DNA from: Chloroflexota bacterium
Lineage (GTDB): Bacteria; Chloroflexota; UBA5177
Direction of reading: 5' to 3'
DNA length: 50,269 nt
NCBI GenBank assembly: GCA_025966365.1
Contig: JAICWV010000008.1
Span: forward strand, 1 to 50,269
Position 1 is the stretch's first letter. Each line of letters opens with the position of its first letter. Positions 1 to 50,269 of this stretch are shown here, piece by piece. The position numbers and the translations under genes are program-made. The notes beneath the pieces are model-generated. The model made no database searches, was not told where the DNA came from, and was given only the letters and a program-made list of their open reading frames with translations.

Positions 1-678
1 ATGAACATCTATCGCGGCCACCGCGGCCGGGTGGAGGTCAGCGCCGTCTTCAAGGGCAAGAGTGCGCACGCCGCCATGCCCCGGTTCGGCGACAACCCCC
101 TCTACCGCGCCGCGCCGTTCATCGAGGGCGTCGAACGCATGCTGGACGAATTGCCGGACCATCCCTTCCTCGGGCCGGGCACCATCGCCGTCACCAACGT
201 GGAGGTCAGTACCCCCTCGCTCAACGCCGTACCCGCCGAGGCCGAAGTCTATCTCGATCGCCGCGTCACGCTGGGCGAGACCGCCGAAGGGGTATTGGAG
301 CAGGTTCGATCCCTCCCCGCCGCCGACTCTGCCCGGGTGGAGATACCCATGTACGAGGAGCCGAGCTATACCGGCTTCGTCTTCCCGGTGGACAAGGTCT
401 TCCCCGCCTGGGCGCTCCCGCCGGAGCACCCTCTTTTGAAGGCGGCAGAGGCGGACTACCAGGCCGTTTACGGCAAGGCGCCTGAGGTCGGCAAGTGGGA
501 GTTCTCGACCAACGGCATCTACTGGATGGGCAAGGCCAACATTCCGTCTATTGGCTTTGGGCCTGGCGATGAGCGCTACGCCCACACCGTTCTCGATCAG
601 GTTCCCGTGCAGGAAGTGGTGGACGCTACCCGCTTCTACGCGGCGCTGCCGCTCTTTCTCCACACCGCGGAGGCATGA
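1..678 (+). CDS. M20 family metallohydrolase, YgeY-like (5'-truncated by window edge)
   Basis: C-terminal part of an M20/ArgE-type zinc amidohydrolase. The visible part begins inside the dimerisation domain (GKSAHAAMP, then GDNPLYRA) and runs through the C-terminal half of the catalytic domain, ending with the family's TNGIYWMG...PSIGFGPGDERYAHT segment, where the His is a typical metal ligand or catalytic residue. In YgeY-type proteins the residues around the first ATG are internal (NIYRGHRGRVE), so the gene almost certainly starts before base 1. Family members remove acyl or carbamoyl groups from small amino-acid-like substrates; the substrate here is unknown. The stop overlaps the next start (ATGA), so the two are probably co-transcribed. 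Confidence 0.85.
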   Translation: MNIYRGHRGRVEVSAVFKGKSAHAAMPRFGDNPLYRAAPFIEGVERMLDELPDHPFLGPGTIAVTNVEVSTPSLNAVPAEAEVYLDRRVTLGETAEGVLEQVRSLPAADSARVEIPMYEEPSYTGFVFPVDKVFPAWALPPEHPLLKAAEADYQAVYGKAPEVGKWEFSTNGIYWMGKANIPSIGFGPGDERYAHTVLDQVPVQEVVDATRFYAALPLFLHTAEA

Positions 679-1265
679 GCCCGCTCGACGCGCCACTGAG
701 CGCCGTCACCTTCGTCAGCGTGGACGTCGAGACCACCGGTCTCGACCCCTTCACCGACGCCATCGTCGAGATCGCAGCGGTGAAGATTCAGGGATCCAGG
801 CGAGTCGAGGAGTTCGAGACGCTGGTGTATGCCGACCGAACGATCCCGCTGCAGGCTCGCCGGGTCCATGGAATCTCCAATCAGATGCTGGTGGGAAAGC
901 CACGGATCGAGGATGCCTTGCGCCTCCTGCTCGAGTTCGCGGGAGACGGCACGTTGGTCGAGCACAGCTACAAGGCCTTCGACGTCCTCTTCCTGGAGCG
1001 CGCCAACGGCCGGCCCATCGAGTCGCCGTACGTCAATACCTGCATGCTCTCGCGCCGGCTCTTTCCGCATCTGCCCAAACACAGCCTGGACGAGTGCTGC
1101 AAGCGCTTCGGGATCACCAATGAAGGGAGAGCGCGCCACGGCCGTCACCGCGCGCTGACCGACGCTCGTGCCACGGGCGATCTGCTCCTGCGGCTCCTCG
1201 AGCTGTGCGGCCCCCGGTATCCCCGCCTCGGGGACCTGGTATCGGTCTGCTCCGTCCAGCGCTAG
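675..1265 (+). CDS. DnaQ-like 3'-5' exonuclease (DEDDh family)
   Basis: Free-standing exonuclease of 196 residues. Exo I is FVSVDVETTG with catalytic D17 and E19, Exo II is the VEHSYKAFDVLFL region, and Exo III is HGRHRALTDARAT with the DEDDh His and Asp. Such proteins degrade DNA or RNA 3' to 5' using two metal ions, either for proofreading (DNA polymerase III epsilon) or in repair and RNA turnover. No polymerase or BRCT domain is attached, so the precise role is open. The ATG overlaps the stop of the M20 hydrolase by four bases and GGAGG lies just before it. It ends convergent with marR. Confidence 0.88.
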   Translation: MSPLDAPLSAVTFVSVDVETTGLDPFTDAIVEIAAVKIQGSRRVEEFETLVYADRTIPLQARRVHGISNQMLVGKPRIEDALRLLLEFAGDGTLVEHSYKAFDVLFLERANGRPIESPYVNTCMLSRRLFPHLPKHSLDECCKRFGITNEGRARHGRHRALTDARATGDLLLRLLELCGPRYPRLGDLVSVCSVQR

Positions 1266-1300
1266 TCAGCCCCGGCGACCGGACCCGAAGGAGCCAAACC

Positions 1301-1753
1301 CTACTCCAGGCTCTGATCGAGCTTCCGCAGCAGGCTCAATAGCTGGCCCTGCTCGTCCGGCGTTAGCGCGTCGAACTTATGCGCGATCACGTCTTCGTGC
1401 TCGGGAACGATGCGGTCGAAGAGATCCTGCCCGGTGCCGGTCAGGAAGAGGCGATTGGCCCTGCCCTCGCTGCGACGCTGGATGAGATCGCCCTTCTCCA
1501 TGCGGTCCAGTAGCTGGCAGACGTTGCCCTTGGTGACCAGCAGAGCGTCGGCCAGCTCCTGCTGCGTCAGACCCGGGGCCACGCCAACATGCGCCAGCAC
1601 GTCGAACTGGGCCATGGTCAGGCCCTTGCACCGCATCTGCTCCTCGGAGCAGTGCGAGATCTTGTGAAACGCGCGGGCAAGGCGGAGCCAGGCCAGAACC
1701 GGGTGACGCCTGACTCCTGGCCGCTCTTCTCGCTGAATGCTCTCGATACCCAC
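1301..1753 (-). CDS. MarR family transcriptional regulator
   Basis: A 150-residue winged-helix regulator. The helix-turn-helix reads LTQQELADALLVTKGNVCQLLDRM and is followed by the wing (RRSEGRANRLFLT), with long helices at both ends for dimerisation. MarR proteins usually repress nearby efflux or stress genes and are released by small phenolic or oxidising ligands. Two Cys residues (HCSEEQMRC) could sense oxidants, which is only inference. The start is GTG at 1753: no Shine-Dalgarno sequence precedes it, but a strong promoter ends seven bases upstream, so the mRNA is probably leaderless. The divergent MMPL exporter is the likely target. Confidence 0.9.
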   Translation of the reverse strand: MGIESIQREERPGVRRHPVLAWLRLARAFHKISHCSEEQMRCKGLTMAQFDVLAHVGVAPGLTQQELADALLVTKGNVCQLLDRMEKGDLIQRRSEGRANRLFLTGTGQDLFDRIVPEHEDVIAHKFDALTPDEQGQLLSLLRKLDQSLE

Positions 1754-1759
1754 GATTGA

Positions 1760-1788
1760 AGTTTACGGCTAAACCTAAGCTCTGTCAA
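1760..1788 (-). promoter_or_regulatory. marR promoter with overlapping dyad operator
   Basis: Reading the minus strand: -35 TTGACA (1788-1783), 17-bp spacer, -10 TAAACT (1765-1760), then GTG at 1753. The predicted transcription start falls on the start codon. A dyad GTTTA-CGGC-TAAAC (1761-1774) covers the -10, the expected place for autorepression by a MarR dimer. Confidence 0.75.
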
Positions 1789-2046
1789 GTCTTCAGTCTG
1801 AGCAGACCATCAACCATCAAGGGGGAAGGGCACAGAGAGAAAGACTGCGGGCTGAAGCCCTCCGCTACAGGCGAGGGCGACACCCTTCGGGTGGTGTGGC
1901 ATGCGGGAATCGGGAATACGGCCATGGAGGCGCTGAGCTACGTCGCTTTTCACAACTGACCTCAAAGGGTAGGGTAGAGGGTTGCCGGCTGCATCCCAAA
2001 CTCATTGCTTGAGAGAGAGCCGCTCACGTCGGCTCCGGAGGAAATT
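1789..2046. other. marR-MMPL intergenic region
   Basis: No convincing gene. A short open frame here has no family features and atypical composition. The region holds a small UUCG-type hairpin (CACCC-TTC-GGGTG near 1887-1899) and ends in the Shine-Dalgarno sequence GGAGGA (2037-2042) of the MMPL gene. No clear forward promoter was found. Confidence 0.5.
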
Positions 2047-4329
2047 GTGTCTCCCGATCGATCGCTCTTCACCGCCATAGGAACCCTTGCCGTGCGCTTT
2101 CGGTACGCGGTGCTGGTCCTGTGGGTGCTGGTCACCGTCCTGGCCGTCCACTTCTTTCCCACCCTGTCGTCCGTCTCCAATAACGACAACAGCTCGTTCC
2201 TCCCCAAGAACGCGCCCAGTATTCAGGCGGCAGCGCTCGCATCTCCCTTCGAGCGGTCCAACGTGCCCACTGCGCTCATCGTTGCCGCCCGGCCGGGAGG
2301 GCATCTGACTCCCGCCGACCAGGCGGCTGTTACCCGCATCGAGGCGGCTGCCCGGCAGGTGAAGGGTGTGACCGGGGTGCGCGATCAGGGGATTTCCGGC
2401 GACGGGCAGGCTCGCAAGGCGCTGGTCCTCATGACTCCCAACATCTTCGGTATCGATCAGGCCCGGCCCATCGTGGATAGGATTCGGAACGTCTTCAACA
2501 CTGTTCCGGCGTCGTCCGGACTCCAGCTTCACCTCACCGGCCAGCTGGCAGCGGCGGTGGACAACCAGCAGTCGAGCAACAACACGCTGCGCAACACCCA
2601 GCTATATTCTGTCGTCTTTATCCTGCTTCTCCTGCTGGTGGTCTTTCGCGCCCTGCTGGCACCTCTGGCCACGTTGCTGCCTGCCGGTCTGGTTCTAATC
2701 CTGGCCGGGCCGGTAGTCGCCGAGAGCTCCAGGCTGGGGATACAGGTCTCGGATATCACGCAGATCATGCTCAGCGTGCTTCTCCTGGGCGCGGGAACCG
2801 ACTACGGCCTCTTCCTGGTCTTCCGCGTCCGGGAAGAGCTGCGTCGCGGCCTGGCCCCGCACGAGGCCGTGATACGGGCCCTTTCCCGGGTAGGCGAATC
2901 CATCACCTTCTCCGCCGCCACCGTCATCGTCGCCCTCCTCTCCCTTCTGCTGGCGACGCTGGGCTTCTATCAGGGCCTGGGCCCGGCACTGGCCATCGGC
3001 ATTGGCCTTATGCTCCTCTCCGGTCTGACGCTTCTTCCCGCCTTGCTCGCCATCCTCGGCCGCGCCACCTTCTGGCCCACCAATGTTCGCCCCGGCGCCC
3101 CTCGCGCCGGACTTTGGGGACAGATTGCCGCCACCATCTCGCGGCGCCCGATTCCGACGCTGCTCCTCGGCATCATCCTCTTTGGTGGTCTCGCGCTCTT
3201 TGCCCGTGAGTATGCGCCCACCGGCTTCGCCGAGAACGGAACCACCTCATCCGCCAGCGACTCCGCCCGAGGGACAGCCCTGCTCCAGGCTCACTTCCCC
3301 GCCGCTCAGACCAACCCGACCAACGTCTTGCTGGCCTTCCGGACGCCGGTCTGGCAGCACCCGAACGATCTTCTGAAGGCGGAGCGAGCGATGCATCGGG
3401 CGCCGGTCTTCGGCGCCGTCAACGGCCCCCTCAACCCCAATGGAACCCAGCTCGTACCGCGCCAGCTGGTCCGGCTGCACGCCCGGCTCGGGCCCGCCGC
3501 TCGCCTTCCGCTCCTCCCACCGGCCATGAGAGGCATCACCCCGCGGCTCTACAACGCCTACCACGCCACGGCGCAGTTCATCAGCGCCGATGGCCGCACG
3601 GTCCAGTACTACACCACCCTGGCTGCCGGGGCGCCGGACAGCGCGACCGGGATGCAATCTATCCCCCGCGTACGTGAAACGGTCGCCTCGGTGGCCCACT
3701 CCGTGGGCGCGGCTGCCAGCGGCGTGGCCGGGGAGGCGGCCGCCTCCTACGACGTCAGCGACGCCGCCACCGGTGACCTCAACCACATCGTCCCCATCGT
3801 GCTCCTCGCCATCGGTATCCTCCTGGCATTGGTGCTCCGCAGCCTGGTCGCTCCCATTTACCTGATCGTCAGCGTCGGCCTCTCCTATCTCGCCGCCATC
3901 GGCCTGGCGGTCATCGTCTTCATGCACATCGGCGGAGGTCCCGGCCTCAACTTCATCCTGCCCTTCCTGATGTTCATCTTCCTCATGGCCCTGGGCGAGG
4001 ACTACAACATTCTGGTGATGAGTCGCATCCGCGAGGAGGCTCACCACTTCCCGCTGGCCCGAGCCGTGACCGAAGCCCTCAATGCCACCGGCGGCACCGT
4101 CACGTCGGCGGGTCTGATCCTGGCGGGAACCTTCGGCGTCCTCGGCATCACGGGCTCCGGCCAGATCCAGCAGATTGGCTTCAGCATCGCCTCCGGCATC
4201 CTTCTGGATACCTTTCTGGTGCGGACGCTCCTCATCCCATCGCTGGTGGTTCTCCTGGGACGATGGAACTGGTGGCCGACAGACCTGCACATGGACGAGC
4301 CCGCGGATGTGGAGAGCGTGCCGGCGTAG
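2047..4329 (+). CDS. MMPL/RND family transporter
   Basis: Large inner-membrane exporter of about 760 residues with the two-fold RND layout: N-terminal membrane segment (RYAVLVLWVLVTVLAVHFF), extracytoplasmic domain, five-helix bundle with LGAGTDYGLFLVFRVREE, a second extracytoplasmic domain, and a second bundle with LGEDYNILVMSRIREEA. The acidic residues within these DY motifs carry protons in MMPL proteins, which move lipids or hydrophobic compounds. GTG at 2047 is preferred over the upstream TTG at 2005 because GGAGGA lies four bases before it. Divergence from marR suggests drug- or lipid-type efflux under MarR control. Confidence 0.9.
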   Translation: MSPDRSLFTAIGTLAVRFRYAVLVLWVLVTVLAVHFFPTLSSVSNNDNSSFLPKNAPSIQAAALASPFERSNVPTALIVAARPGGHLTPADQAAVTRIEAAARQVKGVTGVRDQGISGDGQARKALVLMTPNIFGIDQARPIVDRIRNVFNTVPASSGLQLHLTGQLAAAVDNQQSSNNTLRNTQLYSVVFILLLLLVVFRALLAPLATLLPAGLVLILAGPVVAESSRLGIQVSDITQIMLSVLLLGAGTDYGLFLVFRVREELRRGLAPHEAVIRALSRVGESITFSAATVIVALLSLLLATLGFYQGLGPALAIGIGLMLLSGLTLLPALLAILGRATFWPTNVRPGAPRAGLWGQIAATISRRPIPTLLLGIILFGGLALFAREYAPTGFAENGTTSSASDSARGTALLQAHFPAAQTNPTNVLLAFRTPVWQHPNDLLKAERAMHRAPVFGAVNGPLNPNGTQLVPRQLVRLHARLGPAARLPLLPPAMRGITPRLYNAYHATAQFISADGRTVQYYTTLAAGAPDSATGMQSIPRVRETVASVAHSVGAAASGVAGEAAASYDVSDAATGDLNHIVPIVLLAIGILLALVLRSLVAPIYLIVSVGLSYLAAIGLAVIVFMHIGGGPGLNFILPFLMFIFLMALGEDYNILVMSRIREEAHHFPLARAVTEALNATGGTVTSAGLILAGTFGVLGITGSGQIQQIGFSIASGILLDTFLVRTLLIPSLVVLLGRWNWWPTDLHMDEPADVESVPA

Positions 4330-4396
4330 GAGTCCTCCTCTCTCTCGATCCACCTGAAACCGGTCTCTTATGACTCTCCCATGCTTCTCCAATGCC

Positions 4397-4416
4397 GGTT
4401 ACGTAGCATCGTAACC
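4397..4416. promoter_or_regulatory. Dyad GGTTACG-N6-CGTAACC before ABC permease
   Basis: Perfect 7-bp inverted repeat with a 6-base centre, 33 bp before the permease start. It has no T-run, so it looks like a repressor operator more than a terminator. Its half-site resembles the dyad before marR (GTTTACG), so control by the nearby MarR protein is possible but unproven. Confidence 0.45.
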
Positions 4417-4449
4417 AGAAAATTCCCCCTGACGAGTGGAGGCATTGGC

Positions 4450-5949
4450 ATGTTCTATGTGTCGTATGCGCTGTCCGAGCTGCGAAGACGCGGCGGGCGG
4501 ACATTTCTGACGGCCCTGGGCCTGGCTGTGGGTGTCATGCTGGTGGTGATGGTGAGCGGCCTCTCGACCGGCCTGGACCGCGCTCAGGCCACAGTCTTAA
4601 AGCCGCTCACCGGCGTGGGGACGGATATGACCGTGACGCGTCCCATCCGGCTCTCTACCTCTGGTGGCGGAGTCTTTGGCCGCCTGTCTCCACAGGAGCG
4701 CAACGCCCTGCGGCAGGAAAACGGTGGCGGCCGCAGGTTTGACTTCCGCAATCTCAAGCCGGGTAAGCACTTCTCGATCGATCGCTTCGTAGCGACCAGC
4801 CAGCTTTCATTTCCCGGCAGTGAAGTGACGGCGGTCGGCAAGCTCTCGGACGTTGCGTTGGCAGCGGGCTCCCTTACCCTCACCGATACCCACGTCTCCG
4901 GGACTGTGCCCAAGAACCTGCCACAGCCGGGAAGTGGAGGATTTGGCGGGCGATTCGGTCGACGCTTCGGCGGTGCACCCCCGGGGGGTGGCTTCAATGG
5001 TCCACGAAGTATCAACTTCACCACGCGGACGGTCACCGGCATCGATATCGCCCACCCCGATGTGGCCCCAATCACAGCTGCGCAGATCACACGGGGACAC
5101 GGCCTGCGTTCCAGCGACGGCGCCTACGCCGCGGTCCTCTCCACCAACTACGCCAGCCTGAATGGCCTCGCGACCGGCTCGAAGATCACCGTCGACGGCA
5201 AGGCGTTTCATGTCGTTGGTCTGGCCTCCTCACCCCTGGGCGGAACCGCCTCCGACATCTACGTCCCGCTCAGCACGCTGCAGTCTCTGGCCGGGTACAG
5301 GGGCCGGGTGAACGCCCTGCAGGTCCGGGCCACCAGCGGATCGAGCGTGTCCAGCGTTCGGCATGAGATCACCTCGTCCTTCAAGGGGGCGCAGGTGACT
5401 ACCGCCGCCGACCTGGCGAAGCGCGTCGGCGGCTCCCTGTCTACTGCAAAGAAGATTGCTAACACTCTGGGGCGAGCACTGGAGATCGTGGGACTTCTGG
5501 CCGCGGTCCTGATCGCCGTGCTTCTCACCCTCTCCTCGGTGGCCAAGCGAACTCGAGAGATTGGAACCCTGCGCGCCATCGGCTGGTCTCGCGCGCTGGT
5601 CGTCCGGCAGGTCAGTCTGGAAGTCCTGGTCCAGAGCGTCCTGGGCGGCATTGCCGGAGCCCTGCTCGGCCTGGCAGGGATCGCCGTGTTCAACGCGACA
5701 GGGATGAGATTGCAGGCGACGATCTCGAATCCTTCCACAGCCACCTCTCCCTTTGGCTTTGGCCGCTTCTTTCAGGGGCCGGGAACGTCCACCGTGCCAA
5801 CCACGGTTCACGTGACCGCGCCCGCCGACCTCAGCATCCTCCTCCTGGCAGTCCTGTTGGCTGCCCTGTGCGGGCTGATCGCCGGGGCGATCGGCGGTCT
5901 ACGCGCTGCGCAGCTCCGGCCCGCCAGCGCCCTTCGAAGTGTTGAGTGA
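4450..5949 (+). CDS. MacB/FtsX-type ABC transporter permease
   Basis: A 499-residue permease: an N-terminal helix (FLTALGLAVGVMLVVMVSGLS), a large extracytoplasmic MacB-type domain, then three C-terminal helices of the FtsX fold containing the cytoplasmic coupling segment KRTREIGTLRAIGWS. A Gly/Arg-rich insert (GGFGGRFGRRFGG) sits in the outer domain and is unusual. MacB-type permeases do not form a classical channel; they transmit ATPase movement to the outside to expel lipoproteins, peptides or drugs. ATG 4450 is chosen over 4381 because GGAGG lies seven bases upstream and the N-terminus then fits the family. It overlaps or abuts the ATPase gene. Confidence 0.88.
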   Translation: MFYVSYALSELRRRGGRTFLTALGLAVGVMLVVMVSGLSTGLDRAQATVLKPLTGVGTDMTVTRPIRLSTSGGGVFGRLSPQERNALRQENGGGRRFDFRNLKPGKHFSIDRFVATSQLSFPGSEVTAVGKLSDVALAAGSLTLTDTHVSGTVPKNLPQPGSGGFGGRFGRRFGGAPPGGGFNGPRSINFTTRTVTGIDIAHPDVAPITAAQITRGHGLRSSDGAYAAVLSTNYASLNGLATGSKITVDGKAFHVVGLASSPLGGTASDIYVPLSTLQSLAGYRGRVNALQVRATSGSSVSSVRHEITSSFKGAQVTTAADLAKRVGGSLSTAKKIANTLGRALEIVGLLAAVLIAVLLTLSSVAKRTREIGTLRAIGWSRALVVRQVSLEVLVQSVLGGIAGALLGLAGIAVFNATGMRLQATISNPSTATSPFGFGRFFQGPGTSTVPTTVHVTAPADLSILLLAVLLAALCGLIAGAIGGLRAAQLRPASALRSVE

Positions 5950-5965
5950 GCGTGAAGGAATGGTG

Positions 5966-6679
5966 ATGCAAACCGCGAACACGGATACCGCCCACGAATC
6001 TGTGCCGGAAACGGCATCCTACGACTTACACGATGTGACGCGCCGCTTCGGCAGTGGAAGCAGCAGTGTCGAGGCGCTGCGTGGCGTCACGTTGCACATC
6101 GCCGATGGCGAGTTCGTGGCTATCGTCGGGCCCAGCGGCTCGGGAAAGACGACCCTTCTTCAGCTTCTGGGGGCAATGGACCGACCCACGTCAGGATCCA
6201 TCGTCTGCCGCGGCCGCGATCTCTCCGCCATGAGTGACGGTAACCTCTCGTCGCTGCGCCTGACCACCCTGGGCTTCGTCTTTCAGCAGTTCAACCTTGT
6301 ACCTACCCTGACGGCCCAGGGAAACGTAGAAGCGGCACTCGCTCCGGCCCACAGAGGACGGGTCCGGGCAGAGAGCGCCGCCAGGCTGCTCGCCATGGTC
6401 GGCCTGTTGAATCGGCGCAGTCATCTGCCCTCCCAGCTCTCCGGTGGGGAACAGCAGCGGGTCGCCATCGCGCGGGCACTTGCCAACGATCCCGCGATCA
6501 TCCTGGCGGATGAACCAACAGGGAATCTCGATTCCACCACGGGCCAGGAGATCCTGGACGAGCTCCGCACACTGTCCGAACAGCGGGGAAAAACGGTCAT
6601 CGTGGTGACCCACGACCCGGCCATTGCCTCCTCCGCACATCGGGTCATCCGTATCAGGGACGGCGCCGTCGAGGAGTAG
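5966..6679 (+). CDS. ABC transporter ATP-binding protein (LolD/MacB-type)
   Basis: An ATPase of about 237 residues for the preceding permease. Walker A is GPSGSGKTT, the Q-loop is FVFQQFN, the signature is LSGGEQQRVAIARAL, Walker B is IILADEPTGNLD, and the switch His lies in VVTHDP. The insert and PTSG motif after Walker A are typical of the MacB/LolD group. ATG 5966 is favoured because GAAGGA is six bases upstream; GTG 5939, overlapping the permease stop, is an in-frame alternative. Permease and ATPase form an exporter unit together, probably with the secreted protein that follows. Confidence 0.9.
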   Translation: MQTANTDTAHESVPETASYDLHDVTRRFGSGSSSVEALRGVTLHIADGEFVAIVGPSGSGKTTLLQLLGAMDRPTSGSIVCRGRDLSAMSDGNLSSLRLTTLGFVFQQFNLVPTLTAQGNVEAALAPAHRGRVRAESAARLLAMVGLLNRRSHLPSQLSGGEQQRVAIARALANDPAIILADEPTGNLDSTTGQEILDELRTLSEQRGKTVIVVTHDPAIASSAHRVIRIRDGAVEE

Positions 6680-6724
6680 CTCTTCCTGCCGACATAATCA
6701 GGGAGGCGTTACGCTGAAGGTGAG

Positions 6725-7345
6725 ATGTCTGGGCTGCTTCGTTCCCTCCTCCTTGCGTTCGCCCTCATGTTCTGTGCATGGTTCCCAGTCCATGCTCAAT
6801 CGGACCTGCCGCTTCCGGCCAATTACTTTCCGCCGGGATCGTGGATCGACTATCACGCGGCAGTCTCGAACGCCGACATGGACCGGTGGTGGGGACGTGA
6901 CGGCAACGGCTATCCGATGATGCACGCGCTCAGCGAAGATGTGCTGGCCCGGAGCTCCGGCTGGCTGGAGTCATCATATCGGCGCGTCGGCAACGGCTAT
7001 ATCTACTTCGCGGTCTTTCGCAGCGAGTACGCCCGGCTGGAGGACGGCACGCCGGGAAACGCGGCGGCCTTTGGCGACTGGCGAAAAGCGGTTGCTGAAA
7101 TCAACGGTCTGCGTCTCGCCACAACCCAGCCGACAGACATTGTGCCGCGGGGCATGGATGGGCAGGCGGAAACTCGCGTCCTCAGCGCAGCCGCGGGCGG
7201 CCCATCGGTGACCATCGCCGCCTGGTGGGGAGAGACGCACGAGGTGGAAGCGCTGGGCATCTATACCGGAAAGCTGATGACGATGCAGCGAGCACGACGC
7301 ATGCTGGCAGCGCAGATCCGCTTTGTGATCCGATCCGAAACCTGA
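6725..7345 (+). CDS. Secreted protein of unknown function
   Basis: A 206-residue protein with a clear signal peptide (MSGLLRSLLLAFALMFCAWF...VHA, cleavage predicted near A25). The mature part is rich in aromatic residues (WIDYHA, MDRWWGRDGNGYPMM, ITIAAWW-like) and has no family I recognise and no catalytic motif. GAAGGTGAG before the ATG is a good ribosome binding site. It lies 45 bases after the ATPase gene, so it may be a substrate or accessory of that exporter. The following structured leader starts a new transcription unit. Confidence 0.7.
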   Translation: MSGLLRSLLLAFALMFCAWFPVHAQSDLPLPANYFPPGSWIDYHAAVSNADMDRWWGRDGNGYPMMHALSEDVLARSSGWLESSYRRVGNGYIYFAVFRSEYARLEDGTPGNAAAFGDWRKAVAEINGLRLATTQPTDIVPRGMDGQAETRVLSAAAGGPSVTIAAWWGETHEVEALGIYTGKLMTMQRARRMLAAQIRFVIRSET

Positions 7346-7347
7346 GT

Positions 7348-7375
7348 TTGATGCCCTTGACGGTTGTGATACGAT
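7348..7375 (+). promoter_or_regulatory. Promoter of the leader RNA / second ABC operon
   Basis: -35 TTGATG (7348-7353), 16-bp spacer, extended -10 TGATACGAT (TACGAT at 7370-7375). The predicted start, about 7382, is the first base of the leader's closing helix. Confidence 0.55.
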
Positions 7376-7381
7376 AGGCTA

Positions 7382-7475
7382 CGGATGGAGCAAGACCGGG
7401 TTGCCCGGTACAAGCTCCACCCGTTGATACGGAGCTACAACCATCCGGCCTCAGCGGGCCGGATTTCTCTTTGTC
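7382..7475 (+). ncRNA. Structured leader with alternative terminator (riboswitch/attenuator candidate)
   Basis: The RNA can fold as a three-way junction. P1 pairs CGGATGG (7382-7388) with CCATCCG (7441-7447). P2 is ACCGGG-TTG-CCCGGT (7395-7409). P3 is AGCTCC (7413-7418) with GGAGCT (7431-7436). The 3' strand of P1 overlaps the 5' arm of a terminator-like hairpin, ATCCGGCC-TCAGCG-GGCCGGAT (7443-7464), followed by TTCTCTTT. The two folds exclude each other, as in transcriptional riboswitches. The ATPase Shine-Dalgarno (GGAG, 7477-7480) lies just beyond. I do not recognise a known riboswitch class; the ligand is unknown. A second tentative pairing is GGTTGT (7362-7367) with ACAACC (7437-7442), which would need an earlier start. 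Confidence 0.6.
7443..7475 (+). terminator. Terminator-like hairpin before ABC ATPase
   Basis: Perfect 8-bp stem ATCCGGCC/GGCCGGAT with a 6-base loop, followed by a pyrimidine/T-rich tract. It sits 23 bases before the ATPase start codon and would attenuate that operon unless its 5' arm is sequestered in P1. Confidence 0.6.
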
Positions 7476-7487
7476 TGGAGCTGATAG

Positions 7488-8255
7488 ATGACGGAAGGAC
7501 TTCAACAAGCGCGGCCGGCGACACAACCCGGAACTCAGCCGGTGGTGCAGGGTATCGACCTGACCAAAATCTACGGAGAGGGCGATGCTCGCGTGCTGGC
7601 GCTCGACGACGTGTCGGTGTCGTTCATGCCGGGAACGTTTTCGGCAGTCATGGGCGCGTCCGGCTCGGGCAAGTCTACCTTGATGCACATCCTCGCCGGC
7701 CTGGATCGCCCCACCTCGGGCACGGTCCTGATCGGCGGAACCGACATCACCCAGCTCAACGACAAGCAGCTGACCCTGCTGCGGCGCCGTGAGATCGGCT
7801 TTGTCTTCCAGTTTTTCAATCTCCTGCCCATGCTCACAGCGCGCGAAAACATCCTTCTGCCGCTGACCATAGCCGGCAAGGATGTTGACGCCGACTACTT
7901 CAACCGGCTGGTGGCGTCCATGGGCCTGGAAGGACGGCTGTCGCACCGGCCCTCCCAGCTCTCCGGCGGCCAGCAGCAGCGCGTGGCTATTGCCCGAGCC
8001 CTGGTGACCCGGCCGGCGGTGGTTTTTGCCGACGAGCCGACCGGCAATCTCGACTCAACCACCAGCCATGAAGTGTTGACCCTGCTCCGCACGGCGGTTG
8101 ATGAGCTGCAGCAGACCATCGTCATGGTCACGCACGACGCTGCCGCGGCCTCGAGGGCGGATCGCATCGTCTTTCTCGCCGATGGGCGCATCGTACGCGA
8201 TACGGAGGCCGGGAGCGTCGATCAGATTCTGGACTTGCTCAAGGAGCTGGCATGA
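7488..8255 (+). CDS. ABC transporter ATP-binding protein (MacB-type, second system)
   Basis: A 255-residue ATPase with Walker A GASGSGKST, Q-loop FVFQFFN, signature LSGGQQQRVAIARAL, Walker B VVFADEPTGNLD and switch VTHDA. It belongs to the same MacB/LolD group as the ATPase at 5966 and is probably a diverged paralogue. GGAG lies seven bases before the ATG. It overlaps the permease start by four bases (ATGA), so the subunits are translationally coupled. Expression is likely set by the leader upstream. Confidence 0.92.
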   Translation: MTEGLQQARPATQPGTQPVVQGIDLTKIYGEGDARVLALDDVSVSFMPGTFSAVMGASGSGKSTLMHILAGLDRPTSGTVLIGGTDITQLNDKQLTLLRRREIGFVFQFFNLLPMLTARENILLPLTIAGKDVDADYFNRLVASMGLEGRLSHRPSQLSGGQQQRVAIARALVTRPAVVFADEPTGNLDSTTSHEVLTLLRTAVDELQQTIVMVTHDAAAASRADRIVFLADGRIVRDTEAGSVDQILDLLKELA

Positions 8256-10822
8256 TCCGCGTCGCGCTGCGTGGCTTACTCACTCGCAAGCTCCGCACCG
8301 TCCTGACCATGGTCGCTATCCTGCTCGGCGTCTCGATGATCTCCGGCACCTTCGTGCTGACCGATACCATCAATAAGTCGTTCACCAATATCTTTCAGCA
8401 GGCGAGCCAGGGAACGGACGTCGTCGTCACCGGCAAGGCGGCGGTGAAGGGAGCCTTCGACAACACGCCCCCGGCCATGCCGGCCCGCGTGCTGTCGGCC
8501 GTGCGAAGCACCCCCGGAGTCAAGGCGGCAGAAGGCTCGATCGCTGACACCGCCGCGATTTATACCCTGCAGGGAAAGCCGGTCGGCGCCACCGGCGGCG
8601 CGCCGGGCCTGCTCTTCAGCTGGGCCCATGCCCCGTTCAATCCGCTGACTATCGTCCAGGGCCATGCCCCGGTGAGTTCCGGCCAGTTCGTGGTGGATAA
8701 ATCGACCTTCGATAAACACCACCTCCACCTGGGGCAGCGCCTGCTCATCGGATCGGGGACATCGGCCGCGCGTCCCTTCACCCTGGTCGGCGATGTCCGC
8801 TTCGGCACCGTGACCTCGATCGGCGGCGCGGCCATCATCGTCACGCCGCTGGCTGACGCCCAGGCGCTGACAGGGAAGCGAGGGAAGTTCGATCAGATCT
8901 CGGTGGCAGCACAGCCGGGCGTCTCGCAGGAAGCGCTGGCGCAGCGCGTCCAGAAACATATTCCTCCTGGCCTCCGGCCCACCATTCGCGTGGCTACCGA
9001 GAACAAAAACGTCTCGGACCAGGCGGGAGCCATCGCCCAGGCGTTGAACTTCATCACCATCGCGCTTCTCGCCTTCGGCGGCATCGCCGTCTTCGTGGGC
9101 GCGTTCATCATCTTCAACACCTTCTCCATCACGGTGGCGCAGCGCATCCGCGAGTTCGCCATGCTGCGAACCCTCGGGGCCACGCGTGGACAGATCCTGC
9201 GCTCCGTTCTCCTGGAGGCGCTGCTGGTCGGGCTGGCGGCCTCGCTCATCGGGCTGCTGGTCGGGGTCGGGATTGCCCGCGGGCTGACCGCGCTTTTCGT
9301 CGCCTTCAATATCGATCTGCCCAGCACCGGTCTGGTCTTCGAGCCACGCACCGCCATCATCGGCATTCTGACCGGCACCATCGTCACCCTGATCGCCGGC
9401 CTCATTCCTGCCATCCGCGCCACCAACGTGGCGCCCATCGCCGCCTTGCGCGAGGGCGCCACGCTGCCGCATGGGCGCTTTGCGCGATTCGTCCCCTTCC
9501 TGGCGCTGCTCTTTCTGGCGGTCGGCATCGCCTTGCTTCTGTTGGGCATCTTCGGGTCCTTCTCGCAGACCGGAACTCGGCTCTCCGTCATCGGGCTGGG
9601 CGCGGTGCTGCTCTTCCTGGGCGTGGCCACCATCGCGCCGCACTTCGTCGGGCCCGTCGCAGCCGTGCTGGGCTGGCCCGTCGAGCGCACGACGCGCATT
9701 ACCGGCCGCCTGGCGCGTGAGAATGTGGCCCGCAACCCCACGCGCACCGCCGTCACCGCGGCCGCCCTGATGATTGGCCTCACCCTGGTCGGCTTCGTGA
9801 CCGTCTTTGCCGATGAGCTGCGCACCAGCGCCACCGCCGCCATCCAGCGCGAGCTTGCCGGGGACTTCCTGATCTACAACGATCAGAACGGCTTCATTCC
9901 CGACGCCGTTGGTCCCGCCGTGGCACGCGTTCCCGGCGTCGGCGTGGTGTCGCCGATCATGATCGGCAGAGCCCGCGTCCAGGGAAAGGGCGTTACCTCG
10001 GTGAACGGCGTCGAGCCTTCCACCATTACCCGCGTCTACAACTTCGACTGGCTGCACGGGACGAACGCGTCGGTGACCGGCATGGGATCGCAGGACATCC
10101 TGGTAACAGACACCTTTGCCAAGGACTATCACGTCAGCGTGGGCCAGAAGCTGCGGCTCACCACGCCGGCCGGCAAGCACAGCACTTTCACCGTCACCGG
10201 CATCTATCAGAAGAGCCAGCTCCTGGGCGGCATCACCATACCTATCGCCACCATGCGCCACGACTTCCAGCTCAGGCAGGACGAGGCGGTGGTGGTCAAT
10301 ACCACGCCGGGCGCCAATAAGTCACGCGTGAAGCAGCGCCTGACCGCTACGCTGCAGCGCACCTTCCCCACCGCCACCGTTCACTCACAGAAGGACTTCG
10401 AGAACCAGCAGACCAGCAGCGTCAACCAGCTGCTGGCGCTGATCTACGTTCTGCTCGCCATGAGCGTGATCGTTTCCCTCTTCGGGATCATCAACACCCT
10501 GGTCCTTTCCATTTACGAGCGGACACGCGAGATCGGGATGCTGCGAGCCATCGGCACCACCCGTACCCAGGTACGCTGGATCGTGCGCTGGGAAAGCGTC
10601 ATTACCTCCATCATCGGGGGGGTGATGGGCCTGATCCTGGGCGTCGCACTGGCCTTTCTCATCACCTCTGCGCTCGGTGACCAGGGCCTGACGTACTCAC
10701 TGCCCGGCTGGCAGCTACTGATCTGGGTGGTATTTGCGATCCTCTTCGGCATCATCGCCGCCGCCTGGCCCGCCCGCCGCGCCGCCCGCCTGGACGTGCT
10801 CCAGGCCATCGCCTACGAATAA
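8252..10822 (+). CDS. ABC transporter permease with two FtsX domains
   Basis: An 856-residue permease with two FtsX bundles. The N-terminal helix is followed by an extracytoplasmic domain, a first FtsX unit (around residues 265-390, with AQRIREFAMLRTLGATRGQ), further helices, a second extracytoplasmic domain, and a C-terminal FtsX unit (with YERTREIGMLRAIGTTRTQ). Both REF/REI-ML-R coupling segments are present. Such fused permeases work with one MacB-type ATPase as exporters of unknown substrate. The start overlaps the ATPase stop. The sulfotransferase-like gene follows after ten bases. Confidence 0.92.
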   Translation: MIRVALRGLLTRKLRTVLTMVAILLGVSMISGTFVLTDTINKSFTNIFQQASQGTDVVVTGKAAVKGAFDNTPPAMPARVLSAVRSTPGVKAAEGSIADTAAIYTLQGKPVGATGGAPGLLFSWAHAPFNPLTIVQGHAPVSSGQFVVDKSTFDKHHLHLGQRLLIGSGTSAARPFTLVGDVRFGTVTSIGGAAIIVTPLADAQALTGKRGKFDQISVAAQPGVSQEALAQRVQKHIPPGLRPTIRVATENKNVSDQAGAIAQALNFITIALLAFGGIAVFVGAFIIFNTFSITVAQRIREFAMLRTLGATRGQILRSVLLEALLVGLAASLIGLLVGVGIARGLTALFVAFNIDLPSTGLVFEPRTAIIGILTGTIVTLIAGLIPAIRATNVAPIAALREGATLPHGRFARFVPFLALLFLAVGIALLLLGIFGSFSQTGTRLSVIGLGAVLLFLGVATIAPHFVGPVAAVLGWPVERTTRITGRLARENVARNPTRTAVTAAALMIGLTLVGFVTVFADELRTSATAAIQRELAGDFLIYNDQNGFIPDAVGPAVARVPGVGVVSPIMIGRARVQGKGVTSVNGVEPSTITRVYNFDWLHGTNASVTGMGSQDILVTDTFAKDYHVSVGQKLRLTTPAGKHSTFTVTGIYQKSQLLGGITIPIATMRHDFQLRQDEAVVVNTTPGANKSRVKQRLTATLQRTFPTATVHSQKDFENQQTSSVNQLLALIYVLLAMSVIVSLFGIINTLVLSIYERTREIGMLRAIGTTRTQVRWIVRWESVITSIIGGVMGLILGVALAFLITSALGDQGLTYSLPGWQLLIWVVFAILFGIIAAAWPARRAARLDVLQAIAYE

Positions 10823-10832
10823 AGGAGACCTC

Positions 10833-11402
10833 ATGTCCAAACCCGTGACCATCGTGGCCGGACTGCCCCGCTCCGGCACCTCCGTAATGATGCAGATGCT
10901 GCACGCCGGAGGACTGGAGGCACTGAGCGACCAGATCCGCGAACCGGATATAGATAACCCCAGGGGCTATTACGAATTCGAGGCGGTCAAAAGCCTCAAG
11001 GAAGACACCTCCTGGCTGCCGGAAGCCGAGGACAAGGTGGTCAAGATGGTCTACCGCCTGCTCTACGACCTGCCCCAAGGCTACGAGTACCGCGTCGTCT
11101 TCACCCTGCGCACGCTGGCAGAGGTTATTGCCTCCCAGGAGAAGATGCTGCAGCGGCTGGGGTCCGGCGGCGCCGAGATCCCGCCGGAGAAGCTGGAAGC
11201 GATCTACGGCCGCCAGCTTGATGCGGTGAAACAGTGGCTGGCCGAGCAGCCCAATTTCAAGGTCCTGTACGTCCAGTACAACGACGTGCTCTCCGCCCCC
11301 CACGATGTCGCCGAGCGGCTCAACGACTTCCTCGGCGGCAGCCTGAACGTGGAGGCGATGGCGCAGGTCCCCGACCAGAGCCTCTACCGCAACCGCCGCT
11401 AA
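10833..11402 (+). CDS. P-loop sulfotransferase-family protein
   Basis: A 189-residue protein with the PAPS-binding P-loop AGLPRSGTS at residues 9-17, followed by the helix MMQMLHAGG and a RVVFTLRTLAEVIASQEKM segment comparable to the second PAPS-contacting strand and helix of sulfotransferases. It is short for the family (often 250-300 residues) and lacks the later substrate-binding part, so the substrate or even catalytic activity is uncertain. AAAGGAGACC gives a strong ribosome binding site eight or so bases before ATG 10833; frames opening further upstream lie inside the permease gene. It is probably last in the ABC operon. Confidence 0.75.
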   Translation: MSKPVTIVAGLPRSGTSVMMQMLHAGGLEALSDQIREPDIDNPRGYYEFEAVKSLKEDTSWLPEAEDKVVKMVYRLLYDLPQGYEYRVVFTLRTLAEVIASQEKMLQRLGSGGAEIPPEKLEAIYGRQLDAVKQWLAEQPNFKVLYVQYNDVLSAPHDVAERLNDFLGGSLNVEAMAQVPDQSLYRNRR

Positions 11403-11453
11403 GCCCTCATCAGCGTCCCGGCATCTATGCCGCGCTCAGACTTCGTAGGTATG

Positions 11454-11465
11454 TCAATATATTGA
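11454..11465. repeat. Perfect 12-bp palindrome TCAATATATTGA
   Basis: AT-only centre in otherwise GC-rich DNA, between converging gene ends. A protein-binding site or part of the adjacent repeat element are both possible. Confidence 0.4.
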
Positions 11466-11470
11466 TTTCC

Positions 11471-11583
11471 GCGCCGCCGCGCAGCTTCTGGCCGCATTCC
11501 TCCGGACGTCGATAACGGTGGCAGGCGTCCATGACGCAGCAGGCAACTCAGCGGGTGCCTGGATCGAAGCTGCGCGGCGGCGC
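11471..11583. repeat. 113-bp element with perfect 18-bp terminal inverted repeats
   Basis: The arm at 11471-11488 (GCGCCGCCGCGCAGCTTC) is the exact reverse complement of 11566-11583. The 77-bp interior contains a smaller hairpin, AGGCA/TGCCT (11541-11560). It lies between the 3' ends of two converging genes. It could be a bidirectional terminator, but the long interior and the lack of T-runs also fit a small MITE-like insertion. No target duplication is obvious. Confidence 0.6.
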
Positions 11584-11606
11584 AGCAGCCAATGAGGTTG
11601 GCTGAA

Positions 11607-13883
11607 CTACGAAGCTTTGGAGGGTCCTTGTTGGATCGCGTTCAGGACGCGCTCCGGCGTCATGGGAATCTCTGTGGGGCGCACGCCGACGGCGTCGTAG
11701 ATGGCGTTGGCAATGGTGGCGGCGCCGGGGACGACCGGCGGCTCGCCCACGCCTCGCGCCCCCAGGGGGCCGTCATGGAAGGGCACTTCCACCAGGACCG
11801 AGGTGATGTTGGGGACGTCGCCCATGGAGGGCAGGGCGTAGTCGGCAAAGGAGCCAGTGCGCAGGTGGCCGGAGTCGTCGTAGGCGATCTCTTCCAGCAG
11901 CGCCCAGCCTATGCCCTGCGCCACGCCGCCTTTCACCTGCCCCTCGATACCGGCAGGGTTGATGGCGCGCCCCACATCCTGCACCGCCACGTAATCCAGC
12001 ACACGGACCATGCCGGTGTCCTCATCCACCTCGACCCGTGCCAGATGCGCCACGAAGCCGGGGGCGGCCTGGCTGGGCGCGGCGCGTCCCTCTCCCAGGA
12101 TCGGCGCGCGGCCGGAGCCGAAGCCGGTGGTCATCGCGGCGATCTGCTTCAGCGGCACACTTCGCCCCGGTACACCCTTGACGCGCACTTCTCCACCGAC
12201 GATCTCCAGATCTTCGGGTGCTGCTTCCAGCTCCTCGGCGGCGACTGCCAGCACCTGCTTGCGCGCCTCTTCCGCCGCCTGCCGCACCGCCATGCCGACG
12301 GTGAAAGTGATCTTGCTACCGCCCGCGGCACCGGCAAAGGGCGCGGTATCGGTATCGGCGGTACTGACGGTCACACTGTCGGGATCGGCGCCGAAGGCGT
12401 CCGCGGCCAGCAGACCGAAGCCGGTCCTGGTGCCGCTGATGTCCGACGAGCCCACGATCACGCTGAGGGTGCCGTCGTCGTTGAGGCGGCAGAGGGCGCT
12501 GGCGGGCTGCGTTCCGCTGGGCCAGCCGCCGAAAGCGATGCCCACGCCCTGCTTCGGTCCCTTCGATTCGCGGTTCTTCCAGGCGTCCTGCCGGCTCAGG
12601 GCCTCCAACACCTCGCGTGAGCCCAGCAGGGGCCAGGCGCTGCCGCCGGGCATGGCGTCCCCCTCAACTACGCAGTTCTGAAGGCGGAACTGGAGCGGGT
12701 CGAGCCCCAATTGCTGAATCATCTCGGCCACGTTGCCCTCGACGGCAAAGCAGGCTTGAGGGGTGCCGGGGGCGCGGTAGGCGCCGCATCCCGGCTTGTT
12801 GGTCAGCACCTCGTAGGCATCGATCTGGAGATTGGGCCAGCGATAGGTGCCGCCCAGCATCATGCCGACCAGGCCGGCGGTGCCGCCCGGATAGGCGCCG
12901 GTATCGACGATGACGCGCGCTTGCAGCGCCGTCAGCGACCCGTCCTTCCTGGCGCCGGTCTTGACCTCGATGATCGTTCCCGGCGCCGGAGTCGCGGCCA
13001 GAAATTCGTCGCCGCGCGTGTACACGAGGTGAACCGGACGGTCCGTTTTCACTGCCAGTGCCGCCGTCAGGGGATCGATCAGCGCGTACTTGGCGCCGAA
13101 GGCCCCGCCGACCTCCATGGTCTTGGTCGTGACTTTGTACTGCGGCAGGCCCAGCCCTTCCGCCACTTCATCTCGAACAAAAAATGCGCCCTGCGTGCTG
13201 GCGTAGACGTTCACCCCGCCCTCTGGATTGGGCGCCACCACCGATGACTGCGGCTCCAGATACGACTGATGGACCCAGTTGGTGGTGTAGCGCCGCTCGA
13301 TGACCACGTCGGCCTCGGCGAAGCCTGACTCCACATCGCCGCGCTGGTAGCGCTGGGCGCTGGTGGCGTTGGCGGGACGCGGAAGCTTCTGGGTGTGCTC
13401 ACTCACCGAGGTGTGCGCGCCCGCATCGTCCCGAATGCCGAGCGCCTCGGCATCGTGGATGATCTCGTGGTCAGCGTTGAACGACTCCATGGGATCGATC
13501 ACGAACTCGAGCGGCTCGTAGTCGACGGTTACCAACCCTGCCGCGTCTTCGGCGATCTCCTCGCTCTCCGCCACCACGGCGACGACCGGATGTCCTTCAA
13601 AGTAGGCGCGGTCGCGCGCGAGCGGGTCGCGCGTGCGCGTGAGCTCGTCCGTCGGAACCAGGGGCAGGTCGTCGGCGGTGAAAACGCCGATCACGCCGGC
13701 AAGGCTCCGCGCCTCCTCGGCGTCGATGCTCACAATCCGTGCGTGCGGATAGGGGCTCAGAACCAGGCGCGCAAACGCCATGTCCAGGAAGCGAAGGTCA
13801 CCGGCGTAAGAGGCGCGGCCGGTCACCTTTCGCTCGCCGTCATCACGCCGGACCCACCGTCCGATGACGCTTTCCGTCGCCAT
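11607..13883 (-). CDS. Xanthine dehydrogenase family molybdopterin-binding subunit
   Basis: Large subunit, 758 residues, of a molybdenum hydroxylase (xanthine dehydrogenase, CO dehydrogenase CoxL or aldehyde oxidase family). The N-terminal a/b hammerhead (VTGRASYAGD...) is followed by molybdopterin-contacting motifs GGAFGAK and GAYRAPGTPQ, then QGIGWALLEE and the C-terminal GARGVGEPP, whose Glu is the catalytic base. CoxL's active-site AYRCSFR loop is absent, so CO oxidation is unlikely. ATG 13883 has AAAGGAGACC upstream and gives the normal N-terminus. No FeS or FAD subunit gene is next to it, which is unusual because these enzymes need both. Purine oxidation alongside the salvage operon is possible. 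Confidence 0.88.
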   Translation of the reverse strand: MATESVIGRWVRRDDGERKVTGRASYAGDLRFLDMAFARLVLSPYPHARIVSIDAEEARSLAGVIGVFTADDLPLVPTDELTRTRDPLARDRAYFEGHPVVAVVAESEEIAEDAAGLVTVDYEPLEFVIDPMESFNADHEIIHDAEALGIRDDAGAHTSVSEHTQKLPRPANATSAQRYQRGDVESGFAEADVVIERRYTTNWVHQSYLEPQSSVVAPNPEGGVNVYASTQGAFFVRDEVAEGLGLPQYKVTTKTMEVGGAFGAKYALIDPLTAALAVKTDRPVHLVYTRGDEFLAATPAPGTIIEVKTGARKDGSLTALQARVIVDTGAYPGGTAGLVGMMLGGTYRWPNLQIDAYEVLTNKPGCGAYRAPGTPQACFAVEGNVAEMIQQLGLDPLQFRLQNCVVEGDAMPGGSAWPLLGSREVLEALSRQDAWKNRESKGPKQGVGIAFGGWPSGTQPASALCRLNDDGTLSVIVGSSDISGTRTGFGLLAADAFGADPDSVTVSTADTDTAPFAGAAGGSKITFTVGMAVRQAAEEARKQVLAVAAEELEAAPEDLEIVGGEVRVKGVPGRSVPLKQIAAMTTGFGSGRAPILGEGRAAPSQAAPGFVAHLARVEVDEDTGMVRVLDYVAVQDVGRAINPAGIEGQVKGGVAQGIGWALLEEIAYDDSGHLRTGSFADYALPSMGDVPNITSVLVEVPFHDGPLGARGVGEPPVVPGAATIANAIYDAVGVRPTEIPMTPERVLNAIQQGPSKAS

Positions 13884-13952
13884 GCAGGTCTCCTTTAGAG
13901 CAGGGGGATATCTTCCCATCTTCGCACGATGGCGCGAATGGCTCGGCCAATG

Positions 13953-16900
13953 CTAGACGGCTGCAAGCACCTCGTCCCGCTCCAGCAGTGCCCGGTCGTA
14001 GCGCTCACGTAGCTGTTCAAGGTCGGCAGCGGCCCTGGCCGCATCGTTCTGCCGGCCCTGCTTCTCGTAGAGCAGCACCGCCAGGCTGACACTTCGAACC
14101 AGATACGGCAGCATGTCGTTTGGACGGTAGTAGGCCAGAGCCTCGTTCAGATACTCCTCGGCGTGCTCCAGGTCTCCGGATCGGATGAGGATCTCGGCCA
14201 GATTCTGCGAGATCTGCGCCTCGCTGTACTGGTCCTGGAAGGCACGCGCCTGGGTCAGAACCGCCTCCAGCTTCGCGACCGCTTCCCGGGGATCCGACAG
14301 CGAGCCCGTCCTCGCCAGTCCGGCCCGGTTCAGGAAGGCAAGCCACTCAGAATGAAGACTCTCAGTCCGCTCCAGGCCGGCATCGAAGCTGTTGCGCGCC
14401 TCATCAGGATTGGGGATCTCAAGATTCCCCTGGCCGACACAGTACATGGCGTAAATGGTGCACTCCCCGGCTCCGGCGTCTGCTGCCTCATCCACCGCCC
14501 GACGAGCGAAGTCGAGGCCGTTCTGAATCTGTCCCATGTCGAAGCGGATCAGCGAGGCGGCCGCGTGGACGTCGGCCCGCTTCACCGGTACGTCGGTCTG
14601 CTCGGCCAGCTCCAGCGCCCGTGCCAGATCCTTCTCCGCCTGCGCGAACTCGCCCAGCCGCGCATGCGCCAGCGCTTTGTTGGCAAGACCGTGGCCGGCC
14701 ACATCGGAGCGACCCATCCCCATGGCCATCTCAAACAGCTGCTCCAGCCGCGGAATCGCCTCTCGCGGGTTCTGATCGACCTGCGCTGAGGTCTGAACGA
14801 ACAGGGGCAAAAGAACCAACGTTGGATCGTTGCTTCCTTCCGTGAGCGCGAGAGCCTCACTGATCCCCTGCATGCCTCGCATGGGAAAGCCTGCACTCAT
14901 ATGCACGTTTCCCTTCCAGTTCAGCACCACCGCCAGACGGTAGGTGTCTCCAAGCTCCCGAGCCAGTGCTTCCACGTGCTCCAGCCGCTCGATCACCAGC
15001 GGGTAGGCCTTCTGGTGAATCACCAGATCCTTCCAGCCGAACTGAACCCAGTGGGTGATGGCATCGATTACCGCCACCGGGGACGGAGAATCCAGCCGGG
15101 TGAGTGCCTCATACTCACCATTGAAGTGCTCGATCGCCTCACGGATGGCAAAGACGCGCACGTCATTTATGGCCGCCCGGTGCGCGTACTGCGCCGCACG
15201 CTCCCAATTCTCGGCCTCGCGGTAGTGGTAGGCGAGCATGGCCGCAAGCTCATCCACTCGATCCGGGTACAACTCTTCCAGCGTCGTACCGACCAGATCG
15301 TGGTACTCGCGCCGGCGGCGCAGCAGGAGCAGGTCTTTCGCCGCTTCCTGGGTCAGGGCATGCTTGAAGATGTAGTCGAGCAGCGGGTTCTTCTCGCGAA
15401 TCAGCTCTTCGGCAGTCAACTCGCGCACGTGCGGCTCGGGATTGGAAATGCGGTCCCGCTCGGCCACCCGTTTTAGAACCGGATATTGGAAGACCCTGCC
15501 GATAACCGCTGCCGCCTGGACCACCCGCTTGGTCTCGGCCGGCAGGCGGTCGATACGAGATGCCAGCACGCCGGCAAGCGTCTCGGGCACGGCAACACTG
15601 GCGATCTCGTTGACCGCCCGCCATGTCTCGCCGTCCTGAACAATGTGGCCCGAGTCAATGAGCCAGCGAATAACCTCCTCGATAAAGAAGGGGTTACCGT
15701 CAGACTTGCCCAGGATTTCCTTCCTGAGCTCGTCCGGTAACCCTCTGACCTGGAGAAGATTGGAGAGGAGAAGCTCCGAGGCATCGTCCCCCAGAGGCTG
15801 AAGGTCGATCTGCGACACCCGGTCTCCACATGTCTCCCTGATCTGGTCGAGCGTTCGTGCACTGTGCGCCTCTCGCTCGGGGCGAGTAATCGCCAACACG
15901 ACAAGGTGGTGGGATGCGGTGAGATCGGCAATCGAGCGGAGTAGATCGAGCGAGACCTCGTCAGCCCAATGAAGATCGTCGAGTGCGATCACCACGCCGC
16001 GTTCCCGTTGCACTGTAAGGAGCCGCGCCACGCCATCGGTGATCCGGCGAACAAGGGACTCTCCCGCCAGCCCATCTGCCTCTCCGGCAGCCGCGTCCTC
16101 GACGGCCAGCAGGCGCTCAAGGGGCGATACATCTTCGGGCAGCACCGCGGCGTGCAAGCGTTCTCGTATCTCGGCGGGAGGGGCCCCTTCCTCAGCTCCG
16201 ATAGCTCCTCGAACGATCTGCCTCCAGGGGTAATAGGCAATCGTCTGGCCGTACGAGAGCGCTCGCCCCTCCAGCCATATCGGGGGTTCCGGAATCTGGC
16301 TCACCCACGTACGCAGCTCGGCCACCAGGCGGGACTTTCCCAGTCCCGCTTCGCCCGAAACGATGACGATTCCGCCGGCGTCCCGGCGGCCGGCCAGAGC
16401 CTCGCGCGCCCGCGCAACCTCTTCATCCCGGCCCACCAGTGGCGATTGGAGCCCGTCGACCCCGCGCACAGATCCCGGCTGCGCCCTGATTCCCGTGATC
16501 TGGAAAATTTCGATCGGATCCGTTTTCCCCTTGACCTGCACGCGCCCCAGCGAGGTGCTCTCGAACAGCTTGCGCACCAGGCTGTGTGTCTCGGCGCTGA
16601 TCAGAAGGGTGCCGGGATCGGCACGGTTCTGCAGGCGGGAAGCCAGGTTGGCCGTATCCCCCATGGCGGTGTATTCCATCTTGACGTCGTCGCCGACCAT
16701 GGCCAGCACGGCCAGACCACTGTTGATTCCTACACGCACCTGGAAGGTGATGCCGTAGCGCTCACGCACCGACTCCGCATACCGCCTGGCCGCATCGAGG
16801 ATGGCCAGGCCGGCGTGAACCGCGCGCTCGGCGTCATCTTCATGGGCGACCGGAGCGCCGAAAATGGCCAGGACCGCATCTCCCATCAGCCGTGCAACCG

Positions 16901-17138
16901 TGCCGCCAAAGCGCGCCACCGAGGCGTTGAAGAAGGAGAACGCCCCGTTCATGATCTCCGCGATCGTCTCCGGATCGACCAGGTCGCCCATGGCGGTCGA
17001 GTCCACCACGTCCGCGAAGAGGACTGTGACAAACCGCCGCTCTCCCTCAGGTGGCCGTGGCGTCTCAAGGCGCGCTCCGCAGTTGAAACAGAACTTCGCC
17101 CCATCGGGACTCGCCGCCCCACAGTCCGCGCACGTCAT
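13953..17138 (-). CDS. Adenylate/guanylate cyclase - AAA ATPase - TPR signalling protein
   Basis: A 1061-residue multidomain protein. It starts with a zinc ribbon (C3, C6, C17, C20). A class III nucleotide cyclase domain follows (about residues 30-210) with both metal Asp motifs (VLFADVVDST and MGDAVLAIFG) and a complete GINSG...MGDTANLASRLQ region. Next is a STAND/AAA-type ATPase with Walker A GEAGLGKSRL and Walker B VIALDDLHWAD, then a long TPR-like helical C-terminus. It probably makes cAMP or cGMP in response to a ligand or partner bound by the TPRs, with ATP-driven switching. ATG 17138 follows GAGGAGCGGG. Codon use matches neighbours. It is monocistronic and divergent from the nucleoside operon. 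Confidence 0.9.
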   Translation of the reverse strand: MTCADCGAASPDGAKFCFNCGARLETPRPPEGERRFVTVLFADVVDSTAMGDLVDPETIAEIMNGAFSFFNASVARFGGTVARLMGDAVLAIFGAPVAHEDDAERAVHAGLAILDAARRYAESVRERYGITFQVRVGINSGLAVLAMVGDDVKMEYTAMGDTANLASRLQNRADPGTLLISAETHSLVRKLFESTSLGRVQVKGKTDPIEIFQITGIRAQPGSVRGVDGLQSPLVGRDEEVARAREALAGRRDAGGIVIVSGEAGLGKSRLVAELRTWVSQIPEPPIWLEGRALSYGQTIAYYPWRQIVRGAIGAEEGAPPAEIRERLHAAVLPEDVSPLERLLAVEDAAAGEADGLAGESLVRRITDGVARLLTVQRERGVVIALDDLHWADEVSLDLLRSIADLTASHHLVVLAITRPEREAHSARTLDQIRETCGDRVSQIDLQPLGDDASELLLSNLLQVRGLPDELRKEILGKSDGNPFFIEEVIRWLIDSGHIVQDGETWRAVNEIASVAVPETLAGVLASRIDRLPAETKRVVQAAAVIGRVFQYPVLKRVAERDRISNPEPHVRELTAEELIREKNPLLDYIFKHALTQEAAKDLLLLRRRREYHDLVGTTLEELYPDRVDELAAMLAYHYREAENWERAAQYAHRAAINDVRVFAIREAIEHFNGEYEALTRLDSPSPVAVIDAITHWVQFGWKDLVIHQKAYPLVIERLEHVEALARELGDTYRLAVVLNWKGNVHMSAGFPMRGMQGISEALALTEGSNDPTLVLLPLFVQTSAQVDQNPREAIPRLEQLFEMAMGMGRSDVAGHGLANKALAHARLGEFAQAEKDLARALELAEQTDVPVKRADVHAAASLIRFDMGQIQNGLDFARRAVDEAADAGAGECTIYAMYCVGQGNLEIPNPDEARNSFDAGLERTESLHSEWLAFLNRAGLARTGSLSDPREAVAKLEAVLTQARAFQDQYSEAQISQNLAEILIRSGDLEHAEEYLNEALAYYRPNDMLPYLVRSVSLAVLLYEKQGRQNDAARAAADLEQLRERYDRALLERDEVLAAV

Positions 17139-17269
17139 CTTGCCCGCTCCTCTCTGAACTCTGGACCGCCCAGGAATAGCGACGTATACCACGGATTCGC
17201 GTGCAGGTCAAGCCGGGTCGGTGCCGCCACGTGGTATAGGGTGAATTGAGTTGTGAAAGGAGCACACCC

Positions 17270-18346
17270 ATGACACGAGCTGCCGGTCCCGCGCTCGTTC
17301 TGGCGCTGATCGTCCTGCTCGCCGGCTGTGGGTCGTCCACATCCTCGAGCGGAGGGGCTACCCCGACATCGTCGAGCGGCAACGCGTCACACTTCCTGGC
17401 CTGTGAAGTCCTGACCGACTCCACCCTGTACGACAAGTCGTTTAACGAGGCGACCTGGAACGGCTTGCAGCAGGCGCAGAAGGACTTCGGCATCAAGATC
17501 AAGTACACCACCGCGCAGTCCCCCAGCGACTATCAGCCAAACCTGGTAGCCGCGCACGCTCACGGCTGCGACCTCATCTTTGCCATCAGCTTCACCTACG
17601 GCGACCTGGTGGCAAAGGAGGCCCAGAGCAATCCCCATCAGCACTACGCGATCGTGGACTATTCCTATAGCCCTCCAAACCAGTACCCCAACGTGCGGCA
17701 GCTGGTATATGCCACCGACCAGGCTGCCTTTCAGGCCGGATACCTCTCCGCCGGCATGACCAAGACCGGCAAAATCGGCACCTTCGGAGGTCAGAAGCAG
17801 CCACCGGTTGACCTGTTTATGGACGGTTACGTGGAAGGAGCCAACTACTACAACCACGTCCACGGCACTCATGTGCAGGTCCTGGGCTGGGACCCGAAGA
17901 CACAGACCGGTCTCTTCACCGGCGACTTTACCAATGAGGCCAAGGGCCAGACCACGACTCAGACGCTGATGGGTCAGGGAGCCGATATCATCCTGCCGGT
18001 TGCGGGCTCGGTGGGGCTGGGTACCGTTGCCGCGGTGAGAGCCGCGGGCAAAGGCGCCGTGATCTGGGTGGACAGCGACGGCTGTCAAACCGATCCGGGA
18101 GACTGCAAGTTCTTCCTGACGACCATTGAAAAGCACATGGCCCCGGGCGCCTATGACACCGTGGAGAAGACGTTGCACGGCCATTTCCAGGGAGGGCTCT
18201 ACACGGGCACGCTCAAGAACGGCGGGGTGGGCATTGCCCCCTACCACGATTGGGCCAGTAAGGTTCCGGCCAGGCTGCAATCGGAGGTGGCGGCGCTCAA
18301 GCCGGCCATCATCAGCGGCAAGATCAAGATCAGTCAGTGGAAGTAG
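17270..18346 (+). CDS. BMP family nucleoside-type ABC substrate-binding lipoprotein
   Basis: A 358-residue binding protein with a lipoprotein signal peptide (lipobox LLAGC, lipidated C20) and a Ser/Thr/Gly-rich linker before the BMP domain. Family landmarks include LYDKSFNEATWNG, HGCDLIFAI, YAIVDYSY, TDQAAFQAGYLS, KTGKIGTFGG and VIWVDSDG. BMP proteins (PnrA/BmpA type) bind purine nucleosides and deliver them to the importer encoded just downstream. Cys residues in DSDGCQTDPGDC are conserved in its paralogue and may form a disulfide. GTG 17246 is an alternative start, but ATG 17270 has AAAGGAG and gives a proper signal peptide. Confidence 0.9.
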   Translation: MTRAAGPALVLALIVLLAGCGSSTSSSGGATPTSSSGNASHFLACEVLTDSTLYDKSFNEATWNGLQQAQKDFGIKIKYTTAQSPSDYQPNLVAAHAHGCDLIFAISFTYGDLVAKEAQSNPHQHYAIVDYSYSPPNQYPNVRQLVYATDQAAFQAGYLSAGMTKTGKIGTFGGQKQPPVDLFMDGYVEGANYYNHVHGTHVQVLGWDPKTQTGLFTGDFTNEAKGQTTTQTLMGQGADIILPVAGSVGLGTVAAVRAAGKGAVIWVDSDGCQTDPGDCKFFLTTIEKHMAPGAYDTVEKTLHGHFQGGLYTGTLKNGGVGIAPYHDWASKVPARLQSEVAALKPAIISGKIKISQWK

Positions 18347-18407
18347 CGACTCCCTTTCCCCTGTTCGAGGCGGAATTTCCCGTGTAGGGTAAAGGAGCGG
18401 AGCCGCT

Positions 18408-18436
18408 TTGACTGTCTATAGACCCATTCCTATACT
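18408..18436 (+). promoter_or_regulatory. Promoter of the second BMP gene
   Basis: -35 TTGACT (18408-18413), exact 17-bp spacer, -10 TATACT (18431-18436). The start near 18443 gives a 5' leader of about 170 nt, so the second BMP gene and importer can be expressed separately from the first. Confidence 0.8.
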
Positions 18437-18442
18437 TTGGCT

Positions 18443-18614
18443 ACCGAGTCGGGGTCGAGGAGGGCGACCAGGGACACGCGCCTGTACCCTGCGATCTCGT
18501 AATTCCTGCATACAGGAGGAGGAGGAAAGCGAGAGATAGTCGCGGAATGGGCAGTATCAGGCTGCTCGCCCGAGTTGTGTACTACGAACAGCATGAGTTC
18601 GAGGAGAAAACTGA
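18443..18614 (+). promoter_or_regulatory. 172-nt leader of the BMP/importer operon
   Basis: Long untranslated leader with alternative pairings: CAGGG (18469-18473)/CCCTG (18487-18491) against CCTGTA (18481-18486)/TACAGG (18511-18516), followed by an A/G-rich stretch. It does not match the purine or other riboswitch classes I know, and has no T-run terminator. Regulatory function is a guess. Confidence 0.3.
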
Positions 18615-19673
18615 ATGAAACGTGTCTTGTTACTGGCGCTGGCCCTCGTGATGGGGCTGTCCCTCTCGGCGCGCGCCACGCCCTCCCACTTCGCCACGCC
18701 GGTAAGCGCCAAGAGCTTTAAATCCTGCCTGGTACTGAGCAGCACCGTTCTGTTCGACAAGTCCTTTGCCGAAGCCACGTGGGATGGCATGCTCGAGGCG
18801 AAGAAGAAGCTGCACGTCACTCCCAAGTACCTGACCTCGCAATCGGCAACAGACTGGGCGCCAAACCTGGAAGCGGCCCACACGCAGGGCTGCGACATCA
18901 TTTTTGCCACCGGCTTTACGTTTGCCGATGTCGTCAAGGCTGCTGCCAAGCGTCACCCGGGGCAGGATTACGCGATCGTGGACTACTCGTACGCCCCGCC
19001 GAGCTCCGTGCCCAACGTGCGCCAGATGGTCTACCAGACCGACCAGGCTGCTTTCCTGGCCGGCTATCTCGCGGCCGGCATGACCAAGACCGGCAAGATC
19101 GGTACCTTTGGCGGACAGAACATCCCGACCGTCACCATCTTCATGGATGGCTTCGCCGAGGGCGCGAACTACTACAACCACGTCCATGGGACCCATGTTC
19201 AGGTCCTTGGCTGGAACCCGAAGACCAAGACGGGCCTCTTCACCGGCGACTTCACCAATGAGGCCAAGGGCCAGACCACAACCCAGAACCTGATGGGCCA
19301 GGGCGCCGACATCATCCTGCCGGTTGCAGGCTCGGTCGGACTGGGCACTGTTGCCGCCGTCAGGAACGCGGGCAAAGGCTCCGTGATCTGGGTGGACAGC
19401 GACGGCTGCCGGACGGATGCCAAGGATTGCAAGTACTACCTGACCACCGTCGAGAAGATCATGACGCCGGGCGCCTTCAACACCATCAAGGCCGTGATGA
19501 AGGGCAAGTTCAAGGGCGGCTCCCTGTACACAGGCACGCTCAAGAACGGTGGCGTCAACATCGCGCCGTACCATCAGTTCGCCAGCAAGGTGCCCACCAA
19601 GCTGAAGGCCGAGGTGGCGGGGCTCCGCAAGTCCATCATCAAGGGCAAGCTCAACATCAACAAGTGGAAATAA
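18615..19673 (+). CDS. BMP family nucleoside-type ABC substrate-binding protein (paralogue)
   Basis: A 352-residue tandem paralogue of the preceding BMP protein; long blocks are identical or nearly so (for example MTKTGKIGTFGGQ, NYYNHVHGTHVQVLGW, GDFTNEAKGQTTTQ). It has a plain signal peptide ending ...LSARA and no lipobox, so the mature protein may be released or kept by association with the permeases, unlike its lipid-anchored partner. The DSDGCRTDAKDC Cys pair is retained. GAGGAG precedes the ATG. It has its own promoter and is followed directly by the importer genes, so it is probably the main binding protein. Confidence 0.9.
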   Translation: MKRVLLLALALVMGLSLSARATPSHFATPVSAKSFKSCLVLSSTVLFDKSFAEATWDGMLEAKKKLHVTPKYLTSQSATDWAPNLEAAHTQGCDIIFATGFTFADVVKAAAKRHPGQDYAIVDYSYAPPSSVPNVRQMVYQTDQAAFLAGYLAAGMTKTGKIGTFGGQNIPTVTIFMDGFAEGANYYNHVHGTHVQVLGWNPKTKTGLFTGDFTNEAKGQTTTQNLMGQGADIILPVAGSVGLGTVAAVRNAGKGSVIWVDSDGCRTDAKDCKYYLTTVEKIMTPGAFNTIKAVMKGKFKGGSLYTGTLKNGGVNIAPYHQFASKVPTKLKAEVAGLRKSIIKGKLNINKWK

Positions 19674-19684
19674 GGAACTGATCG

Positions 19685-21265
19685 TTGGCCAGACCAGCGG
19701 AGGGACGACAAGAGACCGCCGCTTCATCATCGGAAACGGAGGTGGAGCTCCGGGGAATCACCAAGCGATTCCCCGGCGTCGTGGCCAACGAAGATGTGGA
19801 CCTCCTCATTCGTCCCGGGGAGGTCCACGCCCTGCTCGGCGAGAACGGCGCCGGGAAGACGACCCTGATGAATGTCCTCTACGGGCTCTACCACCCGGAT
19901 GAGGGCCAGATTCTGGTCAGCGGCAAGCCGGTCGTTTTCCAAAGCCCGTCCGACGCCATCGCGGCCGGCATCGGCATGGTGCACCAGCACTTCATGCTGG
20001 TGCCGGTCTTCACTGTCACCGATAACGTCATGCTGGGGGTCGAGCCCACCGGCTTCCTCGGATTCCTGGAGCGCCGGAAGGCGAGAGCCAGGCTGGTCGA
20101 GCTTTCACAGCGATTCGGCCTGACCGTCAACCCCGACGCCGAAGTCGAGGACCTACCCGTCGGCGTCCAGCAGCGGGTCGAGATCCTGAAGGCGCTGTAC
20201 CGGCACGCCTCCCTTTTGATTCTGGACGAGCCCACCGCCGTCCTCACGCCGCAGGAGACGGAGGAGCTGTTCGGTGTCATCCGCTCCCTGACCGATGCCG
20301 GGACCTCCATCATCTTCATCTCACACAAGCTCAAGGAAGTGATGGCGATCGCCGACCGGATCACTGTACTGCGCCGCGGCCGGGTGGTCGGGACCGTCGC
20401 GCCGGCCGACACCAGCGAGCAGCAGCTCGCCACCATGATGGTCGGACGTGAAGTGATGCTGGTGGTGGACAAGGACCCGGCCGAGACCGGCGACGTGGTG
20501 CTCAGCGTGGAGGACCTGGTGGTCAGGGACGAGCGCGGCCACAACGCCGTGGACGGGCTTTCCATGGAGGTGCGCACCGGAGAGATTCTGGCGGTCGCAG
20601 GCGTACAGGGAAACGGCCAGACAGAGCTGGTGGAAGCGGTCACCGGCATTCGCCCTGTCGTGTCGGGAACGATCCAGGTGGAAGGACAGGAGCTGGCCAA
20701 TGCGTCTCCCCGCGACTACCTGGATGCGGGGGTGGCGCATGTGCCGGAGGACCGGCAGAAGTACGGACTGGTCCTCGGCTTTCCTATCGAATTGAATATG
20801 GTTCTCAATACGTTTGAGAAAGAGCCGTTCTCTCACGGCATCGTGATCGACTATGACGCCATCCGGGAGAATGCCAACGCGCTGATCCGTCAGTTCGACG
20901 TGCGGACCTCGTCTCCCCAGGCACCGGCTTCCACGCTCTCCGGCGGCAACCAGCAGAAGGTCATCATCGCACGCGAGTTTTCGCACGGGAGCAAGCTCCT
21001 GGTGGCAGCGCAGCCGACCCGTGGTCTGGATGTGGGATCGATGGAGTACATTCATGCCCAGATCGTGAAAAAGCGCGATGAAGGAGCCGCCGTTTTACTG
21101 GTCTCAACCGAGCTGGACGAGATCATGGCTTTGGGCGACCGTATCGCCGTGATGTATCAAGGAAAGATCATCGGTGTGCTCGATAGGAGCGAGGCGACCC
21201 GTGAGGGGATCGGCCTGCTGATGGCCGGGCGTACGCGCGAAGCAGCGGAGGTACAAGGTGTCTGA
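19685..21265 (+). CDS. Nucleoside ABC importer, double ATP-binding protein
   Basis: A 526-residue ATPase with two nucleotide-binding halves. The first has Walker A GENGAGKTTLMN, HQHFMLVP Q-loop region, signature-like LPVGVQQRVEILKAL and LILDEPTAVL. The second has a degenerate Walker A (GVQGNGQTEL), normal signature LSGGNQQKVIIAREF and QPTRGLDVG in place of DEPT. This asymmetric pattern is typical of BMP/PnrA and ribose importers. TTG 19685 is the likely start, with AAGGAA ten bases upstream. Its stop overlaps the first permease start by eight bases. Confidence 0.93.
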   Translation: MARPAEGRQETAASSSETEVELRGITKRFPGVVANEDVDLLIRPGEVHALLGENGAGKTTLMNVLYGLYHPDEGQILVSGKPVVFQSPSDAIAAGIGMVHQHFMLVPVFTVTDNVMLGVEPTGFLGFLERRKARARLVELSQRFGLTVNPDAEVEDLPVGVQQRVEILKALYRHASLLILDEPTAVLTPQETEELFGVIRSLTDAGTSIIFISHKLKEVMAIADRITVLRRGRVVGTVAPADTSEQQLATMMVGREVMLVVDKDPAETGDVVLSVEDLVVRDERGHNAVDGLSMEVRTGEILAVAGVQGNGQTELVEAVTGIRPVVSGTIQVEGQELANASPRDYLDAGVAHVPEDRQKYGLVLGFPIELNMVLNTFEKEPFSHGIVIDYDAIRENANALIRQFDVRTSSPQAPASTLSGGNQQKVIIAREFSHGSKLLVAAQPTRGLDVGSMEYIHAQIVKKRDEGAAVLLVSTELDEIMALGDRIAVMYQGKIIGVLDRSEATREGIGLLMAGRTREAAEVQGV

Positions 21266-22478
21266 GAGCCCTGAGCAGCTCCAGGCCGAGGTTGCCGCGG
21301 GCAACCCGCCACAGACCGTCACCGAATACCGGCGAGAACAGTCCTTTCCCGTGCGCCTCCTGCGCGATCTGGCGGTACCGGTTCTCGCGCTGTTCACCGG
21401 CCTGCTGGTGGGCGCGATCATCATCGGGCTTTCTGCACCCGACTTCTGGGACCACCTTCGACACGGTGAGGTGCTTCAGGCCTTCGGGACCGGGGCGAGC
21501 CTGGCGGGCAACGCCTATTACTGGCTCTTCAAGAGCGCCTTCGGCAGCCGTCAGGCCTGGAGTGAGACTGGCGTTCAGACGGTTCCACTCCTCTTCGTCG
21601 GGCTCTCGGCTGCCTTCAGCTTCCGGGGCGGCTTCTTCAATATCGGCGCGCAGGGACAGTTTCTCTTTGGCGCCATGACCGCGGTGCTCATGGCCAACCA
21701 CTTCGCCGGCATGCCGGGAATCATCCACATTCCCATCGTGCTCGTGCTCGGCTTTATCGGCGGTGCCGTCTGGGGCTCGATCGCGGGCATCCTCAAGGCG
21801 AGAACAGGAGCCAATGAAGTCATCACCACTCTCATGCTCAATTACGTGGCGATCTACCTCGTCAACTGGCTGCTGATCACGCCCATCTTTCAGCGTCCCG
21901 GCTTTCCCAATCCCATCACGTCAGAGGCGGTTCCATCCGCGCTCCTGCCGGCCCTGCCCGGCTATCGCATCCACCTTGGGGTCCTCATCGTCCTTGCCTG
22001 CGCCATCATCATCTGGTGGATCCTCTTCCGCACTACCATCGGCTTTCAGCTACAGACGGTGGGAGCCAATGCGGCTGCGGCCACCTACGCCGGAATCAGC
22101 GTTGCCTGGACCTACATCCTGATCATGGTCATCGCGGGCGGCCTGGCCGGTATGGCCGGAACCACCCAGCTTCTGACCACGCAGACGTCCGTCATCCCGG
22201 ACTTCGCCGGAAGCTACGGATTTGATGCCATCACCGTCGCCATTCTGGGCCGCCTCCATCCCATCGGCGTTATCTTCGCAGCCTTTCTGCTGGGGAGCCT
22301 TCGCTCCGGCGCCATCGGCATGCAAAGCGCAACCAGCCTGCCCTACTACATCATCATCGTCATCCAGGCAGTCATCATCGCCTTCATGACCAGCCCGCAC
22401 CTGATCCGTCAGATCTTCCGGGTGCGTCAGGCAGCGGCAACCGGCTCGGAGAGCTTCTCCAAAGGTTGGGCAGCGTGA
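21258..22478 (+). CDS. Nucleoside ABC importer permease 1
   Basis: A 406-residue inner-membrane permease of the BPD_transp_2 family (RbsC/BmpC-like), with about ten hydrophobic segments. Landmarks are FRGGFFNIGAQGQFLFGAM, GANEVITTLMLNYVAIYLVNW and GFDAITVAILGR, the last two typical of purine nucleoside importers (YufP type). A Lys/Arg-containing N-terminal tail precedes the first helix. GTG 21258 lies inside the ATPase reading frame end. It pairs with the second permease to form the heterodimeric channel. Confidence 0.92.
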   Translation: MSESPEQLQAEVAAGNPPQTVTEYRREQSFPVRLLRDLAVPVLALFTGLLVGAIIIGLSAPDFWDHLRHGEVLQAFGTGASLAGNAYYWLFKSAFGSRQAWSETGVQTVPLLFVGLSAAFSFRGGFFNIGAQGQFLFGAMTAVLMANHFAGMPGIIHIPIVLVLGFIGGAVWGSIAGILKARTGANEVITTLMLNYVAIYLVNWLLITPIFQRPGFPNPITSEAVPSALLPALPGYRIHLGVLIVLACAIIIWWILFRTTIGFQLQTVGANAAAATYAGISVAWTYILIMVIAGGLAGMAGTTQLLTTQTSVIPDFAGSYGFDAITVAILGRLHPIGVIFAAFLLGSLRSGAIGMQSATSLPYYIIIVIQAVIIAFMTSPHLIRQIFRVRQAAATGSESFSKGWAA

Positions 22479-23734
22479 CGGCTCCCGCCGTTGCCGTCCA
22501 GCGTATCTCGGCACCGATTCCCTGGCGCCGCTATGCCATCGGCGTGCTCTACCTCGCCCTGGCAATCTTCGTCTTCATCGTCTGCGGCCTTCACACCCTC
22601 CCGCGCACCGACACCACCATCACCTTCAACGGCAACAATTACGGTGCGCTGCCCGGCCTGATGGTTCCGACCGGCGTCTTCAACACCCTCCTGGCTGTCG
22701 TGCTCGCCTTTATCGGGGGCGCTCAGCTTGCCAACCTGGGCCGGGCCGCCTGGCTTCTGGGGCTGGCGCTCTTTATCTTTGTGGTCGCCTTCATGGTGTG
22801 GGCCGCGCGCGGCAACACGCTGGACGTGGTCAACGTCGCCGAGAGCTCGCTCCTGAGCTCTGTCCCCATCGCCATCGGCGCCCTGTCCGGCGTCGTCTGT
22901 GAGAGAGCGGGCGTGATCAATATCGCCATTGAGGGGCAGATGCTCACGGCTGCATTCATCAGCACGTTGATGGGGGGCCTCACCGGCAACGTGCTGGTGG
23001 CGCTGGCGAGCGGGATTCTCGCCGGTGCCCTGCTCGGCTGGCTCCTTGCACTCCTGTCGCTCAAGTATGCGGTCGATCAGATCATCGCCGGGTTCGTTAT
23101 CGACGTCTTCGCCACCGGCTTCACCAGCTATCTGCAGGTCTCCGTCCTGGAAGTGCATCCGGAGGTCAACGCCTCGGGCCAGATACCGAACGTGGGTCTC
23201 GGCGGCCTGTCCAATGTTCCGGTTGCCGGTCCGCTGGTCTTCGGCAATAACGCCTACGTGTATGCGATGGTCGTCCTCGTGTTCAGCATTCACATTGCTC
23301 TGTACTACACGCGCTGGGGACTGCGCGCGCGATCGGTGGGCGAGCATCCCATCGCGGCCGCTACCGTCGGCATCAATCCCATCCGTATTCGCTACTTCAA
23401 CGTCATCCTGGGCGGCGCGCTCGCCGGGCTCGCCGGCACCTTCTTCACCCTGGGCGCCACCGGCCGTTTCGATTCCACCATGACCTCAGGACAGGGCTTT
23501 ATCGCCCTGGTCGCCGTGATCCTCGGCGGCTGGAACCCCATTGGCGCTTTCCTCGCCGCCCTGCTGTTCGGCTTCGCCGTCTCCCTGCAGACCATCCTGG
23601 GGATCTTCAACGTCAACATCGATCCCAATATTCTGAGCATGATCCCCTACCTGGTCACGATTCTGGCCGTGGCCGGCATCGTGGGCCGGACGCGCCCGCC
23701 TGCCGCCGACGGCCAGCCTTACGTTCAGGAATAA
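22475..23734 (+). CDS. Nucleoside ABC importer permease 2
   Basis: A 419-residue second permease (YufQ type). Key segments are ERAGVINIAIEGQMLTAAF, KYAVDQIIAGFVIDVFATG, VGEHPIAAATVGI and SGQGFIALVAVILGGWNP. An extended N-terminal region with three additional hydrophobic stretches precedes the family core. GTG 22475 overlaps the first permease's stop (GTGA) and has AAAGG nine bases upstream; TTG 22466 is an alternative. A perfect hairpin follows the stop codon. Confidence 0.92.
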   Translation: MTAPAVAVQRISAPIPWRRYAIGVLYLALAIFVFIVCGLHTLPRTDTTITFNGNNYGALPGLMVPTGVFNTLLAVVLAFIGGAQLANLGRAAWLLGLALFIFVVAFMVWAARGNTLDVVNVAESSLLSSVPIAIGALSGVVCERAGVINIAIEGQMLTAAFISTLMGGLTGNVLVALASGILAGALLGWLLALLSLKYAVDQIIAGFVIDVFATGFTSYLQVSVLEVHPEVNASGQIPNVGLGGLSNVPVAGPLVFGNNAYVYAMVVLVFSIHIALYYTRWGLRARSVGEHPIAAATVGINPIRIRYFNVILGGALAGLAGTFFTLGATGRFDSTMTSGQGFIALVAVILGGWNPIGAFLAALLFGFAVSLQTILGIFNVNIDPNILSMIPYLVTILAVAGIVGRTRPPAADGQPYVQE

Positions 23735-23752
23735 GCGGCGCCCAGCGCCGCT
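23734..23752 (+). other. Hairpin AGCGGCGC-CCA-GCGCCGCT at permease 2 stop
   Basis: Perfect 8-bp stem with a 3-base loop overlapping the last base of the TAA and directly followed by the next gene's AAGGAG. No T-run. It may stabilise or process the mRNA between importer and enzyme genes. Confidence 0.5.
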
Positions 23753-23765
23753 CCAAGGAGACAGA

Positions 23766-24233
23766 ATGCAAATCTACTTTGCTGGCCCGCTGTTCACACC
23801 CTATGAGCGACGGTTTATCGAGGAGTGCGCCACCAAGATCCGCGCCGCCGGGATCGACGTCTGGGTTCCGCACGAGCATGCGGCCGAGATGACGGTGGAT
23901 GGAAAGATCACAGCCAAGTCCGTCTTCGACAAGGACTTCTCCGGCCTTTTTCCGTCCAACGCCGTGGTGGCCCTCCTTGACGGTCCCATGGTGGACGACG
24001 GTACCGCCTGTGAGATCGGGATGTTCTACGCCTTTACCCGCACCGACTCGTCCAAGAAGGGAATCCTGGGCCTTTGCACGGACTCGCGCGCGATCCGTGC
24101 CCGCGAGAACTATGAGGGCAAGGGCATCAATCTCTATGTGCTGGGCGCGATCGAGGAGGTCGGGGCAGTCTACGACACCATCGACGACATCATTCCCGTC
24201 CTCCAGCAGTGGAAAGCGGAGCTGGAAGGGTGA
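23766..24233 (+). CDS. Nucleoside 2-deoxyribosyltransferase
   Basis: A 155-residue enzyme with the family's start YFAGPLFTPYERRF, central VALLDGPMVDDGTACEIGMFYA (the Glu after GTAC is the expected nucleophile) and C-terminal GINLYVLGAIEE. It transfers 2-deoxyribose between bases, or hydrolyses deoxynucleosides, via a deoxyribosyl-enzyme intermediate. AAGGAG precedes the ATG. Encoded directly after the importer, it would process imported deoxynucleosides, while the next gene handles ribonucleosides. Confidence 0.9.
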   Translation: MQIYFAGPLFTPYERRFIEECATKIRAAGIDVWVPHEHAAEMTVDGKITAKSVFDKDFSGLFPSNAVVALLDGPMVDDGTACEIGMFYAFTRTDSSKKGILGLCTDSRAIRARENYEGKGINLYVLGAIEEVGAVYDTIDDIIPVLQQWKAELEG

Positions 24234-25177
24234 GCGTCAATCTCCTGATTGACTGCGACACCGGCGTCGACGACGCCCTCATGCTTCTCGACCTCGCCGG
24301 TAATCCGGACGCGAATATCGTGGCGGTGGGCAGTGTCCACGGCAATGTCCAGTCCCGTCGCGCAGCCATCAACACCCGCTACGTCCTCGACCTGGTCGGC
24401 CTGGAGGATGTCCCCTCAGCGGTCGGCTCCTGGCGGCCGCTGGCTCAGCCGCTCCACACAGCCGAGTACATCCACGGCCCTTTTGGCCTGGGCGGCTTCG
24501 AGCCTCCGGAGCCAAACACTCCGCTCAGCGAGGAGCACGCCGTCAACCAGATGATCCGGCTGGCGCACGAGCGCCCCGGCGACCTCACCCTCCTCGCCAC
24601 CGGCCCGCTCACCAATCTGGGCGCCGCGCTGGTGCTCGATCCGGAGCTTCCCCAGCTGATTCCGCGTGTCGTCATCATGGGCGGCAACATTGCCGAACCC
24701 GGGAACATCACGCCCTGGGCCGAGGCCAACATCTGGCATGATCCCGAGGCGGCCGATCTCGTCTTCCAGTACGGCTGGGAGGTCGTTCTGGTCCCGCTCG
24801 ACGTCACCCATCAGACCCTGCTCACCGGACCCTACCTGGAGCGCTTGCAAGCAGCAGCATCCTCCAGTGCGGTCGCCGAGTTCGCATCGGCCATCGTACA
24901 GTTCTACCTGGACATGTACGAACAGGCGCGCGGCATTCGCGCCGCGGCCATGCACGACCCTCTGGCGGGCGGTGTCGCGCTGGACCCATCGCTGTGCGGC
25001 TACATCGAGAAGTCCATCCACGTCGAGCTTCGAGGAACCGAGACCCGCGGCATGACCGTGGCGGACCTGCGCGGCTACCGGGACGAGATCAGCGACCGGC
25101 CCAGGGTCAAGGTGGCGATGGAGGTAGAGGCGGATCGGTTTTTGAGTGCGTTCGTCGAGAGGCTGACAAGGGGATGA
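24230..25177 (+). CDS. Inosine-uridine preferring nucleoside hydrolase
   Basis: A 315-residue nucleoside N-ribohydrolase. The calcium-binding DxDxxxDD signature is at residues 8-15 (DCDTGVDD); other landmarks are LLATGPLTNLGAAL, VVIMGGNI, AEANIWHDPEAA and the C-terminal AAMHDPLAGGVALDP supplying a further metal Asp. It releases free base and ribose, feeding the deaminase and ribokinase downstream. GTG 24230 overlaps the previous stop (GTGA). The DUF559 cassette begins on the final base of this gene's stop codon. Confidence 0.93.
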   Translation: MSVNLLIDCDTGVDDALMLLDLAGNPDANIVAVGSVHGNVQSRRAAINTRYVLDLVGLEDVPSAVGSWRPLAQPLHTAEYIHGPFGLGGFEPPEPNTPLSEEHAVNQMIRLAHERPGDLTLLATGPLTNLGAALVLDPELPQLIPRVVIMGGNIAEPGNITPWAEANIWHDPEAADLVFQYGWEVVLVPLDVTHQTLLTGPYLERLQAAASSSAVAEFASAIVQFYLDMYEQARGIRAAAMHDPLAGGVALDPSLCGYIEKSIHVELRGTETRGMTVADLRGYRDEISDRPRVKVAMEVEADRFLSAFVERLTRG

Positions 25178-25184
25178 CCCTCAC

Positions 25185-25213
25185 CCCCCTCTCCCATGCG
25201 ATGGGAGAGGGGG
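25185..25213. repeat. Left palindrome of DUF559 cassette
   Basis: Perfect 13-bp stem CCCCCTCTCCCAT / ATGGGAGAGGGGG around a GCG loop. Confidence 0.85.
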
Positions 25214-25237
25214 AGATAGCGAAAGAAGGTTTGGTCG

Positions 25238-25654
25238 GTGAGCCGTGAGCGAGGATTCCCAGGGCGGCTTGAGATGCACACGGAGAAACGGCACAAGTTG
25301 GTCACTGCGGCCCGTGGTCTGAGGCGCGAGGCAACGCCCAGTGAGGAGCTGCTCTGGAACGCGCTTCGTGGACGGCAACTCGGCGTGAAGTTCCGACGCC
25401 AGCACGTGATCGGACCGTTCGTCACGGATTTCTGCTGCCATGGTCGTCATCTTGTGATTGAGATCGATGGTCCCGTGCACGACCGCCAAACGGAACGTGA
25501 CGAAATCAGACAACAACTTCTCGAAGATCACGGATACACGGTGATTCGATTCACAGCGGAACAGGTGGAAACCAACCTCGGTTGGGTAATCGGCTCGATC
25601 GCCGATTCTCTAACTCCCCCTCTCCCACGGGTGGGAGAGGGGGCCGGGGGGTGA
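25238..25654 (+). CDS. DUF559 domain endonuclease-like protein
   Basis: A protein of up to 138 residues from the DUF559/Vsr-like group of the PD-(D/E)XK nuclease superfamily. Family landmarks are ARGLRREATPSEELLWNALR, GVKFRRQHVIGPFVTDFCC and HLVIEIDGPVHD, with the D and E(x)D positions expected of the nuclease core, followed by RDEIRQQLLEDHGYTVIRFT. Nuclease activity is inferred from the fold only. GTG 25238 has AGAAGG upstream; ATG 25274 is a shorter alternative. The last ~15 residues are encoded by the right-hand palindrome, a sign that gene and repeats travel together. Confidence 0.8.
   Translation: MSRERGFPGRLEMHTEKRHKLVTAARGLRREATPSEELLWNALRGRQLGVKFRRQHVIGPFVTDFCCHGRHLVIEIDGPVHDRQTERDEIRQQLLEDHGYTVIRFTAEQVETNLGWVIGSIADSLTPPLPRVGEGAGG
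25616..25643. repeat. Right palindrome of DUF559 cassette
   Basis: Perfect 13-bp stem CCCCCTCTCCCAC / GTGGGAGAGGGGG with a 2-base loop. It lies within the DUF559 3' coding end and is the reverse-oriented counterpart of the left palindrome. Confidence 0.85.
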
Positions 25655-25659
25655 GGGTT

Positions 25660-27438
25660 ATGCCCCCGTTCGACCGTCCTTCTCTCATTGCCGCTGCCCT
25701 CGGCGACATTGAGCTGGGCCTCGTCCTCAAGAACGTCACCCTCCTCAACGTCTTTACCGGCGAGACCTATCCCGCCGACATTGGAGTGAGCCAGGGCCGG
25801 GTGGCGCACGTGACCGCGCCCGGGGAGGAGCGCCTGACCGGCCGGCAGGTGGAGGATCGATCGGGATTGATCGCCATTCCCGGCCTCATCGATACTCACA
25901 TCCATATCGAGAGCAGCATGGTCACGCCGGCCCACTATGCTCAGGCGGTGGTCCCTCACGGAACCACCACCGTCCTGATCGATCCACACGAGCTGGGAAA
26001 CGTATCGGGGCTGGCAGGAGTGCGCTATATGGTCGATGCCAGCGAAGGGATTCCGCTGCGCGTGCTGATCATGGCACCATCCTGTGTGCCCTCGGCCCTG
26101 GGGGTGGAGACGGCCGGCGCCTCTTTCGACCAGGACGAGATCGCCGAGATGCTGACGTGGCCGCGGGTGGTCGGGCTGGCCGAGGTGATGGACTATCCCG
26201 GTGTCCTCCGCCGCGACGGCAGGATGATGCGGCTGATCGAGGCCACGGAAGAGGCGGGAGGCCTGATTCAGGGTCACGGGCCGGGGCTGACGGGAAGAAG
26301 ACTGTCGGCCTACCGCGCCGCCGGAATTGACTCCGACCACGAGAACCGCGTGCCGGAGGAGGCGCTGGCCAAGCTGCGCGCGGGCATGACGCTCGAGGTG
26401 CGCGAAAGCTCCCTCTCGTTGAACGCGGCCGCCATGGCCTCGGCCCTTCGCGGACATGGCTACCTGCCGAACGTCACCCTGTGCAGCGACGATGTCACCC
26501 CCGAGGATCTCCTGCGTAACGGCCATATCGACTACGTGGCGCGGCGGCTGGTCGAGGAGGGGCTCGATCCTATCGACGTGGTCCGTTTTGCCACCCTCAA
26601 CGCCGCCAATCGGCTGCGCCGGCAGGACCTGGGAGCCATTTCTCCCGGCCGGATCGCCGACATCGTCCTGCTTTCCGATCTGCCGACGTTCAGCGTCGAG
26701 GAAGTCTATAGCTCCGGGCGGCTGGCCGCTCGCGATGGAAAGGTACGCTTCACCGTGGACGACAGCGTCGGCGCCTCTTCCGAGAACACGGTCCGACTTC
26801 CCATCAATCTCAGTGCCGACAGCTTTCGGCTCCGGCCTCCTGGTCTGGAAGGCCGAGAGAAAGCCGTGGTCCGCATCATCAGCTGGCATCCGCGTGCCGG
26901 GGCCAAGACATCCTTCCTGGAGGCAGAGATTCCAGTGCGCGGCGGTGAGCTCGATCCGCCTCCCGAGCTGAACGGAGAGACGCTCAATACCCTGGCCGTG
27001 GTCGATCGTCACGGCACGCACGGCGGCACCTCCACCGGCCTCGTGCGCGGCTTCGGGCTGCGCCGCGGCGCCCTGGGCAGCACGGTCTCACACGACAGTC
27101 ATCAGCTCACCATCATGGGAGCGAGCCGTGAGGACATGCTGGCGGCTGCCCACCGGCTGGCAGAGATCGGCGGCGGTATCGTCCTGGTGCTGGATGGGAC
27201 AGTGATGGCGGAGATCCCGCTTCCGGTAGCCGGTCTGCTATCCACCGAGCCGGCCGAAGCCGTGGCGCACCAGGTGGCGCGGATGCGGGAGGTGGCGCCG
27301 CGGGTGGGATTGCCCCCGGACAACAGCTTTATGGGCATCGTCTCCCAGACCCTGGCGGTATCTCCCTTTGCCAAGCTCTCCGACCTCGGCCTCATCGATG
27401 TGAATGCACAAACGTTGGTTCCAATGGTGGTGCGATGA
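25660..27438 (+). CDS. ade: Adenine deaminase
   Basis: A 592-residue amidohydrolase of the Ade family converting adenine to hypoxanthine and ammonia. The metal site is visible in GLIDTHIHIESSM, then PHGTTTVLIDPHELGNVSG, with further ligand or catalytic residues in LAEVMDYPGV, IQGHGPGLTG and CSDDVTPEDL. A C-terminal Ade-specific domain (DRHGTHGGTSTGLVRGFGL) is complete. ATG 25660 follows the DUF559 cassette directly and has only a weak GAGGG; reading frames opening earlier lie within the cassette. Translation may depend on the cassette. It overlaps ribokinase (ATGA). Confidence 0.92.
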   Translation: MPPFDRPSLIAAALGDIELGLVLKNVTLLNVFTGETYPADIGVSQGRVAHVTAPGEERLTGRQVEDRSGLIAIPGLIDTHIHIESSMVTPAHYAQAVVPHGTTTVLIDPHELGNVSGLAGVRYMVDASEGIPLRVLIMAPSCVPSALGVETAGASFDQDEIAEMLTWPRVVGLAEVMDYPGVLRRDGRMMRLIEATEEAGGLIQGHGPGLTGRRLSAYRAAGIDSDHENRVPEEALAKLRAGMTLEVRESSLSLNAAAMASALRGHGYLPNVTLCSDDVTPEDLLRNGHIDYVARRLVEEGLDPIDVVRFATLNAANRLRRQDLGAISPGRIADIVLLSDLPTFSVEEVYSSGRLAARDGKVRFTVDDSVGASSENTVRLPINLSADSFRLRPPGLEGREKAVVRIISWHPRAGAKTSFLEAEIPVRGGELDPPPELNGETLNTLAVVDRHGTHGGTSTGLVRGFGLRRGALGSTVSHDSHQLTIMGASREDMLAAAHRLAEIGGGIVLVLDGTVMAEIPLPVAGLLSTEPAEAVAHQVARMREVAPRVGLPPDNSFMGIVSQTLAVSPFAKLSDLGLIDVNAQTLVPMVVR

Positions 27439-28379
27439 ATATTTGGGTCGTGGGCAGCACCATGATCGATATGATCGCCTATTCCGAGAAGATTCCCGGA
27501 CCGGGAGAGACCGTGGTGGGACAGCGCTTCCAGCTGGGCTTCGGCGGCAAAGGGGCCAATCAGGCAGTCATGGCACGCCGCCTGGGCGCGGATGTCGGGA
27601 TCATCAACTGTCTCGGCACCGACGTCTTCGGAGATCAGACCCTCGAGAACTTCGCGTCGCTCGGGATCGACACCCGATTCGTCACCCGTGCCGCCGGTGT
27701 CTCCTCCGGGGTCGCGCCCATCTGGGTCGAGCCCAACGGCACCAACCGCATCATCTGCGTGCCCGGTGCCAACTTCGCCATGGGTCCCGATGAAGCGGCG
27801 GCTGCGATCGAGGCGGCCGAGACGGTCGACCTGGTGCTGGCTCAGTTCGAGATGCTGCAAGAGACGGCAGCCACTGCGTTTCGGGCTGGACGCACCCGCG
27901 GCGCCGTCACCGTCCTCAACCCCGCGCCCGCTGCCCCACCGCTGCCTGACCTTCTGGCATCGACCGACTGGCTTGTGCCCAATGAAGTCGAGTTCGCCGA
28001 GATTGCCGGCCCTATCATCGGCCGCCCCGCCGACGCTTCTCGCCCTGAGGATGTGGCCGCTCTGGCGCAAACGCTCGGCCTCCGGGTCGTCGTCACGATC
28101 GGTGACAAGGGGGCGGCACTCTGCTGCGCCGACGGCGAGGTGAAGTACATCGCTCCGCCGGCGGTCCAGCCGGTAGATACAACCGGGGCCGGCGATGCCT
28201 TTGTGGGCGCCTTTTGCTATGGGCTCGCGGGCGGCATGGCCGAAGAAGATGCCGTTGGGCTGGGCTGCGCCTGCGCGGCGCTGAGCGTGACCAAACCCGG
28301 GACGCAGATGTCCTTTCCCGAGGGCGAAGATCTGGATCGAGCGCGAGCCTGGACCAGGGATCCGGGCCGGACGCTCTGA
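27435..28379 (+). CDS. rbsK: Ribokinase (PfkB family carbohydrate kinase)
   Basis: A 314-residue kinase. The N-terminal sugar-binding motif is GGKGANQAVMARRLGA and the C-terminal PfkB signature is DTTGAGDAFVGAF, with the catalytic Asp in GAGD. It phosphorylates ribose to ribose 5-phosphate. In this operon it would use ribose set free by the nucleoside hydrolase and send it to the pentose phosphate pathway or back to nucleotides. It overlaps adenine deaminase by four bases. Specificity for ribose is inferred from sequence type and context. Confidence 0.88.
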   Translation: MNIWVVGSTMIDMIAYSEKIPGPGETVVGQRFQLGFGGKGANQAVMARRLGADVGIINCLGTDVFGDQTLENFASLGIDTRFVTRAAGVSSGVAPIWVEPNGTNRIICVPGANFAMGPDEAAAAIEAAETVDLVLAQFEMLQETAATAFRAGRTRGAVTVLNPAPAAPPLPDLLASTDWLVPNEVEFAEIAGPIIGRPADASRPEDVAALAQTLGLRVVVTIGDKGAALCCADGEVKYIAPPAVQPVDTTGAGDAFVGAFCYGLAGGMAEEDAVGLGCACAALSVTKPGTQMSFPEGEDLDRARAWTRDPGRTL

Positions 28380-28430
28380 ACCTACGGGAATCGGTACTGC
28401 TGGTTGAAGTCCGCGGAGGACCACCAAACA

Positions 28431-29084
28431 ATGGCGACGGCAACCGGGCCACGCGAGCACCGGTGGCAGGCGGCGCTGGCCATCCTGGTGGCACTCCTGC
28501 TCTATTTACAGCTGCCGGATCGGTATATCGGACTTCCCCGCTACCTGATTCCCGCCCTGGAGTCTGCCCTGCTGCTCGCGGTGTTGATCGTCGCGCCGCA
28601 CCGACACGGTCTGGAAATGCCGTGGCAGCGATGGCTGGGTATCGTGCTGATTGCCCTCATCAATGCCGCCAATGCCGTGTCGCTCGGGCTCCTCATTTAC
28701 GGTCTCCTGTATCACTCCGACGCGAACGGCCGGAGCCTCATCATCGCCTCCATCGACATCTGGCTCACCAATGTCATCGTCTTCGGACTCTGGTATTGGG
28801 AGCTCGACCGCGGTGGACCCGGCGCGCGGCTGCGCGGCGAAGAAACGGTCCCGCCCGACTTCCTCTTCCCGCAAATGACCCTGTCCGCTGAGCTCCAGCC
28901 GCCCGGATGGAGGCCGCGTTTCCTGGACTATCTCTACGTGGCCTTTACCAACGCGGCGGCGTTCAGCCCGACCGACACCATGCCGCTGACCGTCACCGCC
29001 AAGGGCCTCATGTTGATCCAGTCGTTGGTCTCACTGCTCACCATTGCACTGGTAGCGGCGCGAGCGGTCAACATCCTCCAGTAG
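28431..29084 (+). CDS. Integral membrane protein, DUF1345/ion-channel-like
   Basis: A protein of about 217 residues with five or six hydrophobic segments (for example LAILVALLLYLQL, LIPALESALLLAVLIV, WLGIVLIALINAANAVSLG, WLTNVIVFGLWYWE and a last helix LVSLLTIALVAARAVNIL). The C-terminal part, DYLYVAFTNAAAFSPTDTMPLT...KGLM, resembles a two-helix pore region, as in proteins of the DUF1345/potassium-channel type, but lacks a TVGYG filter. Function is unknown. ATG 28431 is preferred (GGAGGA ten bases upstream) over TTG 28404. Confidence 0.7.
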   Translation: MATATGPREHRWQAALAILVALLLYLQLPDRYIGLPRYLIPALESALLLAVLIVAPHRHGLEMPWQRWLGIVLIALINAANAVSLGLLIYGLLYHSDANGRSLIIASIDIWLTNVIVFGLWYWELDRGGPGARLRGEETVPPDFLFPQMTLSAELQPPGWRPRFLDYLYVAFTNAAAFSPTDTMPLTVTAKGLMLIQSLVSLLTIALVAARAVNILQ

Positions 29085-29140
29085 CGGATGGAGTCACCAT
29101 AACGTTCCGCGGCGGTCATCGACGGGCCCGTCTTCTTCAC

Positions 29141-29163
29141 TTATCCACAAAATGTGTGGATAG
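29141..29163. promoter_or_regulatory. Inverted pair of DnaA-box-like sequences
   Basis: TTATCCACA (29141-29149) is a perfect DnaA-box consensus, and TGTGGATAG (29155-29163) is its near-perfect inverted copy; together they form the hairpin TATCCACA-N5-TGTGGATA followed by A7. It is too small for an origin. DnaA titration or control of the downstream RNA is possible. Confidence 0.45.
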
Positions 29164-29186
29164 GAAAAAAAGTGCTCCCAAAAGGA

Positions 29187-29215
29187 TTGACGCCAGGGAC
29201 GCACCGCTGTAAGGT
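29187..29215 (+). promoter_or_regulatory. Putative promoter of the structured RNA
   Basis: -35 TTGACG (29187-29192), 17-bp spacer, weak -10 TAAGGT (29210-29215). The predicted start coincides with the first base of the RNA's closing helix at 29222. Confidence 0.5.
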
Positions 29216-29221
29216 GACAGT

Positions 29222-29403
29222 GTTCCGAGTGACTGTCGGACGGATCGCCGAAGCGATCGAGAGTCAAGCAGGCGACGGGCGCAAGCCCGGCGCAGGTGGA
29301 CTGGAGATTCTCGGCACGAGTCATCGGAGGGTGCAAGCTCTCGGTTGATTCGATGGGGCGCAAGCCCTGGGTTCGGAAGGCCGGTTACCCGGAACTTTTT
29401 TTG
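29222..29403 (+). ncRNA. Candidate free-standing structured RNA, ~180 nt
   Basis: The 5' end (29222-29234) pairs with the 3' end (29383-29395) over 13 positions with one mismatch, and seven T's follow at once. Inside are a GATCGC-CGAA-GCGATC hairpin (29243-29258) and three hairpins all closed by GCAA tetraloops: GGGC/GCCC at 29277-29288, GAGGGT/GCTCTC at 29327-29342, and GGGC/GCCC at 29356-29367. Longer helices enclose the first two (29259-29265 with 29306-29312; 29318-29323 with 29346-29351). No protein-coding signal is evident, and the downstream gene is on the other strand. It does not match 6S, tmRNA, SRP, RNase P or riboswitch motifs that I can recall. Confidence 0.55.
29383..29403 (+). 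terminator. Terminator of the structured RNA
   Basis: The 3' strand of the closing helix (GGTTACCCGGAAC) is followed by T7 (29396-29402). A smaller local hairpin CCGG-TTAC-CCGG could also serve as the terminator stem. Confidence 0.6.
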
Positions 29404-29408
29404 TTGCC

Positions 29409-29594
29409 TTAGCGCGTCGAATCGGCGGTGGAGGCGCGCACCTGGGCCAGCAGCCGGTCCTCGATCGCTCGCTCCTCGGGGTCGCTCAAGATCTCACGGC
29501 CGCATCCGATGCAGCGCCACATGCGACGAAAGCCTTCGACGGTGTCACTGTAGTCGAGAAGCATGGAAGAGTGGCAGCGCGGACATTTCGTCAT
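29409..29594 (-). CDS. Small zinc-ribbon protein (paralogue A)
   Basis: A 61-residue protein with two CxxC knuckles, CPRC and CIGC, separated by about 25 residues, typical of a single zinc ribbon. The start MTKCPRCHSSMLLDYSD is almost the same as in the second paralogue 1.5 kb away. The C-terminus is charged and helical. Function is unknown; nucleic-acid or protein binding is plausible. ATG 29594 has GGAAAGGAG upstream; the longer reading frame adds residues without a ribosome binding site. It faces the structured RNA tail to tail. Confidence 0.75.
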   Translation of the reverse strand: MTKCPRCHSSMLLDYSDTVEGFRRMWRCIGCGREILSDPEERAIEDRLLAQVRASTADSTR

Positions 29595-29659
29595 CGGGCT
29601 CTCCTTTCCCTGTACATTGATTGCCATATCGTGCCCGACGATACCGGGGCGTGCAATAG

Positions 29660-29694
29660 GGCAGGCGCCCTATTTTTCCCCTAGGGCGCCCGCC
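29660..29694. terminator. Long hairpin downstream of M42 peptidase
   Basis: A 13-bp stem with one wobble, GGCAGGCGCCCTA (29660-29672) with TAGGGCGCCCGCC (29682-29694), around a TTTTTCCCC loop. An alternative overlapping stem, AATAGGGC/GCCCTATT plus T's, would act on the plus strand. It probably ends the M42 transcript. Confidence 0.55.
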
Positions 29695-29707
29695 TTCAGC
29701 GCCTCAG

Positions 29708-30763
29708 TCAGGGAGTCACGTCGGGGGGCTCGGGGAGATCGAGCACGAAGCGCGCGAGCAGCGCCACGGCGGCGTCGACGTCGTCCTGGGAGAGGACCTC
29801 GGACGCGGTATGGAGGTAGCGCGTTGGAATGCTAACCAGACCCGTGGCCATGCCACTGCGGACCACGTACATCGCGTACTGATCGGTCCCCCTGCCCGTC
29901 GGGTTGCCCTCCACCTGATACGGTACCCCGGCCGCTTCCGCCGCCTGCACCAGTCGCTCGAAGATGCGGGGGTTGGTGGCGGCACCGCGTGTCAGTACCG
30001 GCCCGGCGCCGCAGCGAATGTCGCCGACTTCCGTCTTGCGCGTCTCCGGATGATCGCTGGTATACGTCACATCAACCGCCACCCCAATGGGAGCGTCAAT
30101 GCTGTAGGCAGCGGGACCGGCTCCGCGCAGGCCGATCTCTTCCTGAACCGCGGACGCCGCGAACACCGCGGCAGAAGGGTTCTCGCGCGCGATGCTGAGG
30201 AGCACCTCGGCAATCACGTAGGAGCCAACTCGGTCGTCAAACGAATTCGAGGCCAGGAAATTTCCCAGCAAATCGGTCACGTCGTGAACGCGTCCGCCGG
30301 CATCCCCGATCGACACGGCATTACGCGCCTCCTCGGCGTTGCGCGCACCGATATCAATCCACATGTCCTTGATCTTGGGATTGGCCTTGCGGTCCTCCTC
30401 CGCCAGCAGGTGGGCGGGCTTGCGGCCGATGACACCGTTCACGGGCCCGTTATGGCCGAGAATCCGCACGCGGTTGCCTGCCAGCGTGGCCGGGTCGAAT
30501 CCCCCGATGGTGTTGAAATAGAGGAACCCGTTGTCATCGATGTACTTAACCTGGAAGCCGATTTCGTCGATGTGGGCTTCCAGCATCACACGCGGCGACC
30601 CGCCTGGATTCAGCGACGCGATCGCGCTGCCCAGGGAATCTGTGTGGACGTCGGCCACGGACGAGACCCGGTTCCTCCAGATCTCCTGCGCACCGCTCTC
30701 GTATCCGGATGGTCCGGTCGCGCGCACCAGACTTACCAGGAAAGACCGCTGGTCGTCGTTCAT
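29708..30763 (-). CDS. M42 family metallopeptidase (glutamyl/tetrahedral aminopeptidase type)
   Basis: A 351-residue di-metal aminopeptidase. Metal and catalytic residues are in EAHIDEIGF (His, Asp), SNSFDDRVG (bridging Asp), VQEEIGLRG (catalytic Glu-Glu), DVTYT (Asp) and TRYLHTASE (His). M42 enzymes form large tetrahedral shells and trim short peptides released by proteases. ATG 30763 follows GGAGGTGGAG; GTG 30769 is a poorer alternative. It sits between two paralogous zinc-ribbon genes, all on the minus strand. Confidence 0.92.
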   Translation of the reverse strand: MNDDQRSFLVSLVRATGPSGYESGAQEIWRNRVSSVADVHTDSLGSAIASLNPGGSPRVMLEAHIDEIGFQVKYIDDNGFLYFNTIGGFDPATLAGNRVRILGHNGPVNGVIGRKPAHLLAEEDRKANPKIKDMWIDIGARNAEEARNAVSIGDAGGRVHDVTDLLGNFLASNSFDDRVGSYVIAEVLLSIARENPSAAVFAASAVQEEIGLRGAGPAAYSIDAPIGVAVDVTYTSDHPETRKTEVGDIRCGAGPVLTRGAATNPRIFERLVQAAEAAGVPYQVEGNPTGRGTDQYAMYVVRSGMATGLVSIPTRYLHTASEVLSQDDVDAAVALLARFVLDLPEPPDVTP

Positions 30764-30858
30764 CTCCACCTCCTGCTCTTACCCTACTCCGGCCCCAGCA
30801 TAGAGCAAGACATCGCTTTTGAGGCCGCGTAAGAAACCGGGAGAGGTGGAAAGTGCGG

Positions 30859-31065
30859 CTAGGCGCGCTGCCCCTGTCGCCGAGCCAGCAGCCGGCTTTC
30901 TTCGACCCGGATACGATTCAGAAGCTGCTCATCCTCACTCTGAGCATCGGGATCGAAGAGCGTTTCTCGTCCGCAACCGAGGCACTTCCATATGGGCTGC
31001 ATCGCTTCAATGGCATCGGCATAGTCGAGCAACACTGACGAATGGCAGCGAGGGCATTTGTTCAT
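30859..31065 (-). CDS. Small zinc-ribbon protein (paralogue B)
   Basis: A 68-residue protein with CPRC and CLGC knuckles, starting MNKCPRCHSSVLLDYAD and ending in a charged helix (EESRLLARRQGQRA). It shares its first half with paralogue A at 29409. ATG 31065 has AAGGAGACGG upstream; the longer frame to 31140 has no such signal. It lies just before the M42 gene on the same strand and may be co-transcribed with it. Function unknown. Confidence 0.75.
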   Translation of the reverse strand: MNKCPRCHSSVLLDYADAIEAMQPIWKCLGCGRETLFDPDAQSEDEQLLNRIRVEESRLLARRQGQRA

Positions 31066-31146
31066 GTCCGTCTCCTTGAGTAGATATCGTGGGGCATGGG
31101 CAAGATTGGGGCCGGGCCGCCAAGGGAGACAAATCTCCATGTTTTC

Positions 31147-31168
31147 ATACCGCTCGAGGATGCGGTAT
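31147..31168 (-). terminator. Hairpin after response regulator
   Basis: Perfect 7-bp repeat ATACCGC / GCGGTAT with an 8-base loop, 12 bp beyond the regulator's stop, followed by a second small hairpin GGAGA-N4-TCTCC. There is no T-run on the minus strand, so the role as terminator is tentative. Confidence 0.45.
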
Positions 31169-31179
31169 CAGTCGCGATC

Positions 31180-31884
31180 CTAGCGGTGCTCTTTGAGACG
31201 GTACCCCACACCCCAGACGGTCTCGATGAATCTGGGGTTGGATGAATCGTCGTTGAGCTTGGCGCGCAGGCGCCGCACGTGCACGTCGATGGTGCCGCTG
31301 TCTCCGTAGAAGTCGTAGCCCCACACATCCTGCAGCAGCTTCTCGCGGCTGAACACCACGCCGGGGCGCCGTGCCAGCTCGACCAGGAGATCGTACTCCT
31401 TGGCGCGAAGCTGGATGGGCTCGCCGCCGAGACGGACTTCGCGCTTGGCCGGATTGATGGTTAGCTCGCCGAAGTCCATCACCGCCTCGTCCGACGCCTG
31501 GACCGGTGCCGGGGGCCGCGCGCGCCGGAGAATCGCCTTGACCCGCGCTACCAGCTCGCGTGGCACAAAAGGTTTGGTCACGTAGTCGTCGGCGCCGATC
31601 TCCAGTCCGACGATCTTGTCCTCGTCTCCCTCGCGCGCGGTCAGCATGATAATGGGTACATCGCTGGTCCGGCGAATTTCCCGGCACACTTCCCACCCAT
31701 CGATGTCGGGCAGCATGATGTCAAGGACGACCAGTGCTGGGGAGGCGCTCTGCATGGCCTCCAGGGCCTCCGCTCCCGTCCGCACGCTCGAAGTCTGGAA
31801 GCCTTCGCGCTCCAGATACATTGAGATGAGGCGGCTGATACCCGGCTCGTCATCGACGATCAGGACTTCCCCACGTGCAACCAC
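31180..31884 (-). CDS. OmpR/PhoB-family response regulator
   Basis: A 234-residue regulator. The receiver domain has acidic residues D11 and D12, phosphoacceptor D55 in VVLDIMLPD, and TKPFVPRELVARV with the conserved Lys. The C-terminal winged helix is complete (AKEYDLLVELARRPG...SGTIDVHVRRLRAKL...RFIETVWGVGYRLK). No kinase gene adjoins it; the orphan kinase at 34076 is a possible partner. GTG 31884 is the start, with AAAGGGG upstream. An inverted repeat TGTAA-AGGG-TTACA in its promoter region may be its own operator. Confidence 0.92.
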   Translation of the reverse strand: MVARGEVLIVDDEPGISRLISMYLEREGFQTSSVRTGAEALEAMQSASPALVVLDIMLPDIDGWEVCREIRRTSDVPIIMLTAREGDEDKIVGLEIGADDYVTKPFVPRELVARVKAILRRARPPAPVQASDEAVMDFGELTINPAKREVRLGGEPIQLRAKEYDLLVELARRPGVVFSREKLLQDVWGYDFYGDSGTIDVHVRRLRAKLNDDSSNPRFIETVWGVGYRLKEHR

Positions 31885-31917
31885 GGCATCCCCTTTGAGG
31901 TACTTGACTTATTGGCA

Positions 31918-31978
31918 TTGTAAAGGGTTACAGGGCCAATCTCGGATGGGGGGACGCGGGCAGGATCATTTGTAAAGG
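31918..31978. promoter_or_regulatory. Repeated TTGTAAAGG sites between response regulator and secreted protein
   Basis: Identical 9-mers at 31918-31926 and 31970-31978. The first belongs to the dyad TGTAA-AGGG-TTACA (31919-31932). Their place in a divergent promoter region suggests control of both genes, perhaps by the regulator itself. Confidence 0.4.
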
Positions 31979-32047
31979 AAAGTTAAACGCGGGGTCATTC
32001 TTACCCCTTATTTTTCGCGGGATTTCGCCGTACACTAGGCCACGACG

Positions 32048-32713
32048 ATGACTCACTCTGCCCGCGTTCTTGCCGCGTCCATGACCGCTCTCCTCGCGGT
32101 CCTTCTGGTGTCTCCCGCGTTCGCGGAGCATCGCGGCGCGGGCAATCTCGTGGTTGCTCCCACACCGCGGCCGGGTCAGACGTCGGCTCGATTCGTCGGG
32201 CAGATAACCGGCGTCCTGGGCTCGGATGCCAGTCCGACCGGCATCACCATGCAGCTACAGGTGAGCCGGACGGTGACCGTCCGCTTAGCCGCCAAGACCA
32301 TCCTGAAGGCGCGGAGCGCCGAGGCCCAGGTGGAGGGCCTGATGGTCGGCGATTTCGCCGTCATCCAGGCCGTGAGAGGCAGCCTCGACTGGAACGCCCG
32401 GCGCGTCATCTTCGACGTCGATCCCTTCGGGCCGATCAGGTTCTTTACCGTGACGGGATCGGTTGTGCGGCTAAACCGCGCAGACACGCAGGTGTTGCTC
32501 GCACTGCCGGGTGGTAGCACGCGCTGGATCATCATGACGCGCAACACGCACTATTCACTTGACGGCGTCCCCACGGAGGCTGCGCCCGCGCTCCTTCGGA
32601 CGGATGTGCTTCAGGTCGACGTCCACAAGGTTCCGCGCGGCTGGGTTGCAACCGCCATCAACGTCAAGTCGCTGAGGAATCCGGCCCAGAGCCATCGGGC
32701 CACGTCCCCCTGA
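32048..32713 (+). CDS. Secreted protein with DUF5666-like repeats
   Basis: A 221-residue exported protein: signal peptide to about residue 26 (LLAVLLVSPAFA), then two similar beta-rich segments (FVGQITGVLG...TVTVRLAAKTIL and FTVTGSVVRLN...RWIIMTRNTHY) like DUF5666/OB-type domains. The function of such proteins is unknown. A TACACT -10-like box ends 11 bases before the ATG, and no Shine-Dalgarno is seen, so the leader is very short. It is followed by a strong bidirectional terminator. Confidence 0.65.
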   Translation: MTHSARVLAASMTALLAVLLVSPAFAEHRGAGNLVVAPTPRPGQTSARFVGQITGVLGSDASPTGITMQLQVSRTVTVRLAAKTILKARSAEAQVEGLMVGDFAVIQAVRGSLDWNARRVIFDVDPFGPIRFFTVTGSVVRLNRADTQVLLALPGGSTRWIIMTRNTHYSLDGVPTEAAPALLRTDVLQVDVHKVPRGWVATAINVKSLRNPAQSHRATSP

Positions 32714-32719
32714 AACAAA

Positions 32720-32751
32720 GACGGGGGCACGACCCCTGGTCGTGCCCCGTC
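32720..32751. terminator. Strong bidirectional terminator
   Basis: Stem GACGGGG(G)CACGACC / GGTCGTGCCCCGTC, 14 bp with one bulged G and a 3-base loop. The minus-strand side is followed by TTTGTTT and the plus side by CCTTTCCC. It separates two convergent genes. Confidence 0.85.
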
Positions 32752-32767
32752 CCTTTCCCGGCGATGT

Positions 32768-33013
32768 TTAGCTGGCGACCTGCTTGGTCTCCTGTACTTC
32801 GCCGTTGAGCACCCGCCACTTGAGGAAGTGAAGCCGCTCCCACTCGAGCAGGGTGAACAAGGGGTCATTGGACAGCCGGAAGTCCCGACTGCAGTCCTGG
32901 GAGCAGAACGGGCCAACGCGCCCGTTCTCGACAACCCGCCAATACCAGTTCTCGCTGGAATTGTCGGTTGGCTCGCCGTTCTGAGAGCCGCAGGTCAAAC
33001 ACTTGTAATCCAT
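32768..33013 (-). CDS. Small zinc-finger-like protein
   Basis: An 81-residue protein. It has an N-terminal CLTC knuckle and a central FCSQDCSRDF motif, giving four Cys suited to bind one zinc, then an acidic/aromatic helix (LFTLLEWERLHFLKW). The arrangement recalls treble-clef/MYND-like or TRASH domains, but no family is clear. ATG 33013 with GAGGCG upstream is better than the GTG at 33019. A good promoter lies about 33 bases upstream. Confidence 0.7.
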   Translation of the reverse strand: MDYKCLTCGSQNGEPTDNSSENWYWRVVENGRVGPFCSQDCSRDFRLSNDPLFTLLEWERLHFLKWRVLNGEVQETKQVAS

Positions 33014-33045
33014 GCGCACGCCTCTATATAAGTCCGTTGGCGCCT

Positions 33046-33073
33046 AGTATATAGACTTCCGTCTGGAAATCAA
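33046..33073 (-). promoter_or_regulatory. Promoter of the small zinc-finger gene
   Basis: On the minus strand -35 TTGATT (33073-33068), 16-bp spacer, -10 TATACT (33051-33046). Confidence 0.65.
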
Positions 33074-33118
33074 GTGGTCAGAAGGAAGTATTTCCACGCT
33101 GGGCGAGATCCCTATGAA

Positions 33119-34009
33119 CTATGTTCGGACGTCCACCCCCGCGACCGCTTCCAGGACCTTGAGGACGGCGGTGTAATCGTCCTTGCCGTATCCGGCCGCC
33201 TGCGATTCCAGGTACAACTGGCGCGCCAGGGCCGTAAAGAACGTGGGTGTCTGCTGCTCCCGACCGAGATCCAGCGCCAGATCCAGGTCTTTGGAGAGGA
33301 GCTCGGTGGTGAAACCGGGATGGAACGTACCGGTAAAGGCACGCAGCGGAAACTGATTGGCGAGCTGCCAGCTGGCTCCGGCGCTCAATCCCACCACCCG
33401 GGCCATGGTCTCCACGTCGGCTCCCGCCTTGGCTCCCATGACCAGTGCTTCGGCGGTGGCGCCAGCGATCACCCCGACGAGAGCGTTGTTGACCAGCTTG
33501 ATAATCTCACCGGAGCCGGACGGTCCCACGTGGAGGACGTTCTTTCCCATGGCGTCGAGCACCGGCTGCACGCGCTCGAATGCCCCTGCGTCCCCGCCCA
33601 CCATGATGGTAAGGGTCCCGGCCTCCGCTCCTTGCGTGCCGCCACTGACCGGCGCATCCAGGAAATCTACTCCCCGGTCGCGGGCCTCCCCCGCCAGCTG
33701 GCGGCTCACCGCCGGCGCGATGGTGCTCATGTCTACCACCGTGAGGCCCGGATGCGCTCCCTCCAGAATGCCCCCAACGCCTGCCACCACCTCCTGAACG
33801 TCGGGAGAGTTGGTGACCATCGTGATCGCGACGTCGGAGGTCCGGGCCAACTCCGCGGGCGAATCGGCCCAGCCCGCGCCCTCTCCGCGAATCGCCTCCG
33901 CGCTCTCGGGACGTCGGGCCCAGACCGTGAGCAGAAACCCCGCTTTCATGACGTTCCGGGCCATCGGCAGTCCCATCGCTCCCAGACCGACAATGCCGAC
34001 GTGCAGCAT
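33119..34009 (-). CDS. NAD(P)-dependent beta-hydroxyacid dehydrogenase (3-hydroxyisobutyrate dehydrogenase-like)
   Basis: A 296-residue enzyme. The N-terminal Rossmann motif GLGAMG is followed by DAPVSGGTQGAEAGTLTIMVGG (substrate-binding loop) and GSGEIIKLVNNAL, which holds the catalytic Lys. The C-terminal helical domain is complete (KDLDLALDLGREQQTPTFFTALARQLY). Family members oxidise 3-hydroxyisobutyrate or reduce tartronate semialdehyde and similar acids; specificity cannot be told here. GGGAGG lies before ATG 34009. It is divergent from the histidine kinase. Confidence 0.9.
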   Translation of the reverse strand: MLHVGIVGLGAMGLPMARNVMKAGFLLTVWARRPESAEAIRGEGAGWADSPAELARTSDVAITMVTNSPDVQEVVAGVGGILEGAHPGLTVVDMSTIAPAVSRQLAGEARDRGVDFLDAPVSGGTQGAEAGTLTIMVGGDAGAFERVQPVLDAMGKNVLHVGPSGSGEIIKLVNNALVGVIAGATAEALVMGAKAGADVETMARVVGLSAGASWQLANQFPLRAFTGTFHPGFTTELLSKDLDLALDLGREQQTPTFFTALARQLYLESQAAGYGKDDYTAVLKVLEAVAGVDVRT

Positions 34010-34075
34010 GGAATGTCGCCTCCCGTCTCAGCATAACGAACAGACCGGCGGGGGAAGCCATACACTTGATGCGAG

Positions 34076-35527
34076 ATGTTTGACAGCTTCCGCAGCCGCC
34101 TGGTGCTCTCGAATCTGCTCATCACGCTCATGGGCTTGATCGTCATGGTGGCGGTGTTTGCCAATCTGCTCGAGAATCACACCCGCGATGTAAAGCTGGA
34201 GGTACGCAAGGCGCAGGCGGCCGACATCTCCCGGCAGGTTGAGCGTCTCTACCGAACTCATGCCAGCACCATCCCCTTACAGACCCTGGTGGATACGTCC
34301 AGCCGCATCCTGGGCGCGCGCGTGATCATCGTCAGCCCGGTGACGAAGCAGGGCGGGGGCGTCCCGGTCGTGGACTCGGCCAAGAAGACTCTCTACTTCC
34401 ATGGATCGTGGAGCCTCCCGGATCGGCAGGAAATCCAGCGCGAGCTGGCTTCGGTCCACCAGCTCAGCCGTAACAGTAACCTCTACGAGTTCACCTCGCC
34501 CATCCACGGCACCAGTGGACGCAATGGCGGGGCAGTCGTCCTGATCGTGCAGGTGACACAGGTAACGCCCGGCCTCGGCGATCTCGCCAACGTCATCGCC
34601 GTCGGCCTGGCCACCGCGGTCGTCATCTGGATCCTCATCGGCATTTTCTTCACCGTCACCATCACGCGGCCATTGGTTCGGGTGATCGACGCCACGCACC
34701 GAATGGCGGGCGGCGACTACGGGGCGCGCGTCCAGGCATCGGAGGGCGGCGAGATGGGCCGGCTGGCCACAAGCTTCAACTCCATGGCCGAGCAGATCCA
34801 GCGATCCAATCAGGTCTTGAAAGACTTCGTGGCCAACGTCTCGCACGATCTCCGCACCCCCCTCACCATCGTCTCCGGCTTCTCGCAGGCGCTGCTCGAT
34901 CGCGCTGCCGAGCCGGACGACGCGGGGACGGTCATCCATGAGGAGGCGGAGAAAATGGAGCGCCTGGTAGGGGACCTCCTGCAGCTGACGCGGCTGGAAT
35001 CGGGTCTGATGCACCTGGACCGGCGCCCCATCGAGCCGGGGGCATTCCTGGATGGGATTGTTGCCCGCGTGACCCATGCCACCGCCGGCCGCCGCATCCC
35101 CGAACTGCAGGTCTCCGTTGACGAGGGGCTCCCCGCGCTCGACGCCGACCCGGTACAGCTGGAGCGAGCGCTTCAGAACCTGATCGGGAACGCCATTGAT
35201 TACACGCCTCCCTCGGGCACCATCACCCTGGCAGCCCGCGAAGTGGAGCGCCGATGGGTCGAGATCACGGTTTCCGATACGGGCTCCGGCATCGCCCGGG
35301 ACGACCTGCCGCGCGTCTTCGAGCGCTTCTATCGCTCCGACCGCAGCCGCGAGCGGGCGCATGGGCACTCCGGCTTGGGATTGGCTATTGTGCGGGAGAT
35401 CGTGGAGGCGCACGGCGGACAGGTGAGCGTGGAGAGCGAGCAGGGCCGGGGAACCACCTTTCGCCTGACCGTGCCGGCGATGTCCGCGCGTCCCGTTCCA
35501 CCGCGACACGAGGTGTTTGCCGGATGA
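34076..35527 (+). CDS. Membrane sensor histidine kinase with HAMP domain
   Basis: A 483-residue kinase: first membrane helix (about 9-31), extracytoplasmic sensor region, second helix (about 180-202), HAMP (TRPLVRVIDATHRMAGGDY), HisKA with the phosphoacceptor His in NVSHDLRTPL, and an HATPase_c domain with N (LQNLIGNAIDYTP), G1 (DTGSGI) and G2 (GHSGLGLAI) boxes. No response regulator adjoins; the orphan regulator at 31180 may be its partner. A TACACT box lies ten bases before the ATG. Its stop overlaps the methyltransferase start (ATGA). Confidence 0.92.
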   Translation: MFDSFRSRLVLSNLLITLMGLIVMVAVFANLLENHTRDVKLEVRKAQAADISRQVERLYRTHASTIPLQTLVDTSSRILGARVIIVSPVTKQGGGVPVVDSAKKTLYFHGSWSLPDRQEIQRELASVHQLSRNSNLYEFTSPIHGTSGRNGGAVVLIVQVTQVTPGLGDLANVIAVGLATAVVIWILIGIFFTVTITRPLVRVIDATHRMAGGDYGARVQASEGGEMGRLATSFNSMAEQIQRSNQVLKDFVANVSHDLRTPLTIVSGFSQALLDRAAEPDDAGTVIHEEAEKMERLVGDLLQLTRLESGLMHLDRRPIEPGAFLDGIVARVTHATAGRRIPELQVSVDEGLPALDADPVQLERALQNLIGNAIDYTPPSGTITLAAREVERRWVEITVSDTGSGIARDDLPRVFERFYRSDRSRERAHGHSGLGLAIVREIVEAHGGQVSVESEQGRGTTFRLTVPAMSARPVPPRHEVFAG

Positions 35528-36318
35528 TCAACTTCGACCGGGTCGCCGACATATACGATGCCACTCGCGGACTGCCGGAGGGCGTGGACGAGGCGATCGC
35601 GGACAGCATCGTGGCGGCAACCAATGCGGGACCGGGCACGCGGTTTCTCGAGCTGGGCGTAGGAACGGGGCGCATTGCCGCGCCGCTCATCCGCCGCGGC
35701 TTCCCGTTCACCGGCGTGGACATCTCCACCCAGATGCTGGACCACCTGCGCGAGAAGGTGGGAGACGTCCCCACCCTCACCCTGATCCAGGGCGATATCA
35801 CCCATCTGCCGTTGGAGGCCGGGAGTCAGGACGTCATCATTGCCGTCCATGTCTTTCACCTGATCAAGGAGTGGCGGAAGGTGCTCGACGAGGCGCTGCG
35901 CGTGCTGCAGCCAGATGGGTTCTTTATATACGGGGGAAACGTCTCTCCAGAGCGACTGGCAGGACAGGGAGACTATGGCCGCATCCGGGCGGAGTGGGCC
36001 CGCCTGGTCCGAGACATGGGCGCGGCCGCCAGCACGCGCTACGCCGAGTGGACCGACCTCCAGGAAGCTCTGACCGAGCGCGGCGCCTACATCGCCACCT
36101 ACCGGCCGGCTACCTGGACGCGCGAGTTCCGGCCCATCGACCTGATCGAGGCCATGCACCGCCGCACCTTCTCCGCCTCCTGGAATGTCCCCGACGCGGT
36201 AGTGGAACCGGTCCACCAGAAGCTCCTGGCCTGGGGAGAGGAGACCTTCGGCGATCTGAACGCACCCCTCGCCGAGGAAGAAGAGTTCCTGATCGACGTC
36301 TGCCGCCTGAACCGGTAA
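35524..36318 (+). CDS. Class I SAM-dependent methyltransferase
   Basis: A 264-residue methyltransferase of the Methyltransf_11/25 type. Motif I is FLELGVGTGRIA, the acidic residue after strand 2 is in FTGVDIS, motif II is LIQGDITHLPLEAGSQDVII, and motif III is LQPDGFFIYGG. The C-terminal part has an EFRPIDLIEAMHRR segment seen in many Chloroflexota/Actinobacteriota relatives. The substrate is unknown. It is translationally coupled to the kinase gene, an odd pairing. A GC hairpin (36338-36354) follows the stop. Confidence 0.88.
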   Translation: MINFDRVADIYDATRGLPEGVDEAIADSIVAATNAGPGTRFLELGVGTGRIAAPLIRRGFPFTGVDISTQMLDHLREKVGDVPTLTLIQGDITHLPLEAGSQDVIIAVHVFHLIKEWRKVLDEALRVLQPDGFFIYGGNVSPERLAGQGDYGRIRAEWARLVRDMGAAASTRYAEWTDLQEALTERGAYIATYRPATWTREFRPIDLIEAMHRRTFSASWNVPDAVVEPVHQKLLAWGEETFGDLNAPLAEEEEFLIDVCRLNR

Positions 36319-36373
36319 TGGGTTCCACGGCCACAGCGGCGGCCTCTGGCCGCTCACCACATGCGAACTCCTG

Positions 36374-36402
36374 TTGCCGGACAGGGCGAAACTTCGTACA
36401 CT
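36374..36402 (+). promoter_or_regulatory. Promoter of the tRNA-Leu pair
   Basis: -35 TTGCCG (36374-36379), 17-bp spacer, -10 TACACT (36397-36402), about 35 bp before the first tRNA. Confidence 0.65.
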
Positions 36403-36436
36403 TACATGTGCTGCCGGTGGCGGAGCGATCTCCCGA

Positions 36437-36523
36437 GCCGAGATGGCGGAATCGGTAGACGCGCCGGTCTCAAAAACCGGTGGCCGCGAGGCCGTGAGGG
36501 TTCGAGTCCCTCTCTCGGTACCA
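36437..36523 (+). tRNA. tRNA-Leu (CAA)
   Basis: Complete class II tRNA with 7-bp acceptor stem GCCGAGA/TCTCGGT, anticodon stem CCGGT/ACCGG around CTCAAAA (anticodon CAA, codon UUG), a long variable arm (GGCC-GCGA-GGCC), T arm GAGGG-TTCGAGT-CCCTC, and encoded CCA. Confidence 0.96.
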
Positions 36524-36536
36524 CAATTACATACAT

Positions 36537-36623
36537 GCGGCTGTGGCGGAACTGGTAGACGCGCATGGTTCAGGTCCATGTTCCTGCAAGGGAGTGGGGG
36601 TTCGAGTCCCTTCAGCCGCACCA
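36537..36623 (+). tRNA. tRNA-Leu (CAG)
   Basis: Class II tRNA with acceptor stem GCGGCTG/CAGCCGC, anticodon stem CATGG/CCATG around TTCAGGT (anticodon CAG, codon CUG), a variable arm CCT-GCAA-GGG, T arm GGGGG-TTCGAGT-CCCTT, and encoded CCA. Its last 20 bases plus GA recur at 38079, marking it as the attachment site of the island that follows. Confidence 0.96.
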
Positions 36624-36625
36624 GA
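36604..36625. repeat. attL-like repeat in tRNA-Leu 3' end
   Basis: 22-bp sequence running from the T arm through CCA and GA; identical to 38079-38100. Confidence 0.75.
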
Positions 36626-36629
36626 ACAG

Positions 36630-36670
36630 AACACCCCGAGCATTCGTCGCGATCGGCAGCTCGGGGTGTT
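36630..36670 (+). terminator. Terminator after tRNA-Leu (CAG)
   Basis: Perfect 12-bp stem AACACCCCGAGC / GCTCGGGGTGTT with a 17-base loop, followed by GCTTCCTTT. It lies on the island side of the repeat. Confidence 0.75.
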
Positions 36671-36759
36671 GCTTCCTTTGCAGAGCACGGGTTTCGATCT
36701 CACAGGCGCCACTTTCTTTCTTCTGGCCGGGGTCGACACAATAGTGCGAGAGTACCCCG

Positions 36760-37095
36760 ATGGAAGACAAAGTTATCACTACCGCGGCGTCGACGCGACC
36801 CACCATGGAAGGTCTGCGTGCACTCAGGCGTGAGATTTTGGACGTCGCAGCAAGGCACGGGGCAAGCGACGTCCGGGTCTTCGGATCCGTTGCCCGTGGG
36901 GACGCTGACGAGCGCAGTGATGTCGACGTGCTTCTTGACGTGGATGCCGAGGCTCGTGGCCTCGCCTACTTCGGTATGCTCGAAGATCTGAGGCGAGATT
37001 TTGAGTCAGTGCTCCATCGCGACGTCGATGTCGTTGACGCGGCCAGCCTGAACAGTATGCGGGAGCGCGTTTTGAGCGAAGCTTTACCCCTGTGA
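36760..37095 (+). CDS. MNT-domain nucleotidyltransferase antitoxin (MntA-like)
   Basis: A 111-residue minimal nucleotidyltransferase. The GSxAR(G)-xD(S)DxD catalytic motif is VFGSVARGDADERSDVDVLLDV, and a third Asp is in RDVDVVD. In HEPN/MNT modules this protein AMPylates and silences the HEPN RNase. The HEPN partner overlaps its stop but is truncated here, so the antitoxin may now be without a target. No clear Shine-Dalgarno precedes the ATG. It is transcribed away from the tRNA. Confidence 0.88.
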   Translation: MEDKVITTAASTRPTMEGLRALRREILDVAARHGASDVRVFGSVARGDADERSDVDVLLDVDAEARGLAYFGMLEDLRRDFESVLHRDVDVVDAASLNSMRERVLSEALPL

Positions 37096-37178
37096 GGTCA
37101 GACTACGTCTATCTCGCATACATCAAGGAGAGCATTGGCTTCATCGGCACGAGCCTCGCGGGAAGCGGCGCATCCCGA
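37092..37178 (+). pseudogene. Truncated HEPN (DUF86-like) toxin
   Basis: The frame starts MRSDYVYLAYIKESIGFIG, the usual start of HEPN/DUF86 toxins paired with MNT antitoxins, and overlaps mntA by four bases as in intact modules. After about 27 residues the family similarity stops and the frame runs antisense through the MazF-like gene. The catalytic RX4-6H motif is therefore lost. The break, around 37170-37205, marks the junction with the next module. Confidence 0.65.
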
Positions 37179-37210
37179 ACACCCGTGTACCGACGCAGTC
37201 TCGGTGGGTG

Positions 37211-37534
37211 CTATGTGTCGCACGCGACAGCAATCGCGAGAGCCTGGCACACGTCCGTCATGGTGGCGGGCGAGACCCGCCCTACCCTCTTCACGAGGCG
37301 GGAACGACTCACGAGTTGGACATTGTCCAGATTCACGACCGATTGGAGCCGTATTCCGCTGGCAGGACCGATCGGCACCTCCGTCGAGAGCCCCCGGATC
37401 GTTGACGTGACCGGTGCGGCTATCACCGCATGCAGCAGGGCTCCCAGGGGATCGCGCGTGAGCACGACGATCGGACGTACTTTGTCGAGCCGAGCGAGCC
37501 AGACCTCGGCGCGTCTCGGAACGGGATCAGTCAC
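37211..37534 (-). CDS. MazF/PemK-type mRNA interferase toxin
   Basis: A 107-residue toxin of the PemK/MazF family. The N-terminal RAEVWLARLDKVRPIVVLTRD matches the RGEVWLxxL...RPVVVLSRD core. The Thr of PVTSTIRGLSTEV and the basic residue in that loop fit the catalytic site, and SVVNLDNVQLVSRSRL matches the QLR-containing strand. It is expected to cleave mRNA at specific sites. It overlaps the upstream antitoxin by four bases (ATGA). Its 3' end abuts the truncated HEPN gene. Confidence 0.88.
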   Translation of the reverse strand: MTDPVPRRAEVWLARLDKVRPIVVLTRDPLGALLHAVIAAPVTSTIRGLSTEVPIGPASGIRLQSVVNLDNVQLVSRSRLVKRVGRVSPATMTDVCQALAIAVACDT

Positions 37535-37788
37535 GTCTCGTCCGCGTACAGGGCTTCCCAGTCGGTCTCGTCCAGCGGTGCCGAGTCGGCGAGCGCGCCA
37601 ATCTCGCTCTCGGCGGGAGTCGGAGGCACGCGCTGGTAGGCTGCGATGTCTCGCCGCCGGCGTTCTGCCCGAATCAGCTGATCGAGTGCGAGATCCACTA
37701 CCTCCGACGTCGAGGCCGCGCCTACCAACGACCGGGCATTTTCGGCCTTTGACCGATCCAGGGTGATCGTGACCTTCTGCTTCGCCAT
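37531..37788 (-). CDS. Antitoxin of the MazF-like pair (ribbon-helix-helix type)
   Basis: An 85-residue antitoxin. The N-terminal MAKQKVTITLDRSKAENARSL...STSEVVDLALDQLIR fits a ribbon-helix-helix DNA-binding domain. The acidic C-terminus (SAPLDETDWEALYADET) would wrap the toxin. It lies upstream of and overlaps the toxin, as in mazEF and related loci, and should autorepress the operon. ATG 37797 is an alternative start. A diverged copy of its 5' part lies at 39217-39285. Confidence 0.85.
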   Translation of the reverse strand: MAKQKVTITLDRSKAENARSLVGAASTSEVVDLALDQLIRAERRRRDIAAYQRVPPTPAESEIGALADSAPLDETDWEALYADET

Positions 37789-38078
37789 ACCCCGCATACT
37801 ACCACGAGGCAGTATGATCGGGCATCCGAAACCGATGTCTAACGGCAGAAGTGATCGCAGCCTCACCTTTATGCGCGTGAACGGTGAACGTGAGCGTACA
37901 GGTGGTACCCGTACCCCGGTCACACGGTCAAGTTCATCTCGGAACAAGGCCGTGCGTGTCCAGTCGCTGGCAGCGGGAACTCGCCATGAGGCGTCAAGTG
38001 CGGCGAGGATCGGATCGGTGCCGACGACAAGGATTGCATTCTGACCTGTGTGCAACGTCGATTGGAATATGTGCGCTT
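37789..38078. other. Non-coding remainder of the island
   Basis: No supportable gene. The minus-strand frame upstream of the antitoxin (to 38055) contains NAILVVGTDPILAALD, faintly like the start of a VapC/PIN toxin, but has no start signal or continuation. It may be a decayed toxin fragment, as well as the antitoxin promoter region. Confidence 0.35.
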
Positions 38079-38100
38079 GAGTCCCTTCAGCCGCACCAGA
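38079..38100. repeat. attR-like repeat, copy of tRNA-Leu 3' end
   Basis: Identical to 36604-36625, with no tRNA body attached. It is followed directly by a terminator hairpin, as expected of the original tRNA downstream region displaced by integration. Confidence 0.75.
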
Positions 38101-38106
38101 GGGGAT

Positions 38107-38139
38107 CCCCGCGAGTTGCTCAGCTCACGGGGTTCTTCC
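38107..38139 (+). terminator. Terminator hairpin beyond attR
   Basis: CCCCG-C-GAG / CTC-A-CGGGG around an 8-base loop, followed by TTCTTCC. Probably the original terminator of tRNA-Leu(CAG). Confidence 0.6.
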
Positions 38140-38223
38140 GTGTCGGTGCGACGGAGAATTGCGATTACCCGCACTCTGACAGTGGGGTGGGCGCGCTACC
38201 GGATCACGGTTAATTCCATTGCG

Positions 38224-38252
38224 TTGACAATTGCCCACGCAGTTCGCATAGT
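38224..38252 (+). promoter_or_regulatory. Promoter of leaderless secreted-protein gene
   Basis: Perfect -35 TTGACA (38224-38229), 17-bp spacer, -10 CATAGT (38247-38252). The ATG begins seven bases after the -10, on the predicted transcription start. Confidence 0.75.
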
Positions 38253-38258
38253 GTGTCC

Positions 38259-39215
38259 ATGGACAACTGGGCGGGGCGCCGAAATCTGCGCCGGCGCATT
38301 GCGCTGACGGTGGCGCTGGCGGCCACCGCGATCGCCGTCTTTGGACCAGCTGCCCTCGCTGCCACCAAACCCGTGGATGTCCGGTTCCAGCACCCGCTCA
38401 ACGGCCCGGCAACGGTTACGACGCGGTCGTTCTACCTGGTGGGGAAGTGGCAAATGAACTACGCGATCTTCTGCCCCCATGTGGCCAGGCCAAGATTCAC
38501 CATCGCCGTCCTCGAGTCAAACGGACGGCGTGCCTTCCGTCCCGACGTCTTCTACAAGGACGGGAAGGCCGCGAGCGTGCAGCCGATTGCGGGCGTCACG
38601 AAGTATCCGCATGGTGGCACCCTTCACCTGTTGATCCGCTCATCCCGCTGCCAATGGTCGATCACCATCCTCGGCCGTACTCCCAGGCCGACGCCGCTCC
38701 CGCCCACCGCGACGCCCACCGCCACACCCGTGCCGACCAACCTGGCGATCTCCTTGCACGCGTGCGACGCGACCTGCGAGAGCCTGGGCGTCTCGGTCTC
38801 CTACGCCAACGGCGTCGCTGCTCTGAGTGATCCTAAGTCCGGAGCCGCGGTCCAGGCGAGCCGATTCGGTATCGGCAAGACACCTGACGGCCTCTATCAC
38901 GTCGACGTCTATGAGAGCGAGCACATGACCGTGCCCACCGATAGTGAGTACACCGATCTCCAGTCGACCGCGGGGCATTTTGGTCTCGACGGCCACGGGC
39001 TCGCCCTCGACTTCCGTGGAGACTTCTGCCCGGCGGGACTCAGCCCGCTTATGGAGGACAAAGACCTCTCGCCGGGCGACTCCAACCAGGGCTGGATGTG
39101 CAGCCGCGGAATCGACTCCGGGCTCTTGTCCGCCCGCTACGACCTCGTCTACGGCAACGACTCCAACCTCTTTGGCCAGTCGATTGGCATGGTCGACCTG
39201 AAGGCGGTGCCGTAG
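38259..39215 (+). CDS. Secreted protein with Pro/Thr-rich linker
   Basis: A protein of about 318 residues. A twin-Arg-like N-terminus (RRNLRRRIALTVALAATAIAV) forms a signal peptide ending ...AALA. An N-terminal domain with two Cys (FCPHV, SSRCQW) is joined by a PTPLPPTATPTATPVPT linker to a C-terminal domain with Cys residues (HACDATC, DFCPAG, WMCSRG) that may form disulfides. Function is not recognised; extracellular binding is likely. ATG 38259 is chosen because the promoter places the transcript start there; GTG 38253 lies at the -10 edge. It lies just outside the tRNA island. Confidence 0.7.
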   Translation: MDNWAGRRNLRRRIALTVALAATAIAVFGPAALAATKPVDVRFQHPLNGPATVTTRSFYLVGKWQMNYAIFCPHVARPRFTIAVLESNGRRAFRPDVFYKDGKAASVQPIAGVTKYPHGGTLHLLIRSSRCQWSITILGRTPRPTPLPPTATPTATPVPTNLAISLHACDATCESLGVSVSYANGVAALSDPKSGAAVQASRFGIGKTPDGLYHVDVYESEHMTVPTDSEYTDLQSTAGHFGLDGHGLALDFRGDFCPAGLSPLMEDKDLSPGDSNQGWMCSRGIDSGLLSARYDLVYGNDSNLFGQSIGMVDLKAVP

Positions 39216-39216
39216 G

Positions 39217-39285
39217 CGAGGCCGCACCCACCAACGACCGGGCATTTTCGGCCTTTGACCGATCCACGGAGATAGTGACCTTCTG
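39217..39285 (-). pseudogene. Antitoxin gene fragment (copy of 37711-37779)
   Basis: 69-bp stretch matching the 5' part of the antitoxin gene at 64 of 69 positions; the minus strand reads VDRSKAENARSLVGAA. It has no intact start or C-terminus and begins just after the secreted protein's stop. It is in the same orientation as the intact copy, so the two form a direct repeat 1.5 kb apart. Confidence 0.75.
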
Positions 39286-39365
39286 TATCGATGCTCACAG
39301 CTGGCCCCTGAGGTCATCCACTACTCGGCTGAGGACTTCAGGCCGATTTACGGTAGTATTCCGAC

Positions 39366-39896
39366 ATGGAAATTGAACCGGACACCAAAGATTGGACCTG
39401 GGTTCTCGAGAAACCGTGCCCCGAGTGCGGCCTCGACACCCGGCAGATCCGCCGCGAGGATGTTCCTCGCTTGCTCCGTGACGTGGCCGCCTCCTGGGCA
39501 ACAGTCCTTGAAGACAGGGAGGATGTCCGCACGCGGCCTTCACCTCAGGTCTGGTCGCCACTTGAATATGCCTGCCATGTTCGTGACGTGTTCCGCCTCT
39601 ACGACCAGCGTCTTGACCGCATGCTCGGGGAGGAGGACCCGCTCTATCAAAATTGGGATCAGGATGCCGCAGCAATCACGGGGCGGTATGGGGAGCAAGA
39701 TCCAGCCAGAGTCAGGTCAGAGCTCTCTGCTGCCGCCGATGACCTCGCTGCGCGATTTGAACGCGTCCGTGAGGGAGAGTGGGAGAGGCCCGGACGGCGG
39801 AGCGACGGCGCTCAATTCACAGTTGAGACGTTCGCCCGCTACCTTATCCACGACCCGATTCACCATCTCCACGATGTGAATGGACCGCCCCGCTGA
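39366..39896 (+). CDS. DinB family protein
   Basis: A 176-residue four-helix-bundle protein of the DinB/YfiT type. The three metal-ligand His are in YACHVRDV and HDPIHHLHDV. An N-terminal CPECG segment is an unusual extra. Family members are metal-dependent and include thiol transferases; the substrate is unknown. A TAGTAT box ends seven bases before ATG 39366 and no Shine-Dalgarno is present, so this gene may also be leaderless. It overlaps the next start by one base (TGATG). Confidence 0.82.
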   Translation: MEIEPDTKDWTWVLEKPCPECGLDTRQIRREDVPRLLRDVAASWATVLEDREDVRTRPSPQVWSPLEYACHVRDVFRLYDQRLDRMLGEEDPLYQNWDQDAAAITGRYGEQDPARVRSELSAAADDLAARFERVREGEWERPGRRSDGAQFTVETFARYLIHDPIHHLHDVNGPPR

Positions 39897-40474
39897 TGCC
39901 CGATGAGACGGATCTCCCCGTTGCCTCGCTCCCTTCCGGGGAGGCATGGGAGCGATGGCTGGAGAAGGAACACGAACGATCGACGGGAGTCTGGCTGAAG
40001 ATTGCCAAAAAGGGTTCCGGCACCGAAACTGTGTCGTACGCAGAGGCGCTTGAGGTGGCGCTCTGCTATGGCTGGATTGACGGACAGAAGAGCGGTCTTG
40101 ACGATACCCACTGGCTCCAGCGATTCACCCCACGGACGCCGCGGAGCAAGTGGTCCAGGATCAACCGTGACAAAGCGACGGAGCTCATAGAGCAGGGGAA
40201 AATGAGACCCGCAGGGTTGCACGAGGTAGAGCGAGCGAAGGCCGACGGACGGTGGGATGCCGCGTATGCGGGCCAGCGCACGGCGACTATTCCGAAGGAT
40301 TTCGCCCATGCCCTGGACCAGAACCCTGCCGCCAGGGAGTTCTTTGCCACGCTCACCGGCGCCAACCGCTACGCCTTCCTGTACCGTCTCCACGAGGCAA
40401 AGCGGCCGGAAACGCGTGCGCGCCGCATCGATCGGTTCATCGAGATGCTCAACGAGGGGAAGACCCTTCATTGA
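39896..40474 (+). CDS. YdeI/OmdA family protein
   Basis: A 192-residue protein of the YdeI/OmpD-associated family. Landmarks are GVWLKIAKKGSGTETVSYAEALE, CYGWIDGQKSGLDD, QRFTPRTPRSKWS and a C-terminal KRPETRARRIDRFIEMLNEG. Relatives give resistance to polymyxin or bacteriocin in some species; the molecular role is unknown. It is coupled to the DinB gene, a pairing of stress-related genes, probably one transcript. Confidence 0.85.
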   Translation: MPDETDLPVASLPSGEAWERWLEKEHERSTGVWLKIAKKGSGTETVSYAEALEVALCYGWIDGQKSGLDDTHWLQRFTPRTPRSKWSRINRDKATELIEQGKMRPAGLHEVERAKADGRWDAAYAGQRTATIPKDFAHALDQNPAAREFFATLTGANRYAFLYRLHEAKRPETRARRIDRFIEMLNEGKTLH

Positions 40475-40601
40475 CCTCGCCAGAGCCCACCGTGGACGGT
40501 CGTCTGAAGCAGGGATGGCACACAACCAGGCCAGGGGACGCAATGAGTACAGTTGACGCGAGCACTGAGACCACTCCAAGCCTTGCCATCCGGAGGGAGA
40601 C

Positions 40602-40982
40602 ATGAGCGACTCGCCCTTTCACCAACCCGCGCCGGCTGCGGGACATGTGACCTGGCCCGAAACCCTCGATGCCCTGGTCGCCGCACCAGAGCATCATACG
40701 CTGCTTTTTGAGAACGACTCGGTGCGCGTGCTGGACACGCGCATCGGCGACGCTGACTGCACGCCGGTCCATGCCCACCGCTGGCCCGCAGCACTCTATG
40801 TGGTCAGCTGGAGTCACTTCGTCCGCTACGACGTCAACGGCGACGTGGTGCTCGACTCTCGGACCGCACCCGCTCTCCAGAATCCTCCATCTGCGTTTTG
40901 GTCCGAGCCACTCCCGCCTCACTCCCTCCAGAACGTGGGAGCACAACCCTTACGGATTATCTCAGTAGAGGTGAAGACGTAA
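40602..40982 (+). CDS. Cupin-like protein
   Basis: A 126-residue protein with a single-domain cupin pattern. DADCTPVHAHRWPAALYVV corresponds to cupin motif 1 (two His, no Glu seen) and PPHSLQNVGAQPLRIISVE to motif 2 with its His. The LLFENDSVRVLDTRIG start is common in small RmlC-like cupins. Function unknown; a metal site is likely. GGAGGGAGA gives a clear ribosome binding site. Confidence 0.72.
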   Translation: MSDSPFHQPAPAAGHVTWPETLDALVAAPEHHTLLFENDSVRVLDTRIGDADCTPVHAHRWPAALYVVSWSHFVRYDVNGDVVLDSRTAPALQNPPSAFWSEPLPPHSLQNVGAQPLRIISVEVKT

Positions 40983-41288
40983 AGTCTTCCTCGCGCCTCC
41001 TGCGCAGCTAGAAAATCTGGGTGAGCAGGCGGTCATGCTGCGCCTGCCACCCGCGGAGTACTGACCGCTCGACGACAGGGAGCAGAGCTGGATAGCGATC
41101 CGTTCCTGCTCTTCGAGCTACGGAGTCTCTCACGGGAGCATCTGCGCCACCAGCTGGGACAGTCCAGGTTGGGCTGGAGCCCCGAGATGCAGTCATGATG
41201 CAGCTCTGTCTCCTGAACTGCTGATCCGCGCGGCATGATTTCCGGCGCATCCGCCGTCGGGCACGACCCTTGCAGACCCCCGAATACC
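40983..41288. other. Intergenic region before flavoprotein gene
   Basis: 306 bp with no supportable gene. On the minus strand, 41008-41197 reads a protein-like C-terminus (RYPALLPVVERSVLRGWQ), but it has no start signal or recognisable N-terminal part, so a decayed gene end is possible. No strong promoter was identified. Confidence 0.35.
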
Positions 41289-42650
41289 ATGACAGACGAC
41301 ACAAAGCCATACGACGCGATTGTGATTGGGGTCGGGACCGCGGGGGGCAGCGTGATCTGGCCGCTCCACGGGGCCGGCATGAAGGTGGCCGCCATCGAGA
41401 AGGAGCTTGTCGGAGGTCTGTGCGCCTACTGGGGTTGTATCCCCAGCAAGACACTCCTCCGGCCGGGCACGATCGAGTGGGAGGCCCGCCACGGTTTCGG
41501 GGTGAGCGAGCCATCGCTCGCCTGGCCGGAGATCGCACAGTACCGCAACTGGATGGTGCGGGATTGGTCGGATAGTAAGGATGTCGACCGCCTCAAGCAG
41601 GAAGGAATTGACTTCTTCCGTGGAGCCGCATCCATCACGGGCCCCGGCCAGGTGCGGATCGGCGACCAGGCGCTGCAGACCAAGCGGATCGTGATTGCCA
41701 CCGGATCAGTTTCCACCATTCCGCCCATTGACGGCCTCGAGCAGGTCAAGTACTGGACGAACCGCGAAGCGACCTCCTTTCAGGAGGTGCCAAAGAGCGT
41801 GCTGGTCATCGGTGGAGGGGCGGTCGGCTGCGAACTGGGTCAGGTCCTGCACAGCTACGGAGCGCAGGTGACCATCGTGGAGGAGGCGAAACAGCTTCTG
41901 GCCCACGAGAACCCGGGGGCAGCCAGACATCTGGAGGAACGTTTCAAGGGCATCGGCATCAAGCTCTATCTCGGCCATAAGGCCACCAGGGTCGAGGAGG
42001 GCCCCCAGGGCAAAACCGCGACCCTGGACAACGGCGAGACGCTGTCTGCCCAGGAGATTCTGGTGGCAACCGGCCGGAACGCGGATACTGACAGCCTCGG
42101 CCTGGACCAGATCGGGGTCAAGCCAACGAAGAAGGGCGTCCAGATCGACGAACACTGCCAGGCAGCGGAGAACGTGTGGGCGGTGGGTGACGTCACCGGG
42201 GTGGCCGGCTTTACTCACGTCGCCGACTACCAGGGGCGCATCGCCAGTGACGCTATTCTGGGGCAGCCGCGACCCGCCAACTACAGCGATATTCCAGCTG
42301 TTACCTTCACCGACCCGGAAGTGGCTTCAGTGGGGATCACTCGGAAAGAGCGGGCGCCCCAGGGCATGGATCTGGTCAGTGTCGAGGTGCCGCTGAGCGC
42401 CGCGTCACGCACCGACACCTACGGCAAGGGATATCAGGGCGGTCTCAGCCTCTTCGCCGACCGGAATGACCGCGTTCTGGTTGGTGCCTGGGCCGTGGGC
42501 CCGCTGGCGGGTGAATGGGTGCAGTTCGCCACCCTGGCCATTCGCGCCCGGGTACCGATCCACATCCTCGACGACACCATCCTCGCCTTTCCCACCTTTA
42601 CCCGTCTCTACCTCCAACCTGTTCGCGAGCTCCAGCAGAAGCTGAGGTGA
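41289..42650 (+). CDS. Pyridine nucleotide-disulfide oxidoreductase (dihydrolipoamide dehydrogenase-like)
   Basis: A 453-residue flavoprotein: FAD motif DAIVIGVGTAGG, redox pair C-AYWG-C in GGLCAYWGCIPSK, NAD(P) motif VLVIGGGAVGCELG, second FAD motif NVWAVGDVTG and a C-terminal dimerisation domain. Lipoamide dehydrogenases end with HxxPTxxE; here the matching region is AFPTFTRLY, so both the catalytic His and Glu are missing. Another disulfide, quinone or metal reductase activity is more likely. No 2-oxoacid dehydrogenase genes are near. ATG 41289 gives the normal N-terminus although the ribosome binding site is weak. Confidence 0.87.
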   Translation: MTDDTKPYDAIVIGVGTAGGSVIWPLHGAGMKVAAIEKELVGGLCAYWGCIPSKTLLRPGTIEWEARHGFGVSEPSLAWPEIAQYRNWMVRDWSDSKDVDRLKQEGIDFFRGAASITGPGQVRIGDQALQTKRIVIATGSVSTIPPIDGLEQVKYWTNREATSFQEVPKSVLVIGGGAVGCELGQVLHSYGAQVTIVEEAKQLLAHENPGAARHLEERFKGIGIKLYLGHKATRVEEGPQGKTATLDNGETLSAQEILVATGRNADTDSLGLDQIGVKPTKKGVQIDEHCQAAENVWAVGDVTGVAGFTHVADYQGRIASDAILGQPRPANYSDIPAVTFTDPEVASVGITRKERAPQGMDLVSVEVPLSAASRTDTYGKGYQGGLSLFADRNDRVLVGAWAVGPLAGEWVQFATLAIRARVPIHILDDTILAFPTFTRLYLQPVRELQQKLR

Positions 42651-42689
42651 GACGGCCACTGCTGGGGTGACGAGAGGAGATCTATCCCG

Positions 42690-43538
42690 GTGACAGCGCG
42701 GTCCTATCGGTTCAGTGTCAGTGAATTCACCACCTATCCCTGGACCTTCGAGCAGGATGTAGCCGTCTACGAACAGCTGGGCGTCGACGGCATCGAGGTC
42801 TGCGAATTCAAGCTCGACCCGGCGCGCATCTCCCGGCAATTGGCGATGATTCCACAGCATCACCTGGCCATCAGCTCCGTCCAGCCCGCGGTCCGAACCC
42901 TGTTTCCCAGCCTTTCCCAGCCGGAGCCTCTCCATATTCCCGATCGGATGGAGCGCTTCCGCGCCACCATAGAGTCGTTTGGCGACGCGGCGTCCGGCGT
43001 GCCGTTTGTCACCAACACCGGCATCCCTCCCCACGGCAATATCGAGGAGGTCATCGACGCGGCCGTACGGGAGTACCGCGACCTGGCCGACTTCGCCCGG
43101 GACCGCGGAGCGAGGATCGCGCTGGAGCCCCTGAATGCCTCGATCATGAACATCGAGACTGCCATCTGGACGGTCGAGCAGGGGATGCGGCTCATCGAGG
43201 CGGTGGGCCGTCCCAATTTCGGGCTCTGCCTCGACTTCTGGAACGTCTGGCAGAATGCCGATCTCGAGGAGGCAATCCGCAACGCGGGAGACCGCATCTT
43301 CATCGTCCAGGTCAGCGATTGGCGTACCCCCCGCTCCTTCCAGGATCGGCTGATCGTCGGCCAGGGCGATATCCTCTTCCCGCCGCTGCTGCGGGCGGTC
43401 GACGAGGCCGGCTACCGCGGCTTCTACGAGCTGGAGATCTTTTCCGGCGACGTCCCGAATTCGCTCTGGAAAGGAGACCTGCAGCAGGTGATCACGGAGA
43501 GCCGCCGGGGACTGGATAAGGCCTGGCAGTCTACTTGA
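42690..43538 (+). CDS. Sugar phosphate isomerase/epimerase (TIM barrel)
   Basis: A 282-residue AP-endonuclease-2-type TIM barrel. Metal-site regions are visible in ALEPLNASIMNIE (Glu), FGLCLDFWNVW (Asp), FIVQVSDWRTPR (Asp) and YELEIFSGD (Glu). Relatives isomerise or epimerise sugars or inosose, or act on hydroxypyruvate; specificity cannot be assigned. GTG 42690 has GAGAGGAG upstream. It lies 40 bases after the flavoprotein gene, so the two may be co-transcribed. Confidence 0.83.
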   Translation: MTARSYRFSVSEFTTYPWTFEQDVAVYEQLGVDGIEVCEFKLDPARISRQLAMIPQHHLAISSVQPAVRTLFPSLSQPEPLHIPDRMERFRATIESFGDAASGVPFVTNTGIPPHGNIEEVIDAAVREYRDLADFARDRGARIALEPLNASIMNIETAIWTVEQGMRLIEAVGRPNFGLCLDFWNVWQNADLEEAIRNAGDRIFIVQVSDWRTPRSFQDRLIVGQGDILFPPLLRAVDEAGYRGFYELEIFSGDVPNSLWKGDLQQVITESRRGLDKAWQST

Positions 43539-43619
43539 CCCGTCTGCCTGTCCGGCCACATCGCGACCATCCGGGCATGCTCGAGGTGGCACGTGCCCGG
43601 GCCCAGGGCGTCACAGCCC

Positions 43620-44207
43620 TCAAGCGATCGCCTGGTCTTCCGTGGCGGAGAGAGGGGTACTTATAGCCCTGGCCTCCATGATCTCCGCAGCCTTCGCCAG
43701 CGCTCGGTGTTGAATAACCTTGACATTCCCGAGGGTGATGCCAAGGGCACGAGCCGTCTCCGCGATGGTGTATCCGTGCAGGAAGCGGAGTTCCAGGACC
43801 TCGCGATACCGCGCGGGAAGAAGGGCCAGAATCTCGTTGACCCGGTGGACCTTCCCAGCATCGTCGGACATGTCCGGTACTTCAGCTCGGTCGATCACGC
43901 TTTCGTCGAGTACGCTCATCGGACCATGACTGTACTGCTGTCGCCAGTGGTCTGCGAGGACGGTTCTCGCCACGGTGAACAGCCAGCTTGCCATGCTCCG
44001 CTCAGCTCTGCCCGGGTCAAGCTGACGGGACGCCTTGAGGAATACCTGCGAGGACAGATCCTCGGCATCCTCTCGGTTGCCGACCCGCGCATAGAGGAAG
44101 CGATAGATAGGATCGAGGTACTTGTCATACACCTGCTCGAGCTCGGTTGGATCGCTTGCCAGGGATGGCTCCAGAGAAGAAGCGGGCGAATGTCGGAGTG
44201 TACGCAT
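43620..44207 (-). CDS. ECF-type RNA polymerase sigma factor
   Basis: A 195-residue sigma-70 family factor: region 2 (YDKYLDPIYRFLYARVGNREDAEDLSSQVFLKA, shown in part) with the core-binding and -10-recognising helices, and region 4 (LLPARYREVLELRFLHGYTIAETARALGITLGNVKV) with the -35-binding helix-turn-helix. No anti-sigma gene follows. GAGGAAT precedes the ATG. It lies downstream of a two-component pair on the same strand. The direct-repeat site at 44340-44358, ~135 bp before the start, suggests control by that response regulator. Confidence 0.9.
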   Translation of the reverse strand: MRTLRHSPASSLEPSLASDPTELEQVYDKYLDPIYRFLYARVGNREDAEDLSSQVFLKASRQLDPGRAERSMASWLFTVARTVLADHWRQQYSHGPMSVLDESVIDRAEVPDMSDDAGKVHRVNEILALLPARYREVLELRFLHGYTIAETARALGITLGNVKVIQHRALAKAAEIMEARAISTPLSATEDQAIA

Positions 44208-44339
44208 GGTATTCCTCGTTTTGTAGCCGGAAGAATGTTCAGGGCGACTCCGAGACCGCTCGGCGTGTCCCGGACAGTGGTGCGCGACCTGATGAAACCA
44301 CGAGCCGGCTGATAGCCGCCCGAAAATCCATGTCTCCGT

Positions 44340-44358
44340 CCTGAGAAACGCCTGAAAA
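44340..44358. promoter_or_regulatory. Direct-repeat operator CCTGAGAA-N3-CCTGAAAA
   Basis: Two near-identical octamers with 11-bp period (44340-44347, 44351-44358), between the response regulator end and the sigma factor. The same repeat occurs before the cupredoxin gene. OmpR-family proteins typically bind such one-turn direct repeats. Confidence 0.65.
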
Positions 44359-44404
44359 GCAGCGACCGGATAGAACGGGAGAGGGAACGCCCAACACGGC
44401 GAAC

Positions 44405-45112
44405 TCAGTCTGCCGAGAGCATGTACCCCACGCCCGGCTCACTCAGGATGTACCGGGGATGCGATGGATCAGGCTCGATCTTGTTGCGGAGGTATCGGAC
44501 ATAGGTCCACAGGTAGTCCACCTCATCCCGGTACTCCGGGCCCCACACCCGAGCGAGCAGATCGCTGTGCAGCAGAACCTTGCCCGCGTGCGTCGCCAAT
44601 TCGTACAGCAGTTTGTATTCGGTCGGCGTGAGCCGAATCTCCTGATCCCCCCGAATCACTCGCCGCCGCGCCAGGTTGATGGTGAGATCATCGACCTCGA
44701 TGGTGTCGGGCGCGGCTTCCGCTGATCCCCGCCGGCGGAGGTTTGCCCGAACCCGGGCCAGCAGCTCGGCGGGGCCGAAGGGCTTGGTGAGGTAGTCATC
44801 GGCGCCAAGGTCCAGGCCCCGCACCTTGTCCCGCTCTTCCCCTTTGGCCGTCAGAAGAATCACCGGGACGTCGCTGAACTCGCGTAACTGCTTGAGGACG
44901 GTGAAGCCGTCCATTTCCGGCATCATGACATCCAGCACAATCAGATCGGGCGACTCAAGCTCGGCGCTTTCCAGGCCGGCAGGGCCGTCGGCCGCGGTCA
45001 CCACGCGATAGCCTTCCTTCTCCAGGTTCACGCGGAGCAGGCGGCGCATGCGCTGGTCGTCATCAATCGTCAGGATAGTCTGCTCGCCGGGTTGGCGTGT
45101 CAGACGGCCCAC
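44405..45112 (-). CDS. OmpR-family response regulator (KdpE-like)
   Basis: A 235-residue regulator. The receiver has D17-D19, phosphoacceptor D61 in IVLDVMMPE and the TKPFGPAELLARV Lys. The winged helix ends with RDEVDYLWTYVRYLRNKIEPD...SEPGVGYML, a KdpE-like pattern. It starts four bases after the kinase stop (GTG 45112, GGAGG upstream), so kinase and regulator form an operon. It is the natural candidate to bind the CCTGARAA repeats around it. Confidence 0.93.
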   Translation of the reverse strand: MGRLTRQPGEQTILTIDDDQRMRRLLRVNLEKEGYRVVTAADGPAGLESAELESPDLIVLDVMMPEMDGFTVLKQLREFSDVPVILLTAKGEERDKVRGLDLGADDYLTKPFGPAELLARVRANLRRRGSAEAAPDTIEVDDLTINLARRRVIRGDQEIRLTPTEYKLLYELATHAGKVLLHSDLLARVWGPEYRDEVDYLWTYVRYLRNKIEPDPSHPRYILSEPGVGYMLSAD

Positions 45113-45116
45113 GAGC

Positions 45117-46616
45117 TCAGACCTCCTGACGCTCCAGCACAGGCGGTGTCTGCGTCCACTCGCTCATTGCAGGCAAGCGAACGGTGAAGGTGCAGCCTGT
45201 GCCCGGCTCGGAGTGAACTGAGATTTCTCCACCGTGCGCTTCTGCCACGCCGCGGCAGAGGGCAAGTCCCAGACCCGTTCCTTCGGTTGCGCGAGTGAGG
45301 CCCGAGTCAACACGGTAGAACTTGTCGAATACGTGAGCCATCTGATCAGGGGTCAGGCCAGGGCCATGGTCGGTGACGCGTAGTACGGCGGTATCGCCTT
45401 CCACTCGCCCCTCGAGCAGGATGGGTGTGTTTGCCGGGGAGTACTTGGCGGCGTTCTCGACCAGATTCAGAAGGAGCTGTGTCATCCGCATCTGGTCGCC
45501 CTCGACGTAGGGAAAGCGCTCGGGGAACCGAATATCGAATGTGTGTGGGGGTAGCTGTGACTGAGTGCGCAGCCGGCGGACCACCTGGTCGCTCAGCAGC
45601 GGGAGATTGAGGGGCTCCAGATTGAGCTGCAGGGAACCGCTGCCCAACCGCGCGAGATCGAGGAGATTGTCAATCAAGTGAGAGAGGTGATCAGCCTCCT
45701 CATCTATGACCTCCAGGAATTCGCGCTGCACCTCTGGTTCCCATCGTGCATCGGGCAGAAGAAGCGAGCCGGTATACCCTTTGATCGAGGCAAGGGGACG
45801 CCGTAGCTCGTGGGAAACGCCGCCGATAAACTCGTCTTTCAAGCGATCCACCTGCCGCAGCGCCGCCGCTTCATGCGCCTCACGCTCCAGGGTACCGATC
45901 GCTCGCATCTGCCGCACCAGGCGGCGAGAAGCTCTGCGCACGATGGCAAACAGCGAGGCATAGAGCAGCAGAAAGCCGGCAGCCACGCTGGACCAGAGGG
46001 TACGCCGAGCATCGCCGAGCTCCGCGTCGAGTACCGTGAGATCGCTGTACGCCTCGTAGGCCCCGATTACCCGGCCGGACGCCCGTATCGGCACATAGGT
46101 TTCCAGCAGCGTGTCGTGCCCTCGCCGATCGCCGACGTTCTCTGATTCGGTGAGGTTGGAAACGTCCATGGCTCGCCGCCCGGAGAGAGCCGCCCGCAGC
46201 TCGTCGTCGATGGGGAATCGACGGCCGATCTGCTGGGGATTGTTGGAATAAATGACACGGCCACCGGGATCCCATACTTTGATGCGCACAAGATGTCGAT
46301 CGGCGGCCAGAAGTCGATGCGCGAGGGTGGCCCACCACGTGCGGGCCGACGGCTGTCTCGCTCCATCCAGGTCACTCCGGGTCACGTGGTGGCCGAGATT
46401 GCCCTCGACGACCACAGCCACCTCGTCAGCCTGCTGGACCAGCGCGGTTCGCTCCATCTGCCGGTCCAGGACCCAGCCCAGGCCGGCCGCGATAAAGAGC
46501 AGCACGACCAGGCTGAGCAGGGAGAAGCGAAGGAGCAAGCTACCCCGCATGAGCCTGCGATACCAATGGGCGATGCGCCGAATGCCGTGCCTCCCGACCG
46601 GTGACAGAACCGTCAA
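45117..46616 (-). CDS. Membrane sensor histidine kinase
   Basis: A kinase of up to 499 residues: first helix (LLRFSLLSLVVLLFIAAGLG), an extracytoplasmic PAS/dCache-like sensor (KVWDPGGRVIYSN...ETYVPIRASGRVIGAYEAY), second helix (VAAGFLLLYASLFAIV), HisKA with His in GVSHELRRPLA, and HATPase_c boxes LLNLVENAAKYSP, DHGPGL and GTGLGLALC. The start is uncertain: TTG 46616 gives the full frame and sits just after a perfect TATAAT, while ATG at residue 23 is a shorter option. Partner of the regulator that follows. Confidence 0.9.
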   Translation of the reverse strand: MTVLSPVGRHGIRRIAHWYRRLMRGSLLLRFSLLSLVVLLFIAAGLGWVLDRQMERTALVQQADEVAVVVEGNLGHHVTRSDLDGARQPSARTWWATLAHRLLAADRHLVRIKVWDPGGRVIYSNNPQQIGRRFPIDDELRAALSGRRAMDVSNLTESENVGDRRGHDTLLETYVPIRASGRVIGAYEAYSDLTVLDAELGDARRTLWSSVAAGFLLLYASLFAIVRRASRRLVRQMRAIGTLEREAHEAAALRQVDRLKDEFIGGVSHELRRPLASIKGYTGSLLLPDARWEPEVQREFLEVIDEEADHLSHLIDNLLDLARLGSGSLQLNLEPLNLPLLSDQVVRRLRTQSQLPPHTFDIRFPERFPYVEGDQMRMTQLLLNLVENAAKYSPANTPILLEGRVEGDTAVLRVTDHGPGLTPDQMAHVFDKFYRVDSGLTRATEGTGLGLALCRGVAEAHGGEISVHSEPGTGCTFTVRLPAMSEWTQTPPVLERQEV

Positions 46617-46621
46617 ACGGC

Positions 46622-46627
46622 ATTATA
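46622..46627 (-). promoter_or_regulatory. TATAAT -10 box of the kinase-regulator operon
   Basis: Perfect -10 on the minus strand, five bases before the TTG start; no good -35 in place, which fits an activator-dependent promoter. Confidence 0.5.
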
Positions 46628-46727
46628 TGCGCCTTCCGACGCGGGTAGGTTACTGCTCACTGGCACAGCCTCATAAACGACGGAACCACGTGAGGCCTGG
46701 GAAAGCGCTGGGAATGAGCGCACCAAG

Positions 46728-46746
46728 CCTGAAAAGTACCTGAGAA
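46728..46746. promoter_or_regulatory. Direct-repeat operator CCTGAAAA-N3-CCTGAGAA
   Basis: Octamers at 46728-46735 and 46739-46746, 11-bp period, about 110 bp upstream of the kinase start in the region shared with the divergent cupredoxin gene. Confidence 0.65.
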
Positions 46747-46785
46747 AAGACCCGGTCCCTGGCCGCGCCACCCCTGTGCCGGCAC

Positions 46786-46836
46786 TTCTCAGGCGTTCCT
46801 CAGGCCGGCGCCGCCGATTTTCGGTGGTTCCTCAGG
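46786..46836. promoter_or_regulatory. Inverted-orientation copies of the CCTGARAA repeat
   Basis: On the minus strand CCTGAGAA (46793-46786) and CCTGAGGA (46804-46797) lie 11 bp apart. A third half-site CCTGAGGA (46836-46829) is 32 bp further, about three helical turns. The cluster lies 86-136 bp before the cupredoxin ATG. The rest of this 305-bp intergenic region holds no gene. Confidence 0.6.
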
Positions 46837-46921
46837 GTAGCCATGGTTCGATGATCGTGAGCCGTCCGCCCGGCCGAAGGCAAGGGCTGTTGCTCACCAT
46901 TCCACCGCATACGGAGAGATC

Positions 46922-47359
46922 ATGATTGCACCAAGACGTACCATCCGACTGATTGCCGTGGCAGGCGCCGTGTTTGCGTTCGGCATCGCCGGCTTGCAGC
47001 AGGGCACCGGGGCCGATGCGGCCGCGGCTGCAAAGGCGCGACCGGTCACGGTCAAGGTTGTGCTCCGCGACTTCACCGTCTCGATGTCCCGGCACAATCT
47101 TCCCGTTCGGACACCGATCCGCTTTGTCATCACGAATCGTGGGAAGGCCGAACATGAGGCCGTTCTCGAGCACGCCGGGGCCGTCGATGAGGCGCTGGAA
47201 GTGCAGGGCCGAGAGTACGAGGCCGACGACATTGCACCGGGGTCGACGCGAACCGTGACCTGGATGGTACCCCGTGCCGGTACGTACCAGCTCGCGTGCC
47301 ACATGCCCGGCCATTTCCAGATGGGCATGAAGACGCTGTTCAGCGTCCGAAGCCGGTGA
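46922..47359 (+). CDS. Secreted cupredoxin (plastocyanin-like)
   Basis: A 145-residue exported blue-copper-like protein: signal peptide (IRLIAVAGAVFAFGIAG...), then one cupredoxin domain. Copper ligands are the His in NRGKAEHEAV and Cys-His-Met in YQLACHMPGHFQMGMK. It should shuttle electrons outside the membrane, or bind copper. GGAGAG lies before the ATG. It heads the cluster with DoxX and GMC dehydrogenase genes, so it may be the electron acceptor for that enzyme. Expression is likely under the adjacent two-component system. Confidence 0.85.
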   Translation: MIAPRRTIRLIAVAGAVFAFGIAGLQQGTGADAAAAAKARPVTVKVVLRDFTVSMSRHNLPVRTPIRFVITNRGKAEHEAVLEHAGAVDEALEVQGREYEADDIAPGSTRTVTWMVPRAGTYQLACHMPGHFQMGMKTLFSVRSR

Positions 47360-47372
47360 GAGGAGGCGCAGC

Positions 47373-47525
47373 GTGAAGTTCTTCCTCGCCGTTGCCCTGG
47401 TAACGGCTTCCGAACCGGGATTCCTCGCCCGCGATCCCAAGGAACCATTGACAAGCCGAGGCATTCAAGAAGGGAAGGGTACGATCGATGAAAGCAAGCA
47501 ACACCGCTGCAACACCGAATCATAG
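47373..47525 (+). CDS. Small ORF with strong ribosome binding site
   Basis: A 50-codon frame starting at GTG 47373, preceded by GAGAGGAGG, the best Shine-Dalgarno in this cluster. The product starts with a short hydrophobic stretch (KFFLAVALVTA) and then turns hydrophilic. It overlaps the DoxX start in another frame. It may be a small membrane protein or a leader peptide controlling doxX translation; no family is known. Confidence 0.4.
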   Translation: MKFFLAVALVTASEPGFLARDPKEPLTSRGIQEGKGTIDESKQHRCNTES

Positions 47526-48132
47526 GGGGCCGGCTGAGCAAAGGACCGGTGCGGAGACCGGACCGAGACTCGTTCGAGAGACTGTTTCAGGGGGAGGCAC
47601 CCCCAAGACCGAGCCCTGGGAAGAGACAGCGCGGCATCGGGCACCGGTTGGGAGCTTCGTGCGGATCGGCTTTGGCGCCTTATGGCTGATTGACGCCGGC
47701 ATGAAGTGGACACCAGGCTTCCAGAGCCACTTTGCCGACATCGTGAAAGCAGGCGGCGGCGGCCAGCCCCCCTGGCTCGCCTCCTGGTACCGCTTCTGGG
47801 AAGCGCTGATCGGGACCAACCCCGGTCTCTTCGCTCTCGGCACCGCCATCGTTGAAACGCTCATCGCGGTTGCCCTCCTCCTCGGGTTTGCCCGGATGTG
47901 GACATACATCCTCGGTGCGCTGTGGAGCTTCGGCATCTGGGCGGTGCCGGAGGGATTTGGAACCGACGATCGCGCCATGTCGACCGACCTCGGCACCGGC
48001 ATCGTCTATGTCGTCGTCTTTCTCGCCCTCCTGGCGCTCGACTACTCCTTCCGGGCTCGCCCCTGGAGTCTGGATGCGGTGATAGAGCGCCATCTGCCCC
48101 GGTGGCGACGAATCGCCGAAGTCCGGAGGTGA
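47488..48132 (+). CDS. DoxX family membrane protein
   Basis: A 214-residue protein with about 50 hydrophilic N-terminal residues, then four membrane helices: GSFVRIGFGALWLIDAGMKW, LFALGTAIVETLIAVALLLGF, WTYILGALWSFGIWAV and GIVYVVVFLALLALDYSF. It belongs to the DoxX/DoxD group; relatives are subunits of thiosulfate:quinone oxidoreductase or partners of oxidases. In this cluster a role in passing electrons from the periplasmic dehydrogenase to quinone or oxidase is plausible but unproven. The ATG has GAAGGGAAGG upstream. Confidence 0.83.
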   Translation: MKASNTAATPNHRGPAEQRTGAETGPRLVRETVSGGGTPKTEPWEETARHRAPVGSFVRIGFGALWLIDAGMKWTPGFQSHFADIVKAGGGGQPPWLASWYRFWEALIGTNPGLFALGTAIVETLIAVALLLGFARMWTYILGALWSFGIWAVPEGFGTDDRAMSTDLGTGIVYVVVFLALLALDYSFRARPWSLDAVIERHLPRWRRIAEVRR

Positions 48133-48238
48133 TACCTCTTACAGACGTCCAGTAACGTGACACCTCAGCGGCACGGTGATTGCTGCACGGGTATTCACTA
48201 CCCGGTTTCTACCGGAAGCACTCAGGTGGAGGCACGGC

Positions 48239-49162
48239 ATGGCCGCGGCGTCGAACGTGATAACGTTGCTGGATCAGCGCATCCGCGAAGGGCGGTTCCA
48301 GCGAGCGCTGGCGCTGATCGCCGGTATTGCCAGCTTGCTCAGCGGCTTCGAGGCGGCCGAGGAGCACTATCGCGCCGGTTACGGGCTTCAAGTTATGTAC
48401 ACCCCGGTACTAATCAGCCCGCTGCTGCTTGCCGCTGGAATCGGAAGTACCTTCAGCAGGCGAGCGGCGCGTATCGCCCTGCCCCTGGCCTCCGCTCTGA
48501 CCATTGCCGACGGGTTGATCGGCTTCTACTTTCACGTCCGCAACATCGCCCGTCGTCCGGGCGGCTGGCGGCTGCCCGTGGTCAACGCTGTCATGGGGCC
48601 GCCGCTTTTCGCTCCGGTCCTCTTCACCATCAGCGGCTACCTGGGCCTGATCGCAGCCCTTCTGCGGCGCGGCGACGACCCGATCGACGCTCCGCCCCTC
48701 CCTCCCTGGCTCCCGGCACTCCCCGGTGACCTGGGGGCCGACCTGTCGAGCCTGGAGCACGAGGTGCGGGAGGGGCGCTTCCAGCAGCAACTGGCTGTGG
48801 CTGCGGCCCTGGCCGCCCTGTTCAGCGGCGTGGAAGCCTGGTACTCCCATTACAAGAACAACTTCACCCATAAGGTCGAGTGGACACCGCTGGCCATCGC
48901 GCCGCTCATGCTGGCAGCGGGTCTCGGCAGCGTGGGCAGCCGCGTGATCGCCCGCGCGCTGCTTCCCGCAGCATCCGTCCTGGCCATCCTCGACGGGACT
49001 CTGGGGTTCTATTACCACCTGCGCGGCATGGCGCGCCGTCCCGGCGGCCGCCACCTCGGGATCTATAACCTGCTGTACGGTCCGCCGCCCTTTGCCCCCT
49101 TGCTCTTTGCCGCCAGCGGCTTCATGGGGCTGGTCGCCAGTCTGCTGCGGAGATCGGCATGA
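48239..49162 (+). CDS. Membrane protein with internal duplication
   Basis: A 307-residue protein made of two homologous halves of about 130 residues. Each begins (I/V)REGRFQ, has SLLSGFEA or ALFSGVEA, then (I/A)xPL(L/M)LAAG(I/L)GS, IADGLIGFYFHVR or ILDGTLGFYYHLR, (I/M)ARRPGG, and ends with GYLGLIAALLRR or GFMGLVASLLRR. Each half has about four hydrophobic segments with a His inside or near the membrane (HY, H-V/L-R) that could bind haem or metal. I do not recognise a family. ATG 48239 follows GGTGGAGG. It overlaps the next gene (ATGA), tying it to the dehydrogenase; a membrane anchor or quinone-linked subunit is possible. Confidence 0.75.
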   Translation: MAAASNVITLLDQRIREGRFQRALALIAGIASLLSGFEAAEEHYRAGYGLQVMYTPVLISPLLLAAGIGSTFSRRAARIALPLASALTIADGLIGFYFHVRNIARRPGGWRLPVVNAVMGPPLFAPVLFTISGYLGLIAALLRRGDDPIDAPPLPPWLPALPGDLGADLSSLEHEVREGRFQQQLAVAAALAALFSGVEAWYSHYKNNFTHKVEWTPLAIAPLMLAAGLGSVGSRVIARALLPAASVLAILDGTLGFYYHLRGMARRPGGRHLGIYNLLYGPPPFAPLLFAASGFMGLVASLLRRSA

Positions 49163-49917
49163 CCGCCGGCGATGGACTCCCGATCGATCCACGAACGGGC
49201 GAGCCTTTACCCCCACGCGCCCAACCGGGATATTATCCCGGCTTCAGCACTCTGGAGCAGCAGGCGTTCTGGGACGAGTCGACCCGCCAGGTGGTGCTGG
49301 CCCGGGTCGAGCGGATTCCTCCCATCCGGTTCTTTGCCGGTGACCTGCCGCTCGCCGCCGCCCTCTTCGACCGTATCCTGCCCCAGGACGATCGCGACGA
49401 GCAGCATCGCATCCCCATCGTGCACTACGTGGATGAGCGGCTCTACGAGGACGTCAGCGATGGCTACCGATACGCCGGCGCGCCCTCCCCGGCGGACTGC
49501 TACCGGCTCGGCTTTCAGGGCGTGGAGGCAATCGCCGTGCACCTGCACGGAACCTCGTTTGTCGCGCTGGGCCCCGCCGAGCAGGATGAGATCATTCTCA
49601 GCCTACGCGGTGACAACCCGGCGGCCGGTGACGAGATCTGGCAGCGCTTTCCGGCGGTCCACTTCTTCGAGCTACTCGTCACCGACGCCGTCGACGCCTA
49701 CTACGCCCATCCCTATGCCTGGGATGAGATCGGGTTCGGAGGTCCTTCTTACCCTCGTGGCTATATGCGGCTGGAGAATGGCCTCCCCGAGCCCTGGGAG
49801 GTCAACGAGCGCCGCTACGAATGGGAAGCGCCCCGCGAGTCGCGCTCAGACACGTACACGCCTCTGGCCGGTCTCATCTCCGAGCGCGCCAGACCGCGTG
49901 AGGGAGGGACGCACTGA
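49159..49917 (+). CDS. Gluconate 2-dehydrogenase subunit 3 family protein
   Basis: A 252-residue protein of the small-subunit family that accompanies GMC dehydrogenases. Landmarks are FFAGDLPLAAALFDRILPQDD, IPIVHYVDERLYEDVSDGYRY and HFFELLVTDAVDAYYAHPYAWDEIGFGGPSYPRGY. No Tat or Sec signal peptide is evident at the N-terminus, so export, if any, would be with the partner. It overlaps the membrane-protein gene and is followed by the GMC gene, the usual order. Confidence 0.88.
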   Translation: MTAGDGLPIDPRTGEPLPPRAQPGYYPGFSTLEQQAFWDESTRQVVLARVERIPPIRFFAGDLPLAAALFDRILPQDDRDEQHRIPIVHYVDERLYEDVSDGYRYAGAPSPADCYRLGFQGVEAIAVHLHGTSFVALGPAEQDEIILSLRGDNPAAGDEIWQRFPAVHFFELLVTDAVDAYYAHPYAWDEIGFGGPSYPRGYMRLENGLPEPWEVNERRYEWEAPRESRSDTYTPLAGLISERARPREGGTH

Positions 49918-49981
49918 TGGGTGCCGGATCGTGAAGAAACCGATCCTGGGAGCATTCAGGTCGCGGCCATCGGGAGCCAGG

Positions 49982-50269
49982 ATGCTCGGCCCGAACCAGA
50001 CCCTGGATACGCCGATGCGGCGCTATCCCAACCAGGAGGAGGTGGATTTCGTCGTCGTGGGGGTGGGGGCAGGCGGAGGCGTGCTCACGCAGCGGCTGGC
50101 CCGATTCGGCTTCTCCGTGGTCGGTTTTGACGCCGGTCCTTTCTGGGATGTGGAGCGCGACTGGGTGAGCGATGAGGCGGGATCGCACCACCTCTACTGG
50201 AACACCCTGCGCATCACGGGCGGTCCGAACCCCATCACCCTCGGCGCCAACAACAGCGGCAAGGGAGTG
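49982..50269 (+). CDS. GMC family oxidoreductase (3'-truncated by window edge)
   Basis: N-terminal 96 codons of a flavin-dependent GMC dehydrogenase. The FAD motif is FVVVGVGAGGGVLTQRLARFG followed by FDAGPFWD, then DWVSDEAGSHHLYWNTLRITGG and the start of the NNSGKGV glycine-rich FAD-covering loop. Such enzymes oxidise sugars or alcohols and pass electrons to quinone or a carrier through accessory subunits. ATG 49982 has GGGAG six bases upstream; GTG 49931 would add 17 residues. The gene continues past the window. Confidence 0.87.
   Translation, partial: MLGPNQTLDTPMRRYPNQEEVDFVVVGVGAGGGVLTQRLARFGFSVVGFDAGPFWDVERDWVSDEAGSHHLYWNTLRITGGPNPITLGANNSGKGV

Follow-up and report, generated by a model that had tools for sequence, protein, structure and literature searches.

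The window, by which we mean the whole stretch of DNA that was analysed, comprises 50,269 nucleotides from a Chloroflexota bacterium (contig JAICWV010000008.1 of assembly GCA_025966365.1). Near its middle, a small cassette with a single DUF559 gene lies between two host genes. The features of this locus are as follows:

24209..25177, + strand: upstream host gene, nucleoside hydrolase (IU_nuc_hydro; PF01156, E=1e-90)
25177..25658, + strand: whole cassette, 482 bp, arranged as terminal inverted repeat (TIR), hairpin, DUF559 gene, hairpin, TIR (sequence and repeat search)
25177..25189, + strand: 5' TIR ACCCTCACCCCCC, a REP 'head' and the pyrimidine strand of the triplex-type motif (repeat search; solo MITEs of the same genome end alike)
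25185..25213, no strand: 5' palindrome CCCCCTCTCCCATgcgATGGGAGAGGGGG, 13-bp perfect stem and 3-nt loop (repeat search; DNA fold -15.7 kcal/mol, z -5.2)
25238..25654, + strand: DUF559 / EDxHD-type nuclease gene, 138 aa from GTG (PF04480, E=1.5e-31)
25616..25643, no strand: 3' palindrome CCCCCTCTCCCACggGTGGGAGAGGGGG, 13-bp perfect stem, within the 3' end of the ORF (repeat search; fold z -3.0)
25646..25658, - strand: 3' TIR GGGGGGTGAGGGT, the perfect inverse of ACCCTCACCCCCC, holding the stop codon of the ORF at 25652-25654 (repeat search)
25660..27438, + strand: downstream host gene, adenine deaminase (PF13382, PF01979)

The preliminary description, made from the sequence alone, had claimed perfect 13-bp TIRs and 13-bp-stem palindromes around a single DUF559 gene, a gene whose 3' end is made of the repeat, and a position between the stop codon of one neighbour and the start codon of the other. 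All three claims held. The sequence, the repeat search and PF04480 confirmed the first, the final codons and the stop of the DUF559 ORF are encoded by the 3' repeat, and the cassette abuts the TGA of the nucleoside hydrolase (25175-25177) and is followed directly by the ATG of the adenine deaminase (25660). One small correction concerns the 3' TIR arm, whose last base is 25658. An alternative start of the DUF559 gene, an ATG at 25274, would give 126 aa.

The sequence CCCTCTCCC occurs six times in the window against 1.29 copies expected, four of the six lie inside the cassette, and none of 100 shuffles reached six. In addition, both hairpins fold better as single-stranded DNA than their shuffles (z -5.2 for the 5' hairpin and -3.0 for the 3' hairpin). 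Thus, the repeats of the cassette are not a product of chance. Imperfect inverted complementarity extends beyond the ends of the element, both in the window cassette and in the MITEs described below. A search of Rfam for a known RNA family returned only sub-threshold chance matches. The longest inverted repeat found in the window is an unrelated one at 11461-11593 (28 nt, 86% complementary, with a spacer of 77 nt).

The genome of the window contains exactly two DUF559 genes. The second (locus L002, G000:C218) has the same layout as the window cassette and is bracketed by CCTCACCCCC heads, pointing outward, and CCCCTCTCCC hairpins; its gene and loops have diverged from those of the window copy. 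Furthermore, gene-less MITE-like copies of about 115 bp, with ends as in the cassette, are scattered in this genome (ACCCTCACCCCCCGGCCCCCTCTCCC..GGGAGAGGGGGAG, spacer, TTCCCCCTTCTCCCACGCGTGGGAGAAGGGGGCTAGGGGGATGAGGGT). The counts of such solo copies rest on pattern searches, and a strict head-plus-hairpin pattern gave 13 matches against 0 for the reversed control. An empty site was found in another genome of the same family (G001), whose adenine deaminase is 75% identical to that of the window. There, the orthologues of the two host genes share the bases GTGA at their junction, and no insert separates them (L122). Therefore, the window unit is an insertion at an operon junction that left both neighbours intact.

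The DUF559 protein is related to a known homing endonuclease and has kept its acidic residues. In an alignment of 20 homologs, E24, D52, E63, D65 (as E63-x-D65) and G66 are invariant (alignment numbering). The family profile matches PDB 3hrl, an endonuclease-like protein whose source we take to be Neisseria (E=6e-36), and the profile of alignment A1 matches PDB 3r3p, a 'mobile intron protein' that we take to be the EDxHD homing endonuclease I-Bth0305I (E=5.5e-6). A published genome paper likewise assigns a DUF559 gene to the EDxHD family (PMC9403480). At two other loci (L059 in G032:C38 and L060 in G008:C17), DUF559 forms the putative endonuclease within an intein-like insertion in a DNA methylase gene (CVRKG...TADHRIL...VYDLEIEDAHSFITEVCVVHN, followed by CGSGTT); the Pfam intein model gave a partial match to L059 that was below its cut-off (E=8e-5). 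This context was seen only at these two loci and is absent from the window locus. The nuclease domain alone measures about 110 aa and has no obvious strand-transfer chemistry. We also considered an anti-phage defence nuclease and rejected this candidate, for PADLOC gave only matches of E>=0.04.

To follow the gene beyond this genome, a profile scan of 84,980 species genomes was carried out with alignment A2, because A1 was too diverse, and 80 further DUF559 loci were obtained. For the 76 loci with enough flank, we took the longest exact inverted repeat between the 220 bp upstream and the 220 bp downstream of the gene, and the same measurement at 651 other positions within these loci, with unchanged geometry, served as the control. 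An inverted repeat of at least 12 nt spanned the gene at 60.5% of the 76 loci, from many phyla, compared with 1.4% of the controls; for at least 16 nt, the values were 32% and 0 of 651. A hairpin of 9 bp or more stood on each side of the gene at 43% of 30 Chloroflexota DUF559 loci (controls, 0/206) and at 30% of the 76 other loci (controls, 0.2%). The tested loci come from Cyanobacteriota, Planctomycetota, Alphaproteobacteria, Bacteroidota, Mariprofundus and others, and plasmid or replicon records add Deinococcus, Sphingomonas, Azospirillum, Sinorhizobium, Photobacterium and Neisseria. Thus the repeats accompany DUF559 in relatives and in distant phyla far above control.

The simplest rival explanation is chance, that is, a small gene that happens to lie beside common terminator-like hairpins. 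Some genomes are indeed rich in C-rich hairpins. However, the enrichment over control placements in the same loci is about 40-fold, and reversed patterns gave 0 matches, so this explanation can be practically ruled out.

The palindromes are multi-copy (a single genome can hold as many as 248, against none for the reversed pattern), and they are arranged as inverted dimers. Many DUF559 loci without the exact motif bear another palindrome, such as CCCCTTCCC..GGGAAGGGG in L035 and L055. Tandem arrays of the palindrome stand beside DUF559 in L054, L055, L035, L057 and L048, and several of these are inverted and similar in number on both sides (four and four in L054, five and four in L055). A strong DUF559 match (E<=1e-20) was present in 37 of 101 genomes. 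When at least three repeats were required, 18 genomes had both the gene and the repeats, 19 had DUF559 only, 7 had repeats only, and 57 had neither (Fisher p=7e-5; the genomes are not phylogenetically independent). DUF559 was not detectable in six repeat-rich genomes (G037, G045, G093, G001, G028 and G085). Protein divergence and flank sequence were only weakly correlated (partial Mantel rho 0.10). As a separate observation, DUF559 in Neisseria gonorrhoeae (L227) lies between repeats of about 100 bp that are direct, not inverted, each with a CTCTCTCCC-type hairpin plus head.

The genomes with repeats and no DUF559 support a second rival, in which the hairpins are spread by some other enzyme, such as a RAYT, and DUF559 genes travel between them merely as passive cargo. 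However, no match to the Y1 transposase was found in the repeat-rich genomes G023, G037, G045, G064 and G093, and none of 12 Y1 (Y1_Tnp) loci in other genomes had the repeats close by. RAYT was rejected as the mover on these two grounds. In three of the genomes without DUF559 (G037, G045 and G093), which hold 92-215 repeat copies, neither DUF559 nor a Y1 transposase was detected. In addition, a single gene family across so many phyla is not expected for random cargo. We regard passive cargo as unlikely.

The gene-bearing cassettes and the gene-less elements have common ends. In Alphaproteobacteria, 40 MITEs of 112-148 bp were found, in which a first and a second palindrome are followed by a spacer and then by the second and the first palindrome in inverted order. 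In the alphaproteobacterial DUF559 cassettes, both ends show this two-palindrome arrangement, and the gene stands where the MITEs have their spacer. Of 14 DUF559-carrying genomes searched, 13 from alphaproteobacteria and one from a Lysobacter, 10 contained the end motif CTCCCC(2-9)GGGGAGGGGGAC, with at most 110 copies and 0 matches for the reversed control. All six inverted end-pairs seen at a spacing of 415-527 bp contain DUF559 (five were tested with the profile, and the sixth, in G222:C12, is locus L209). Only the pair in G215:C4 is independent evidence, because the other five loci had selected their genomes. Sinorhizobium carries two-palindrome elements of 111-148 bp, and in S. meliloti Ak57 DUF559 lies between two inverted copies of such an element (L231). 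Whole MITEs flank the gene on each side both there and in a metH gene (L094). At three further Sinorhizobium loci (L237, L244 and L245), an IS110-family element is apparently inserted inside or beside the two-palindrome repeats.

The preliminary description had suggested a search for target-site duplication, and no consistent one was found. The 40 alphaproteobacterial MITEs showed no duplication of fixed length (p=0.05), and 23 element orientations from Sinorhizobium, with some elements counted both ways, gave a weak signal (p=0.008), again of no fixed length. The absence of a fixed-length target duplication argues against ordinary DDE transposition.

These results bear on a third rival, which we call homing-only. 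It holds that solo REPs or MITEs already in place are cut by DUF559 as a free-standing homing endonuclease, that repair from a cassette then copies the gene in, and that the MITEs spread by other means. Its support comes from the relationship to I-Bth0305I, the intein-borne copies, the gene between whole MITEs in metH L094 and Sinorhizobium L231, and the missing target-site duplication. However, the abundance of MITEs with the same ends as the cassettes is most simply explained by one enzyme that moves both, and a separate enzyme for the MITEs was not found. Homing-only and our preferred explanation, an autonomous element moved by its own nuclease, agree that DUF559 is the nuclease, and they differ in what moves the MITEs. 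On balance, we consider homing-only the less likely of the two.

Besides the empty site in G001, presence and absence at orthologous loci were seen in two further settings. In metH (family f7), the cassette lies in frame in the linker preceding the cobalamin-binding region. Among 27 readable junctions, 6 were occupied and 21 empty; this ratio is not a frequency, because the search was seeded from an occupied genome. The best-preserved copies have the cassette between complete repeat pairs of 75-80 bp, and the metH domains were confirmed for L044. The repeat-DUF559-repeat arrangement is in frame in metH at L044, L053, L094, L097, L111, L112, L116 and L118. The linker is hypervariable, and other short repetitive inserts occupy the same spot in other genomes. 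In Sphingomonas, DUF559 lies between pntAA and pntAB in 9 of 30 loci, and the two genes are directly adjacent in six. A lone hairpin, ATTCCTCCCCGTTCCGGGGAGGAAT, stands at this junction in L340, and one locus retains a 3' remnant that matches the right end of an occupied neighbour (L331 and L347).

On two Deinococcus plasmids, the cassette occupies different positions within the same hpa operon, and DUF1156-type methylase genes are interrupted by it in one Chloroflexota genome and in cyanobacterial plasmids. Two other candidates for empty sites were rejected. The candidate site on Sinorhizobium pSymB had kept remnants or was rearranged, and in E. coli, whose ycjD belongs to the DUF559 family, the alternative allele has an efflux operon following sapF (four other genomes inspected) and is thus no clean empty site.

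The E. coli gene is relevant to a fourth rival, in which DUF559 is a resident Vsr-like repair nuclease acting on hairpin or triplex DNA, the repeats gather for regulation or repair, and nothing is mobile. A similar role has been proposed for the Caulobacter DUF559 protein VsrA, which is required for a DNA damage response in vivo (PMC12907096), a finding that we also count in favour of our preferred explanation. Furthermore, ycjD keeps one constant position between sapF and fabI (sapF-ycjD-fabI, loci L221-L226) in about 3,300 of the 5,426 complete E. coli genomes. Its flanks lack the E. coli triplex repeats, and in the two copies examined one unrelated hairpin with a stem of 17-19 bp (TCACCTCATTCTGACAAG) stands upstream of it. 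However, a host repair factor does not fit a gene that occurs sporadically at unrelated loci, in frame within metH and DUF1156 genes, interrupting operons, and present or absent within a genus. We therefore consider this explanation improbable.

In our opinion, the cassette is likely the autonomous, gene-bearing form in a REP/MITE family, and the DUF559 nuclease is probably the enzyme that mobilises this family. Such a system would work like REPIN/RAYT without being RAYT. The architecture, the recurrence across phyla, the presence and absence at orthologous loci and the ends common to gene-bearing and gene-less forms are shown, as are the kinship of the enzyme and the lack of a link to RAYT. 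That DUF559 cleaves the repeats, mobilises them in trans and sets off a copying step is inferred. In this mechanism, a small nuclease of the DUF559/EDxHD (Vsr-like) fold would most likely recognise the C-rich, hairpin- or triplex-forming ends of the cassette and cut or nick there. Repair or replication of the break would then copy the cassette to a new place or, in trans, its gene-less siblings that share these ends. The accepted sites would be those of low harm, namely directly after stop codons, between operon genes, and in frame in flexible protein linkers.

Several observations stand against this explanation. No movement was observed, no consistent target-site duplication was found, and some repeat-rich genomes are without detectable DUF559. 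In addition, ycjD lacks the triplex repeats, the correlation between protein and flank is weak, and a domain of about 110 aa has no obvious strand-transfer chemistry. The evidence does not separate homing-like repair into existing repeats from true transposition. The preliminary description had read the unit as a minimal self-associated mobile cassette, comparable to REP/RAYT except that the enzyme is of the PD-(D/E)XK type. This reading is supported, with movement inferred from comparison. It had also stated what would count against it: DUF559 genes in relatives without the repeats, or repeats found genome-wide with no link to DUF559. Some DUF559 genes do lack the repeats (E. coli ycjD and the intein-borne copies); the repeats do occur genome-wide, yet they are linked to DUF559, apart from the repeat-rich genomes mentioned above.

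A bolder reading is that these cassettes represent a class of transposable elements with a stand-alone Vsr/EDxHD-fold nuclease as sole mobility protein, triplex-forming hairpin ends and no target duplication, and that this class is the common source of the orphan PIT/TM of enterobacteria, the RIME of rhizobia and similar C-rich REPs in Chloroflexota, Cyanobacteriota, Alphaproteobacteria, Planctomycetota and Deinococcota. Taken jointly, these propositions may as easily prove wrong as right. C-rich palindromic repeats of the triplex-forming type occur in very many bacteria and have been debated for decades without a mobility enzyme, while DUF559 is a widespread family of 'unknown function' that includes E. 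coli ycjD. The pairing gives the family a testable function, offers a candidate origin for several long-known orphan repeat families, and suggests a way of moving DNA that differs from both RAYT and DDE transposition. Odd annotations, such as DUF559 domains inside metH or DUF1156 proteins, are also accounted for.

In the open-access literature searched (subscription papers and preprints were outside the scope), we found neither a link between DUF559 and palindromic repeats nor a mobility gene for these repeat families. Among known systems, REP/REPIN-RAYT (TnpA-REP) resembles the cassette in its short palindromes with an unpaired 'head', which form inverted pairs in many copies per genome, and in the matching enzyme gene bracketed by them. 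However, RAYT is a Y1 HUH transposase and the cassette enzyme is a DUF559/EDxHD-type nuclease; the REP heads are GTAG/CGTC (definition in PMC3733652), whereas those of the cassettes are C-rich, CCTCACCCC or ATCCTCCCC. REPs of the CGTC type are stated to have no dedicated transposase (PMC3733652). IS elements with their MITE derivatives also combine a gene-bearing form and short gene-less forms with common TIRs, but the cassette has no DDE or HUH transposase, and no target-site duplication was detected.

By sequence comparison, the window repeats match the PIT/TM intrastrand-triplex motif, of which E. coli K-12 has 23 copies (PMC4666352); triplex formation itself is inferred. The 3' end of the window cassette, CCCTCTCCCACGGGTGGGAGAGGGGGCCGGGGGGTGAGGGT, is laid out like E. 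coli TMECO, CCCTCTCCCTGTGGGAGAGGGCCGGGGTGAGGGC, with a purine/pyrimidine hairpin and a mirror third strand (Table 1 of PMC4666352). The authors of that study never found transposases or integrases near the motif, and no mobility gene is reported nearby, whereas in the cassette the motif brackets a nuclease gene. In Enterobacter sp. 638, 100 copies of the hairpin were interpreted as terminators (PMC2869309). The Sinorhizobium two-palindrome elements of 111-148 bp appear to be RIME, whose description they fit. The literature searched connects RIME with no enzyme, whereas DUF559 stands between inverted copies in S. meliloti Ak57. Finally, the EDxHD homing endonucleases, represented by I-Bth0305I, are similar in profile homology, in conserved acidic residues and, at two loci, in the occurrence of DUF559 in intein-like ORFs, but the cassette gene differs from them in being free-standing between palindromic TIRs and in having gene-less siblings.
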